Shown: piece after piece, positions 1 through 64,000 of the stretch | How the letters are laid out: each line of letters starts with the position of its first letter | How positions within the stretch are numbered: the stretch's first letter is position 1 | Source of the DNA: Burkholderiaceae bacterium | Lineage (GTDB): Bacteria; Pseudomonadota; Gammaproteobacteria; Burkholderiales; Burkholderiaceae | Length of the DNA: 64,000 nucleotides | NCBI GenBank assembly: GCA_947472645.1 | Contig: CANJBQ010000005.1 | Location: forward strand, 1 to 64,000 | Reading direction: 5' to 3' | Position numbers and translations under genes: made by a program | Notes under the pieces: model-generated | Told to the model about the DNA's origin: nothing | The model's database searches: none | Seen by the model: only the letters and a program-made list of their open reading frames with translations

Positions 1-432
1 AACATGTAGAGGCCCTGTTGGATTTGCGGACACAAACTCTAATAAAATAGACTCTTCTTTATCTTTTTTAGAAATCCCAAAATCATTTGTTTGTTCAAAA
101 ATCTGTTGAATAACCGCTGTTTTAGTCATTTGACTAAGACGCATATTAATGAATCCTGGCCCGGCCAACTCAAGGCCCGAAATCGATTGATGGACATCAG
201 GGATCTTTAGAACCTCTTGGATCAACTGGGTGGCTAAATCACGAGGACTCATGCCCCATGCTTTTGCAATCTGCATCGCAATATTCGTTGCTAAATCTCC
301 ATGATCAGCCACTTTAGGACGATCAAGACGAGGCAAGGGTAATTGAGAGACATCTTTTTGTAAAGTGGTTCCAATCGTGACTAACGCACGACAAAAAAAG
401 CTTTGTAATAGGAGTTGAGTATCAGCGAGCAT
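1..432 (-). CDS. argS: Arginyl-tRNA synthetase, N-terminal part (runs off the left edge)
   Basis: My own translation from the cat at 430-432 gives MLADTQLLLQSFFCRALVTIG...LLEFVSANPTGPLHV, open to base 1. It contains the ArgRS N-terminal motif FVSANPTGPLHV. Not in the ORF track because it is truncated. Confidence 0.93.
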   Translation of the reverse strand, partial: MLADTQLLLQSFFCRALVTIGTTLQKDVSQLPLPRLDRPKVADHGDLATNIAMQIAKAWGMSPRDLATQLIQEVLKIPDVHQSISGLELAGPGFINMRLSQMTKTAVIQQIFEQTNDFGISKKDKEESILLEFVSANPTGPLHV

Positions 433-466
433 GACAAGAGTTTAGCAGGTGGTGTATTCTAAAATA

Positions 467-763
467 ATGCTCTTTCGCTTTCATTCCAAAAACTCGGCCG
501 ATTGCCTCATGCTTGAGGACTTATCACTTCGAATTTTTAAAATTCTCAATCGCGAACTAGGCAAAGAAGGTATTTTACTCGTAGAACAACTGCCTAGCCT
601 AATCCAATGTTTGGAACAGGCCATTGAACAAGATGCAACTGAACGCAAAGACCTTGCTAAGGACTCCCACAAATCAGATCGCCTTGGTCAAAGAGCCTAT
701 CCTTTTTTAGAGCTTTTAAAGTCATCTTTGAAATACAAAGACCCCATTGTTTGGGGGCATTAA
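467..763 (+). CDS. DUF1840-family small protein
   Basis: ORF track frame 449..763. The [27 protein letters not shown] start at 467 matches the typical DUF1840 N-terminus. Confidence 0.65.
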
Positions 764-3510
764 TTACTTTCGAAATTACTCGATAACGCTTTGGCAACTT
801 CCTCTGAGGTTCTTCCAGATCGATTGGCAAGGTCGTTGACTTGATCGAGACCAATCGGACCAACGTTAAAGTATCTAGCATGAGGGTTCCCCAGATAAAA
901 ACCTGAAACGCTCGACGCAGGATTCATTGCTAAAGATTCAGTTAACTCCATGCCAATTTCTTGGGCTTGTAAAACATCAAACATATGTAGCTTTACGCTA
1001 TGTTCTGGACATGCTGGATAACCTGGTGCAGGGCGGATACCCTGGTATTTCTCAGCAATCATATCCTCATTGGACAAGTTTTCTTGACCAGCATATCCCC
1101 ACAAATCCGTACGAACACGATGATGCATACACTCAGCAAAGGCTTCTGCCAATCGGTCTGCAATGGCTTTGAGCATAATGGCAGAGTAATCGTCATGTTT
1201 TTCTTGAAATTCAAGCACTTTTTTATCGACCCCATGGCCAGTTGTCACGGCAAACATACCAACATAATCCTTTTGGTGCGCAGATAAGGGCGCAACATAG
1301 TCTGCTAAACATCGATTTGGACGTTTGACCGAATCAACGACAGGTCTTTCTGTCTGTTGTCGTACAGTGTGCCAAGTAAGTAATGGCGTAGACTTCGCTT
1401 CGTCGGCGTATAAGATAATGTCATCACCGACGCTATTAGCAGGATATAAACCAATCACCGCATTAGCCTGAATCCAACGTCCTTGAATTACACGCTCGAG
1501 CATCTTAAGGCCATCCTCATACACCTTCGTTGCAGAATCTCCAACAACTTCATCCTCTAAAATTTGTGGAAACTTACCCGCTAAATCCCAGGTCTGAAAG
1601 AAGGGGGTCCAATCGATGTATTGAGCAATCAGCGCTAAATCAAAGTTTTTAAATACTCTTCGGCCAGTAAATGTTGGTGTTGCAATATTAATGTGGCCCC
1701 AATCAATACTTTCAGCATTCTTTTTTGCCTGATCAATGGTGATTAGTGGCGTTGCTTTTTTATTGGCATGCTGAAGACGAATCCGTTCATACTCTGATTT
1801 TATGCCCTCAATATATGATTTTGCAGACTCATCAGATAGAAGACTTGATGCTACAGAAACGGATCGCGAGGCATCAGGTACATAAATGACTGGACCCTGA
1901 TAGTGCGGCGCAATTTTCACAGCCGTATGTACCCGTGATGTGGTTGCTCCACCAATCATTAATGGTGTCGCTCGACTTGTAAAATAATCATCCTTTTGCA
2001 TTTCTTGAGCAACGTAAGCCATTTCTTCGAGTGAAGGGGTAATTAGGCCAGACAATCCAATGATGTCAGCATTTTCTTCTTTTGCTTTTTCTAGAATCTG
2101 ACTACAAGGAACCATTACACCCATATTGACTACATCAAAGTTATTACATTGCAAGACGACAGTGACAATATTTTTTCCAATATCATGGACGTCACCTTTA
2201 ACGGTAGCCATAATAATCTTTCCCTTAGACCGAACGTCTCTTCCTGCTGCCTCATATTGACGCTTCTCTTCTTCGATATAGGGTATTAGATGCGCCACAG
2301 CTTGTTTCATCACCCTTGCACTTTTAACGACCTGAGGCAAGAACATCTTTCCAGCGCCGAATAATTCTCCAACAACATTCATGCCGTCCATCAAAGGTCC
2401 TTCGATGACTTCGATTGGGCGGCCGCCTTGATCAAAAATTTCCTGGCGAATTTCCTCAGTATCTTCAACAATAAAATTAGTAATACCTTGCACTAACGAG
2501 TGCGATAGGCGGTCTCTGACCGCTAACTCACGCCAAGCCAAGGTCTCCGCCCGCTTAATTCCATCACCTTTATAGTTATCAGCAATCTCTAGAAGGCGCT
2601 CAGTTGGAGTCTTGCCCTCTTTTTCTTTAAACCGGTTAAGCACCACATCTTCAACACGTTCACGTAATTCTTTATCGAGCTCTGCATAGACCCCGAGTTG
2701 TCCAGCATTAACAATTCCCATATCCATACCAGCGTTAATGGCATGGTATAAAAATACAGTATGAATCGCCTCACGAACAACATCGTTTCCTCGAAAGGAA
2801 AAACTCACGTTCGATACGCCACCACTAATTTTTGCTCCAGGAAGATTTTCTTTAATCCAGCGAGTGGCGTTAATAAAATCAACCGCATAGTTATCATGTT
2901 CTTCAATACCAGTCGCAATAGCAAAAATATTAGGATCAAAAATAATATCTTCTGGTGAAAAATCAAGCTCCGAAAGTAGTAACTCATAGGAGCGCTTACA
3001 AATAGCCGTTTTACGTTCAAAAGTGTCTGCTTGTCCTTTTTCATCAAAAGCCATGACGACGGTCGCCGCCCCATATCTTTTGACTAATTTTGCTTGAGCA
3101 ATAAAAGGTTCTTCCCCTTCTTTTAATGAAATTGAATTCACAATCGCTTTACCTTGCACACATCTGAGGCCCGCCTCAATTACTGACCACTTAGAAGAGT
3201 CAATCATGATAGGCACTCTAGCTATATCTGGTTCTGATGCAATCAAATTTAGGAATCGAACCATTGCAGCTTGTGAATCGAGCATGGCTTCGTCCATATT
3301 GATGTCGATGATCTGTGCACCGTTCTCAACTTGCTGCCTCGCTACTTGTAAAGCATCGTCAAACAAATTATTCAGGATGAGTCTGGCGAAGGCTTTGGAT
3401 CCCGTTACATTAGTTCGTTCGCCAATATTGACAAAACGAATATACGATTCAAGGTTAAAGGCTTCTAATCCTGCAAGTTTTAATAATGGAATATTGATCG
3501 GATTAGTCAT
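760..3510 (-). CDS. metH: Cobalamin-dependent methionine synthase, pterin-binding/B12-binding/reactivation part
   Basis: [16 protein letters not shown] (pterin domain), [11 protein letters not shown] (B12 base-off motif DxHxxG), C-terminal [14 protein letters not shown] activation domain. Confidence 0.95.
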
Positions 3511-4582
3511 TGACTACCTCCTTATATGGATTCCATTTGGATTGCCATACTCGAGGTTGAAACTTGGCGACTGCCTTAGCAATCTGCGCAATATGCGCTG
3601 GAGTTGTTCCACAACAGCCTCCGACAATGTTCACTAAACCCTCTTTAGAAAAGTTAGCGAGTAACTGAGAAGTAATTTCTGGCGTTTCATCAAACCCTGT
3701 ATCACTCATCGGATTGGGTAAGCCTGCATTAGGATAGCAAGAAATTGCTGTATCACAAATTTTTGATAATTCAGTAATATAAGGTTTCATTAGGGCGGCG
3801 CCTAATGCACAATTTAAACCAAAGGTCATCGGCTTTGCATGTCTAAGACTATTCCAAAAAGCTTCGACAGTTTGGCCGGATAAGATTCTTCCTGAAGCAT
3901 CGGTAACCGTTCCAGAAATCATGAGTGGCAGCTTGACATTGTTATTTTCAAAAAATTCATCTATCGCAAAAAGTGCCGCTTTTGCATTTAGCGTATCAAA
4001 TATCGTTTCCACAAGTAACAAATCAACGCCGCCCTCGTACAAAGCTTCAACTTGCTCATAGTAAGCTTGGCGTAAGGCTTCAAAATCAACATTTCGCGCA
4101 CCAGGATCATTCACATCTGGAGAAATACTCGCGGTCTTTGGTGTTGGCCCTAGAGCCCCGGCAACAAACCTTGGTTTATCCGGGGTACTAAATTGATGAC
4201 AGACATCGCGAGCAATTTTGGCAGAAGCCAGATTCATTTCTCTGGCAAGATGGGCCAATCGATAATCTTCTTGCGCAATTGTTGTTGCGCCAAAGGTATT
4301 TGTCTCGATAATATCGGCTCCCGCCACCAGAAATTGCTCATGAATGCCCCGAATCACTTCAGGCTTCGTCATGGACAACAGCTCGTTATTGCCCTTCACA
4401 TCAATAGGGTGATTGAAAAGGGCGGGTAAACTACCTCGAAAATCTTGCTCCGTCAATTTATATTGCTGAATCATCGTACCCATTGCGCCATCCAAAATTA
4501 AGATTCGGGTACGCATTAGTTCTGGCAATTGATTGCCTCTAGTATAGGTAATGGTCGATTGATTGAGGCTTTTATTTGACAT
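3503..4582 (-). CDS. metH: Methionine synthase, homocysteine-binding (zinc) domain encoded separately
   Basis: [25 protein letters not shown] homocysteine methyltransferase motifs. Overlaps the downstream metH half by 8 nt. Confidence 0.93.
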
Positions 4583-4658
4583 CGTTCAAGTTAAAGATTG
4601 ATTTACTCATTAAAGTCATATATTTTACATTTAACTGTCAAATTTTACGGAGTCTCTT

Positions 4659-5219
4659 ATGTTTACTGGAATGCCTGATTTTCACCAAAGTGTCGAAATG
4701 ATGAAAAATATGTGGTCAAATGCTGCCAAAGGTACCCCTGATAACGCTAATCCGTCATTTGGTTTCCCAGGAATGAGTACATTAAATCCCTTTGGAATCC
4801 CTGTGGTGGATATTGAGGAGCTTGAAAAAAGGATTAAAGACTTAAAAAGCGTTGAGTCATGGTTAACACTGAATCTGAATGTGTTACAAACCACCATCCA
4901 AGGATTAGAAGTTCAAAGAGCAACTCTCTCTACGCTACATGGCATTGCCGAAACAATGAAAAACTCAACGGCATCCGCTAGCGAAAAAAATACTTCAAAA
5001 GATACCACGAGTTCTGAGGATCTAAGAGGCTCTGGTGGTAAATTGGCTCAAGACCTGATGGAACAAATGTCTAAATCAATGACAAACATGATGGCAGCTT
5101 TTCCCATGGGAGCGGGACCTGCAACTAAAAATTCCAAGAAACCCGCTGCAAAAAAGACCGCCAAGAAAACTACGCCTGTGAAAACCGCAAGATCCCGTTC
5201 GCGTCAAGATCTCGGGTAA
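4659..5219 (+). CDS. phaM: PhaM-like PHA granule-associated protein with basic histone H1-like tail
   Basis: N-terminal MPDFHQSVEMMKNMW plus C-terminal KKPAAKKTAKKTTPVKTARSRSR, typical of PhaM. Confidence 0.7.
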   Translation: MFTGMPDFHQSVEMMKNMWSNAAKGTPDNANPSFGFPGMSTLNPFGIPVVDIEELEKRIKDLKSVESWLTLNLNVLQTTIQGLEVQRATLSTLHGIAETMKNSTASASEKNTSKDTTSSEDLRGSGGKLAQDLMEQMSKSMTNMMAAFPMGAGPATKNSKKPAAKKTAKKTTPVKTARSRSRQDLG

Positions 5220-6228
5220 GTTTTCCTCTCCGCCATAAATAATTAAGGTGTGCAATCGCCTCGCCCATTGCAAAAGTCATTTGATGCGTATCTAACTTAC
5301 GATGAAATAAAACTGGCAATATGTCTTTAGCAGTTGCTGGTTCCTTACATGCTTCAAAGGTTTCTTCTAAACGCGCCACATGATGATCACGTAATTGCTG
5401 AATTCTTAAATGTAGGCCTTGAAAAGGTTTACCATGCGATGGTAATACCAATGTTTTTCGATCTAAGGGTTCGTATTTACTGATGGAATCAAGAAACATC
5501 CCAAGCGGATCAGAGTCCGGCTCAGAATCATAAACACTGATATTTGTAGAAATCCGGGGTAGCATCATATCCCCAGAAATCATGATCTGGTCTTTCACGC
5601 AAGCAAAAGATAAATGCTCGGGGGCGTGTCCATAACCACTAATTGCTTGCCATTGGCGGTTGCCAATAAGTACCTCTTCCCCATCCATAATCCTTCGAAA
5701 TCTTGAAGGAACCTGAGGCACTAAATTACTATAATGGTCGGATCTTCCACGGATTTTTTCGAGATCTTCTTCGTTAGTTAAGCCATGTTTATAAAAATGG
5801 TCAGCGCTACCGCCACCACCAGCCTTGGACCCGACATTCAGACCACCTTCTTTTGAGCTTAACCACCGAGCCGTTAGGTAATCAGTCATAGACATCCAAA
5901 GTGGAACTTTCCATTTATCACATAACCAATGCGCTAAACCAACATGATCTGGATGCATATGTGTGACAATCACTCGCACAATTGGCAGTCCTTGAAGGTG
6001 CTTCTCAAAAATAGTGTTCCAAGCATTTTGAGTAACCTCACTGGTAATGCCACAGTCAACAATCGTCCAACCCTCACGACCTTCAAAACAATCTCTTAAT
6101 AACCAAAGATTAATATGATCTAGAGCAAATGGCAGTGGCATCCTTAACCAAAAAACTCCAGGAATAATTTCTTGTAATGCCCCTGTTTCAGGTAAGGTAT
6201 CTTCTAGTGGGTAATGTATAGTTTCCAT
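5170..6228 (-). CDS. Metallo-beta-lactamase-fold hydrolase
   Basis: THMHPDHVG metal-binding motif, later GYGHAPEH and LPSHGKPF; full-length ORF. Confidence 0.85.
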   Translation of the reverse strand: METIHYPLEDTLPETGALQEIIPGVFWLRMPLPFALDHINLWLLRDCFEGREGWTIVDCGITSEVTQNAWNTIFEKHLQGLPIVRVIVTHMHPDHVGLAHWLCDKWKVPLWMSMTDYLTARWLSSKEGGLNVGSKAGGGGSADHFYKHGLTNEEDLEKIRGRSDHYSNLVPQVPSRFRRIMDGEEVLIGNRQWQAISGYGHAPEHLSFACVKDQIMISGDMMLPRISTNISVYDSEPDSDPLGMFLDSISKYEPLDRKTLVLPSHGKPFQGLHLRIQQLRDHHVARLEETFEACKEPATAKDILPVLFHRKLDTHQMTFAMGEAIAHLNYLWRRGKLTRDLDANGILRFSQA

Positions 6229-6269
6229 AATGTCTCTTTATTTTTCAGTTTTTACTTTAATATATTTTA

Positions 6270-8054
6270 ATGTCAAAATTTCCGAAATTACTATCTTCTC
6301 AACATGCTTATGACATGGCTCAGGTCATTGTAGATGGATTTGATAGGCACTACCGGATTTTTCGTGAAGCAAGTCGTGCAGCACAAAATGATTTTGAGTT
6401 ACAAAATTGGTCTGGTATTCGCGATTTAATTAAAGGTCGTATTGACTATTACGATGAACGCGTTAAGGAATGTCTCATTGTCTTAGAAGAAGAGTTTGAT
6501 GCCACTCGTTTAAATATCGATATTTGGCAACAGGTCAAACTTCACTATATTGGCCTATTAACAAATCATCATCAACCTGAACTAGCTGAGACCTTTTTTA
6601 ACTCTGTCATTACCCGAGTGCTAAATCACACCTATTTTCATAACGATTTCATTTTTGTTCGCCCAACAATTTCCACGGAGTATATCGAAAATGATGAAAT
6701 ACTCTCTCACCCCACCTACCAAGCTTATTATCCCAAAGATCGAGCAGACTTTAAAACTTGCTTTCGTTCAATCATTACAAGTTATCCATTAAAAGCCCCT
6801 TTTAAAAATCTTGACAGAGATATTGGTTATCTGATTCAAGCTTTAGACGAAAAAATGGCTGGAAATGAGATTCATATTAATTTTCAGATTCATGTTTTAA
6901 CTTCAGTTTTTTTTAGAAATAAAATGGCCTATATTGTTGGTCGAATCATTAATGGTGACACTACGATTCCAATGATTATTGCTGTCCACTTTAATCTTGA
7001 AAGTCATTTAGAAATTGATGCGGCCCTCTTTAATACGGATGAAGTCGCCATTCTTTTTAGTTTTACCTATAGCTATTTCCTCGTTGAAATGGAGGTCCCT
7101 TCTGCATATGTGACTTTTTTAAGAGCCATCATGCCGGGGAAGCCTCGTCAAGAAATATACACCTCTTTAGGTCTTCAAAAACATGGGAAAAGTTTGTTTT
7201 ATCGTGACTTTTTACACCATTTAAATCACTCTAGAGATCAATTTAGAATTGCCCCTGGTATTAAAGGCTTAGTGATGCTAGTTTTTGATTTACCTAGTTA
7301 CCCCTATGTTTTCAAAATGATCAAAGATTATTTCCCGCCACCAAAAGAAACAACTCGAGAAATCATTCAATCAAAATATCAACTTGTTAAACAACATGAC
7401 CGTGTAGGACGTATGGCAGATACTCTTGAATTTTCTAGTATTGCTTTTCCTCTCGATAGGTTTGAACCAGATTTACTAGCGGAATTAGAAAAACACTGTC
7501 ATTCCCTCATTTCTTATGGGGAAAATGATTTAGGTGAGAAAGAAATCATGATTTCTCATATGTATATTGAGCGCCGTATGACACCTCTAAATATGATGTT
7601 ACAAATAGGAACCGATGATGAAGTGGAGCAAGGTCTTTTAGAATATGGAAATGCGATTAAAGAGTTGATAGCTGCAAATATTTTTCCTGGTGATATGCTG
7701 TATAAAAACTTTGGATTAACACGTCATGGGCGTGTAGTGTTTTATGACTATGATGAAATTGAATATTTTACGGACTGTAATATACGTAAAATTCCTCAGG
7801 CAAGAACGGAAGAGGAAGAAATATCAGGTGAGCTTTGGTACCACGTTGGGCCAAAAGATATTTTTCCCGAATCCTACGGTACTTTTCTCCTTGGCGATGA
7901 ACGCGTGAGAAAATACTTGTTAAAACATCATGCTGATTTTTTTGATCCTCAAATGTGGATTGACTATCAACAGCTTTTAATGAACGGGCAAACCCCTGAT
8001 CATTTTGGATATTCTCAACATTTACGTTTTGTTAACCGTTACACTTTTGAGTAG
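6270..8054 (+). CDS. aceK: Isocitrate dehydrogenase kinase/phosphatase
   Basis: 594 aa; AceK-like features such as [32 protein letters not shown] and [10 protein letters not shown]. Confidence 0.95.
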
Positions 8055-8059
8055 AAATT

Positions 8060-8728
8060 ATGTCTAACACGAATAATCCTCACCTATTAACCCCATTGTT
8101 TAAAAATAATGCCGATTGGGTGACGAAAGTCACAAAAGATGATCCTGATTATTTTCAAAGATTGGCTTCTCAGCAATCCCCTGAATACCTATGGATAGGT
8201 TGTTCAGACTCACGTGTTCCTGCAAATCAAATCATTGGTCTTGCGCCTGGAGAAATTTTTGTTCATCGCAATATTGCTAATGTTGTCGTTCATACTGACC
8301 TTAATGCCCTCTCCGTTATTCAGTTTGCTGTTGACCAATTGAAAGTCAAACATATTATTGTGGTTGGTCATTATGGTTGTTCTGGTGTGCGGGCTGCCTT
8401 AGATAATATTCGCATTGGCTTGGCAGACAATTGGATTCGGCACATTAAAGATGTAGATGAAAAACATGGCCAGTACTTAGGCAAAATTTTGCAACATCAA
8501 GAGCGTTTTGATCGACTTTGTGAACTCAATGTCATAGAGCAAGTGGTGAATGTGTGTGAAACTACTATTGTTCAAGATGCTTGGCTTCGTCATCAAGAAT
8601 TAACTGTCCATGGGTGGATATATGGCCTTCAAGATGGTTTGGCGCGCGACTTGGGTATGAGTATCCAAAATTTAGAGGAGCTTGAACAGCGTTACCAAGT
8701 CGTTATTAATAACCATCATCAACTTTAA
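8060..8728 (+). CDS. can: Beta-class carbonic anhydrase
   Basis: WIGCSDSRVPANQI and VGHYGCSGVRAAL zinc-binding motifs. Confidence 0.95.
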   Translation: MSNTNNPHLLTPLFKNNADWVTKVTKDDPDYFQRLASQQSPEYLWIGCSDSRVPANQIIGLAPGEIFVHRNIANVVVHTDLNALSVIQFAVDQLKVKHIIVVGHYGCSGVRAALDNIRIGLADNWIRHIKDVDEKHGQYLGKILQHQERFDRLCELNVIEQVVNVCETTIVQDAWLRHQELTVHGWIYGLQDGLARDLGMSIQNLEELEQRYQVVINNHHQL

Positions 8729-8730
8729 AT

Positions 8731-9651
8731 TTGCTACCCGCTAACATCCATTTTATTGAGCGCGGTTGGTTATCCGCAAATCAGATGTTTTTTTATGATG
8801 ATCATCATCTTGATATTATCGATAGTGGTTTTTGTACCCACGCGAACCAAACCGTTTTACTATTGAAGTCGTTCCTTCATCAATTCCAGCATTTATCGAC
8901 AAGAAATCTCTTTAATACGCATCTTCACTCTGATCATTGTGGAGGTAATCATGCTCTTGAACAGCAATTTTCGTTGACTTGTTTTGTGCCTGAAGCTGAA
9001 TTTTTACCAGTTTCTCAATGGGATGTCGAAGCACTGGGCTTTGAGGAGCTAGGTCAGCCATGTCCCATTTTTACTGCTCATCAATCCTTAGTCCCTGGCG
9101 AGTTCATCAATATCGGCGCTTATCAATTTGAAATACATGCAACCCCAGGTCACCACCCTAAATCTATTTTATTATTTGAGCCCCACTTAAGTCTTTTGAT
9201 TTCAGCGGATGTTTTATGGGAAAACGGTTTTGGAGCAATTTTTTCTGGCATTACTGATCCAAGTGGTTTTCTAGAACAACGCGAAAGCTTAAAACTGATC
9301 GAGCATTTACATCCTAAAATCATTTTGCCTGGACACGGCCAACCATTTACCGATGTTCAAACAGCACTGAAAAGTGCTTTTTCTCGATTAGATTATTTAG
9401 AAGCAAATCCCGATAGAAATGCCCATCACGTTGCACAAGTCTTATTCAAATTTATGTTGATGTTTGAACATCAAATTACTTTTGAACTAGCTCAACGTTG
9501 GTTTCAGAAGACACCAATCATTCAAAAAGCAGCTAGCCATCTTTCATTATCCACCGAAGAACTTATGACTCACACCATGCGTTTTTTACAACAAGCTGGC
9601 GTGATGAAGGTTCAGGACAATGTGATGATGAACGAATTTAATACCCCATAA
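8731..9651 (+). CDS. Metallo-beta-lactamase-fold hydrolase (TTG start)
   Basis: NTHLHSDHCGGNHAL and LPGHGQPF motifs; begins 2 nt after the can stop with TTG. Confidence 0.85.
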   Translation: MLPANIHFIERGWLSANQMFFYDDHHLDIIDSGFCTHANQTVLLLKSFLHQFQHLSTRNLFNTHLHSDHCGGNHALEQQFSLTCFVPEAEFLPVSQWDVEALGFEELGQPCPIFTAHQSLVPGEFINIGAYQFEIHATPGHHPKSILLFEPHLSLLISADVLWENGFGAIFSGITDPSGFLEQRESLKLIEHLHPKIILPGHGQPFTDVQTALKSAFSRLDYLEANPDRNAHHVAQVLFKFMLMFEHQITFELAQRWFQKTPIIQKAASHLSLSTEELMTHTMRFLQQAGVMKVQDNVMMNEFNTP

Positions 9652-9669
9652 CTCTTCTGCCATGTGTAA

Positions 9670-9867
9670 CTATGATTTAAAGAGGAGGAATAAATAGGTG
9701 GCAATAATAAGGCCGTACAATAATAGATAGACTTTAACGTTCTTCACCACTTTTTTGATGTCTAACTTTTTATACTTTATAAGATAGATGTGATAAATAA
9801 TTGGTGCAAGTAGTATTACTGCAATTTCAATGATTAACTCTATTTTTTGACCTGTCATATGATTCAC
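9670..9867 (-). CDS. Small hydrophobic membrane protein of unknown function
   Basis: 65 aa with two hydrophobic segments, located just downstream of glmS. GTG at 9867 or ATG at 9858 as start. Confidence 0.4.
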   Translation of the reverse strand: MNHMTGQKIELIIEIAVILLAPIIYHIYLIKYKKLDIKKVVKNVKVYLLLYGLIIATYLFLLFKS

Positions 9868-9881
9868 TTTCTTACATCGTT

Positions 9882-11705
9882 TTATTCTACAGTCACACTT
9901 TTTGCAAGATTACGAGGTTTATCCACATCAGTACCTAACCTGAGAGCGGTGTGATACGCCAATAATTGCAAAGGTACTACGTGAAGAATCGGGGACAAGT
10001 TTCCGTAGTTCTCAGGTAGTCGAATAACGTGTATTCCTTCGCTACTGTGTATATTGGCATCGACATCGGCAAATACATACAACTGCCCACTACGCGCTTG
10101 AACTTCTTGCATATTGGATTTCAGTTTTTCTAATAACTCATCATTTGGCGCTACTGTGACTACTGGCATCTCTTTATCAATCAGAGCAAGTGGTCCATGT
10201 TTTAACTCTCCAGCGGGATAGGCCTCTGCATGAATGTATGAAATTTCTTTTAATTTTAGAGCACCTTCGAGTGCAATTGGGAAATGCATTCCTCTGCCCA
10301 GAAAAATGGCATTTTTAAACTTCGCAAACTGCTCACTCCAAGCAATGACTTGAGGCTCTAGCGCTAATACTGCATTTAAAGCTACTGGAAGATGTCTTAG
10401 TCGCTCAATCTCCATCTTTTCTTCTTGGATACTCAGTTGCTTTTCTTTTTTAGCGATAGTTAATGCTAAAAAATACAACCCAACTAACTGCGTTGTAAAT
10501 GCTTTGGTTGAAGCCACCCCAATTTCTGTACCCGCTTTTGTCTGAAACTTCCACTTCGTTTCACGCATCATTGCACTGGTCGCCACATTACAGATAGCGA
10601 GTGTTTTAGTATGCCCCAACGATTGGGCATGCCTCAATGCAGCAAGAGTATCAGCGGTCTCACCTGATTGAGATACGACCACTACTAATGCGTTCGGATT
10701 AGGCACTGAGGAACGATATCGATACTCACTGGCAATCTCGACATTTGTTCTTACCCCTGCGATGCCTTCAATCCAGTACTTTGCTACACAAGCTGAATAA
10801 TAGCTGGTGCCACAAGCAAGTATTAATATATCTTTAATATCTAGCCACTCTTCTGGTGTGGCTCCAAAAATAGATGGCGCTATGGACTCAATATCACCAA
10901 CCGTATTTGCTAATGCAATGGGTTGCTCAAAGATCTCCTTTTGCATGAAGTGCTGGTAGGGGCCTAACTCTACCGAGGCGGCTAACTCAGGGACGTCCTT
11001 CACTGGGCGTTGAACTATTTTCCCCTGAAAATTCATGATTTCAACCCGATCTTTAGAAAGTCTAACGATATCTCCCTCTTCCAGATACGTCATTTTCTGA
11101 GCATGATTAGCAACCGCTAAAGCATCTGATGCCAAGAAGTTTTCTTGATTTCCATAGGCGACGACCAAAGGTGATCCAACCCTTGCGCCAACCAATATAT
11201 CCGTCAAATCACGGGCGATGACGGCTATGGCGTAAGCCCCATGCAGCCTAGACACGGATGCTCGAACCGCCTCTGTTAAATTACGCTGGCTCATTTTAGA
11301 ATATATATCATATATTAAGTGAGCAATTACTTCAGTGTCTGTTTGGGATGTAAATACATAGCCCTTTTGTTGTAATTCTGCGCGCAATGTCTCAAAATTT
11401 TCAATAATGCCGTTATGCACAACGCCAATTAAATCCCCGGAAAAGTGGGGGTGTGCATTATCGGTATTGGGCTTTCCATGAGTCGCCCAACGAGTATGAG
11501 CGATACCTCTTAACCCATTAAATTGAGCGGTGTTGAGTTTAAGATCTTGAACTCGTTCTGTCGTTCTGCTTCTCTGAAGCCCTTGAGGGTCTCCAACCAC
11601 AGCTAAACCGCAGGAATCATACCCACGATACTCAAGTCTTTGCAAACCCTCAACCAGGATATCTACTATATTTCGATTCGAAACTGCCCCAACAATTCCA
11701 CACAT
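9882..11705 (-). CDS. glmS: Glutamine-fructose-6-phosphate aminotransferase
   Basis: [11 protein letters not shown] start, [13 protein letters not shown] motifs, ends KSVTVE. Confidence 0.97.
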
Positions 11706-11723
11706 ACCTTGAATTCTTTCTGA

Positions 11724-13097
11724 TTAATCTTTTGATTTATTTTTTTGTGGACGTTGCCAATCGACACTCAATTGTTTTGCTCGGCTAATCGTCAATTTTT
11801 CAGCTGGGGCGTTTTTCGTCAACGTTGTTCCGGCTCCGATAGTTGCACCTTTGCCGACTGTCACCGGAGCTACCAACTGTGTATCTGAACCAATAAAAGC
11901 ATCATCTTCAATGGTCGTGCGGTGTTTATTCACACCATCATAATTACAAGTAATTGTTCCAGCGCCAATGTTGACACGTTGGCCGACATCCGCATCACCA
12001 ACATACGATAAATGATTTGCTTTACTTCCCAGCCCTATATGACTATTTTTTACTTCGACAAAATTCCCAATATGAGCATGGCTATCAATATGAGTGCCAG
12101 GACGCAGTCTGGCATACGGTCCAATGATCGCCATTTCCTTGACGACACTGCCTTCTATATGAGAAAAAGCTTTAATCTGCGTCTGCACGCCAATCTTTGA
12201 GTCCTTGATGACGCAGTATGGGCCAATCGTTACGCCTGTCGCAATTTCAACAGTTCCTTCAAATATACAACCCACATCAATAGTGACGTCATTGGCGCAT
12301 TGAAAATGACCGCGGATGTCAATCCTAGCAGGATCTATGAGAGTAACTCCTTGAGTAAGAAGTTGATTGGCTAGATGCTCTTGCCATACACGTTCAAGCT
12401 GAGCTAATTGGGAGCGACTATTCACACCCTCCACCTCAAAGGCAAATTCAGGGTGTAATGTTCTGATTGGTACACCTTCTTTAGCGGCAAGACCAACGAT
12501 ATCAGTTAAGTAATATTCGCCCTGTGCATTATTGGGTTGTAGTTGCTGGATCCAGTTTTTAAGATCCTTCGTTGCGCAGGCAATGATTCCCGTATTAATT
12601 TCTCTAATCTGCTTTTGCTCAGAGTTTGCATCTTTTTCCTCAATAATTCCCTCTATTTCAGCATTAAGGTTTCTAATGATTCGACCATATCCAGTAGGGT
12701 CTTGGCGCACTTGCGTCAAAATAGCAAAAGCACCATTTTGAGCTAGACGCAACAATGACTCAAGGGTCTGAGCTTGAATTAAAGGAACATCTCCATATAA
12801 GATCAACGTCGTTTCTGAGCTACTTAAAAGAGGCAATGCCTGCAATACCGCATGTCCCGTTCCCTTTTGTTCTTCTTGACGTGCGATAGAAACTGAATAT
12901 TGGCGCTGATCAATAAAGTCTCTAACTGCCGACTGCCCATGTCCTAGAACCAAGCATGGACATACTTCATATCCTAAGATCTTAATCGTATCTAAGACAT
13001 GCCCTAGCATAGGCTTTCCAGCCAAAGGATGAAGGACTTTAGGCAGAGCCGAGTTCATTCTTTTACCCTGTCCAGCGGCTAATATGACGATATTCAT
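11724..13097 (-). CDS. glmU: Bifunctional UDP-GlcNAc pyrophosphorylase / GlcN-1-P acetyltransferase
   Basis: LAAGQGKRMNSALPKVLHPLAGKPM and C-terminal hexapeptide repeats with GAGTITCNYDG. Confidence 0.97.
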   Translation of the reverse strand: MNIVILAAGQGKRMNSALPKVLHPLAGKPMLGHVLDTIKILGYEVCPCLVLGHGQSAVRDFIDQRQYSVSIARQEEQKGTGHAVLQALPLLSSSETTLILYGDVPLIQAQTLESLLRLAQNGAFAILTQVRQDPTGYGRIIRNLNAEIEGIIEEKDANSEQKQIREINTGIIACATKDLKNWIQQLQPNNAQGEYYLTDIVGLAAKEGVPIRTLHPEFAFEVEGVNSRSQLAQLERVWQEHLANQLLTQGVTLIDPARIDIRGHFQCANDVTIDVGCIFEGTVEIATGVTIGPYCVIKDSKIGVQTQIKAFSHIEGSVVKEMAIIGPYARLRPGTHIDSHAHIGNFVEVKNSHIGLGSKANHLSYVGDADVGQRVNIGAGTITCNYDGVNKHRTTIEDDAFIGSDTQLVAPVTVGKGATIGAGTTLTKNAPAEKLTISRAKQLSVDWQRPQKNKSKD

Positions 13098-13129
13098 TGA
13101 ATAAGTATAAGTGTTTTAATTTGGTTACT

Positions 13130-14038
13130 TTAAGTCGATGAGTCTTTGTGCAACGGCATAAGTATTTGCTCAGTAGTGCATGTGCCATCAAAGCCTTCAT
13201 CGATGGCTAGATCTTTTGGCCCCAGGCTAGCCTCAGAATCTAAATGTAGTCCCTTAAAATCAAATAAATTGGCATCTAATAAATGCGACGGTACTACCTG
13301 AGTTAATGATTTAAATAGGCTTTCTACTCGACCAGGGTGTTGCTTTTCCCATTGTTTCAAAAGATCTTTCATTGCATTTCGTTGCAAATTTGGCTGACTT
13401 CCACAGAGGTTGCAAGGAATAATTGGGAACTCTTGGTCCTTGGCATATCTTTCTAAATACTTCTCAGGAACATAAGCTAAGGGCCTTATAACTATATGCT
13501 TGCCATCATCCGATTGGAGCTTTGGTGGCATGGACTTTAGTTGACCGCCATAAAACATATTGAGCAATAGGGTTTCTAAAATATCTTCGCGGTGATGACC
13601 TAAGGCAATCTTCGTTGCTCCCAATTCATCAGCCACTCGATAAAGTATGCCGCGTCTTAAGCGAGAACAAAGCCCGCAGGTGGTTTTCCCTTCAGGGATG
13701 ACCCGCTTGACGATACTATATGTGTCTTGCTCTTCAATGTGAAATGGCACTTGTAATTGCCTTAAATAATTCGGGAGCACCTCCTCCGGGAAACCTGGCT
13801 GTTTTTGATCTAGATTTACAGCAATTAAATCAAAGTGAATCGGTGCACGCTCACGTAATTTGAGCAAAATATCCAACATGGCGTAACTGTCTTTTCCGCC
13901 GGATACACAGACCATGACTTTATCACCGTCTTCAATCATATTAAAGTCACTGATGGCTTGCCCCATGAGTCGACAGAGCTTTTTTACAAGCTTGTTTTCC
14001 TCAAATACTGCCTTTCTAGGATCAACGATTCGGTTCAT
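13130..14038 (-). CDS. ttcA: tRNA 2-thiocytidine(32) biosynthesis protein
   Basis: [16 protein letters not shown]-loop, [18 protein letters not shown]. Start re-placed at [11 protein letters not shown]; the ORF track start at 14131 overlaps folB. Confidence 0.93.
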
Positions 14039-14042
14039 AGAG

Positions 14043-14438
14043 TTACAAATTTTTCTTTCTAAACAGATCCACCCCAACTCCATCGCAATCTGGATAGACA
14101 TCGGGTTTTTCTGAGGAGACTCGGGCAGCAAGTACTTGAGGGTGCGCTAACATTTTTTCCATGATCTCATCACATAATGTCTCTTGTAATTGAATGTGCC
14201 CATGGCTAACAATCTCTTTAATGGTCTCACGCATAAAATCATAATCGACAACTTCACTAAGTTGATCATCTTTGGGGGTGTTGTGGGCAAGCGGGATATA
14301 TAAATCAATATTAATGATCACGTGTTGCTCTGCTTTTTTTTCAAAATCATGCACACCAATATTAATCAAAATATCATAATTTCTTAAAAACAAGCGCCTA
14401 CAGTTGCTTAACTCAAAAATGCTTTGGGAATTATTCAT
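14043..14438 (-). CDS. folB: Dihydroneopterin aldolase
   Basis: [34 protein letters not shown], typical FolB. Confidence 0.9.
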
Positions 14439-14444
14439 ATTTCC

Positions 14445-15221
14445 TTATTTAATTTTTGTTAAAAACATCACATCTCGTTGCGAGGTCTGCAAGTGTTGGC
14501 CGCCATCGACATAAATAACATCTCCCGTCATTGCTGAGGCTTGGTTTAAAAATAAAACGGCTTGAGCAATGTCCTTAGGAGTAGATGATTGACCAAGCAA
14601 GACCTCCTGATGCGCCTGAGCAAAACCATCAGCGCTTTGATCTCCAGAAGTCAATGTAATTCCTGGAGCAATCCCCATGACCCGTATTTGCGGCGCAAAA
14701 TACATCGCTTGCATTTTGACGGCTGTATCTAGTGCGCTCTTCGATAAAGTGTAAGAAAAATAATCGGGGTTTAAGTTACTTAATTTTTGATCAAGAATAT
14801 GAACAATGAGTCCTTTTTCCATGGGTCTTATTCTTAATTGTTCAAAATAAACCTTACTTAAAATGAGAGGAGCCGCAAGATTAATCGTGCAGTTTTTGAT
14901 AATGTTTTGATATTGAACGCTAGCTGGGTCATCATATTCAAAACGAGAAGCATTATTCACAATACAATTAGGCAAGCCAAGTTGGTCAATGCAGTGAGGA
15001 ATAAGCTGCTCTACTTCTGACTCATTTTCAAGATCAGCCTGAAGACCTATTGCACGACGTCCGAGTGCTTTTATTTGAGAAATGGTTTCTAGTGCCTCTT
15101 GCTTTGATTTACCATAGTGAATGGCAATATCCCAGCCTGCCCTGGCCATTTCTAGAGCAATCGTTTGGCCAATGCGTTTAGCCGCGCCAGTAATTAAAGC
15201 AATTTTTTGAGATTCAGTCAT
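14445..15221 (-). CDS. SDR oxidoreductase (pteridine reductase-like)
   Basis: ALITGAAKRIGQTIALEMARAGWDIAIHY, NNAS, YTLSKSALD; adjacent to folB. Confidence 0.8.
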   Translation of the reverse strand: MTESQKIALITGAAKRIGQTIALEMARAGWDIAIHYGKSKQEALETISQIKALGRRAIGLQADLENESEVEQLIPHCIDQLGLPNCIVNNASRFEYDDPASVQYQNIIKNCTINLAAPLILSKVYFEQLRIRPMEKGLIVHILDQKLSNLNPDYFSYTLSKSALDTAVKMQAMYFAPQIRVMGIAPGITLTSGDQSADGFAQAHQEVLLGQSSTPKDIAQAVLFLNQASAMTGDVIYVDGGQHLQTSQRDVMFLTKIK

Positions 15222-15240
15222 TAAGGTTTATAGAACATTT

Positions 15241-16470
15241 ATGGACATATTAACAAGTAGTGAAGCTTTAGAGCATTGCAAACTATTATCCAACCTTATT
15301 GATGAAGAAATTCAAAAACATGCTGGAAGGCTCAATTTTTCTCAATTTATGGCTTTGGTCCTATATTCACCTAATTATGGCTACTATACGTCCGGCTCAT
15401 TCAAATTTGGTTCAAAGGGTGATTTTATTACAGCCCCAGAAATTAGTCCTTTGTTTGGTTCCACAATTGCCAGGACGATCTCGCCAGTCCTACAGTATTT
15501 TTTGGACAAGAATCAACCCAGCTCAATTCTAGAGTTTGGTGCAGGATCCGGAAAGCTTTGCCAAGATATTTTGACTTCTCTTCATCAAATTAACCAACTG
15601 CCTAAAAAATACCTCATTTTAGAAGTTTCTCCAGAACTCAGAGATCGTCAAAAAACGCTCTTAGTCAATTTTTTAAATAAGCATCACTACCCCATCTCCA
15701 TTGAATGGGTTACAGATATCCCAACTCACTTTGATGGGGTTGTTATTGCTAATGAAGTTTTAGATGCCATCCCAGTCGACCTCGTTATCAAACACAACAA
15801 TCACTGGCATTACTGGTGTGTGAGTAGGAGCCCCAAAGCTAGCTCGCCGTCCTTCTCTGACCATTGGCAATGGACACTTGGGGAGCAGGTACCCACAGAC
15901 ATCTTACCGTCATATCTTATCGAGTCAATCCTTCAGTATCCGCAAGGTTACATCACAGAAATTCATCCACAATCGAATGCGTGGATAAATGCGGTTGCTA
16001 ATTCCATTCATCAAGGACTCTTTTTAACCTTTGATTATGGATTCCCAGAAAAAGAATACTATCATCCGCAACGTCATCAGGGTACACACATGGCGCACCA
16101 TCGTCATCAAGCCATCCCTGACATGTTTTACTTGCCAGGGCTTTGTGATATTACATCTCATGTCGAATGGTCTTCGCTCAATAGAACCGCAGTGGGTAAT
16201 GGTATGAGTCTCATGAATTATCAAAGCCAAGGTGCGTATCTGCTACATGCTGGGATTGGTGATTTATTTTTATCGAGTACCGATCCTACCAACGCTAAGG
16301 ATTATGCTATAGCCGCAAATGCTTTTCAGAAATTAATTTCAGAAGCAGAAATGGGTGAGCTTTTTAAAACGATTGCTTGGTCACGAAATATGCCCAATGA
16401 TGTTGCCTTTGAAAATCTCTGCGCTTCGCTACCTGGGTTTAAAGACAAGCAGCGATTGCTTGAAGCCTAG
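15241..16470 (+). CDS. Class I SAM-dependent methyltransferase, MidA/NDUFAF7 family
   Basis: FSQFMALVLYSPNYGYYTSG, FGSKGDFITAPEISPLFG, ILEFGAGSGKL. Confidence 0.85.
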   Translation: MDILTSSEALEHCKLLSNLIDEEIQKHAGRLNFSQFMALVLYSPNYGYYTSGSFKFGSKGDFITAPEISPLFGSTIARTISPVLQYFLDKNQPSSILEFGAGSGKLCQDILTSLHQINQLPKKYLILEVSPELRDRQKTLLVNFLNKHHYPISIEWVTDIPTHFDGVVIANEVLDAIPVDLVIKHNNHWHYWCVSRSPKASSPSFSDHWQWTLGEQVPTDILPSYLIESILQYPQGYITEIHPQSNAWINAVANSIHQGLFLTFDYGFPEKEYYHPQRHQGTHMAHHRHQAIPDMFYLPGLCDITSHVEWSSLNRTAVGNGMSLMNYQSQGAYLLHAGIGDLFLSSTDPTNAKDYAIAANAFQKLISEAEMGELFKTIAWSRNMPNDVAFENLCASLPGFKDKQRLLEA

Positions 16471-17542
16471 CTGCTGCGACGGCAGCTTGAATCATCTTTC
16501 CGTCTTGAGAGGCGGTCTTTTTTGCAATAGCTCCAGAATCAATAGATAAAGCTGCGAGGATGCGCTTGTCCCACATGAAAGTGTCTACACCGATCGATTG
16601 TGCCGCTAGAAGAGCCTTTTCTAACCGCGCTGGCTTTCGCCAAAGATCTACTTGATCGAAGAAGGCTAATGTTGAGGCTGCATCTGCTAAGGCGCCGGAA
16701 TGATTACTCAGTAGAAGATGGAATATTTTGGCAAATTGCTGGAGGTCATTAGGAATTTTCCACTGAACAACCCAATGATCTAATTGATCTATATGGATTT
16801 GACTCAGCAAATAAGCGAGTTGTGTCGATAAATCTTGCTGATGATGCGCCCCTAAATAAACGAGCTCTTTGGTCTTTTTAAATATTGTCGGTTGCTCAAA
16901 ATCTGGCGGGAAGAATAATTCTGATGCATTGATATCTTGTAAAACATCTAGCATTCTGGAGGGGTCTTTTTCTAAAAGGCCCTTACTGAGTTCTTGCCAA
17001 ACTCTCTCTGCAACCAAATATTTGAGCTCCCCATCCACCACCATTTGTTTCACCAGATTGTGCGTGCTTGGGTCAACTTTAAAATCTATTAGTTTTGCCA
17101 TGAACCTTGCCAAGCGCAAAATCCTTAAAGGATCTTCCTCAAATGCCGGACTGACATGTTTCAATATTTTTTTAGCTATATCGTGCTGCCCTCCAAATGG
17201 ATCAATTAAGGAACCGATCATTTCGCCCTCAAGGTTAATTTCTTGCGCTATCGCGTTGATCGTAAAATCCCTACGAAATAAATCTTGCTCTAAAGTTATC
17301 TCGGGGTTGGCATAAAAAGTAAACCCCTTGTAGCCATGGCCAGACTTTCTTTCAGTCCTTGCAAGGGCATACTCTTCTTTGGTTTGAGGGTGCAAAAAAA
17401 CAGGAAAATCTTGTCCAATGGGCTGAAATCCCTTTGCCAGCATTTCTTCTGGGGATGATCCCACAACAACAAAGTCTTTATCTTGCGCCTCTAGACCGAG
17501 CAACTGATCGCGTAGATAACCTCCAACGATATAGATCTTCAC
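16439..17542 (-). CDS. cca: CCA tRNA nucleotidyltransferase
   Basis: MKIYIVGGYLRDQLLG, FRRDFTINAIAQE, DPLRILRLARFMAKL. Confidence 0.93.
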   Translation of the reverse strand: MKIYIVGGYLRDQLLGLEAQDKDFVVVGSSPEEMLAKGFQPIGQDFPVFLHPQTKEEYALARTERKSGHGYKGFTFYANPEITLEQDLFRRDFTINAIAQEINLEGEMIGSLIDPFGGQHDIAKKILKHVSPAFEEDPLRILRLARFMAKLIDFKVDPSTHNLVKQMVVDGELKYLVAERVWQELSKGLLEKDPSRMLDVLQDINASELFFPPDFEQPTIFKKTKELVYLGAHHQQDLSTQLAYLLSQIHIDQLDHWVVQWKIPNDLQQFAKIFHLLLSNHSGALADAASTLAFFDQVDLWRKPARLEKALLAAQSIGVDTFMWDKRILAALSIDSGAIAKKTASQDGKMIQAAVAAARLQAIAACL

Positions 17543-18453
17543 TTTAAAAGACTATCCAAGGGGGTTGGCGACACACCAAATACCTCTGATAACGCATTTG
17601 CTTGTCCTTGTGGAAGAATGCTAGGTAACTTCATTGAAGCAATGTTATCTCGAGACATGATTGTTTTTCCAGGTACTTTTTCTAATAGTAATGCCTGTAA
17701 ATATCCCGCCCATTTTGGTAAGGGAATAACTGGTCTTGATAAACCTTGTTTTTTTGCAGCAAATTGAATAATTTGTTTTAATGTTAAAACTTCAGGTCCT
17801 GCCACATCATAACTTTGATGAATTGTTGTCAGCATCTCAATTGCCGCAACAAACGCTTGTGCAACGTCTTGAACTGCGACAGGTTGAAAAAGATTTCCGG
17901 CTCCGGATAAAGGCATTACAGGAAAGTATTTTTGTAAAGTTCCAAACATATTAATGAAGCTGTCATCAGGTCCAAAAATCACTGATGGTCTGAAAATTGT
18001 CCAATCTAGACCTGAATTTTTAACAAGCTCTTCTGCCACTCCTTTACTTCTCAAATACATTGATGGTCCATATTTATCTGCCCCTAATGCACTCATATGA
18101 ATGTATCTTTTTAGACCAAATTTTTGCATCGAATTCATAACAAATATAGGGATATCAATATGCGCTTGTTGAAACTCTGGGCCATAGGGCAGAATGTTTT
18201 GAGCATGTAATACGCCAACTAAATTGATAACGACATCATTGGGCTGCAATGTTTTTATTACCTCATCCACGTTTGCTTGAGATATGGCCTGAATAATCAT
18301 CGCCTTAGATACGCTATTTTTCTCAATGATGTTAATGAGTTTTTGATGACGGGTTGGAACAATACTTATGTAATTAAGTGCGCTTAATCTTTTTGTTATA
18401 TGTTTTCCCACAAACCCGGACCCACCAATTACTAAAACCTTAGGCTTCATCAT
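17539..18453 (-). CDS. NAD(P)-binding epimerase-like protein (complex I NDUFA9-like)
   Basis: VLVIGGSGFVGKHITKRL, FRPSVIFGPDDSFINMF. Confidence 0.8.
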   Translation of the reverse strand: MMKPKVLVIGGSGFVGKHITKRLSALNYISIVPTRHQKLINIIEKNSVSKAMIIQAISQANVDEVIKTLQPNDVVINLVGVLHAQNILPYGPEFQQAHIDIPIFVMNSMQKFGLKRYIHMSALGADKYGPSMYLRSKGVAEELVKNSGLDWTIFRPSVIFGPDDSFINMFGTLQKYFPVMPLSGAGNLFQPVAVQDVAQAFVAAIEMLTTIHQSYDVAGPEVLTLKQIIQFAAKKQGLSRPVIPLPKWAGYLQALLLEKVPGKTIMSRDNIASMKLPSILPQGQANALSEVFGVSPTPLDSLLK

Positions 18454-18461
18454 CTTCTCCC

Positions 18462-20471
18462 TTAAGGTAAATTAGAACTAGTTGCTTGGGCTGGATTTAC
18501 CGTTCCCAATTTTTCTTTTAAAGACTGAGGTTTTCCAGTGCTGAGTATTTCATAATAAACGGCATTCGAAAGTACATTTTTCACATAAGTCCTTGTTTCA
18601 TTAAATGGAATCGTTTCAGCAAATATTTCCATACTAACCGGCTTCGTTAACGTTTGACGCCACTGCTTTGGCCTTCCTGGTCCAGCGTTGTAGGCTCCTG
18701 AGGCCAAACCCCATGAACCATCCATATCATTTAAAACCATATTTAAGTAGTTACTTCCCAAGGTCAAATTTGTCTGCAGATCCGACAACTTATCAATCGA
18801 GTAGTCTGTCATGCCAATCTTTTTGGCCACATATTGCCCAGTCGTTGGCATAACTTGCATCAACCCAGAAGCTCCAACAGATGATTTAGCCGCCATCACA
18901 AATCGGGACTCTTGACGAATTAACCCATATACCCAATTAATATCAAGGTGAATCTGTTTTGTAATGGGTTGAAGTTTTTCTAAGAACGGGGTGGGGTAGC
19001 GTAAAGAAAAATTATGTTCAGATTTGGTTCTATCTGCCGTGTTGACTGTTCGATCTAGCAGGTTTATCTTTTTCCCATATTCTGCAGCAGCTAATAATTC
19101 ACGATCAGTCATATTTCGAAGCTCCCAATTCCACTCACGGTTTCCTTCTGTTCGTAGATTCATACCATATAGTTTGGCCGCTTTTTCAAATGCGGGTAAA
19201 TGTGAAGCAATTGACTTTGTATCACTCTCATTTAATATCGTCTTAGGTGGAACGGTGATGGGGCGACCTAACTCCTCTAGCGATAGCTGTGCATAAAAAT
19301 TGTATTGACTTGTCAGTTTTTCGAATACATCATTTGCGCGGCTATCGCCAAGCTCTTTAAGCGCCTTTCCATACCAAAAGGTCCAAGCTGGATCCCGCGC
19401 TCTTATAGTCTCTGGCATCGTCTCAATGGATTCTTTAACGAGCTTCCAATCCTTTTCCCGAAGTGCTACTCTGATTTTCCACTCAGAAGACTCAGCAGAT
19501 AAGAGCTCACTTTGCCCTAAGGCATGCTGTTGCCGAAAAGCCTCAATTGCAGAACTATCTAATTTTTTTGCTAGAAACTGCCCAATAACACCCCAGGCCA
19601 TACCTTTGTATTCAGCATGATGTTTCCAGTCATGTTCTACTATCGTTTTCATCGCTAAATTTGGATTAGTTCGCGCCTTTTTGACGATGTTAGCGATAGG
19701 ATCTTCTACGCCCATCTTTTGAGACATAGAATCAAAGTTCATTTCTAGGGCTGTACGACTAATACTGAGGGTTTCATTTCTGGTTAGGCCACCTCTTAAA
19801 TATAATTGAGCCACAAGATCAGGACAGGCTTCTCCAAAATACTTTGGATCAATCAGTATTAACTTAGCTGATGCTGCAACACTCTTTGGAGACTCGCCCT
19901 TAGCCAATCGTGATTGCATGGCATAACACTTCAATTGAGTGTCGTCATCTAAAACAAATTGAGGAAACTCAAGATCAAAGTTGGCCCATTCTTGTCTCTT
20001 TCCTAATACCAGTAACCAATCGTTGCGGAGTCGGTCTGCTAAGGCAGCACCTTTATATTTTTTTAAAAATTGATTCACCTCATTATCGGCATCTGTCGCT
20101 GCATTAGGCCGTCCAGCAGCATCATACAAACGCGGTTTAATTTTGAAATACTCTACATAATCCGCCACTTCATAATCACTTAACTGATTGGCTAGTTGAA
20201 TTGCTCTCAATAAATCGTTTTTACGAGATGCTTCTCTAAGGTCTATAAACATCTTATCCTTATCCGATAAGTCACCCCCTTTTTTAGATGTATTAGAAGA
20301 TGCTTGTGCAGAAGAAGCTGGGGATTTATTATTCGTTGAGCTCTTCGCAAAACTAACTAGGCTTATACTCAAAGTAAGTAGGATGATCATCCTAGTCATT
20401 TTGATAGTAAGCTTTTGATATTGACTGTTCATTAATCTATTTTTACTCTGTAATGGTGCGTTATATTTCAA
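18462..20471 (-). CDS. slt: Soluble lytic murein transglycosylase
   Basis: Signal peptide-like N-terminus; catalytic region GLIRQESRFVMAAKSSVGASGLMQVMPTTGQYVAKK...NLTLGSNYL. Confidence 0.9.
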   Translation of the reverse strand: MKYNAPLQSKNRLMNSQYQKLTIKMTRMIILLTLSISLVSFAKSSTNNKSPASSAQASSNTSKKGGDLSDKDKMFIDLREASRKNDLLRAIQLANQLSDYEVADYVEYFKIKPRLYDAAGRPNAATDADNEVNQFLKKYKGAALADRLRNDWLLVLGKRQEWANFDLEFPQFVLDDDTQLKCYAMQSRLAKGESPKSVAASAKLILIDPKYFGEACPDLVAQLYLRGGLTRNETLSISRTALEMNFDSMSQKMGVEDPIANIVKKARTNPNLAMKTIVEHDWKHHAEYKGMAWGVIGQFLAKKLDSSAIEAFRQQHALGQSELLSAESSEWKIRVALREKDWKLVKESIETMPETIRARDPAWTFWYGKALKELGDSRANDVFEKLTSQYNFYAQLSLEELGRPITVPPKTILNESDTKSIASHLPAFEKAAKLYGMNLRTEGNREWNWELRNMTDRELLAAAEYGKKINLLDRTVNTADRTKSEHNFSLRYPTPFLEKLQPITKQIHLDINWVYGLIRQESRFVMAAKSSVGASGLMQVMPTTGQYVAKKIGMTDYSIDKLSDLQTNLTLGSNYLNMVLNDMDGSWGLASGAYNAGPGRPKQWRQTLTKPVSMEIFAETIPFNETRTYVKNVLSNAVYYEILSTGKPQSLKEKLGTVNPAQATSSNLP

Positions 20472-20502
20472 TCACAATAATTCTTGCTTTGTTGAATACC
20501 CG

Positions 20503-21132
20503 ATGACGAATCTCTCACTTGCCGACCTTCGTAAAGAATATATTCGACAACGTATCTTGATACAACAGGATACCCAAGGGTATGCCACGGTTAAGAAAAG
20601 CCTTCATCACTCTATTTTAATAGGTTTAAGTGAATTACAAGCGATCACGAATACCCCTATTAAAAATCTTGGCTTTTATTGGCCAATTCGAGGTGAGCCG
20701 GATATTAAAGACACTTTACTTCAATGGCAAATTGAAAATACGTCTAGAGCCCTAGCATTGCCAGTTACAACAAAAGATCAACCATTAGTTTTTAAACAAT
20801 GGGGACTCAATACCATCATGAAACCTGGGCTTGCCAACATCCCAGAACCGTCTGATGCCCTTGCCATAAAAGTCGACGCCATTATTGCTCCCTGTGTAGC
20901 TTGGCGCAAAGAGAATCGTCAAATTTGGCGCCTTGGTTATGGCGGAGGATATTATGACCGAACATTATTTAGTTATTTACCTTCTCAGCGACGCCCTTTA
21001 CTCATTGGAGTAGCCTTTGATGAACAGGAGTTGAATTCAAGTCTTTGGAAAATTCATTCGCAAGACTTTCCATTAGATGTCCTAATTACTCAGTCATCCT
21101 CGAACTTTTCTACATTTTTAAAGAGTCCTTAA
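20503..21132 (+). CDS. 5-formyltetrahydrofolate cyclo-ligase
   Basis: WRLGYGGGYYDRTL motif and N-terminal LRKEYIRQRI. Confidence 0.9.
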   Translation: MTNLSLADLRKEYIRQRILIQQDTQGYATVKKSLHHSILIGLSELQAITNTPIKNLGFYWPIRGEPDIKDTLLQWQIENTSRALALPVTTKDQPLVFKQWGLNTIMKPGLANIPEPSDALAIKVDAIIAPCVAWRKENRQIWRLGYGGGYYDRTLFSYLPSQRRPLLIGVAFDEQELNSSLWKIHSQDFPLDVLITQSSSNFSTFLKSP

Positions 21133-21665
21133 TGCCAAATGCACGGCGGGATTGTTTAATGGCTATTCCCATGGGATTTATCGGTTTAATTCTATCTAAA
21201 TTCTCAGAGGCAACGAGTCCCTTCTTTTTGCCTGTTTATATGATTCAGCAATATTTACAAATAAAATCACCTTTTGTAAGAAATGTCGTTATTTTTGAAC
21301 TTACTTTTTCTAAACCAAATATAAGTCTTACCAAAAAAAATCAACGGGTTTTTTTAACGGCAAATATTCGCGTCACTGTTCCCAATAATCCGTCTGTCAA
21401 CGGGAAATTAAGTTTAAGCTCCTCATTTTTCTATAATACGATCTCTCATCAAATCTTTTTAAAAGATCCATTATTCAATCAAATTGAAGTTGAAGGTCTT
21501 AATCAGGCTGGGCAACGTTTATTAACACAACTCAACCCATTTTTGAGTGAGTTATTAAATGGCTATCCCATTTATGAATTAAGTAAAACTGATTTGCCCT
21601 TTTTTGCAAAAGTGCCTAGCTCCATCATGCTTGAAGACGATGGAATTCTATTTCGATTTGACTAG
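21132..21665 (+). CDS. DUF1439-like lipid-binding/membrane-associated protein
   Basis: Frame of track ORF 21045..21665. Likely start MPNARRDCLM at 21132 (TAATG overlap with the upstream stop). Confidence 0.5.
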   Translation: MPNARRDCLMAIPMGFIGLILSKFSEATSPFFLPVYMIQQYLQIKSPFVRNVVIFELTFSKPNISLTKKNQRVFLTANIRVTVPNNPSVNGKLSLSSSFFYNTISHQIFLKDPLFNQIEVEGLNQAGQRLLTQLNPFLSELLNGYPIYELSKTDLPFFAKVPSSIMLEDDGILFRFD

Positions 21666-22504
21666 CTTTTTAGTTGCTGAAAAATCGCAATAGTTGGATC
21701 TGCTTGATTTAATGTATAGAAGTGAAGCCCCGGCGCACCGCCCGCAATCAATTGATGACATAAGTCAGTTACCACTTCTAAACCAAAGGCCTTAATTGAA
21801 GCTGTATCATCTCCAAAACTCTCTAATCGTTTACGCAACCAACGCGGTATCTCTGCTCCACAAGCATCTGAAAAACGGATTAATTGGGAGCTGCTAACAA
21901 TCGGCATGATTCCTGGAACAATTGGGATATCGATATCGTATCTTTGCACATCTTCCAGAAACTGAAAATAAGCGTCTGAATTAAAAAAATACTGCGTAAT
22001 TGCAGAGTCGGCACCACAGCGAACTTTATTAACAAACTTATTAATATCATCTGCCGCAGATACTGCTTGCGGATGAAACTCTGGGTAAGCCGCAACTTCA
22101 ATATGAAACCAATCGCCCATTGTTTCACGGATATATCCCACTAATTCATTCGCATGATGAAACTCACCGTAATGTCCCATTCCAGAGGGTAGGTCACCAC
22201 GCAATGCAACGATTCGCTTGATTCCCATTTCTTGATAATGTTTCAATAAGTTCAATATATTTTCTTTTGAACTACCTACACAGGATAAATGAGGGGCAAC
22301 TAATAAACCTTCATCGTTAATCTGCTTGACAACGTGCAATGTCCCTTCTTGTGTAGAGCCTCCTGCGCCAAAAGTAACAGAACAAAAACTTGGTGCAATT
22401 TCTTGCACCAAGCGCGTTCTGACAGCTCTTAACTTTTCAACACCATCAGACGACTTAGGAGGGAAAAACTCTACGCTCAGTTCGATATTTTCTAACAAGT
22501 TCAT
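21662..22504 (-). CDS. metF: Methylenetetrahydrofolate reductase
   Basis: LSVEFFPPKSSDGVEKL, VTFGAGGSTQEGTL. Start placed at MNLLENIELS (22504), 4 nt after the ahcY stop. Confidence 0.95.
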   Translation of the reverse strand: MNLLENIELSVEFFPPKSSDGVEKLRAVRTRLVQEIAPSFCSVTFGAGGSTQEGTLHVVKQINDEGLLVAPHLSCVGSSKENILNLLKHYQEMGIKRIVALRGDLPSGMGHYGEFHHANELVGYIRETMGDWFHIEVAAYPEFHPQAVSAADDINKFVNKVRCGADSAITQYFFNSDAYFQFLEDVQRYDIDIPIVPGIMPIVSSSQLIRFSDACGAEIPRWLRKRLESFGDDTASIKAFGLEVVTDLCHQLIAGGAPGLHFYTLNQADPTIAIFQQLKS

Positions 22505-22508
22505 CCCA

Positions 22509-23942
22509 TTAATAGCGGTAGTGATTCGATTTGAAAGGGCCTTCTTTACTGACGCCAATATAGTTTGCCTGCTCATCCGTCAACACGGTTAACTGTGCAT
22601 TCAACGTTTTTAACTGTAAGATGGCGACTTTTTCGTCTAAATGCTTTGGTAATGTATACACACCGATTGGGTACTCGTTAGTATGTGTCTTCGTCCATAA
22701 CTCAATTTGTGCAATCGTTTGGTTTGCAAAAGAAGAACTCATCACATAAGATGGGTGTCCAGTGCCACAACCTAAGTTGACTAAACGACCTTTTGCTAAA
22801 AGAATAATTCTTTTTTCTGGTGCGCCATTCGCTGCTGGGAAAATAATATGGTCAACTTGAGGCTTGATTTCTTCCCATTGATATTTTTCAACACTTGCTA
22901 CGTCGATTTCATTATCAAAGTGTCCAATATTACAAACAATGGCTTGATTCTTCATCTTGATCATGATGTCATGTGTGATGACGTGATAATTACCAGTTGC
23001 CGTAACGAATATATCTGCCTTATCAGCAGCATAGTCCATCGTGACCACACGGTAGCCTTCCATCGCAGCTTGTAATGCGCAAATTGGATCTACTTCAGTC
23101 ACCCAAACTTGAGCCGATAACGCTCTTAACGCCTGCGCTGAACCTTTACCAACGTCGCCATAACCTGCAACGACAGCCACTTTACCCGCAATCATGACAT
23201 CTGTAGCTCGTTTAATCGCATCTACTAAGGACTCACGGCAACCATATAAATTATCAAATTTACTTTTAGTGACGGAGTCATTCACGTTAATCGCTGGAAA
23301 CTTGAGTTCACCTTTAGCGAACATTTGATATAGACGATGAACTCCTGTCGTCGTCTCTTCTGTCACTCCCTTAACCTGGGCTAAACGAACGGAGTACCAT
23401 GTTGGGTCTTTGGTTAATTTTGCTTTAATGGAGGCATATAAAATAGTCTCTTCTTCACTCGTAGGAGTGGATAAAACACTAATATCTTTTTCTGCTCTAG
23501 CGCCTAGGTGAAGTAACAAAGTTGCATCACCACCATCATCTAAAATCATGTTGGTAAAGCCACCATCTGTCCACTCAAAAATCCGATGGGTGAAGTCCCA
23601 GTATTGCTCTAAAGTTTCACCTTTAATCGCGAATACAGGAGTTCCATTTGCAGCAATCGCTGCAGCGGCATGATCTTGAGTTGAATAAATGTTACAAGAT
23701 GCCCAACGAATTTGTGCGCCAAGCGCTTCTAATGTCTCTATCAGAACTGCCGTTTGAATTGTCATGTGTAAAGAACCTGTAATACGGGCACCTTTTAACG
23801 GCTGAGCAGCTTCATATTCCTTACGAATGGCCATGAGGCCTGGCATTTCTGTTTCTGCAATCGCAATTTCTTTACGACCGAAACCAGATAAGGTGATATC
23901 AGCGATGACATAATCATTTTTTGTGTCTACTACGGTATTCAT
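22509..23942 (-). CDS. ahcY: S-adenosylhomocysteine hydrolase
   Basis: [41 protein letters not shown], ends PFKSNHYRY. Confidence 0.98.
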
Positions 23943-23943
23943 A

Positions 23944-23978
23944 AGCTCTCCAAATCATTCAGAATTCTTGTGGAGGCT
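23944..23978 (-). promoter_or_regulatory. Putative RBS-sequestering hairpin (expression platform of the SAH riboswitch)
   Basis: On the minus strand AGCCUCCA (complement of 23971-23978) pairs with UGGAG-A-GCU (complement of 23944-23952): 8 bp with one bulged A, burying the GGAG Shine-Dalgarno upstream of the ahcY ATG. Confidence 0.6.
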
Positions 23979-24012
23979 CAATATGATGCCCACCAACCAA
24001 GATTTAAGGTTA

Positions 24013-24103
24013 GTGAGCGCCGTTGCTAGACCCATTAGGGCCCCTCCAAGCCTGGGGTAACTGAGATATGCCATCTCAGTTATCCTCGCAACGCTCCTTG
24101 GAG
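24013..24103 (-). ncRNA. SAH riboswitch aptamer
   Basis: Minus strand: CUCCAAG-GAGCGUUGC-GAGGAUAACUGAGAUGGCAUAUCUCAGUUACCCCAGG-CUUGGAG-GGGCCCUAAUGGGUCUAGCAAC-GGCGCUCA. It shows the SAH-aptamer layout: GAGCGYUGC / GCAACGGCGCUC, CCAGGCU core, and the CUCCAAG/CUUGGAG pseudoknot. Located directly upstream of ahcY. Confidence 0.96.
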
Positions 24104-24113
24104 AATTTAAATA

Positions 24114-25280
24114 TTATAAACCGGCTGCTGATTTCAAGGCAATCACACGATCTCTTGCTTCCCAAGTAAACTCAGGCTCTTCTCTACCAAAATGGCCATA
24201 AGCTGCTGTTTTTTGATAAATAGGTCTTAGTAAATTCAACATTTTTACAATACCTTTTGGCCTTAAGTCAAAGTGTTCACTTACTAACTTTGATATTTGC
24301 TCATCAGAGATTTTGCCAGTACCATACGTGCTGACCATAACAGAGGTCGGTTTTGCAACACCAATGGCATACGACACTTGAACAAGACACTTCGTGGCTA
24401 GGCCTGCAGCAACAATATTTTTTGCCACATATCTCGCTGCATAAGCGGCCGAACGATCGACTTTAGAAGGATCCTTACCTGAGAATGCGCCACCACCGTG
24501 AGGGGCGGCGCCGCCATACGTATCCACAATAATCTTACGGCCTGTCAAACCACAATCTCCTTGAGGACCGCCAATAACGAATCTTCCTGTAGGGTTCACC
24601 AAGAAATTGATTGATCCTTTAATCAGCTCTTTCGGTAGGACGGGCTTGATAATTTCCTCAATGACAGCTTCACGCAAAGCTTTGAGTTCAATATCGGGCG
24701 AGTGTTGTGTTGATAAAACAACTGTGTCGATTGAATCAGGGCGTCCATTGACATAACGTAAAGTCACTTGTGACTTAGCGTCCGGTCTTAACCAATTAAG
24801 CCGTCCATCTCTTCTAAGATGAGACTGGCGCTCTACCAGGCGATGTGATAAGTAAATCGGCATCGGCATCAGCTCTGGGGTTTCATCAACTGCATATCCA
24901 AACATAAGGCCTTGATCACCAGCGCCTTGATCTAAAGGATCATCTTCAGCTTTGTTGACACCTTGAGCAATGTCGGGGCTTTGCTTGTCGTAAGCAACCA
25001 AAACTGCGCAACCACGGTAATCAATACCATAATCAGTGTTGTCATAACCTATTTGACGAAGGGTTTCTCGCGCCACCTTGATATAGTCCACATTAGCTGT
25101 TGTAGTGATTTCTCCGGCTAAAACAACTAAGCCTGTATTACAGAGGGTTTCAGCCGCCACACGTGCTGTTGGGTCTTGCTCAAGAATTGCATCAAGAATA
25201 GAATCTGAAATTTGATCTGCTACTTTGTCAGGATGACCTTCAGAAACAGATTCAGAGGTAAAAAGGTAATCATTTGCCAT
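24114..25280 (-). CDS. metK: S-adenosylmethionine synthetase
   Basis: [26 protein letters not shown] start at 25280 with upstream [21 protein letters not shown]. The 28-aa extension in the ORF track covers leader RNA elements. Confidence 0.98.
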
Positions 25281-25289
25281 ATAAGCTCC

Positions 25290-25319
25290 AAAAAAAAGTT
25301 CGACAACACGTGCCGAACT
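25290..25319 (-). terminator. Intrinsic terminator in the metK 5' leader
   Basis: Minus strand AGUUCGGCA-CGUGU-UGUCGAACU followed by a U tract of 8: a 9-bp stem including one G-U pair, ending 9 nt before the metK ATG. Confidence 0.88.
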
Positions 25320-25327
25320 ACCTATAC

Positions 25328-25384
25328 GGCGACGCTTTAGCAGTATTTTTGATTCGCCCTGCAAGTTGTCTTAACTCGGCGATA
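25328..25384 (-). ncRNA. SAM-II-like (SAM-alpha) riboswitch aptamer in the metK leader
   Basis: Minus strand UUAUCGCC-GAGUUAAGACAACUUGCAG-GGCGA-AUCAAAAAUA-CUGCUAAAGCGUCGCCG. P1 is UCGCC/GGCGA; the pseudoknot is GCAG/CUGC plus GAC/GUC. It keeps the UUAA...UUGCA...GAUNAAA...GCUAAA spacing of the SAM-II crystal-structure sequence as I remember it. Confidence 0.8.
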
Positions 25385-25404
25385 AAATAAGTATAACTCG
25401 GGTT

Positions 25405-26295
25405 GTGATTTTTATCAAACCTCCTCTTTTTTTGCATATCATAGAGGGAATGCATTGGCTTACTAACATCCTCGGTCACTTACCTCTTAGATATCTACAG
25501 TATGTAGGTTCTTTTTTGGGTTTATTAACCTACTGGTTTTCTGCAAGAGATAAAGAACTTATCTTAGAGAATTTGTCGTTGGCTAAAGGAAAATATCACT
25601 TTGAGGCCTCGCCAATAGAAGTGGCTAAGTCTGCTGGAAAGATGTTGACAGATAGTCTTTGGATTTGGAAACATCCAAAAAAATCTCTTGAATTAACGGA
25701 ACTCATCAACTGGGAAGTGGTCGAAAACGCTATCAATGAAGGTCGTGGATTACTCATGCTGACACCTCACCTCGGAGCGTTTGAAATGATTCCGCGTGTT
25801 TTAGCTGAACATTTTCCAGCCACGATTATCTATAAACAAGCAAAACAAAGATGGCTCAATACCCTAATAGAGGAAGGCCGCTCTCACCCTAGAATGAATT
25901 TTGTTCCAGCCAATATGCAAGGAGTCCGACAAATTGCACGAGCTCTAACACGTGGTGAAGCGGTAGGGATCTTGCCCGACCAAGTTCCCGGGAATGGTGA
26001 AGGTGTATGGGCATCTTTTTTTGGCAAGCCTGCCTACACTGCGGTTCTTCCAGCCAAAATTGCATTAAAAAACAATATTCCGACTATTATATTTTCAGCA
26101 ATTCGTAAGCCGCAGGGTAAAGGCTGGTCCATTTTTGCAACAAGGGTCACGGAACCCTTTGACGCTGATCCTCTTTTAGCGGCTGAGCAATTGAACCTTT
26201 TTTTAGAAAAACTGATTATTAAAGATCCTGAGCAATATTTGTGGATGTACAACAGATACAAACAACCTACCGGCGCCCCACCTCCAGAACGATGA
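25405..26295 (+). CDS. Lysophospholipid/lauroyl acyltransferase family protein (LpxL-like)
   Basis: LLMLTPHLGAFEM (HX4 D/E-type motif), ILPDQVPGNGEGVWASFFGKPAYT. GTG at 25405, or ATG at 25450, which would clear the metK leader. Confidence 0.85.
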   Translation: MIFIKPPLFLHIIEGMHWLTNILGHLPLRYLQYVGSFLGLLTYWFSARDKELILENLSLAKGKYHFEASPIEVAKSAGKMLTDSLWIWKHPKKSLELTELINWEVVENAINEGRGLLMLTPHLGAFEMIPRVLAEHFPATIIYKQAKQRWLNTLIEEGRSHPRMNFVPANMQGVRQIARALTRGEAVGILPDQVPGNGEGVWASFFGKPAYTAVLPAKIALKNNIPTIIFSAIRKPQGKGWSIFATRVTEPFDADPLLAAEQLNLFLEKLIIKDPEQYLWMYNRYKQPTGAPPPER

Positions 26296-27185
26296 ATCTT
26301 TTTAGTCAAATGATGAACTATGTTCTATTAGGGATTTTATATATTCTACGATCCCTCCCTGTTTCAGTAAATCACTGGATTGGGGACGCGCTTGGCTCAC
26401 TCGCGTCAAAGCTGCCAATCGAAAGAAAAAAAGTCGTCGATATTAATTTGAAGCTTTGTTTTCCAGAGCTATCTAATCAGCAGCGCCGATCATTAGCCCT
26501 TAAACATTGGAAACTCTTTGGTAGATCAATCACCGAACGTGGCTATCTATGGCTAGGCTCAAAAGAAGAAGTCCGAAAACTCGTCCACGTTGTATCAGAA
26601 GTAGATTTAACCGATGGTCAACCAAGAATGTTTTTTAGTATGCACCTTTTAGGTATTGAAGCTGGTCTGATAGGGGCATCCTTGTATATGTCTGATATTG
26701 GTATTCAACATCCAATGACCCTTTATATCAAAATGAAAAATAATTTTTTTGATGTAAAAATCAAATCATGGCGCGAACGATTTGGGGGACAAATGATACT
26801 CAGACAAAATGGTAGGGCTCTGATTCGCGCCATTAAATCTCAACAAATTGTCATTATTTCTCCAGATATGGATCTTGGTTTACAAGACTCCATCTTTGTT
26901 CCATTTTTTGGCGTTCTAACCTGTACGGTGACATCCATCCCTCGATTTGCAAATTTGACACAAACCCAGGTCTGCCCATTGATTACTACCCTCAATCCTG
27001 ATGGTAAATCTTATACTTGTCACATCGGTAAGCCTTTAGAAAATTTTCCAACAAATGATGAAACTCAGGATACCATTCGTTTAAATCAATTTTTTGAAGC
27101 TCAAATTACGCCTCGTCCCGAGGAGTATTATTGGGTACATAAACGTTTTAAAAATCGTCCAGAAGGTCAAGCAAGGTATTACTAA
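26292..27185 (+). CDS. Second lauroyl acyltransferase family protein (LpxL-like)
   Basis: Start MNLFSQMMNY (ATGA overlap with the previous stop); FSMHLLGIEAG, ISPDMDLGLQDSIFVPFFG. Confidence 0.85.
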   Translation: MNLFSQMMNYVLLGILYILRSLPVSVNHWIGDALGSLASKLPIERKKVVDINLKLCFPELSNQQRRSLALKHWKLFGRSITERGYLWLGSKEEVRKLVHVVSEVDLTDGQPRMFFSMHLLGIEAGLIGASLYMSDIGIQHPMTLYIKMKNNFFDVKIKSWRERFGGQMILRQNGRALIRAIKSQQIVIISPDMDLGLQDSIFVPFFGVLTCTVTSIPRFANLTQTQVCPLITTLNPDGKSYTCHIGKPLENFPTNDETQDTIRLNQFFEAQITPRPEEYYWVHKRFKNRPEGQARYY

Positions 27186-28051
27186 TGCAACTTCAATTTA
27201 CTAAAATGCAGGGTGCTGGAAATGACTTTATTGTTATCGATGCTATCCATCAAGATATCAGCCACTTGACTGCTGTCGATTGGAGAAAATTAGCGGACCG
27301 AAAATTTGGCATTGGGGCGGATCAAATTTTAATTGTTGAAAAAGCTACTATTTCTGATGCTGATTTTAAATATCGTATTTTTAATCATGATGGTACTGAG
27401 GTTGAACAATGTGGGAACGGTTCCCGTTGTTTTGTCCGTTTTGTTAGGGAAAAAGGCCTTACTCAAAAAACTGAAATTCAGGTTGAGGTTGCACATACCA
27501 TATTGACCCTTACTGAGCTTGATGATGGTCGTGTAAAAGTTAATATGGGCGCTGCAATCTTGGAACACCATTTGATTCCATTTATTAACGAAGGTCTTCC
27601 AACGCAGATAGTGGGTGAGGCCCACGAATATGCATTGTCCATTTCCGAAAAAACTGTTTGGATGACCCCCGTATCGATGGGCAACCCGCATGCGGTACAA
27701 ATTGTTGAATCAGTTGATTTGGCTCCATTATCTAGCCAAGGGCCTTTGATAGAAACTCACCCCGCATTTCCTCAGCGCGTTAATGCTGGTTTTGTCGAAA
27801 TCATCAACCGGCACACGATCAAAATTAGAGTTTTTGAAAGAGGCGCCGGAGAGACGCTATCCTGTGGAACTGGAGCATGTGCGGCCGCTGTTGCAGGTAT
27901 TTTACAAAACCGGCTAGATTCGCCAGTTCTCGTCAAAACTAGAGGAGGTGATCTTGAGATTGCATGGGAGTTTAAAAATCAAGGCGGACTGGCTAAGGTA
28001 ATGATGACGGGTCCTGCAACAACTGTTTTTGATGGGTACATCAACATTTAA
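27185..28051 (+). CDS. dapF: Diaminopimelate epimerase
   Basis: FTKMQGAGNDFIVIDA, EQCGNGSRCFVRF, ERGAGETLSCGTGACA. Confidence 0.97.
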   Translation: MQLQFTKMQGAGNDFIVIDAIHQDISHLTAVDWRKLADRKFGIGADQILIVEKATISDADFKYRIFNHDGTEVEQCGNGSRCFVRFVREKGLTQKTEIQVEVAHTILTLTELDDGRVKVNMGAAILEHHLIPFINEGLPTQIVGEAHEYALSISEKTVWMTPVSMGNPHAVQIVESVDLAPLSSQGPLIETHPAFPQRVNAGFVEIINRHTIKIRVFERGAGETLSCGTGACAAAVAGILQNRLDSPVLVKTRGGDLEIAWEFKNQGGLAKVMMTGPATTVFDGYINI

Positions 28052-28717
28052 TTATTCATTGACGCCGTATTGATCACGGTATTTTTGTACGTTCGGCAAA
28101 GATGCTTTTAGTGCCGGATCCTTAGTTTGCTCTAAAAAAAGTAGCAAGTCCTTTAAATTAGCTATCGCTACAACAGGAATTCCAAAGTCTTGTTGAACCG
28201 CCTGAACCGCAGACATTGTCCCAATTTCAATAGCGTTCCCAGATTTCTCCATACGGTCTAATGCAATTAATACAGCACAAGGCGTCGCACCAGCTTTTTT
28301 AATAATCTCAACAGACTCTCTCACAGAAGTCCCTGCAGAGATTACATCATCAATAATAACGACGTTACCCGTTAGTGGGGCGCCAACCAAAACTCCACCC
28401 TCGCCATGATCTTTAGCTTCTTTACGATTGTAGGCAAATGAAACATTTTTACCAAGTGCAGAAAGTGCGATAGCAGCACTTGCAGATAAAGTAATCCCCT
28501 TATAAGCAGGGCCAAAGAGCATATCAAAAGATATTCCTGAAGCCATCAGTGTTCGAGCGTAAAATTGCCCTAAAGCACCTAATTTGGCACCGTCATTAAA
28601 TTCACCAGCATTAAAGAAATAGGGTGACAGTCGTCCCGCTTTTGTTTTATATTCGCCAAAGGATAATACTTTGGCTTGTAGTGCAAATTCGATAAATTCA
28701 GAGGAATGAGGTTTCAT
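28052..28717 (-). CDS. pyrE: Orotate phosphoribosyltransferase
   Basis: MKPHSSEFIEFALQAKVLSFGEYKTKAGRLSPYFFNAG; VVIIDDVISAGTSVRES. Start re-placed to 28717. Confidence 0.95.
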   Translation of the reverse strand: MKPHSSEFIEFALQAKVLSFGEYKTKAGRLSPYFFNAGEFNDGAKLGALGQFYARTLMASGISFDMLFGPAYKGITLSASAAIALSALGKNVSFAYNRKEAKDHGEGGVLVGAPLTGNVVIIDDVISAGTSVRESVEIIKKAGATPCAVLIALDRMEKSGNAIEIGTMSAVQAVQQDFGIPVVAIANLKDLLLFLEQTKDPALKASLPNVQKYRDQYGVNE

Positions 28718-28718
28718 A

Positions 28719-29513
28719 TTGAGAATCATAACGGCTAATGTCAATGGAATACGATCTGCGGCAAAAAAAGGTTTTTTTCCGTGGTTACAAACCACAAAAG
28801 CTGACTTTATTTGTCTTCAAGAAATTAAAGCACAAATTGATGACCTATCGCCAGATTTCATTGCTCCAGACAACTACTCATCTTATTTCCATTGCGCACA
28901 AAAAAAAGGCTATAGCGGAACAGGGCTTTATTCGCGACATCAGCCTGATGAGATTGCGCTCGGATTTGGAGAGCTAGAGTTTGATAATGAAGGTCGATAC
29001 ACAGGGATTCGATTTGGAAAGCTCTGGATTATCTCGGTTTATTTTCCCTCAGGCTCAAGTTCCGAGGATCGTCAAGAAGCTAAGTTTCGTTTCCTGAGGG
29101 TTTTTTTGCCTCATCTCACCCAACTCAAAGCCAGTGGTTATGAAATTGCTTTATGCGGTGATATTAATATTGCCCATCAAGAAATCGATTTAAAAAATTG
29201 GAAAGGGAATGTCAAGAACTCGGGCTTTTTACCAGAAGAGAGAGCTTGGCTTACCAACTTATTTCATCAAGAGTCTTATGTGGATGTTTATCGACAACTT
29301 GAGCCGGATGCAACGGACTCTTGCTACACATGGTGGAGCCAACGAGGGCAAGCATATAACAATAATGTTGGTTGGCGTATTGATTACCAAATCACGACAA
29401 AAGGATTAGCTCAATTTGCAAAACGTCAATCTATCTATAAAGAAGAAAAGTTTTCTGATCACGCACCATTGATCATTGATTACGATTGTCAGTTATCTGA
29501 TTTTTCTATATGA
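28719..29513 (+). CDS. xth: Exodeoxyribonuclease III-family AP endonuclease (TTG start)
   Basis: MRIITANVNGIRSAAKKGFFPWL, ADFICLQEIKAQ, CGDINIAHQEIDLKNWKGN, SDHAPLIIDY. Confidence 0.93.
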   Translation: MRIITANVNGIRSAAKKGFFPWLQTTKADFICLQEIKAQIDDLSPDFIAPDNYSSYFHCAQKKGYSGTGLYSRHQPDEIALGFGELEFDNEGRYTGIRFGKLWIISVYFPSGSSSEDRQEAKFRFLRVFLPHLTQLKASGYEIALCGDINIAHQEIDLKNWKGNVKNSGFLPEERAWLTNLFHQESYVDVYRQLEPDATDSCYTWWSQRGQAYNNNVGWRIDYQITTKGLAQFAKRQSIYKEEKFSDHAPLIIDYDCQLSDFSI

Positions 29514-30838
29514 GGCGCCTCAGAAAGACTCGCTTGCCGGCCAACTAACCAGACTAATATCAACACGGGTAACCCAATAATTGCTGTTGAAAGAAAAAAC
29601 ATTTGATAGCCATAATGATCGACAAACACCCCGGAAAATCCAGCGAGCCATTTTGGGATGAGAAGCATCATTGAACTAAACAATGCATATTGGGTCGCAC
29701 TATACGAAACATTCGTAAGCGACGATAGATAGGCGATAAAGGCAGCCGAGGCAATCCCTGAACTTAAATTATCTGCCGATATCACAAATATCAATCCAGT
29801 AACATCATGCCCACGTGTAGCTAACCAAGAAAATAAGATATTGCTACTAGCCGATAGCACTGCACCTAGCATCAAAATGCGATTGATGCCAAAGCGGACC
29901 GTTAATCCACCGCCGATAAATGCCCCAACTAAAGTCATGATCACGCCATAAACTTTAGTAACACTTGCTACCTCGTCCTTGGTATAGCCCATATCGACAT
30001 AAAATGGATTTGCCATAATGCCCATGACGACATCGCTAATCCGATAAACAGCGATGAGCCCCAAAATTAAAGCGGCTTGCCATTGATACCGTTTAATAAA
30101 ATCGGCGAAAGGATTTAAAAAAGCAACCTTTATCCAGGTTTTAAAAGAATGCACTTGTTCTTTTTCAACAAACTGATTTTCTTTGGAAAAAAAGACCGTA
30201 ATTAATCCCACCGACATCGAGGCCGCCATGCATAGATAAGCAAATTGCCAACCTTTTGCGTCGTAAATATTCGCTTGAGACTCTTGTGCTCGAGCAGCAA
30301 GCCATAAAGCTCCTGCACCAGCCCAAATCATGGCAAATCGATAACCCGTTTGGTAGGCCGCCGCTAATACACCTTGTAATTTTGTATCAGCAGATTCAAT
30401 CCGAAACGCATCTAACGCAATGTCCTGCGTAGCAGAGCCAAAGGCCACCAATAATGCAAACCACGCAATCCCATGAACTTGTTGCGAAGGGTCTGAGAAA
30501 GACATGCCAATCAATCCACCAATCACCAACAATTGAGCTGTTAATAACCAGGCCCTTCTGCGCCCAAGAAGGCTGGATAAGATAGGTATTTTTAAGCGGT
30601 CTACTAATGGCGCCCATACCCATTTCAAGCCATAAATGAGTCCAATCCACGACAAGTAGCCGATAGTCGATCGATCAATCCCCGCCTCTCGTAACCAAAA
30701 ACCTAAAGTGCCCAATACGAGTAATAAGGGTAAGCCTGCAGAAAACCCCAAAAAGAACATACGTAATGTTGTTGTTTGGGTATAAGCACTAAATAACTCC
30801 GACCAGGACTGCTTTGTATTCTGAGCGTCAGATGTCAT
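29489..30838 (-). CDS. ampG: MFS transporter, AmpG-like muropeptide permease
   Basis: GFSAGLPLLLVLGTLGFWLREAGIDRSTIGYLSWIGLIYGLKWVWAPLVDRL. Confidence 0.88.
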   Translation of the reverse strand: MTSDAQNTKQSWSELFSAYTQTTTLRMFFLGFSAGLPLLLVLGTLGFWLREAGIDRSTIGYLSWIGLIYGLKWVWAPLVDRLKIPILSSLLGRRRAWLLTAQLLVIGGLIGMSFSDPSQQVHGIAWFALLVAFGSATQDIALDAFRIESADTKLQGVLAAAYQTGYRFAMIWAGAGALWLAARAQESQANIYDAKGWQFAYLCMAASMSVGLITVFFSKENQFVEKEQVHSFKTWIKVAFLNPFADFIKRYQWQAALILGLIAVYRISDVVMGIMANPFYVDMGYTKDEVASVTKVYGVIMTLVGAFIGGGLTVRFGINRILMLGAVLSASSNILFSWLATRGHDVTGLIFVISADNLSSGIASAAFIAYLSSLTNVSYSATQYALFSSMMLLIPKWLAGFSGVFVDHYGYQMFFLSTAIIGLPVLILVWLVGRQASLSEAPHIEKSDN

Positions 30839-31434
30839 AGTTCAGCGCTTTTGACCCTATAGATAGCAAGACTTCCGAATAGGTTTGCCGCAAATGTGAC
30901 CTTTTTCCCATCGTGTAATACAACTCGGTCAATGATGTGTAATCCGATGTTATTGGCTAAAGCCTCAAAATCAGCAATGGTTAATACGCGCACATTAGGC
31001 GTGTTATACCAATCGAATGGAAGAGATTTAGAGACTGGCATTCTGCCGGTCAGAATATCAATGCGATGTGACCAGTGGCCAAAATTAGGAAAGGAAATAA
31101 TACTTTCTTTTCCGACTCGAACAATTTCTCTGAGAATGGTCTCAGTCTCATGAATCGTTTGGAGCGTTTGAGATAACACCACCATATCAAAACTTTGATC
31201 TTCAAATAAAGCTAAGCCCGATTCCAAATCTTGTTGAATAACATCAAGGCCTTTTTTGACACAAGCTAAAACACTAAGGTCAGATATTTCAACCCCATAA
31301 GTCTTCACATTTTTTTGTTGGCGAATATACTCCAAGAAATCACCATCGCCACACCCAAGATCTAAAAGGCTTGAGTGAGAAGAAACCCAATCAGATATGG
31401 CAGAAAAATCAGCACGGATAGCGGGAAGTTTCAT
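30835..31434 (-). CDS. metW: Methionine biosynthesis protein MetW
   Basis: LLDLGCGDGDFLEYI, LSQTLQTIHETETILREIVRVGKESIISFPNFGHW; overlaps metX. Confidence 0.93.
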   Translation of the reverse strand: MKLPAIRADFSAISDWVSSHSSLLDLGCGDGDFLEYIRQQKNVKTYGVEISDLSVLACVKKGLDVIQQDLESGLALFEDQSFDMVVLSQTLQTIHETETILREIVRVGKESIISFPNFGHWSHRIDILTGRMPVSKSLPFDWYNTPNVRVLTIADFEALANNIGLHIIDRVVLHDGKKVTFAANLFGSLAIYRVKSAEL

Positions 31435-32567
31435 CAGTTATCCAATTTCATATTCGAGAAGTAAGCCCGGATCAGACTATGGTAACGTTCATCATCTAAT
31501 AAAAAAGCATCGTGCCCGTGTGGGGCGTCAATTTCAGCGTAGGTTACAGAGCTTTTGTTATCTAGTAATGCTTTGACAATTTCACGACTTCTTTCTGGGG
31601 CAAATCGCCAATCCGTCGTAAAACTAATGACAAGAAATTTTGATTTCACGACCGCTAAGGCTTTTGATAAATTGCCTGAATCATTTTTAGCAGGATCAAA
31701 ATAATCAAGAGCTCTCGTAATCAATAAATACGTATTGGCATCAAAATAATCCGCAAATTTATCGCCTTGATAACGTAAGTAACTCTCAACCTCAAACTCA
31801 GTATCAAAATTAAAGTTATATTCTTTGGGGGCGTCAGGATTACGCTTCAACTCTCGGCCAAATTTTTCTGCCATATCATCATTGGATAAGTAGGTAATAT
31901 GCCCAATCATTCTCGCCACCCTTAACCCACTTCGAGGCGTTACTCCCTGAGCATAATAATTACCCTCATGAAAATCTGGGTCACTCATAATTGCGTTTCT
32001 AGCAATTTCGTTGAAAGCGATATTTTGAGCTGATAAATTTGCAGCAGAAGCAATCACAATGCAGTGATCGACGCGGTCCGGATATTGAATACCCCAAGCA
32101 AGTGCCTGCATCCCGCCCAAACTTCCACCCATGACGGCGGCGAACTTTTGAATACCAAAATGGTCCGCTAATCGAGCCTGAGTATTTACCCAATCTTCGA
32201 CAGTGACCAAAGGAAAGCTACTGCCATAAGGTTGTTGCGTATTGGGGTTGATGCTCATTGGGCCTGTTGACCCAAAACAAGAGCCCAAATTATTAACCCC
32301 AATCACAAAAAAATGATTTGTATCTAATGGCTTGCCTGGTCCAATCATATTGTCCCACCAGCCTAACTTGCCAGAGTCGGGGTCATGACCCGCTACGTGA
32401 TGTGAGGCATTTAAAGCATGACAAATCAGTACAGCATTTGATTTCTGAATATTTAAAACACCATAGGTTTGAACCTCTAAAGAATATGGCGCTATCTGAG
32501 CGCCACTTTTTAGAATAATAGGCTCTTGAAATTCAATGGTCAGTGACTGAGTATTCAGACTGCTCAT
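31434..32567 (-). CDS. metX: Homoserine O-acyltransferase
   Basis: [45 protein letters not shown]. Confidence 0.95.
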
Positions 32568-33190
32568 ACCAATAACAGAACACTCATGGATAAAGTTGCG
32601 TTATCTAAAGGTGATTTTGTGAAGCCGCTTCTTGCAAAGCGATGCCATCGGCCAATGACGTAAGACATCATTAAGCTCGATCGATGGCTTATATCATCAG
32701 CTGTCCAATTAATTTCTTGCTGTGTTTGCATAATCCGAAAAGATTGCTTCATCGAAGCTTCAACTCTCTCTAATACCTGATTAATTCTTTCTTGAAGACG
32801 ACTATCTTCTTGAAACAAAGAATCTCCCAATAGTACTCGAGTCATGCCAGGGTTTTTTTCTGAGAAGGCTAATAAAAGTAATGTTATTTCTTGGATCTGT
32901 TGCTTACCATTTTCTTCTTTTGCAACAATTTGATTAATCAAACCAAAGATGGATTGTTCAATAAACGCAATTAAGCCATCAAACATTTGTGCTTTACTAG
33001 CAAAATGGCGATAAAGCGCAGCTTCAGATACCTGAATCTTGGCCGCTAAAGCAGCCGTTGTTACCCTATCACCGAGTGGGTTTTCTAACATTTCAGCTAA
33101 TGCTTGAAGGATTTGAACGCGTCGCTCTCCAGGCTTTGGACGTTTTCTCGTCGTAGCCTCTTCCATTGAATTAGTTGTCTTAGATTCCAT
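32564..33190 (-). CDS. slmA: TetR-family regulator, SlmA-like nucleoid occlusion factor
   Basis: [52 protein letters not shown]. Confidence 0.85.
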
Positions 33191-33214
33191 AGCTGATATT
33201 TCTTAGCAACTCAT

Positions 33215-34153
<939 letters not shown>

Positions 34154-34154
34154 T

Positions 34155-34179
34155 TATATTAAGTAATTTGCTTAATATA
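34155..34179. repeat. Perfect 9-bp inverted repeat, 7-nt spacer, upstream of argB
   Basis: TATATTAAG-taatttg-CTTAATATA; AT-rich operator-like element. Confidence 0.5.
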
Positions 34180-34277
34180 CTCTCCTAATTCAATATTTTT
34201 ATTTCTTTTACTACGGATGCCCCAGCTGCTTAAGTTAAATTTTTATTTTTTTAATCAGAAAATGTTAAATTACTGGT

Positions 34278-34658
34278 ATGAGGCCTTCCAATTTACTAAA
34301 ATTTAGTCGTCTATTTGTCATGAGCACACTGCTCATGACGGCGCTTATTTTTTGCCAATTCTTGGGGCTCAAACATTCTATCGTCCACGGGTTTTCAAGT
34401 ACTCATTCTAATGTCCTCAATTTAGCTCCCTCTAGTAATTATTACTCTAGCGACTGGTTTAACCAGCAACCATCCTCCGCTGATCATCACTGTAGTGCCT
34501 GGGACCATGCAACTTTATCGATCGGAGCAATTTCTGCTTCTGCTCCCGCATTATGGGATCTAGGTACTTTTGAACTCAAGCTACAACACCCTCATCCATT
34601 TGTTTTACCCCTCGTTTTATTTTCCTATCTTTCAAGAGCTCCGCCCGTCCTAGTTTAG
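34278..34658 (+). CDS. Small exported/membrane protein with His/Cys motif, upstream of TonB receptor
   Basis: Hydrophobic N-terminus; SSADHHCSAWDHATLS; C-terminal LSRAPPVLV. Confidence 0.55.
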   Translation: MRPSNLLKFSRLFVMSTLLMTALIFCQFLGLKHSIVHGFSSTHSNVLNLAPSSNYYSSDWFNQQPSSADHHCSAWDHATLSIGAISASAPALWDLGTFELKLQHPHPFVLPLVLFSYLSRAPPVLV

Positions 34659-34704
34659 TCATTACTGTATCAAGTAATTTTCTATTCACATTGGAGGTGC
34701 TATT

Positions 34705-36735
34705 GTGTTTTCCCCTTTCTATCAAAAGAAGTATTTTCTCGTTGGCGTGTGTTTTTTACATCTGAATTGCCTGGCCGTTGATAACTCGACTTATCTAGGT
34801 AATTTGAACGGGTTTACTGTTTCAGGTTTTTCAGACTCTGCAAATAAAACAAGTTTGAATCTAGGTCAATCTGATTTACAAAAGAAATTGCCAGCTAATC
34901 TCGGGGAAGCTTTATTTGACGAATTAGGCATGAGTAGTTCTTCTTTTGGGCAAAGTGCAAACCGTCCCGTGATTCGAGGGGTAGCGGGATCAAGAGTCCC
35001 TATTTTCATGAATGGTATTAACTCTGGAGATATATCAAGTCTGTCCACAGACCATGCAGTCGCTTCAGAGATTTTATTTAATCAGCAAGTTGAAATACTG
35101 CGCGGTGGAGAATCATTACGCTATAGCTCGAGCGCTAGCCAAGGAATGATTAATCTTATCGACAGTAGAACCCCTACAACATTACTAAGCGTGCCTAGTA
35201 TTAGCTTTGTCAGTCAATACAACTTTAATAACCAAGGATTTACCAATGGCCTGCTTGTGGAAGAGTCTCTTGGGCAATGGACTCTTCATGTAGACGATAC
35301 TTCGCGTCAAACGAATAATTACCAACGCGCTGATGGTCAATTACAGGCAAACTCTTTTGAGCACCATAATGATTTTGGCTTTGGGGCTAGTTATTTTCGT
35401 GATACTGGATATAGCGGTTTTTCAATCAGCCAATATCAAAACTTTTATGGTATTCCATCTACGGAGGGATCCCGAATTGATTTACTACAAAATCGTTATC
35501 AAATCATCGATGAAATAAACGCCCCGTTTGAGGGTGTTTCGAAAATGAGCGCAAAATTTTCTTATGTTGATTACACTCATCGAGAGTTTTCAACATCCGG
35601 GGTTGCGCAAACATTTTTTACTAATAAAGCATTCGATGGTCGTGTAGAGCTCTTTCATCTTCCAATTGATGGTTGGTTAGGCTCATTTGGTATTCAAGGG
35701 GGTCAGAGCCAGCTTTCTGCTACTGATCTGACCAATCCTTTACTTTCAGCCGCAGTGATTCCTACAACTCAATCGATGAATTTAGCGGCGTTTGTTGTTG
35801 AAAATAAAACTTTTAGTTCAGTGGATGTTCAAAATGCATTACGGTACGAATTTGTTCAGCGCCAGCCAAATAACAATATTCCCTATTCTGATACCGCAAA
35901 CTTTTCAAACCCTGTTGGTGGGGGGGCTCCAAATATAATTTCTCCAATCAATACTCAGTTTTCCTTAATTTCTCTATCATCCCAGGGGTATTGGAACTAC
36001 TCTCCAGGACTTGCATTAGGCCTAAGGTTTAGTCTGACCCAGAGAGCTCCCGGCGTCGATGAGCTTTACTCTTTTGGTAATCACGACGCAACCGCAACTT
36101 TTGATGTTGGCAATCCTCAGCTTTCTAAAGAGACATCGAACCACATTGAGTTAGGTTGGCGCAAAAATACTGGCCTTATTCAAGGTAAGTTAAACCTTTA
36201 TCAAGATTATGTGAGTAACTATATTTACGCTTTATATACGGGTTCTGTCGATCAAGGTAAGAACTATCCTGTGAGACAATTTTTACAGTCTGATGCGAAG
36301 TTTCAGGGCATAGAAACTGAAATCACTTATAACCAAAATGGTTCAGGTTTTTCGGGGCGATTCTTTGGCGATTCCTCTCAAGGTGTTTTTACTCAAGGAG
36401 GTTATCTACCTCTTCAGCCGGCTACTCGGCTAGGCGGCTTTGTTGCCTATAGTTATAACAGTTGGAAATCGAATCTATCTCTTATCCACGCATTTGGTCA
36501 ATCGAATACTGTATATAGCACTTTTTATTCAGGGCCAAGCACTAGTGGTTATAACAAACTCGACCTTAGAATAGCGAAGGCTCTCTCGTTTGGAAAAATG
36601 AGTGGGGCAATATACCTTCAGGGTAGTAACTTATTAAACGATACTATTCGTTACTCCACGACGGTTGATACTCTTCGTAACAACGCACCTCAGCCTGGAA
36701 GAGCAATAGTCGCAGGAATTAAGATTGATTACTAA
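34705..36735 (+). CDS. TonB-dependent outer-membrane receptor (ZnuD-like plug; GTG start)
   Basis: Plug motif SSSSFGQSANRPVIRGVAGSRVPIFMNGINSGD, VEILRGGESLRYSSSASQGMINLID; C-terminal beta strand GRAIVAGIKIDY. Confidence 0.88.
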   Translation: MFSPFYQKKYFLVGVCFLHLNCLAVDNSTYLGNLNGFTVSGFSDSANKTSLNLGQSDLQKKLPANLGEALFDELGMSSSSFGQSANRPVIRGVAGSRVPIFMNGINSGDISSLSTDHAVASEILFNQQVEILRGGESLRYSSSASQGMINLIDSRTPTTLLSVPSISFVSQYNFNNQGFTNGLLVEESLGQWTLHVDDTSRQTNNYQRADGQLQANSFEHHNDFGFGASYFRDTGYSGFSISQYQNFYGIPSTEGSRIDLLQNRYQIIDEINAPFEGVSKMSAKFSYVDYTHREFSTSGVAQTFFTNKAFDGRVELFHLPIDGWLGSFGIQGGQSQLSATDLTNPLLSAAVIPTTQSMNLAAFVVENKTFSSVDVQNALRYEFVQRQPNNNIPYSDTANFSNPVGGGAPNIISPINTQFSLISLSSQGYWNYSPGLALGLRFSLTQRAPGVDELYSFGNHDATATFDVGNPQLSKETSNHIELGWRKNTGLIQGKLNLYQDYVSNYIYALYTGSVDQGKNYPVRQFLQSDAKFQGIETEITYNQNGSGFSGRFFGDSSQGVFTQGGYLPLQPATRLGGFVAYSYNSWKSNLSLIHAFGQSNTVYSTFYSGPSTSGYNKLDLRIAKALSFGKMSGAIYLQGSNLLNDTIRYSTTVDTLRNNAPQPGRAIVAGIKIDY

Positions 36736-36740
36736 GAAAA

Positions 36741-37295
36741 TTAATCGCCAAATAATTTTTGACGCAATTCGCGACGCTCTTGAGCCTCTAGCGAAAGATT
36801 CGCTGTTGGCCTTGCTAACAACCTAGAAACACCTATAGCCTCGCCGGTCTCTTCACACCAACCATATTCCCCGGACTCAATTCTGCCCAAGGCCTGCTCT
36901 ACTTTTTTGAGCAATTTTCTTTCACGATCGCGTGTTCTAAGTTCTAAAGCATGCTCTTCTTCAATCGTTGCTCGGTCTGCTGGATCTGGTACTAGAATGT
37001 TTTCTCTTAAGTTCTCTGTCGTTGCATCTGCATTCTTTAATATATCGTCACGCAATTTCTGTAAGCGGTCCTTAAAAAACTCTAACTGGGCAGGACTCAT
37101 GTAATCCTTGTCGGACATTTTTACAAGAGCAGCCTCAGTAATCAGCTCTAAAGATTTTTGGATGGGTTTTGCTTTTTCTGTCATTACTTTTTCTTTAACG
37201 GGTTTCTTTACTTCTACGGGTTTTGTTGCAATTGCTTGAGTCGCTTTTTTAGTTATTGGTTTTTTACTTGTCGGTTTTTTTATTGTTGTCGCCAT
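36741..37295 (-). CDS. dksA: DksA-type RNA polymerase-binding factor with Lys-rich N-terminal extension
   Basis: YMSPAQLEFFKDRLQKLRDDIL, DPADRATIEEEHALELRTRDRERKLLKKVEQAL, YGWCEETGEAIGVSRLLARPTANLSLEAQERREL. Confidence 0.93.
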   Translation of the reverse strand: MATTIKKPTSKKPITKKATQAIATKPVEVKKPVKEKVMTEKAKPIQKSLELITEAALVKMSDKDYMSPAQLEFFKDRLQKLRDDILKNADATTENLRENILVPDPADRATIEEEHALELRTRDRERKLLKKVEQALGRIESGEYGWCEETGEAIGVSRLLARPTANLSLEAQERRELRQKLFGD

Positions 37296-37339
37296 TTTGT
37301 CTTCCTTGTGTATAAAAACACTTTTAATATGTCATTTAA

Positions 37340-38368
37340 TTAAACTAAGCAGCCCTCTAAGCCCATCATAAGAGTATCTTTTGGTAAATCTTGGCCAATA
37401 AATACGATTTTGGTTTGTTTTAATTCATTACCCCAAGCTCCAGCCATATCGCTTCCCATCATTTCATGGACTCCTTGCAATACAACCTTTCTGTTTGACC
37501 CTTTGATATACAGGACACCTTTATAACGCAATAATTTTTCACCAAAGACCGATAAGATACCACCTAAAAAATCTTCTAGCTTTTTGTGATCAAATGGGCG
37601 TTCACTTCGGAATACGAAGGATTGGATTTTATCAGTATGTCCATGATGATGATGGTGATCATGATGATCATGGTCGTGATGGTCATTGGGGCCACAATTT
37701 TCATGATCGTCTTGCTCTAAAAAATGAGGGTCAATATCTAACTTCGCATTTAAATTAAACCCATGTAAATCAAATACCTCATCTAAATTAACAACGCCAT
37801 GAGTAATCTCTTTGATCGGTGCCTTCGGGTTCATATGCACGATTCGATTTCTTAATGCTTGGCGCACACCCTCTTCCACAACGTCACATTTAGTAATAAA
37901 AATCTGATCAGCAAACCCTACCTGATTTTGTGCTTCTACATGCTGATCTAATTGTTGATCGCCGTGCTTAGCATCAACTAAGGTGACGACGGCGTCTAAT
38001 ACAAAATGTTCAGCGACATCGTCATCCATAAAGAATGTTTGAGCAACCGGACCAGGATTTGCAATTCCAGTAGTTTCTATAACAACACGATCAAATTGTA
38101 TTTTTTTCGTCTTTCTTTGATCCCAAAGCTGGTTAAGAGCCTCGACTAAATCTCCACGTATCGTACAACAAACGCAACCGTTACTCATTTGAACAATTTG
38201 CTCGTTACTATTTTGGATCAAAATTTCGTTGTCAATATTCTCTTCACCAAACTCATTTTCGATGACCGCTATTTTTTTGCCGTGTTCAGCCGTCAAAATA
38301 TGTTTTAGTAATGTGGTTTTGCCGCTGCCTAAAAAGCCCGTCAATATGGTTACAGGTATAAGTGCCAT
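37340..38368 (-). CDS. CobW/COG0523-family GTP-dependent metallochaperone with His-rich loop
   Basis: VTILTGFLGSGKTTLLKHIL, SNGCVCCTIRGDL, HHDHDHHDHHHHHGH. Confidence 0.93.
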   Translation of the reverse strand: MALIPVTILTGFLGSGKTTLLKHILTAEHGKKIAVIENEFGEENIDNEILIQNSNEQIVQMSNGCVCCTIRGDLVEALNQLWDQRKTKKIQFDRVVIETTGIANPGPVAQTFFMDDDVAEHFVLDAVVTLVDAKHGDQQLDQHVEAQNQVGFADQIFITKCDVVEEGVRQALRNRIVHMNPKAPIKEITHGVVNLDEVFDLHGFNLNAKLDIDPHFLEQDDHENCGPNDHHDHDHHDHHHHHGHTDKIQSFVFRSERPFDHKKLEDFLGGILSVFGEKLLRYKGVLYIKGSNRKVVLQGVHEMMGSDMAGAWGNELKQTKIVFIGQDLPKDTLMMGLEGCLV

Positions 38369-38404
38369 GTCTTTCTAAATCATCCTTTTAAGCAGTCTTG
38401 TCTT

Positions 38405-39610
38405 TCAAACTCGCTCTAATAATAAACCCTTGAGATAATCGCCTTCAGGGAAACATGTTAATTTAGGATGGTCTAGCCCTGAAGTCAAGCGCTTTAATAC
38501 ACGAAACTTCAAATCGCCAGCTTTTTGATGATTTGCGGCCTCCTTAGAGGCCGTAAAGATAGTTTTTTCAAATAACTCCATGTCCATCGCCCCCGAACAA
38601 GAGAAAGTGAGTATTAACCCACCTTTTGAGACCATTTGCATAGCGGTTCGGTTAATTTCTTTATAGGCCTTAATCGCCTTTAAAAGGTGTGCCGCCGATG
38701 GTGCAAACTTTGGTGGGTCAAGCACAATCATATCAAATTGTTCATTTGCCACCCTGAGTGCTTTGAGAGTCTCAAATGCATCTTTATCATGCCAAGTGGC
38801 TCTATTTTGGTCAAATTGATTCAATTTTGTCTGTTTTTTGGCGATTTCCAGAGCGTCTCCTGAGGAATCGACCGAAATCACTTCTTTTGCCCCGCCTTTG
38901 AGTGCCGCTAAAGAAAATCCACCTGTGTAGCAAAACGTATTTAATACCCTTCGGTTTGCTGCTAACTCCAACACTAAACGTCTGTTATCTCTTTGATCAA
39001 TGTAAAAACCAGTTTTATGCCCGTATAAAGGATCTACTAAATACTGAATATCGTTTTCTTGAACAAGCACCTCCGAAGATGGGTTAGGTCCAAATAAGAC
39101 TCCTGTACTAGAAGTTAGGCCTTCACGCTGCCTCACAGCCGCATCAGATCTTTCATAAATAGATTCGCAGCCCGTTTGGGAAGCCAGTATTGGCACAAGG
39201 ACATCTTTCCATTGCTCGGCACCCGCGCTTAAAAACTGACATACCAAGGTTTTGTCATATTGGTCCACAACAAGGCCTGGTAATCCATCAGCCTCTCCAA
39301 ATATGAGGCGAATTGCATTGGTATGCTTGACCCATTGTTTGCGGTGATCAATCGCTGCGGCAATCTTGCGCTTAAAAAAAGCGTGGTCAATAGGCTCTTC
39401 TGGATCCCAAGACCACATTCTTGCCCGAATTTGGGAGTGGGGGCTGTATGCCGCTCGGCCAATCAATTGTTTTGCGTGATTGAAGACCTGTACTGTAGTA
39501 CCGATACCAACTTTACCCTCATATTTTGCGATAGTTCCAGCAAATACCCAAGGATGTTGATTGAGAACAGAGTGTTCTTTGTCTGCTTCTAAATAAATAC
39601 TGGCTTGCAT
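38405..39610 (-). CDS. rlmI: 23S rRNA m5C methyltransferase, RlmI-like
   Basis: HPWVFAGTIAKYEG, RQREGL, GHKTGFYIDQRDNR, LNTFCYTGGFSLAAL, DPPKFAP. Confidence 0.88.
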   Translation of the reverse strand: MQASIYLEADKEHSVLNQHPWVFAGTIAKYEGKVGIGTTVQVFNHAKQLIGRAAYSPHSQIRARMWSWDPEEPIDHAFFKRKIAAAIDHRKQWVKHTNAIRLIFGEADGLPGLVVDQYDKTLVCQFLSAGAEQWKDVLVPILASQTGCESIYERSDAAVRQREGLTSSTGVLFGPNPSSEVLVQENDIQYLVDPLYGHKTGFYIDQRDNRRLVLELAANRRVLNTFCYTGGFSLAALKGGAKEVISVDSSGDALEIAKKQTKLNQFDQNRATWHDKDAFETLKALRVANEQFDMIVLDPPKFAPSAAHLLKAIKAYKEINRTAMQMVSKGGLILTFSCSGAMDMELFEKTIFTASKEAANHQKAGDLKFRVLKRLTSGLDHPKLTCFPEGDYLKGLLLERV

Positions 39611-39612
39611 AA

Positions 39613-40608
39613 TTACTTTGTCTTTGCTCGAGGGTGAGCCAAATCATAGGCTTGCGCAAGATGTTGGAAATCTAAGGAAGTATAAATTTGGGTACTTCCA
39701 ATACTGGCATGTCCAAGCATTTCTTGAACGGCTCTTAAATCATGTGAGGACTGTAACACATGACTTGCAAAACTATGTCGCAACATATGTGGATGGACAT
39801 GCACAGGGAGCTGAGCACGAATCGCTAAATGTTTCATTCGTGCTTGAACAGTCCTCGGAGATAATCTTTGCAATTTATCATTAATGAAAATGGGTCCTGC
39901 TAATTGCTCTCTTTTTTGGAGTATCGCTGACCAGACATCAAACCAAGTTCTTAATGCCGTCATCGCAGCAGAACCAATTGGTACGATCCGCCGCTTTCCA
40001 CCCTTACCAAGCACATACACCTCTGCGCTATCCCAAGCAATCCAACCAGCCGAGCCCACTGGATAACCATAAGACAAACTACCATCTATGCCTAAAATCT
40101 CTGACAACCTTAACCCTGATGAATAAAAGAGTTCGACTAAAGCATGATCTCTCACGTTAATCCAGGCCGAGGAATCTTTTGTATAGGCCTGTGATTCCGC
40201 TTGCGCTTTTTCCATAAGAACAATTGCATATTCCACACTTAAAGCTTTTGGTAAAGATTTAGCTTTTCTTGGGGCTTTAATATCTTGTACTGGGTTCGTC
40301 TTAATCTCGTTGATACCTAGATCTAATCGCGGCACAGCTAACCAATCAAAAAAAGTTCTCCAAGCAGAAAGTAATCGGGCGATTGATCTAGGAGAAGATC
40401 CAGCGGAATGAAGCTTGGCGACCCAAGATCGGATATGGGGGGTTTTTACAAGATGAGCTTCCAATTGCTCTTGTTGAATATTTTTACATAGGGTATTTAA
40501 ATCTTGCTGATATGCCTTCAGGGTATGGGGCGATAACTGACGAACTACCCTTAGTTGCTCTAAGAAACCATCAACCGCAAGGAGCTCCTTGGTGGTTGAG
40601 GTTGGCAT
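39613..40608 (-). CDS. xerC: Tyrosine recombinase XerC
   Basis: LSPHTLKAYQQDL, ELFYSSGLRLSEIL, HPHMLRHSFASHVLQSSHDLRAVQEMLGHASIGSTQIYTSL. Confidence 0.92.
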   Translation of the reverse strand: MPTSTTKELLAVDGFLEQLRVVRQLSPHTLKAYQQDLNTLCKNIQQEQLEAHLVKTPHIRSWVAKLHSAGSSPRSIARLLSAWRTFFDWLAVPRLDLGINEIKTNPVQDIKAPRKAKSLPKALSVEYAIVLMEKAQAESQAYTKDSSAWINVRDHALVELFYSSGLRLSEILGIDGSLSYGYPVGSAGWIAWDSAEVYVLGKGGKRRIVPIGSAAMTALRTWFDVWSAILQKREQLAGPIFINDKLQRLSPRTVQARMKHLAIRAQLPVHVHPHMLRHSFASHVLQSSHDLRAVQEMLGHASIGSTQIYTSLDFQHLAQAYDLAHPRAKTK

Positions 40609-41249
40609 TATATATTCCGGAATCGGTATAAGGCCGCCGCCGCAAGCCGCCCAAGTTGATATATATAATTTAAGCCAATACCTGACACAAATTTTTGTGT
40701 GTCAGGACTCATCAGAAGTAGCGCGCCTAAGGTGTCATCTTTATAGCTCAGGCGTGTTAGCACAAAACTTCCCTCAGCAATCAGCGCTTCTGCATCGATC
40801 CATTTTTGGGCTAATTGAATATCTCCACAAATAGCCTCTTTTTCTAATTGCTGATGAAGCTCTAGCGATATATTTTGAGGCGCAATGACTTTTACTTGAC
40901 CAACATCAAACAATCGATTTAATCCAGAGGTAATACTTTCAATGGCAGTTAGCTGATCATTCGCAAGCAATAACTCTTCAAGCCAATTAATCATCAAACT
41001 TTGTGTCCGATCATTTTCAGTCCCAAACCGTAACATCTCAAAAAGACGTTGATTTAAGTCTCGGTTCTGGCTTCGTAAAAGTGCCATCTGCTTTTCTTGC
41101 AAAGATATAGCTTTCCCACTATGGGTATTTGCTAACTCGATTTTTGTTAATAGATCTGGGTGTCTATCAAAAAATCCAGGTGTGCTAATTAACCAATCAG
41201 CGACTAGTTGTTCTTGATTTTGTTGAGTTGAGTCTTGTTCAATGTCCAT
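40608..41249 (-). CDS. DUF484-family protein
   Basis: VADWLISTPGFFDRHPDLLTKIELANTHSGKAISLQEKQMALLRSQNRDLNQRL; adjacent to xerC as usual. Confidence 0.88.
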   Translation of the reverse strand: MDIEQDSTQQNQEQLVADWLISTPGFFDRHPDLLTKIELANTHSGKAISLQEKQMALLRSQNRDLNQRLFEMLRFGTENDRTQSLMINWLEELLLANDQLTAIESITSGLNRLFDVGQVKVIAPQNISLELHQQLEKEAICGDIQLAQKWIDAEALIAEGSFVLTRLSYKDDTLGALLLMSPDTQKFVSGIGLNYIYQLGRLAAAALYRFRNI

Positions 41250-41267
41250 GTGAAACCTTATTTCAAT

Positions 41268-42749
41268 TTAAGAAGTTAGTTTATCTTTCAAAATCTGATT
41301 AACTTGTGCTGGATTGGCTTTACCTTTTGATGCTTTCATAATCTGACCAACCAAAGCATTGAATGCTTTTTCCTTACCACTGCGATACTCCTCGACAGAT
41401 TTTGGATTCTCTAGAAGAACTTGATCAATTAATTCTTCAATTGCACCAGAATCGCTAATTTGTTTTAACCCTTTTTCTTCAATCAAAGAATCAACAGTGC
41501 CCGTCAGAGGTAAAGTGGAGACCATCCCCTTATCCCACAACATCGAAAAAATATCTTTTGCAATTTTGTTAGAGATGGTTCCATCTTGGATTCTTTTTAA
41601 GATTTCTGCAAGATGATGCGGTCTTAGGGGCGAAAGCGAAGCATCTATAGCTTCTCTATTTAATGCTGTAGCTAAATCGCCCGCCATCATATTTGCGGCT
41701 GGTTTTGCTATACCAACATCTACCAACCCTAATAACTCCACAAAATAATCAGCGCTAGATTTACTTTGGGTAAGCAGCATCGAATCATACTCACTAAGGC
41801 CATATTCAGCTTGCCACTGGGCTCTTAACACAGAAGGTAAAATTGACATAGTTGCTTGAATGTTTGCGATCATTTGTGGTGAAATTTGCACTGGTAACAA
41901 GTCAGGGTCTGGAAAATATCGATAATCCTGAGCATCCTCTTTGCTTCGCATACTTCGTGTCTCTTGACGATCGGAATCATACAGACGAGTTTCTTGTTTA
42001 ACCACACCACCATCTTCAATCAGTTCTATCTGCCTTCTGACTTCATACAAAATAGCTTCCTCTAAAAACTTAAATGAGTTGAGGTTCTTAATTTCACATC
42101 GGGTCCCAAACTTTTCTTGCCCCATTGGCCTTACAGAAACGTTCGCATCACACCGAAAAGAGCCTTCTTGCATATTGCCATCGCAAATACCAATCCACAT
42201 CACAAGCGCATGTAATTCTTTCGCATAAGCTACCGCCTCAGCAGCACTGCGCATCACGGGCTCTGTCACAATCTCTAATAATGGGGTGCCGGCACGATTT
42301 AAATCGATCCCACTCGATTTTTCACCATATAATCCTTCAAAATCATCATGCAGTGACTTTCCTGCATCTTCTTCAAGGTGGGCACGAGTGAGCTGAACTA
42401 CTTTTTTTTCCCCATTCACATGGATGGTAATTGTTCCACCAACCACGACCGGCATGTCCATTTGACTAATTTGATAGCCCTTAGGTAAGTCTGGATAAAA
42501 ATAGTTTTTTCTTGCAAAAACACTGACCGGAGCAATATGGGCTCCAATAGCTAAGCCAAATCGTATGGCATGATGAACCGCTTCCTGATTAAGGACTGGC
42601 AAAGTTCCGGGGAGCGCTAAGTCAACTGGACAAGCTTGTACATTAGGCTCGGCTCCAAAAGCAATACTGGCGCCACTAAATATTTTCGACTTCGTTCTCA
42701 ATTGTGTATGGGTTTCTAATCCAATCACAACTTCCCAATTCGTTGTCAT
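41268..42749 (-). CDS. gatB: Asp/Glu-tRNA(Asn/Gln) amidotransferase subunit B
   Basis: [39 protein letters not shown]. Confidence 0.97.
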
Positions 42750-44257
42750 GCCTTGCCTCCAACTGTTTGCTCGAGGTCATTAGGCTTAAGTAGGTGCCAA
42801 TTCGTCGTACTTTGAAAATGGTCTGCAATTTGAATCATTCTTGACTCAGAGAAATAGTTGCCAATCATTTGTAGGCCAATCGGTAAGCCTGACTGACTTA
42901 TCCCGCAGGGGATACTCATAGCAGGTAGGCCGGCTAAATTAGTGCTTAGTGTATAAATATCTTCTAAATACATTTCTACAGGATCTGTTGATTTTTCTCC
43001 AACCTTCCATGCAACATTGGGGGCAACTGGCCCCATTAAAACATCACATACAGAAAAAGCCGTCTGAAAGTCCTGCGCAATAATTCGACGAATTTTTTGG
43101 GCTTGAAGATAATAGGCATCGTAATACCCTTGGGATAATACGTAAGTTCCGATCAGAATTCTTCGTTTTACTTCAGCACCAAAACCTTCGGACCTAGAAC
43201 GCTCGTACATTTGAGAAAGGTCTTTATAGTCTTTGGCCCTATATCCATAACGAACGCCGTCGTATCGACTAAGATTGCTGGATGCTTCAGCTGGAGCTAG
43301 TACGTAGTAGACCGGTATTGAAAGCATTGTTTTAGGGAGTGTTACCGGTATACAAATTGCTCCTAAGCCTTCAAAATGTTTTAAAGCTGACTCAATACTT
43401 GCACGGACTTCTGCTTGTAAACCATCTGCAAAAAACTCTGCAGGAACCCCAATTTTCAATCCCTTGAGAGGCAAAGTATCATCATCTGACCAATTTTTTC
43501 CAATATAGCTAAGATAATTCTGCACAGCTTGATTGAGTGAGGTTGAATCTCTGGCATCATGGCCGGCAATCTCATTTAATATCAATCCGCAATCTTTGGC
43601 AGATTTGCCCATCGGCCCCGCCTGGTCTAAGGAGGAAGCATAAGCAATCATTCCATACCTTGAAACACTGCCATAGGTTGGCTTAATACCCGTGATGCCG
43701 CAAAAACTGGCGGGTTGACGTATCGATCCACCAGTATCAGTTCCAGTAGCCATCGGAGTTAGCCCTGCAGCTACTGCCACAGCTGATCCACCTGAGGAGC
43801 CTCCAGAGACGTATTGATTATTCCAAGGGTTTAATGCTGGGCCAAAGGCAGAGTTTTCGTTAGACGATCCCATCGCAAACTCATCCATATTCGTCTTTCC
43901 CAAACAAACCATACCTGCGCCAGCCAAACCTAGCCGTTCAACAACCCTTGCATCATAAGGGCTAATATAGTTTTCAAGCATTTTTGATGCCGCTGTTGAT
44001 TTCCAATGCTGAGTAACAAAAACATCTTTATACGCAATAGGGATGCCGGTTAAGTGGCCTGCCTGGCCTTTAGATATTAAAAGGTCGGCTTGTTTGGCTT
44101 GACTCAAAGTTCTCTCTTGTTGAACATCTAAAAAAGCGTTCAAATATTCATACTGAGAAATTCGATCTAAAAAATATTGACTAAGTTCGACGCTCGATAC
44201 GACTTTATCTCTAAGCGCCTTAGATAATTCAGTTAAGGAGAGGTCATGCCAGTTCAT
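42746..44257 (-). CDS. gatA: Asp/Glu-tRNA(Asn/Gln) amidotransferase subunit A
   Basis: [41 protein letters not shown]. Confidence 0.97.
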
Positions 44258-44547
44258 TCAATCACCTTTGGTACTAAATACAAGCCTTTGTGGGATGCTG
44301 GGGCGCTTGCCATATTCTCTGTTCGCTGGTCTAACTCAATGACCTCATCTGGTCTTAAGGGTTGATTTAATTCAGCAATTAACGCTATAGGATGAAATAG
44401 TGGCTCAACACCCTCTGTTGACACGGCTTGTAATTGATTTACTAAGGTAAGAATGGTTTTAAGCTCCTGTGAGATTTTTTGGGTCTCTTCAGGATCTAAT
44501 TCCAAGCTAGATAGTTTGGCTAATTGTTTTATTTCTTCAGTGTTCAT
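44254..44547 (-). CDS. gatC: Asp/Glu-tRNA(Asn/Gln) amidotransferase subunit C
   Basis: [26 protein letters not shown]; operon with gatA/gatB. Confidence 0.93.
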
Positions 44548-44607
44548 AACAGGCTTGCAGTATCATTACATTATCTTCTAAAAAGTAGTTTATATTGTAA
44601 ATTTTAA

Positions 44608-45666
<1,059 letters not shown>

Positions 45667-45691
45667 TCACTTTCTAAAACAGGGATGAGCC

Positions 45692-46594
45692 TTGTTTCGA
45701 TCTTCGCCATCCTTATTTAATCAAGATGCACCAATCCTCAGATTAGTTTTTTTTCTTCTTTTGAGTTTGATATTAATGTTTGCGGATTTAAGGCTTCATG
45801 CGACCGAACAAATCCGCTCATTTGGTCAAAATATTTTATACCCCGTTCAAAAGATTCTTTCGATTCCAGGCAAGTATGCTGAATTTTCTGTAGAGTATTT
45901 TTCAACACGTAATAATTTGAAAAATAGAGTTTCTGATCAAGCCCAACAAATTGAAAATCTCACCCTATTGGCCAATCAGGCGGAAAGCCTAGAATCAGAA
46001 AACTCTAACCTTCGAAAACTTTTAAGTCTCCAACAAAAATCTTCCTTTAAATCCTTAGCCGCAGAAATTATTTATAACCCAACGAACCCTGTCTCGCAAA
46101 AAATAATTATCAATCGCGGAGAGCTTGATGGGGTCAAGCCTGGCATGCCTGTGGCAGGTAGCCTTGGGATTATGGGACAAGTCATACGTGTATTTGCGAA
46201 CTCCTCAGAAGTGGCTTTACTCGAGGAAAAAGATTTTTCAATTCCTGTCTTTGTCGAACGCAGTGGTTTACGTGGCGCGCTGTTTGGCGTAGGGCGATCT
46301 GAACCTCTTGAACTACGATACATTACTAATTTAGGTGATTTAGATATTGGCGATTATTTAATTACCTCTGGTATTGATGGTACTTATCCACCAGGTATTC
46401 CTGTAGCCGTCATTACTAAAATCGATCGTTCATCTGAAGGATCGGGAGCTTTAGTTTCTTGTCGTTCATTTTCTAACTTGAATCAATATCGACATTTAAT
46501 GGTTTTACTATATCAACCTAGCACCATTGCACCTTTACCGACCGAGTCTGAAACTATCAAAAATAAATTAAAGCTTAAAAAGGGCGGTCAATGA
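45692..46594 (+). CDS. mreC: Rod shape-determining protein MreC (TTG start)
   Basis: N-terminal TM, coiled coil, then IIINRGELDGVKPGMPVAGSLGIMGQVI; downstream of mreB. Confidence 0.93.
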   Translation: MFRSSPSLFNQDAPILRLVFFLLLSLILMFADLRLHATEQIRSFGQNILYPVQKILSIPGKYAEFSVEYFSTRNNLKNRVSDQAQQIENLTLLANQAESLESENSNLRKLLSLQQKSSFKSLAAEIIYNPTNPVSQKIIINRGELDGVKPGMPVAGSLGIMGQVIRVFANSSEVALLEEKDFSIPVFVERSGLRGALFGVGRSEPLELRYITNLGDLDIGDYLITSGIDGTYPPGIPVAVITKIDRSSEGSGALVSCRSFSNLNQYRHLMVLLYQPSTIAPLPTESETIKNKLKLKKGGQ

Positions 46595-47100
46595 AAATTT
46601 CTTTTTTTAAATCAGGGTCTACTGGTAGTGTCGTTATTTCACTCCTCATTGGAGTTTTATGTAATATTTATCCTTGGGGAAGCTCTCCATGGGTGCCAGA
46701 TTTTTTGATTGTTATCCTTGCTTTTTGGGTTCTTCATACCCCAGATAAAGTAAATTTATTAGCCGCCTTTTTGTTAGGTATTCTAATGGATATCCAAACT
46801 TCTCAGTTCCTTGGAATCCATTCAATAACTTATTTAATAGCTACATTTTTAATGATTTTATGGACTAGGCGCCTTCTAAACACGACTTTATTTGGGCAAT
46901 TTTTTATTATTTTTCAGGTTCTCTTAATTAGTCATACTGTCCAGATTTTAATCTTGTGGCTATCAAATGCTTCGCATGACGTATCTTTTACCTATATCGT
47001 TGTTCCTAGTTTGATTGAGTCATTATTGTGGCTGATGATTTCAAAGTTTTTAATTGGCCAAACCTCTAATTTCTCTCGCAATCATTCTTCCTTGAATTAA
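46591..47100 (+). CDS. mreD: Rod shape-determining protein MreD
   Basis: Polytopic; PDFLIVILAFWVLHTPDKVNLLAAFLLGILMDIQTSQFLGIH; operon context. Confidence 0.92.
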   Translation: MKISFFKSGSTGSVVISLLIGVLCNIYPWGSSPWVPDFLIVILAFWVLHTPDKVNLLAAFLLGILMDIQTSQFLGIHSITYLIATFLMILWTRRLLNTTLFGQFFIIFQVLLISHTVQILILWLSNASHDVSFTYIVVPSLIESLLWLMISKFLIGQTSNFSRNHSSLN

Positions 47101-47104
47101 CTTA

Positions 47105-49021
47105 ATGGACCTCCGACAAGACTCCAACTCGCCTTTAGAGGATTTTCAAAGTAGGATTCGGATTGCACTCTGGTTTGTTACTGCCTGCTTACTTTTATTG
47201 TTTTTTCGATTTTTTTGGTTGCAGGTCATCAAACATACGAAGTACTCTACGGCATCAGAGAGTAATCGAATTGCTATCATCACCACACCCTCTCCACGCG
47301 GATTAATCATTGACCGCAATGGCATTGTGATAGCTCGTAATTTCCCATCCTATTCTCTAGAAGTAACTCCTGCTGAATTAAATATCCCTATTGAACAATT
47401 AATGGAGGACTTAAACTCTGTTGTAAGAATCTCCGCCAAAGATCGACTTAATTTTCAACGCTCTTTACAAGGAGCAAAAAAAACGGAGAGTCTACCTATC
47501 CGTAATTTCTTAAATAATGAGGAAGTTGCTCGATTTTTATCACGTAGGTATGCATTTCCAGGCGTGGAAATACAGGTACGATATTTTAGAGTATATCCTT
47601 ATCAACAATTAGGCTCTCATCTTTTAGGTTACACAGGCCGAGTTTCAGTAAAAGATCGTGAGAAGCTTTTAGCTGAGCTCGAAGAAAGTCAAGATGAATC
47701 CGTTAGTGATGAATTACGCCCGATGAAAATCAAAGGAATCCAACAAGTAGGAAAGATTGGACTTGAACAAAGCTATGAAAAGGAACTGCGCGGCACAGTA
47801 GGCTATAACGAGGTTGAGATTACCGCAGGTGGTCGCGTCGTTAGAAACCTCTCATCCACTCCACCTATCGCTGGTGCTAACCTGTCACTTGCGGTAGATA
47901 TCAAATTGCAATATTTAATTGAAAACTTGTATGGCACAAGACGTGGTGCCGCTGTAGTTATTGAAGTTGCGACTGGCGATGTGCTTGCATTCGTCTCCAT
48001 GCCAACGTTTAATCCAAATGCGTTTGTCGATGGTATCGATGCCGACTTATGGAAAAAATTAAATGACTCTCTAGAAAAACCACTTTTTAATCGCCCACTT
48101 CGAGGGACGTACCCTCCAGGCTCAACCTTCAAACCCTTTATGGCTCTCGCAGCTTTAGAGGGTCAATTTCGAACTCCTGAACAGGGCATCTTCGATCCAG
48201 GTTTTTTTAAATTCGGTAATACGGTTTTTCGTGATGACGCTAAGGGTGGTCATGGTTATGTAAATCTTCGACAATCGATAACGGTATCTTGTGACACGTA
48301 TTACTATATTTTAGCTCGAGATATGGGTATTAATGCCATTAGCTCATTTATGAAACCCCTTGGTTTTGGACAGTTGTCTGGTATTGATATTAATGGTGAA
48401 GTGAAAGGTATCCTTCCTTCGAAACAATGGAAGCAAACCTATTATTCTGATCCAACGAAACAAAAATGGGGCGAGGGGGATACGATTTCTATCGGCATCG
48501 GTCAGGGCTATAACAGCTATACTATTTTGCAACTTGCTCAAGCAACTTCCATTTTGGCTAATCGTGGTGTCGTTATGAAACCTCATCTTGTAAAAATGAT
48601 AGAAGATCCAATTAGCCATGAAAAAACCTTAACCGTACCATCGGAAACCACTAGACTAACCTTTAAAAAAGAAAACTTAGACGCTGTCACTGAAGGCATG
48701 ATTGGCGTGAATCAATCTGGAACTGGTAGAGTCCCATTTGCTGGAGTTACCTATCCGGTAGCTGGCAAAACAGGAACTGCTCAAGTATTTAGTTTGGCAG
48801 GTAAAGACTACAATGCTGGATCTATTTCTGAATTTAAACGCGATCATGCTTTATATATTGCATTTGCACCAGCTGATAAACCTAAATATGCCCTTGCTCT
48901 TGTCGTAGAAAACGCTGGATTTGGCGCCACTGCTGCCGCACCTATCGCAAGAAATATACTTGATTATTTAATACTTGATTTATGGCCAGAAGGAGTTCCA
49001 AAATGGAAAACCGTACCTTAA
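47105..49021 (+). CDS. mrdA: Penicillin-binding protein 2
   Basis: YPPGSTFKPFMALAAL (SxxK), KTGTAQ; operon context. Confidence 0.95.
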   Translation: MDLRQDSNSPLEDFQSRIRIALWFVTACLLLLFFRFFWLQVIKHTKYSTASESNRIAIITTPSPRGLIIDRNGIVIARNFPSYSLEVTPAELNIPIEQLMEDLNSVVRISAKDRLNFQRSLQGAKKTESLPIRNFLNNEEVARFLSRRYAFPGVEIQVRYFRVYPYQQLGSHLLGYTGRVSVKDREKLLAELEESQDESVSDELRPMKIKGIQQVGKIGLEQSYEKELRGTVGYNEVEITAGGRVVRNLSSTPPIAGANLSLAVDIKLQYLIENLYGTRRGAAVVIEVATGDVLAFVSMPTFNPNAFVDGIDADLWKKLNDSLEKPLFNRPLRGTYPPGSTFKPFMALAALEGQFRTPEQGIFDPGFFKFGNTVFRDDAKGGHGYVNLRQSITVSCDTYYYILARDMGINAISSFMKPLGFGQLSGIDINGEVKGILPSKQWKQTYYSDPTKQKWGEGDTISIGIGQGYNSYTILQLAQATSILANRGVVMKPHLVKMIEDPISHEKTLTVPSETTRLTFKKENLDAVTEGMIGVNQSGTGRVPFAGVTYPVAGKTGTAQVFSLAGKDYNAGSISEFKRDHALYIAFAPADKPKYALALVVENAGFGATAAAPIARNILDYLILDLWPEGVPKWKTVP

Positions 49022-50145
49022 TTCAGCGGATCAGTTTTCTTTGGTATGGCCTAGATCCTTCACTCGGCATTATTCTTTTATGCTTAGTCGTGGTGGGGAA
49101 TATTACTTTCTTATCCGCAAGTTCTGGTACCGTTGTGACATGGGTAGAACAAGGAAGAAATATTCTCATGGCGTTATTTATTATGTGGATAACTTCCCGA
49201 GTACCTATCAAGTGGTTAGAAAAGGTTTCTTTATGGGTCTATCTGCTAGGTATTTCGTTACTATTGGCTGTGGCTCTCTTTGGTCAAATTAAAAAAGGTG
49301 CTCGCCGCTGGTTAAATTTAGGAGTTGTGATTCAACCCTCAGAAATCATGAAAATTGCTATGCCAATGATGTTAGCTTGGTATTTTCAAAAACGGGAGGG
49401 CTACATTAAGCTATGGGATTTTGGGATTGCCCTTTGTTTTTTATTGTTACCCACACTTTTAATCGCGCGTCAACCTGATCTTGGTACAGCAATCCTGGTA
49501 TTAGCTGCAGGATTGTATGTCATCATTTTGGCTGGCCTGCCATGGCGATTTATTGTCCCATTTCTAATTCTTGGATGTATCGGTATTATTTTTATCTTGG
49601 TCTTTGGTGATTCTATTTGTGCCAAAGGTGTTACATGGCCAATTTTACAAACTTATCAACAACATCGAATCTGCACACTTTTAGATCCTAGTTCAGACCC
49701 CTTAGGAAAAGGTTTTCACACACTTCAATCGATGATTGCCATTGGTTCAGGCGGACTATTTGGTAAAGGTTGGATGAAGGGAACTCAAACACATCTTGAA
49801 TTTATTCCAGAAAAACATACTGACTTTATTTTTGCCGTCTACTCTGAAGAGTTTGGCTTTCTAGGTAATATCGCATTATTAGTCTTATTTTTACTCTTGA
49901 TACAACGGGGACTCCAAATTGCTGCGACTGCCCCAAACCTCTACACACGATTATTAGGCGGCTCTGTGACACTGATTTTCTTCACTTACGCCTTTGTAAA
50001 TATGGGAATGGTCAGTGGCTTACTTCCCGTCGTTGGAATACCATTACCATTTATTAGCTATGGAGGTACTGCATTATCAACGTTGGGGTTTGGTGTTGGG
50101 GTTTTGATGAGCATTAATCGCGGTAAACGATTAGTTCAAACTTAG
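49003..50145 (+). CDS. rodA: Rod shape-determining protein RodA
   Basis: QPSEIMKIAMPMMLAWYF, ARQPDLGTAILVLAAG, LPFISYGGTALSTLG. ORF track start 48982; MENRTL at 49003 is another option. Confidence 0.93.
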   Translation: MENRTLIQRISFLWYGLDPSLGIILLCLVVVGNITFLSASSGTVVTWVEQGRNILMALFIMWITSRVPIKWLEKVSLWVYLLGISLLLAVALFGQIKKGARRWLNLGVVIQPSEIMKIAMPMMLAWYFQKREGYIKLWDFGIALCFLLLPTLLIARQPDLGTAILVLAAGLYVIILAGLPWRFIVPFLILGCIGIIFILVFGDSICAKGVTWPILQTYQQHRICTLLDPSSDPLGKGFHTLQSMIAIGSGGLFGKGWMKGTQTHLEFIPEKHTDFIFAVYSEEFGFLGNIALLVLFLLLIQRGLQIAATAPNLYTRLLGGSVTLIFFTYAFVNMGMVSGLLPVVGIPLPFISYGGTALSTLGFGVGVLMSINRGKRLVQT

Positions 50146-50157
50146 TGTCTATAAAAC

Positions 50158-50187
50158 AAAAAAGCCCAAATTAATTTGGGCTTTTTT
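50158..50187. terminator. Bidirectional intrinsic terminator between rodA and HU
   Basis: AAAAAAGCCCAAATTAATTTGGGCTTTTTT, a perfect 30-nt palindrome between convergent genes. Confidence 0.93.
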
Positions 50188-50200
50188 ATTGTTTAACAAA

Positions 50201-50485
50201 TTACTTCTTACGCTTGTTAACGCTATCTTTAAAGGCTTTACCAGCAGAAAACTTAACTGTTTTTGAAGCAGCAATTTTGATTGCTTCGCCAGTCTTTGGA
50301 TTACGGCCAATACGAGCTGCGCGCTTTCCTGAACTGAATGTTCCAAAACCGATTAACTGTACGTTATCTCCTTTTGTAACTGATTTTTTAATGGCATCTA
50401 AAGCTGCATTTAATGCGTGCTCAGCCTTAGCTTTTGATAATTCTGATTCGTCAGCGATTGCTGCGACGAGTTCTGCTTTGTTCAA
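50201..50485 (-). CDS. HU-family DNA-binding protein (TTG start)
   Basis: (M)[74 protein letters not shown] then TTGAACAAAGC at 50485. Confidence 0.95.
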
Positions 50486-50677
50486 ATTATGCTCCTTGAT
50501 ATTAAATGACGAAAAATACATACTGTTTATTAAAGCGTATGGTAAACGCATAATCATTTTAACCATATTTTAATTGGTTGTGAAAGATTTTATTTAAGGA
50601 TTACCCTGATTTTGATTGGCCAAGAGAAGATTTTAGTGCTTTAAGTCCCTATTGAATGCTTAAAAGTGGTTTGAATT

Positions 50678-50703
50678 AAAAAAAAGTCCGCTAAAGCAGT
50701 CTT
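50678..50703 (-). terminator. Intrinsic terminator downstream of the 50728-51168 gene
   Basis: Minus strand AGACUGCU-UU-AGCGGACU stem (one mismatch) followed by a U tract of 8. Confidence 0.6.
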
Positions 50704-50727
50704 ATCGATGAGGGCAACAACTAATTT

Positions 50728-51168
50728 TTAATTAGATGGTCTTTGCAAAAGTTCGCTCGGTAAATCCGGTAAGGCCTTAATGCTCTTTATGTAATATTCG
50801 GTTTCTGCAAAACAGCTCGTAGGTACTCCAACATGCTGATCATATTCAACTTCAACACGCTTGCCAATATTAGAAGCAATTTGCTTGGCTAACTCTTCGC
50901 CACGAACAGAAAAGGTAAATTTTTCTTGATTTCCCATCATGCTTCCAGTTACTATCTCACCCTCCCAAGTCTTACAGACCCAGCCACGCTTTGAAAATTT
51001 TTGTAAAAAACCAGCGCGATTTCCGGTGGAATAGCTATAACTTAAGGTAATCCAGGTATAAAGCGCAAATACGCCGATGGCAATAATCAGAAATAAAAAT
51101 AAATAGCCTTTATAGCTCCGGCTTTTCACGCTAGTATCAGATGTCATATTTTTCTCCATTAATTTCAC
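50728..51168 (-). CDS. Hypothetical single-TM membrane protein
   Basis: One N-terminal TM (YLFLFLIIAIGVFALYTWITL) and a soluble C-terminal domain. Confidence 0.7.
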   Translation of the reverse strand: MKLMEKNMTSDTSVKSRSYKGYLFLFLIIAIGVFALYTWITLSYSYSTGNRAGFLQKFSKRGWVCKTWEGEIVTGSMMGNQEKFTFSVRGEELAKQIASNIGKRVEVEYDQHVGVPTSCFAETEYYIKSIKALPDLPSELLQRPSN

Positions 51169-51233
51169 TATAACAAGTTTATTTGAAAAAATATTTTTTG
51201 AGTAACAAAAATATTTTCCTTTATGATTTGGTA

Positions 51234-51728
51234 ATGCCTAAGATTACTTATCTCATTATCAGTTTTATCTGCTTCTTTTTACTTTGCTTCGCTTTGTTTT
51301 TACAGCACGTTGGCTGGCTTGGCGTACATTATCCCCCATGTCCACTTTGTATATTTCAAAGAATTGGCTTTTTGGGAATTGCACTAAGCTGTTTAGGCGC
51401 ATATTTAATATCCCCCCTACGTAAATCATTTCATCTTCTTGCTATTATTTTTGCCCTAGCTGGTCTAGCTGTTGCCTTAAGACATTCCTGGGTGATTGCT
51501 CATCCAGAAGTAAGTTGTGGCATTGATCCCCTTGAAGTGTTTATCAATCAGTTCTCATTCGTAGAGTCTCTGGCGTTCTTTTTTAAAGCCGATGGCTTTT
51601 GTAGTACTCCACTACCACCTGTTTTTTTTCTTTCTGTACCAAGTTGGTCGCTTTTATTCTTCTGCGTTTTATTTCAGAATTTAACAACGAGTGGCTGGAG
51701 TCTTTTTAGATCCAAAGATAATACATGA
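51234..51728 (+). CDS. dsbB: Disulfide bond formation protein DsbB
   Basis: HYPPCPLCIFQRIGF and second Cys pair SCGI...GFCSTP; four TM segments. Likely start MPKITYLII. Confidence 0.88.
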   Translation: MPKITYLIISFICFFLLCFALFLQHVGWLGVHYPPCPLCIFQRIGFLGIALSCLGAYLISPLRKSFHLLAIIFALAGLAVALRHSWVIAHPEVSCGIDPLEVFINQFSFVESLAFFFKADGFCSTPLPPVFFLSVPSWSLLFFCVLFQNLTTSGWSLFRSKDNT

Positions 51729-52309
51729 TCAATCTTGATGCTCTTTTAATGAGCACTGGTGTTGTTACTTTAGCGGAAATGGGTGATAAAACACAACTAC
51801 TCGCTTTCTTACTCGCTGCCAAATTTAAAAAGCCGATTCCTATTATTTTAGGAATCTTCTTTGCAACCATTGTTAATCATGGCCTTGCAGGTTTTTTTGG
51901 TGCTTGGATTACCGCCTTGCTAAGTCCTGAAATTCTTCGCTGGGTCTTGGGGGTCTCATTTATTATGATGGCTATTTGGATCTTGATTCCTGATCAATTA
52001 GATGAAGAGGAGCAGTTACTCAGTGTAAAGTCTGGTGTATTTTTTACAACTCTTATTGCTTTTTTTCTAGCGGAAATTGGTGATAAGACGCAAATCGCTA
52101 CCGTCGCTTTAGCCGCACATTATGCATCCCCGATGACTGTTGTAATAGGTACCACTATAGGAATGATGTTGGCTGATGTCCCAGCAGTTTTTTTAGGTAA
52201 TGCTTTTGCTAAAAAATTGCCCTTAAAAATCATTCATGCTGTAGCTGCAGCTATTTTTGCTCTTATGGGCATTTTCATATTATTAAAAGTTGAGCAGTGG
52301 TTTCACTAA
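51725..52309 (+). CDS. GDT1/TMEM165 (UPF0016) family cation transporter
   Basis: Two signature repeats: LAEMGDKTQLLAFLLAAKF and LAEIGDKTQIATVALAAHY. Confidence 0.92.
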   Translation: MINLDALLMSTGVVTLAEMGDKTQLLAFLLAAKFKKPIPIILGIFFATIVNHGLAGFFGAWITALLSPEILRWVLGVSFIMMAIWILIPDQLDEEEQLLSVKSGVFFTTLIAFFLAEIGDKTQIATVALAAHYASPMTVVIGTTIGMMLADVPAVFLGNAFAKKLPLKIIHAVAAAIFALMGIFILLKVEQWFH

Positions 52310-52782
52310 AACTGCATTGATTTTTTAGAGTGTGGCTTCATTCTCACCGAATAAGAAGCGATAAATACTTCCCATAAAAGGCAAATTAGTGCCAAAATAA
52401 AACAGATAATGCCCCCAATAAACGTATAGAGTACATAATCGGAAAGGCTCATTTTGCCCATAATTGTTTCAGCAAAAAAAAGCTCTAAGATCGTTAGACC
52501 AATTTGTATTGCGCAGAGCACTAAAAGCCCCATTGAAACATTCACTAAATTTGCTCGTTGCGATAAATTGAGAAGTTCTTTATCATGCATTTTTTTTAAC
52601 AATGATTGTTGATCCAGATTCTTTTCAGCAAGAATTTCATCCTGTAACGATCTTGACCGGTCAATAACCCGAGCAATTCTTTGTGTGAGCGCCCCAATCA
52701 TTCCAGCGACAGCAGTGAGTAAGAAAACTGGCGCAACAGAAAGTTGAATACTCTCACTTAAAAAATTGGGGTTTAATGCCAT
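52306..52782 (-). CDS. DUF2721-family membrane protein
   Basis: IQLSVAPVFLLTAVAGMIGALTQRIARVIDRSRSL. Start MALNPNFL preferred over the track start at 52815. Confidence 0.75.
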   Translation of the reverse strand: MALNPNFLSESIQLSVAPVFLLTAVAGMIGALTQRIARVIDRSRSLQDEILAEKNLDQQSLLKKMHDKELLNLSQRANLVNVSMGLLVLCAIQIGLTILELFFAETIMGKMSLSDYVLYTFIGGIICFILALICLLWEVFIASYSVRMKPHSKKSMQF

Positions 52783-53005
52783 CTTTCGATCCCTCTCAAT
52801 GTATTGAATGATCATACTCTGATTTGGTTAACCAAACAGTCATCTACCTGTAAAATCGCTTCAATGTACTTGGTATTAACATTGTTGCCTGGACGTCTGA
52901 CTCGATTTGGTTTTGCTATTGCCAATAATATTGTTGTAGATTTAATTCGCTACGATGATTTGTCATATTTATTATTTATTCTCTTAAAGAATCCTACAGG
53001 CCTCT

Positions 53006-53842
53006 ATGTTTAAAAACGTCGTGTTTACCATGCTCTTTTTACCAAGTGTGGCATTTTCTTTTGAGCCCTTTCTGACCGATGACTCAGGTACAGTTGAAAA
53101 GGGTAAAAATATGATTGAGCTGTATTATTTCGGTATTCTTGAGAAAGCAAACCCGAATGGTCCTATTGATGTCAATCTTCCCGGCGAAGAATTTATTGGC
53201 TCAGATAGGGCCACCGTTGCTCCACTGAACTACACAAGGGGCATTACTGAAAACTTAGAAGCTGGTATAGGGCTTAGCTACTACGGTCTACCTACGGGTA
53301 ACTTCTCGCCCTTTGCCAACTATGTCTTAAGTGCAAAATATCGCTTTTATGGTGACCCTGATAATGGTCTGAGCTTTGCGGTAAAGCCAAGTTTTACCCT
53401 TGGTCACTCTTCTGCTCAACAAGAGGCTGGTCTCGGTATGGCTCTACCTGGCTTTGGAATTAATACAATAGGTACCTACGCTCAAAAAAACCATGCTGTT
53501 TTTTTTAATATCGCGTATCAACATCAACCTTACAATACGAATTATTTAGTTGGTGGGGGATCTCAAAATCTTCGCACCGACTTATATCAAATATCGGTTG
53601 CTCCTCTTTGGAAAATATTACCTAAGTTTCATATAGGAGTTGACTTAGGAATTGTTTCAAACATTATTTTAGGAGCGCAAAATGATCATAACTACTTTAT
53701 TATGCCGGCCCTGATTTACACGCCAATTTCAGCTCTGGATATTGGCGTGTCTTATTTGAGGGTCAGTGCATCTTATGGTGATGAACTACGTAATGGTCCT
53801 TTTACCTCTACGCTAAAGGCTGGCATTACCTTTCGTTTTTGA
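53006..53842 (+). CDS. Outer-membrane beta-barrel/transporter-like protein (phenol MetA-like family)
   Basis: Signal peptide MFKNVVFTMLFLPSVAFSFEPFLTDDSGT, alternating aromatic strands, terminal LKAGITFRF. Confidence 0.65.
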   Translation: MFKNVVFTMLFLPSVAFSFEPFLTDDSGTVEKGKNMIELYYFGILEKANPNGPIDVNLPGEEFIGSDRATVAPLNYTRGITENLEAGIGLSYYGLPTGNFSPFANYVLSAKYRFYGDPDNGLSFAVKPSFTLGHSSAQQEAGLGMALPGFGINTIGTYAQKNHAVFFNIAYQHQPYNTNYLVGGGSQNLRTDLYQISVAPLWKILPKFHIGVDLGIVSNIILGAQNDHNYFIMPALIYTPISALDIGVSYLRVSASYGDELRNGPFTSTLKAGITFRF

Positions 53843-53843
53843 A

Positions 53844-54185
53844 TTAAGGGTGATAGTTGCCCTGAAAACAATGTCGCATTTCATGGCCTAAAGTATGCAT
53901 ATTCAAATTCCTTGCAGTTAGGATGAGGCATCGATTACCTCGAGGACCATTGTCCCAAAAAGAGCAAGCCGTTACGGGATAACCAAATCCACCTAATTTA
54001 CGTTTTTGGCTTTCTTTCTCACACTCTTTTTGTATATTTGAAACAGGCCTCCAAGTGACATTTGTTTGCTTTTCCATATTATCTTTTGCAGAAAACATAC
54101 TATAGGGGTTATCTTTAAAATTATCTTTGGATAATGCGGATTGGGAAATAAAACCGATGAGTAATAACGTTAGAATTTTTGCCAT
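53844..54185 (-). CDS. Small secreted protein with HExxH motif (putative minimal metalloprotein)
   Basis: Signal peptide MAKILTLLLIGFISQSALS; C-terminal LNMHTLGHEMRHCFQGNYHP. Confidence 0.6.
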   Translation of the reverse strand: MAKILTLLLIGFISQSALSKDNFKDNPYSMFSAKDNMEKQTNVTWRPVSNIQKECEKESQKRKLGGFGYPVTACSFWDNGPRGNRCLILTARNLNMHTLGHEMRHCFQGNYHP

Positions 54186-54207
54186 TTTTATGTACTTTTA
54201 AGTTAAT

Positions 54208-54249
54208 CATTTATCCATTTTTGATATTAATACAACAAGCGGATAAATG
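54208..54249. repeat. Perfect 9-bp inverted repeat with 24-nt spacer upstream of prfC
   Basis: CATTTATCC ... GGATAAATG. Confidence 0.45.
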
Positions 54250-54344
54250 TCACACTATTACGTCTTAAAGATTGAAAGGTCTATAATCTCACTTTAAAGT
54301 TTGCTAGTAAGTTTTGTCTTAAATTTCTAGCATGTTGAATAAAT

Positions 54345-55976
54345 ATGACCAACGCACCTCCAACCCAAACCATTGCTAAAGAAGTTTCTCGAAGGAGAAG
54401 TTTCGCTATTATTTCGCACCCAGATGCTGGGAAAACCACTTTAACCGAAAAGTTATTACTCTATGCTGGAGCAATTCAAATAGCAGGAAGCGTAAAAGCG
54501 AGAAAAGCCTCAAGACATGCCACATCTGATTGGATGGAAATTGAGAAGCAACGCGGCATTTCTGTTGCTAGTTCTGTGATGCAAATGGAGTATCGCGACT
54601 GTATTATTAATCTTCTTGATACGCCTGGTCACCAAGACTTTTCTGAAGATACCTATCGTGTTCTCACCGCCGTTGATTCTGCACTGATGGTGATTGATGC
54701 GGCAAATGGAGTTGAGGCTCAAACGCGGCGTTTAATTGAAGTATGCCGAGCTAGAAATACCCCTCTGATTACCTTTATTAATAAGTTAGACCGCGAAGTA
54801 AAACGCCCCCTTGATCTTATGGATGAGATTGAAGAGGCTTTAGGCATGTCTGTTGTGCCAATGACCTGGCCAGTTGGAATGGGTAAGTCATTTGCAGGCG
54901 TAATCGATATTAGTCAAAAAGTAATGCGGATGTTTAAAGCCGGAGAAGACCGCGTTGATATCCACCAAGATCATAGAATTGATATTCATGATCCCGACCT
55001 TACTCAGCAATTAGGAGATGCGTTGGCAACTGCTCTTTCAGAGGTTGAGCTAGTCGAAGGTGCAATGCCTAGTTTTAATTTAGAGGCTTTTTTGGCGGGG
55101 AAACAGTCGCCGGTATTTTTTGGATCTGCAATTAATAATTTTGGTGTCCAAGAAATCTTAAATACATTGGTTGAACTCGCCCCAGCACCGAAATCGAGGC
55201 CAACGTTACAGCGCGAAGTTCTTCCTTCTGAACAAAATTTTTCGGGGGTGGTTTTTAAAATACAAGCCAATATGGATCCTGCCCATCGAGATCGTGTTGC
55301 TTTCTTAAGAATTTGCTCTGGCTATTTTGAAAGAGGTATGCGATTAAAAATCTCTCGTAATGGTAAAGAAATTCGGACCAACAATGCACTCTCTTTTTTA
55401 TCTCAGCGTAGAGATATTCTAGATGAGGCATTTCCTGGGGATATTATTGGCATCCCTAACCACGGCCTACTTCAACTCGGCGATACACTGACTGAAGGAG
55501 AAAAGCTGCAATTTACGGGACTGCCTTTTTTTGCTCCTGAAATTTTTAAACTCGTCGAAACAGCAGATCCCCTTCGAACAAAACAACTTAGAGAAGGATT
55601 AATGCAGCTCGGCGAAGAAGGAGCGATTCAAGTATTTAAGCCTCTTGTGGGAACTCAAATGTTATTGGGTGCCTTTGGTCAGCTTCAGTTTGAAGTTGTA
55701 GCTCATCGTCTTAAAAGTGAATATAACGCTGAAGTACGCTTGCTGCCTGCTCGGTATACGCTCTCGAGATGGGTAAGTTCAAAAGACCCCGTGAAACTGA
55801 AAAAATTTATTCAAGAAAACTCTCATCGGATGAGTGATGATGTAGTAGGGGCTCCCGTATTCTTGGCAGCTCACCGCTCGGAGTTAGAGGTAGCTCAGCA
55901 AATGTGGAAAGATATTGAGTTTCATGCTTTACGTGAACACGCAGGTTTAGTGTTTCAAAAAGATCTCATCAACTAA
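54345..55976 (+). CDS. prfC: Peptide chain release factor 3
   Basis: AIISHPDAGKTTLTEKLLLYAGAIQIAGSVKARKASRHATSDWMEIEKQRGISVASSVMQ. Confidence 0.97.
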   Translation: MTNAPPTQTIAKEVSRRRSFAIISHPDAGKTTLTEKLLLYAGAIQIAGSVKARKASRHATSDWMEIEKQRGISVASSVMQMEYRDCIINLLDTPGHQDFSEDTYRVLTAVDSALMVIDAANGVEAQTRRLIEVCRARNTPLITFINKLDREVKRPLDLMDEIEEALGMSVVPMTWPVGMGKSFAGVIDISQKVMRMFKAGEDRVDIHQDHRIDIHDPDLTQQLGDALATALSEVELVEGAMPSFNLEAFLAGKQSPVFFGSAINNFGVQEILNTLVELAPAPKSRPTLQREVLPSEQNFSGVVFKIQANMDPAHRDRVAFLRICSGYFERGMRLKISRNGKEIRTNNALSFLSQRRDILDEAFPGDIIGIPNHGLLQLGDTLTEGEKLQFTGLPFFAPEIFKLVETADPLRTKQLREGLMQLGEEGAIQVFKPLVGTQMLLGAFGQLQFEVVAHRLKSEYNAEVRLLPARYTLSRWVSSKDPVKLKKFIQENSHRMSDDVVGAPVFLAAHRSELEVAQQMWKDIEFHALREHAGLVFQKDLIN

Positions 55977-55978
55977 AC

Positions 55979-56965
55979 CTATTGTGGTTCGATTTTAGCT
56001 GTTTTAACCACCACACTCCACTTTAATGACTCGGACTTAATTAGCTCTGCAAAATCCTCCGGTGTTCCACCCCCAACTTCATTGCCTTGCTCCAAAATAA
56101 AATCTTTCATTTTAGGGTCTTTCAAAATTTGATTTACTGCCATATTAAGCTTATCAATAATTGCTTTAGGTGTTCCTTTGGGCGCAATTAAACCTTGCCA
56201 ATTATTCACCACAAGCTGTGGATATCCCAGCTCAGTAAAGCTTGGTAAATCTTTTAACAAGGGCGATCTAGTTTTACTGGTTATGGCTAGAGGACGAAGC
56301 TTTCCACCTTTGATACTAGGCATGGCAGAATACATTTGATCAAACATCATACTCACGTTATTACCCATTAAATCCGTTAAGCCTGCTGCCCCACTTTTAT
56401 AGGGCACATGAATCATATCGATGACAGCACTTTGCTTAAATAGCTCTGCAGATAATTGATGACTTCCACCAATCCCTCCAGATGCAAATGTTAATTGTCC
56501 CGGTTTGGCTTTAGCATCTTTTACAACATCACTAACGGATTGATAATTTGAGGTGGTGTTAACAACTAACACTAATGGCCCTCTCTCTATCAAAATAATA
56601 GGCAGCAGATCCATTTGGGGATCATAACGTAGGGTTTTAAAGAGTGTCTTATTCACGGCTAAAGGGGCAAAATTACCCATGCCGATGGTATATCCGTCCG
56701 GTGGAGCTTTAGCAATAAACTCTGTTCCAATATTTCCGCCAGCGCCCGCTTTGTTTTCTATAATGACAGGAGTTTTTAATAGCTGACTGAGTTGTTGTCC
56801 AATTTGCCTACTTCTTGAATCTGCACCACCTCCTGCAGCATATGGCACGATGAAGCTGATTGGCTTATTTGGGTAGTCGGCTTGCGAAAAAGTAGGCTTA
56901 CTAACAATCAGAAGCAATAGAATGAGTATGCTGATAATTTGGCTTGAGCTTAAATGGCATTTCAT
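55979..56965 (-). CDS. Bug/TctC-family tripartite tricarboxylate transporter substrate-binding protein
   Basis: ADYPNKPISFIVPYAAGGGADSRSRQIGQQLSQLLKTPVIIENKAGAGGNIGTEFIAKAPPDGYT. Confidence 0.93.
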   Translation of the reverse strand: MKCHLSSSQIISILILLLLIVSKPTFSQADYPNKPISFIVPYAAGGGADSRSRQIGQQLSQLLKTPVIIENKAGAGGNIGTEFIAKAPPDGYTIGMGNFAPLAVNKTLFKTLRYDPQMDLLPIILIERGPLVLVVNTTSNYQSVSDVVKDAKAKPGQLTFASGGIGGSHQLSAELFKQSAVIDMIHVPYKSGAAGLTDLMGNNVSMMFDQMYSAMPSIKGGKLRPLAITSKTRSPLLKDLPSFTELGYPQLVVNNWQGLIAPKGTPKAIIDKLNMAVNQILKDPKMKDFILEQGNEVGGGTPEDFAELIKSESLKWSVVVKTAKIEPQ

Positions 56966-56978
56966 ATTTTACTCCTGT

Positions 56979-56997
56979 TAAGATGATTATTATCTTA
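56979..56997. promoter_or_regulatory. 6-bp inverted repeat between divergent TctC genes
   Basis: TAAGAT-gattatt-ATCTTA in a 39-nt divergent intergenic region. Confidence 0.35.
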
Positions 56998-57004
56998 GAT
57001 TATT

Positions 57005-57994
57005 TTGATCAAAAAGGGCTTTATGCACTTCATTAAACATCTTGTATCTTGTATTGCGTTGGGGTTTTTATTTTTGGCAATACCCACTTTAGCTGCGGAT
57101 TACCCCAATAAGCCTGTCACCATTTTAGCGCCTGTTGCTCCAGGTGGTGGCCTTGATTTAATTGCTCGAACAGTTGCTGATCGACTTACAAAGTCTCTTG
57201 GTCAAAGCTTTATCGTTGACAATCAAAGTGGTGGTGGTGGATCCATTGCTGCTCAAAAGGCAGCTCGCGCCAATCCCGATGGCTATACTCTGATGATTGC
57301 TTATGTGGGTACTCATGGCACAAATCCTGCCGTTAGAAAACTCCCTTATGATGCCGTCAAAGACTTTAGTCCAATTGCGATGGTTGGAGGAACCCCTAAT
57401 GTTTTATGTATTTATGCAGGGGTGCAAGTCAGTACGATAAAAGAGTTTGTTACATACGCGAAAGAACATGCTTCAAAAATGAATTATGGCTCCGCAGGTC
57501 AAGGCACCTTAACCCATTTAGCGATGGAGCAATTAAAAATGCAGGCTGGTTTTGAGAGCACTCATGTTCCCTACCGTGGCATCGGTCCCGCATTTACTGA
57601 CATTATTGGTGGTCAAACCTTATCAATGATGCCTGGACTTGCCGCAGCCCTACCTCATATTAAAACGGGGAAAATTCGTCCTATTGCGATTACTGGTACA
57701 AAAAGACATCCCTTGTTACCCGACGTACCCACTTTTAAAGAGTTAGGATTTGATGGTTTTGAAGGTGTTCAGTGGTATGGAGTAGCGGGTCCAGCCAACC
57801 TTCCAAGCTCAATTATTAATTTATTAAATTCTGAAATCAACAAGGCGATCCAAAGTCCCGAATTAAAAGAACGTTTATCATCAGAAGCTATTCAACCTAT
57901 GCCGATGAGCCCAGAGCAATTTGGACAATACATTAAAGATGATATTGTCCGATGGAGCAAAATCGCTAAGGACCGTAATATTCAACTCGACTAA
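57005..57994 (+). CDS. Bug/TctC-family substrate-binding protein
   Basis: ADYPNKPVTILAPVAPGGGLDLIARTVADRL...DNQSGGGGSIAAQKAARANPDGYTLM. Confidence 0.93.
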   Translation: MIKKGFMHFIKHLVSCIALGFLFLAIPTLAADYPNKPVTILAPVAPGGGLDLIARTVADRLTKSLGQSFIVDNQSGGGGSIAAQKAARANPDGYTLMIAYVGTHGTNPAVRKLPYDAVKDFSPIAMVGGTPNVLCIYAGVQVSTIKEFVTYAKEHASKMNYGSAGQGTLTHLAMEQLKMQAGFESTHVPYRGIGPAFTDIIGGQTLSMMPGLAAALPHIKTGKIRPIAITGTKRHPLLPDVPTFKELGFDGFEGVQWYGVAGPANLPSSIINLLNSEINKAIQSPELKERLSSEAIQPMPMSPEQFGQYIKDDIVRWSKIAKDRNIQLD

Positions 57995-58002
57995 ATCTAA
58001 CT

Positions 58003-59376
58003 ATGGCCATCAATACCCAAGTAACTGCAGACCAAAACGCGCCTCCAATTACACAAATCCTTGCAAAATTCATTAGCTCTCACCCTTCTAAAGGATGGAG
58101 TGATTCCGTAGATCATGAGGCACATCGTACTTTTATGAATTGGTTAGGTTGTGCGGTTGGTGCAGCAAATCATGAAAGTGTTCTAGCAAGTTTAGGCGCC
58201 GTTCAAGAATTTAACCCCGCGCCCCAGGCAAGTATCTTGGGGCGTCATGAAAAAGTAGATATGGCCAATGCCGCATTAATTAATGGCATAAGCTCACACA
58301 CCTTTGATTATGATGATACCCATTTAAAAACGGTGATTCATCCGGCGGGACCTGTTGCCTCTGCACTCGTTGCATTAGCTGAGCAGAAGGGGTCCTCTGG
58401 GAGAGAGTTAATTGATGCGCTCGTGATTGGAATTGATGTTGCCTGTCGCATTGGTAACGCAATGTATCCCAATCATTACGATCGGGGCTGGCATATTACT
58501 GGCTCGACTGGAACCGTCGGTGCCGCGGCAGCGTGCGCTAGACTACTCCATCTTTCAGAGGCTCAAACGGCAATGGCTATAGGGATAGCAGCTTCTCAAC
58601 CAGTAGGATTTCGGGAGCAGTTTGGCACAATGACCAAGCCCTTTCATCCTGGCGGAGCCGCTAAAGCTGGTCTGACCTCAGCACTATTAGCGAAACACGG
58701 ATTCACTGCAAGTCCCAGAGCGCTCGAAGCTCCTAGAGGCATGATTCAATCCATCTCAACTAAATATGATTGGAATGAAATTACTGAAGAGCTTGGCCAA
58801 CGGTTTGAAATCTCTCTAAACACCTATAAACCATTTGCCTGCGGTATTGTGATTCATCCAAGTATTGATGCTTGTTCACAGCTTCGTGAACAAGGCGTTA
58901 CCGCAGATAATTTAGATCGTCTCGAATTGAAAGTTCATCACTTGGTACTTGAGTTAACCGGTAAGAAAACTCCAAAAGATGGTCTAGAAGGTAAATTTAG
59001 TGTTTATCATGGGTGTGCTTGTGGCATCTTTTATGGACAAGCCTCTGAAGAGCAATATCAAGATGCTGTTGTTCAAAGTCCTGAAATGGTTGCGCTACGC
59101 GCCAAAGTTCAAGCTACAGTAGATAACTCAATCGATGAGGCCTCTGTTGATGTAACGGCTTACCTGAAAGATGGTCGTAAGATTCATCTCTTTGTGGAGC
59201 ATGCAATTGGCTCATTAAAAAACCCGATGACGGATGATCAACTGAATCAGAAATTTACGAATCTTAGCGTCCCAGTCATTGGGGTGAAAGAAACGGCATC
59301 CCTTCTTGCTGCATGTTGGGATTTAAAAAGTCTGCAGAATTTGCAAGGTTTGCTTGGACACTCAAAACCTGTATAA
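58003..59376 (+). CDS. MmgE/PrpD family protein
   Basis: SSHTFDYDDTHLKTVIHPAGPVASALVALAE, GTMTKPFHPGGAAKAGL, KPFACGIVIHPSIDA. Confidence 0.92.
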   Translation: MAINTQVTADQNAPPITQILAKFISSHPSKGWSDSVDHEAHRTFMNWLGCAVGAANHESVLASLGAVQEFNPAPQASILGRHEKVDMANAALINGISSHTFDYDDTHLKTVIHPAGPVASALVALAEQKGSSGRELIDALVIGIDVACRIGNAMYPNHYDRGWHITGSTGTVGAAAACARLLHLSEAQTAMAIGIAASQPVGFREQFGTMTKPFHPGGAAKAGLTSALLAKHGFTASPRALEAPRGMIQSISTKYDWNEITEELGQRFEISLNTYKPFACGIVIHPSIDACSQLREQGVTADNLDRLELKVHHLVLELTGKKTPKDGLEGKFSVYHGCACGIFYGQASEEQYQDAVVQSPEMVALRAKVQATVDNSIDEASVDVTAYLKDGRKIHLFVEHAIGSLKNPMTDDQLNQKFTNLSVPVIGVKETASLLAACWDLKSLQNLQGLLGHSKPV

Positions 59377-59379
59377 AGG

Positions 59380-59402
59380 AGGAGGATATTAATCCTCCTT
59401 TT
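59380..59402 (+). terminator. Intrinsic terminator after the MmgE/PrpD gene
   Basis: AGGAGGAT-ATTA-ATCCTCCT followed by TTT; 8-bp perfect stem 3 nt after the stop. Confidence 0.75.
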
Positions 59403-59420
59403 ACTTGGCGAAGTTACAAC

Positions 59421-60407
59421 TTAATTACCCTTTAGGTTTGCTGCCTTGGTAATACGATAAGAAACGACCATCTCATCACGAATGAATTTATTAAATCCAT
59501 CGGGTGACATGATAAATGGCTCAGCACCCAATTTAGCAAATCGCTCTTTGACTTCTTTGTTTTCAAGTGCCTTTGTTACTTCATCATTCATTTTTTTAAT
59601 GACTGGAGCAGGAACTCCTGCTGGCGCCAGTAATCCGACCCATAAGACATAGTCTGAGTCAGGAATCCCTGCTTCTAGAGTTGTGGGAACATTTGGTAGG
59701 AGTGACGTTCTTTTTGAAGTGCTAATCGCTAAAGCTTTTAATTTTCCACTTTGGACTAAAGACAAAGCTGAACCCAGCGGTGAGAAAAACCAATCAATCC
59801 GACCACCAATAACTTCTGAATTAGCCTCAGGAGTTCCCTTATAAGGTACATGAGTCGCCTTAATATTGGCCGCTAAATTAAATTTTTCTGCATTTAAGTG
59901 TGTGGCGCTTCCGACGCCCGCTGATCCAAAATTTAATTCGCCAGGCTTTGCCTTTGATGCCGCCACAAGATCTGCGAGTGTTTTCCAAGGCTTCGCCGGG
60001 GATACGACCAGCACATTTGGCGTTGCGCCCAAAGTAGCGACACCTGTTAAATCTTTTAATGTGTCATAAGACAGGTTACTGTAAATAAATGGGTTCAGAG
60101 TATGTCCAGAAGAATGGACTAAAAATGTATAGCCATCCGCCTCTGCTTTAGCCACTTGTCCAGCGGCAATCGTTCCGCCAGCGCCGGGTTTATTTTCAAT
60201 AATGATAGGCTGACCAAGGTTTGTTGACATGACGTCAGCAACTGCTCTAGCAATAATATCTGTGGCACTTCCCGCAGTAAAAGCAACAACAAAATGTATC
60301 GGCTTAGTCGGATAAGCTTGTCCAAACGTATTAAAACCCAGCGTCATTAGAGTAAGTGCCGCCACAAGTTTGATCATATTCAATACTTTATTATTTTTAA
60401 GGTTCAT
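59421..60407 (-). CDS. Bug/TctC-family substrate-binding protein
   Basis: QAYPTKPIHFVVAFTAGSATDIIARAVADVMSTNLGQPIIIENKPGAGGTIAAGQVAKAEADGYT. Confidence 0.93.
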   Translation of the reverse strand: MNLKNNKVLNMIKLVAALTLMTLGFNTFGQAYPTKPIHFVVAFTAGSATDIIARAVADVMSTNLGQPIIIENKPGAGGTIAAGQVAKAEADGYTFLVHSSGHTLNPFIYSNLSYDTLKDLTGVATLGATPNVLVVSPAKPWKTLADLVAASKAKPGELNFGSAGVGSATHLNAEKFNLAANIKATHVPYKGTPEANSEVIGGRIDWFFSPLGSALSLVQSGKLKALAISTSKRTSLLPNVPTTLEAGIPDSDYVLWVGLLAPAGVPAPVIKKMNDEVTKALENKEVKERFAKLGAEPFIMSPDGFNKFIRDEMVVSYRITKAANLKGN

Positions 60408-60425
60408 GCTTGTCTCTCTTTTTAG

Positions 60426-61766
60426 TTATAAACCAAGTGCTTTTGTAATCTTTTTGGCTGATGCGTTCAGTAACTCTATCTTAGGAGCTAAATGCATATT
60501 GAGCAATTCTCCACCTTTCTTTTTCCATTGGCCAGCGATCATCACATTCTCAATATTTGCTAAGCTGGTTTGCATGACGACCGCACTTACTGGATCATTG
60601 ACAGGTTGCATATTAAGGTCAGACGCTCGAATCATAACAATATCCGCTTGCTTACCCGCCTTTAAAGTGCCGATTCGATCTAATTGGCCTAAGACTCTAG
60701 CACCCTCTATCGTTATCCAACTTAGTGCCTGCCTCGTTGTGATTGTGCTTGTTGGTGGAATGGTTGCATGTTTTTGACGATAATCAAAATTATCTAAACT
60801 ACGCTGTATTCCTAAGGCGATTCTTGCTTGTATAAACATCTCACCACCACATACACTTTCTAAATCAACTCCAAGAGACGGCGCTTTCCCAAAGTCTCTT
60901 AGACGCCCCGTCAGGGGATGACCATGACCTTGTGACATTTCACTTTCTGCGGTTGCAGAAAACGTCATCCCTAAATCACAAAATCGTTTTAACTGTTCAT
61001 CGTTCAGTGCGTGACCATGCACAATATTAATTGCTGGACCTAGTAAACCTTTAGATTCCAGTACCTGCCAGCCTTCAGGAGTTCTGGCGGGACCGCCACC
61101 TTGATGCATAGAAGCAATCATCTTCATGTCTTTTACCATGGCAAAGTCATGCAGTGCTACATCTAAAGTGGAGTAATGTGGTCCCAAGATAGCAGCGCCA
61201 ATAGAGATTAAATCTTGGCTCCCATAAGCCGCAACCAATCTCTCTAATTCTTTTTTGGGGTGTGGTCTTTCCCAAAAAGGAGTTTCGCCTTCTTTTGGTT
61301 CTGGCTTTGGAGTCCCATGAAAAAATGCGGCTCGAATCCCAGATTCCATTAATCCTTTAATGGCAGCGTCATTATGCTCAGATGTTTTATTGTTATGACA
61401 CCAATCAACTAGCGTTGTAGTTCCGCAATTGATTTGATTCAACGCCCCCATACACGTAGCAATATACAAATCTTCTGGTTCAAAAACAGTGGCCAATCCA
61501 GAGTGCATCTTTTGAAAATATTCGAGTAAGGTCCAGTTCGCGGCAACCCCTCTTAAAGCTGTCTGCCAAGTATGCATATGGGCATTGATGAGGCCAGGAA
61601 TAACAATATAACCAGCCCCATTAATAACCTCATCTGCGGCAACATCAATCCGTTTAGAGATTTCTTTGATCTCAGATCCTTCAATCAATATATCTGAATC
61701 TAATAATTCACCTTGTGCATCCATTGTTACTATAGTCGCACCACGAATCAACGTTTTTTTTGTCAT
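60426..61766 (-). CDS. Amidohydrolase (TrzN/SsnA/cytosine-deaminase-like)
   Basis: VIPGLINAHMHTWQTALRG (HxH), ASMHQGG, HGHALND, TLKAGKQADIVMI. Confidence 0.9.
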   Translation of the reverse strand: MTKKTLIRGATIVTMDAQGELLDSDILIEGSEIKEISKRIDVAADEVINGAGYIVIPGLINAHMHTWQTALRGVAANWTLLEYFQKMHSGLATVFEPEDLYIATCMGALNQINCGTTTLVDWCHNNKTSEHNDAAIKGLMESGIRAAFFHGTPKPEPKEGETPFWERPHPKKELERLVAAYGSQDLISIGAAILGPHYSTLDVALHDFAMVKDMKMIASMHQGGGPARTPEGWQVLESKGLLGPAINIVHGHALNDEQLKRFCDLGMTFSATAESEMSQGHGHPLTGRLRDFGKAPSLGVDLESVCGGEMFIQARIALGIQRSLDNFDYRQKHATIPPTSTITTRQALSWITIEGARVLGQLDRIGTLKAGKQADIVMIRASDLNMQPVNDPVSAVVMQTSLANIENVMIAGQWKKKGGELLNMHLAPKIELLNASAKKITKALGL

Positions 61767-62693
61767 TTAATTTGCCTCTAATCCATCACTAATCGTTTTA
61801 TTTTCTGATTTGAGTTCTAGTCCTGCATCTTTTGCAACCTCTATTATCAGCGCAGAAAAATCGATATCGCCATAGCCGCGCCCAATCATTCTTGCAACAG
61901 ACTCTCTTGTTGCTGCTGCACTTGGCATAGAAACCCCATTAGCTTTAGCTGCCGCCATTCCTAAATCCATGTCTTTTAAAAGTAACTCTGGTGTAAATGT
62001 CACTGCTTCAAAATTAAGATTCGTTAATACTGGAGTTTTATATCGCGTATACATTGAGCCTAATACAGAATCATTAATGCTTTCTAAAAATAAATGGCGG
62101 GGTATACCAGCTTTTTCAGCAAGTACGGTAATTTCACATAAATTTTGAATCACTACTCCAAACATCGTGTTGTGGGCAATTTTCCAAACTCGCGCTAATT
62201 CACCCTCACCAATCCACATACATTTTCTAGACATTGCTTGGAAATACGGCTCTACTTTGTCATACAAAGCACGTGGCCCAGAAGAGACCATTAATAATTT
62301 TCCTGCTTTAGCAACTTTCGCATTACCCGATACAGGTGCACACAAGTAGGCCACTCCTAAAGCTTCTAACTCTTTCCGAACTTCAGCTGAACCCTCTTGC
62401 GAAATCGATGAGCTATCCACAACGACTTTGGGTTTTGTTGCTGTCGTGACTAGTCCACCAGGTCCAAACAATACTTGCTTTAAATCCTTTGTCGTAGAAA
62501 CCATCGTAATCACAGTTTCACAGGCAGCCAAATCAAGAATGTTATCAACCACAGTGGCGCCATATTCAGCTAATGGATCAGCTTTGCTTCGTGTGCGGTT
62601 CCATACATCTACGCCATACCCTGCTTTGGTGAGTCTTTTAACCATCGCCTCACCCATACGACCAAGTCCAATCCAGCCTATTTTTTGAGCCAT
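61767..62693 (-). CDS. NAD(P)-dependent beta-hydroxyacid dehydrogenase (HIBADH family)
   Basis: IGWIGLGRMGEAMVKRL, APVSGNAKVAKAGKLLMVSSG, WKIAHNTMFG catalytic Lys/Asn. Start MAQKIGW. Confidence 0.92.
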   Translation of the reverse strand: MAQKIGWIGLGRMGEAMVKRLTKAGYGVDVWNRTRSKADPLAEYGATVVDNILDLAACETVITMVSTTKDLKQVLFGPGGLVTTATKPKVVVDSSSISQEGSAEVRKELEALGVAYLCAPVSGNAKVAKAGKLLMVSSGPRALYDKVEPYFQAMSRKCMWIGEGELARVWKIAHNTMFGVVIQNLCEITVLAEKAGIPRHLFLESINDSVLGSMYTRYKTPVLTNLNFEAVTFTPELLLKDMDLGMAAAKANGVSMPSAAATRESVARMIGRGYGDIDFSALIIEVAKDAGLELKSENKTISDGLEAN

Positions 62694-62732
62694 ACTAAAT
62701 TCTCCAGTGTTCATTCATGTTATTACGGTTGA

Positions 62733-63608
62733 TTAATTACGTAGTCCTGCTTTTCTTTCTAATACCCGAATAATGGCAGCATAATCTAATTGACCATCAC
62801 CCTCTGCTACTGCTTGGTGCATCCAATCTAATGTTGTTTGAGTTTGGGCTAGTGGCGCGCCAAGCTCTTTTGCAGCATCCGTGATTAAAGATAAATCCTT
62901 AATCATTTGTTCTACCGTAAAAGTAGGTGAAAAGTCTCTATTACCCATTGGTTTGCCTAATTGATTCATTTTGGCTTTCATGATGGTTGAGCCAGGAGCG
63001 CTATTCGTCAGAACTTCCCACATGTCTTCCCATTGGAGATTGCCCAGTCTTCCTAAGGTCAATCCCTCTGCTAACATTGCACTTGTTTGTGCGATCAGTA
63101 GATTAACCACTAACTTCATCAACCGAGCCTGTTCTTTCCCACCCAAATAAAATACTTTACTTCCCCAGCTGGATAACATCGGTAAAGCTTGGTCATAAAT
63201 ATCCTTTGATCCTGAGGTTAAGACCGTTAATTGTGCCGCTGCGGCCATATGATTGTTACCTGATACAGCAACTCTCAAATAGGGAATTTTTTTATCCTGC
63301 ATCCATGATGCCGCCGTACTAGATGCAGAAATAGAAATCGTACTTGTGTCTACATAGACTGCGGTTGTACTCACATTCTCACTAATATATTTTGCAATGC
63401 CCAAAAAAGCTTCATCATTTGGCATTGAGGTAAAGATCCAATCTGCCCAGAGATAATCTTCAGTTCCGCCAATGTCTAAGCCAACTTGTTTTGCCATTTC
63501 TACTTGCGCCGGATTAATATCGATAACTTTGATAGGATGGCCCAATTTCTTTAAATGGGATGACAAGGGTAGTCCCATCTTTCCGATACCGATAAACAGA
63601 ATATTCAT
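62733..63608 (-). CDS. NAD(P)-dependent beta-hydroxyacid dehydrogenase (HIBADH family), second copy
   Basis: NILFIGIGKMGLPLSSHLKKLGH, VDTSTIS, VAVSGNNHMAAAAQLTVLTSG, RLMKLVVNLL. Confidence 0.92.
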   Translation of the reverse strand: MNILFIGIGKMGLPLSSHLKKLGHPIKVIDINPAQVEMAKQVGLDIGGTEDYLWADWIFTSMPNDEAFLGIAKYISENVSTTAVYVDTSTISISASSTAASWMQDKKIPYLRVAVSGNNHMAAAAQLTVLTSGSKDIYDQALPMLSSWGSKVFYLGGKEQARLMKLVVNLLIAQTSAMLAEGLTLGRLGNLQWEDMWEVLTNSAPGSTIMKAKMNQLGKPMGNRDFSPTFTVEQMIKDLSLITDAAKELGAPLAQTQTTLDWMHQAVAEGDGQLDYAAIIRVLERKAGLRN

Positions 63609-63695
63609 TTTTTGTCTTAAATTGTGATTTATATCACTTTTATAATTAGCTAATAGATTTCAAGGATAAACTATTTTTTGTAAAAATTAGGTGTA

Positions 63696-64000
63696 TTAGT
63701 ATTTTTTTCGAATATCATCACCAGCCGTTGAGCTCATCGTCCGCTGCCTCCATAGCCCCCAAATTGGCAAAATTAAAACTAAGATAAAAGCTAATTGAAA
63801 ATCATGATTACTGGGGATGTTAGAATTTCCTTGGTTGAATGATGTCGCAATACTTAGGGCTAAAGACCCTACGGCAATACCTAAGGCCATACTTAACTGC
63901 ACACCGGTGCTCGCTAATGCAGATGCTGCGCCCATTTTATTTTGTGGGACATCTGCTAAACCCAATGTATTAATTGACGTGAATTGCATAGATCTTACTA
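63696..64000 (-). CDS. MFS transporter (DHA2/EmrB-like), C-terminal part, runs off right edge
   Basis: Frame open to 64000 (VRS before MQFTSINTLGLADVPQNKMGAASALASTGVQLSMALGIAVGSLAL). Confidence 0.8.
   Translation of the reverse strand, partial: VRSMQFTSINTLGLADVPQNKMGAASALASTGVQLSMALGIAVGSLALSIATSFNQGNSNIPSNHDFQLAFILVLILPIWGLWRQRTMSSTAGDDIRKKY

Follow-up and report, generated by a model that had tools for sequence, protein, structure and literature searches.

A predicted SAM-II-type riboswitch, in a variant general in Burkholderiales, most likely closes the metK start site

The leader of metK, which encodes S-adenosylmethionine (SAM) synthetase, appears to carry a riboswitch of the SAM-II type in the Burkholderiaceae genome from which we analysed a stretch of 64,000 nucleotides (the window). 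This variant is general in Burkholderiales and most likely closes the metK start site. We put the probability at roughly 80% that the leader is a SAM-II-type riboswitch exerting product feedback on SAM synthetase through start-site closure. An earlier note on this DNA had proposed a SAM-II-like aptamer at metK. Strong support for this proposal comes from covariation, from pocket residues that do not vary, and from conservation across the order.

SAM-II was described from alpha-proteobacteria, with some additional cases in Bacteroidetes and further proteobacteria (PMC1273637, PMC2258182). According to Leyn et al. 2014 (PMC4239095), SAM_alpha is confined to Rhizobiales and Rhodobacterales, a 'metXZ' element occurs in beta-proteobacteria, and beta-proteobacterial metK is under none of the known regulators, attempts to find an element having been unsuccessful. 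A metK-linked SAM-II in beta-proteobacteria did not turn up in a full-text literature search of partial coverage, which did not extend to the NAR 2017 survey of 224 candidate RNAs. In most Burkholderiales, among them Burkholderia, Bordetella, and Achromobacter, the metK element would supply this missing regulator.

Locus and aptamer architecture

The aptamer is single-copy in the window's own genome and lies between metK (25280-24117, minus strand) and a divergent acyltransferase-like gene (from 25405, plus strand). The leader comprises the following features:

24117-25280, minus strand: metK, S-adenosylmethionine synthetase, the gene putatively regulated by the leader (71-90% identity to named beta-proteobacterial MetK)
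25390-25418, minus strand: candidate sigma-70 promoter TTGATA-17-TATACT (consensus match only, 10/12)
25331-25382, minus strand: SAM-II-type aptamer with P1, L1, pseudoknot P2a/P2b, and GCUAAAG core (from pairings in the sequence, covariation, and RF00521 alignment)
25378-25382, minus strand: P1 5' strand UCGCC, pairing with GGCGA at 25354-25358
25354-25358, minus strand: P1 3' strand GGCGA, pairing with UCGCC at 25378-25382
25371-25377, minus strand: L1 GAGUUAA, with U25374 and U25373 corresponding to SAM-II U11 and U12 and G25375 at the place of SAM-II U10
25368-25370, minus strand: P2a 5' strand GAC, pairing with GUC at 25331-25333
25359-25362, minus strand: P2b 5' strand GCAG, pairing with CUGC at 25340-25343
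25331-25343, minus strand: CUGCUAAAGCGUC, containing the P2b 3' strand, pocket residues U44, A45, A46, and A47 (25339-25336), and the P2a 3' strand (from covariation and the invariant pocket)
25276-25330, minus strand: predicted expression platform, GCCGUAUAGGU (25330-25320) pairing with GCUUAUAUGGC (25286-25276) when folded with the aptamer occupied
25290-25319, minus strand: nested, lineage-specific terminator-like hairpin (9 bp, 5-nt loop; stem-loop 25319-25297) with U-tract

Transcription from the candidate promoter is predicted to start at ~25383, approximately at the first base of P1, a promoter-to-P1 spacing reported to be usual for SAM-II (Corbino 2005, PMC1273637). The P1 and pseudoknot pairings named in the earlier note are all present on the minus strand and supported by covariation.

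Covariation of the pseudoknot

The decisive evidence for the aptamer is comparative. MFE folding of the leader is ordinary compared to shuffled sequences (z -0.28), a value uninformative in either direction because the pseudoknot is not modelled in MFE folding. In 18 metK leaders, 97.2% of the P1 and pseudoknot pairs are standard, compared to 22-43% for slid-partner controls, and across 60 metK leaders of the order, in an alignment fitted to P1 and not to the pseudoknot, the predicted pairs are standard in 97.4% (slid controls at most 44.5%). Both sides have changed in 10 of the 14 pairs of this larger set. The number of cells changed on both sides was 94 compared to a shuffled mean of 29.8, a value matched by none of 500 shuffles, so the covariation across metK leaders that the earlier note had called for is borne out for P1 and pseudoknot alike.

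The individual helices of the 60 leaders follow the same pattern. All six P1 columns contain both-side changes, and the P2a helix is 97.9% paired, likewise with both-side changes, e.g. in its first pair (GC in 49 leaders, AU in 8). In P2b, the third pair is GC in 29 and AU in 22 leaders and the fourth GC in 55 and AU in 5. Variants include GCAG/CUGC, GCGG/CCGC, and GCGA/UCGC in P2b and GAC/GUC and GAAC/GUUC in P2a, and an additional pair, C25365-G25335, is supported. Taken by comparison of leaders, these patterns show that the aptamer is real and more than a product of chance.

Ligand pocket

Twelve aptamer positions (U11, U12, U20, U21, G22, C23, G42, C43, U44, A45, A46, A47) are invariant in all 60 metK leaders, numbered according to what we take to be the scheme of the 52-nt 2QWY crystal RNA. 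The equivalents of the SAM-II pocket, i.e. U11, U21, U44, A45-A47, and the pairs G22-C43 and C23-G42, are all present in 60/60. In the SAM-II crystal 2QWY, U11 and U21 contact the sulfonium of SAM (PMC8525861). Pocket and gene together suggest that SAM is the ligand of the metK aptamer.

The clearest difference in L1 concerns position 10, which is G in 54/60 metK leaders (GAGUUAA type; U in the other 6/60) versus U in 34/36 aptamers of the metZ/metX type (GAUUUGA type) of the same order. This exchange might mark an altered specificity, with the SAM-II fold sensing another ligand such as SAH, or SAM and SAH alike, and relatives of the element do precede non-methionine genes for MATE transporters and MoxR-like ATPases. 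However, neither the two uridines that contact the sulfonium nor any part of the GCUAAA pocket varies, a SAM-synthesis gene is a usual target of SAM riboswitches, and SAM-II is reported to discriminate more than 1000-fold against SAH (PMC6914780); we consider a different ligand very improbable. A wider version, in which the metK type (GAGUUAA, G10) and its MATE and MoxR relatives would form a separate class of SAM-II fold with its own ligand preference, present in Burkholderiales and beyond and serving more than methionine metabolism, appears quite unlikely. That the leader is no riboswitch but a conserved structure recognised by a protein or sRNA is barely credible given that the SAM-II core matches position by position and that the metabolic context fits. 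The reading we prefer thus remains a SAM-sensing riboswitch.

Class assignment and known relatives

The Rfam model of SAM-II (RF00521) aligns to the leader over its full length, including CUUGCA and GCUAAAG, with 13.9 bits at a cut-off of 36. The E-value of 0.83 was computed for a 281-base stretch and 4227 families and, as it covers all of these, corresponds to ~2e-4 for one family named beforehand. The covariance-model search proposed in the earlier note therefore gave a divided answer, an end-to-end alignment with a score far below the cut-off, and the element is best described as a variant of the SAM-II type and not, by score, as a member of RF00521. Neither the metK leader of the window nor ten further metK loci contained any Rfam 15 family at its cut-off, and MicC, SNORD36, asX2, and isrF, which reached 9-17 bits in a loose-threshold scan, were taken as chance matches. 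The Rfam SAM-II model misses an order-wide group of elements.

With SAM-II (RF00521, SAM_alpha) the metK element shares the H-type pseudoknot of P1 and P2, an L1 with two invariant uridines, the UUGC and GCUAAA core, a promoter just upstream of P1, and a methionine/SAM gene downstream. It differs from SAM-II, apart from its low score, by L1 (GAGUUAA instead of GAUUUGA), a short P2a (GAC/GUC), linkage to metK, an anti-start-site helix as the conserved platform, and a P1-P2 loop whose length varies between a few and over 60 nt. The pocket of SAM-II is also found in SAM-V (RF01826), which acts on translation (PMC2704228, PMC9481103), but the last 3' pairing element (P2a), absent in SAM-V, is present and co-varying in the metK element. 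The SAM-V model had no match at the metK position in seven genomes (E up to 10), and we dropped this assignment. SAM/SAH riboswitches of Rhodobacterales likewise precede metK (PMC2864571), and SAM-VI of Bifidobacterium is tied to SAM synthetase (PMC6914780); both, however, have different folds, and neither had an Rfam match at the metK locus. The metXZ RNA element of beta-proteobacteria (Leyn et al. 2014, PMC4239095) occurs in the same bacteria and also combines a pseudoknot with methionine genes, but precedes metX/metZ and comes with terminators.

Start-site helix and terminator-like hairpin

With the aptamer held occupied, the platform folds at -24.6 kcal/mol with a probability of 0.0 that the AUG is unpaired. 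The predicted helix starts directly after the pseudoknot, encloses the start codon, and closes over the Shine-Dalgarno (SD) region. In the window, it is the start codon that is closed; the SD itself falls largely within a bulge (P unpaired 0.73). By inspection, the same architecture is predicted genus-wide with different pairing letters, e.g. UUAGU/ACUAA, UCAAG/CUUGA, UAUA/UAUA, and others. Across the order, the mean energy of the duplex between the 22 nt following the aptamer and the start region of the same leader is -17.07 kcal/mol compared to -12.10 (sd 0.43) for permuted partners (z about -11.6; 0 of 20,000 permutations); similar leaders had been collapsed to 49 dissimilar ones for this comparison, which reduces kinship without removing it. 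These values amount to compensatory change in a helix masking the ribosome-binding site or the start codon.

A mechanism consistent with these pairings would be the following. At low SAM levels, the stretch directly following the aptamer (GCGUCGCC...) could base-pair with the P1/P2 strands, leaving the start region open. Bound SAM would lock pseudoknot P2 and release the post-aptamer segment, the freed GCCGUAUAGGU would pair with GCUUAUAUGGC over the start codon and the ribosome-binding region, and metK translation would stop. The ligand-free pairing between aptamer and platform has weak support from the comparison of own and swapped partners (z -2.3; 233 of 20,000). Its version restricted to the P1 strand, in which a downstream UCGCC copy would displace the P1 strand, is attractive but finds no support from covariation (z -0.5). 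Moreover, the fold preferred by RNAfold in the absence of ligand also has the start codon closed (-35.4, compared to -28.0 for the alternative), and an ON state could then only be kinetic; we assume that it is set during transcription, as proposed for other translational riboswitches.

The earlier note had seen the leader as a transcription attenuator, with a 9-bp terminator stem and U8 ending 9 nt before the ATG. These elements are in the sequence: seven T follow the stem (T8 if the last stem base is counted), and the distance from the end of the tail to the ATG at 25280 is 9 nt. Attenuation via this terminator (25319-25290) as the main action of a SAM-II-like riboswitch would agree with the position of the stem and U-tract between aptamer and ATG, with the terminator linkage reported as most common for SAM-II in alpha- and beta-proteobacteria (PMC2258182), and with the related metZ/metX-type elements, which do end in terminators. 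However, terminator-like hairpins occur in only 7/58 metK leaders, the start-site helix is the conserved and co-varying part, and a conserved antiterminator was not found among the metK leaders. The same hairpin is present at two further metK loci, L112 and the sister L113, with a kept but shorter U-tract in the former and a broken one in the latter, and the terminator-like sites of the region are near shuffle level (2 found, 1.7 expected). The fold with a GACAAC/GUUGUC antiterminator in the window has a less favourable energy (-23.1) than that with the terminator (-27.1), and GUUGUC was not seen in the other lineages read by eye; this antiterminator is therefore not claimed as a general mechanism. 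Of the attenuation proposal, the terminator thus holds for this leader and a few close relatives, but as the main mode of action attenuation seems unlikely. The scarcity of terminators and the co-varying start-site helix instead suggest translation control as the conserved mode with termination as a possible local addition. In this species, the terminator-like stem forms the apex of the start-site helix, and together with its U-tract it may add a second, transcriptional layer to start-site closure.

Distribution in Burkholderiales

Elements were counted with R1, a covariance model with P1 only, which matches the window at 25327-25387 with 80.6 bits (the window being among the sequences used to build R1). 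Within the same genus, it detects the element at 79/82 metK loci. Of the three loci without a hit, one lies on a contig that stops 37 nt upstream, and the other two are second metK copies; these copies (L192 in G063 and L193 in G008) are more distant, with 68% identity, and lack the element. Among the best 80 metK loci of named genomes, 36 have the element close upstream of metK (one truncated by a contig end), in Polynucleobacter, Burkholderia, Pandoraea, Caballeronia, Paraburkholderia, Cupriavidus, Achromobacter, Bordetella, Pusillimonas, Undibacterium, Herbaspirillum, Oxalobacter, Curvibacter, Comamonas, Methylibium, Inhella, Sulfuritalea, Accumulibacter, and others. In the same best-80 set, the model found no element at metK loci of Gallionella, Nitrosomonas, Methylotenera, Neisseriaceae, and gamma-proteobacteria. 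A model match was obtained in 223/300 Burkholderiales genomes, both subtypes (see below) counted. Judged from these genomes, the metK element is general in Burkholderiales and not a curiosity of one betaproteobacterium.

An SAH riboswitch (RF01057, 50.5 bits) is located at 24008-24105 on the minus strand, between metK and ahcY, which is followed by metF, and SAH riboswitches are likewise found at two further metK loci (L003 and L114). With a SAM-sensing metK leader and an SAH riboswitch at ahcY-metF directly downstream, the product and the by-product of methylation would both be sensed within a single gene cluster.

Subtypes and relatives at other genes

Two subtypes exist in Burkholderiales. 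The first has GAUUUGA ... CAGCUUGCGGGCGC followed by a terminator and precedes metZ, metX, or metH, while the second has GAGUUAA ... GACAACUUGC and precedes metK. In both, U11, U12, U20, U21, G22, C23, G42, C43, U44, A45, and A46 are invariant, and A47 is present in all but one row. SAM-II of the GAUUUGA type was observed before metZ, metX, and metH at several loci (L082, L084-L089, L097), mostly just below the Rfam cut-off. These GAUUUGA-type elements (25-45 bits) are probably the 'metXZ element' of Leyn et al. 2014.

Tandem SAM-II-type aptamers were found upstream of a MATE-family transporter (L083/L254, L200, L203, L216, L221, L240, L242, L250, L252, L257, L263), an unusual target for SAM. 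Usually the GAUUUGA type comes first and a metK-like aptamer second, with an orphan ORF of ~105 aa in between at some loci. Tandem SAM-II riboswitches with mixed platforms have already been described (PMC9481103). Further, single metK-like aptamers directly precede genes for MoxR-like AAA ATPases in other lineages (L208, L277, L289, L294); the protein of L208 was scanned against Pfam, and the other three were assigned by eye. Two aptamer-like matches of 47-51 bits (L295, L296) precede short ORFs in members of the same class outside Burkholderiales.
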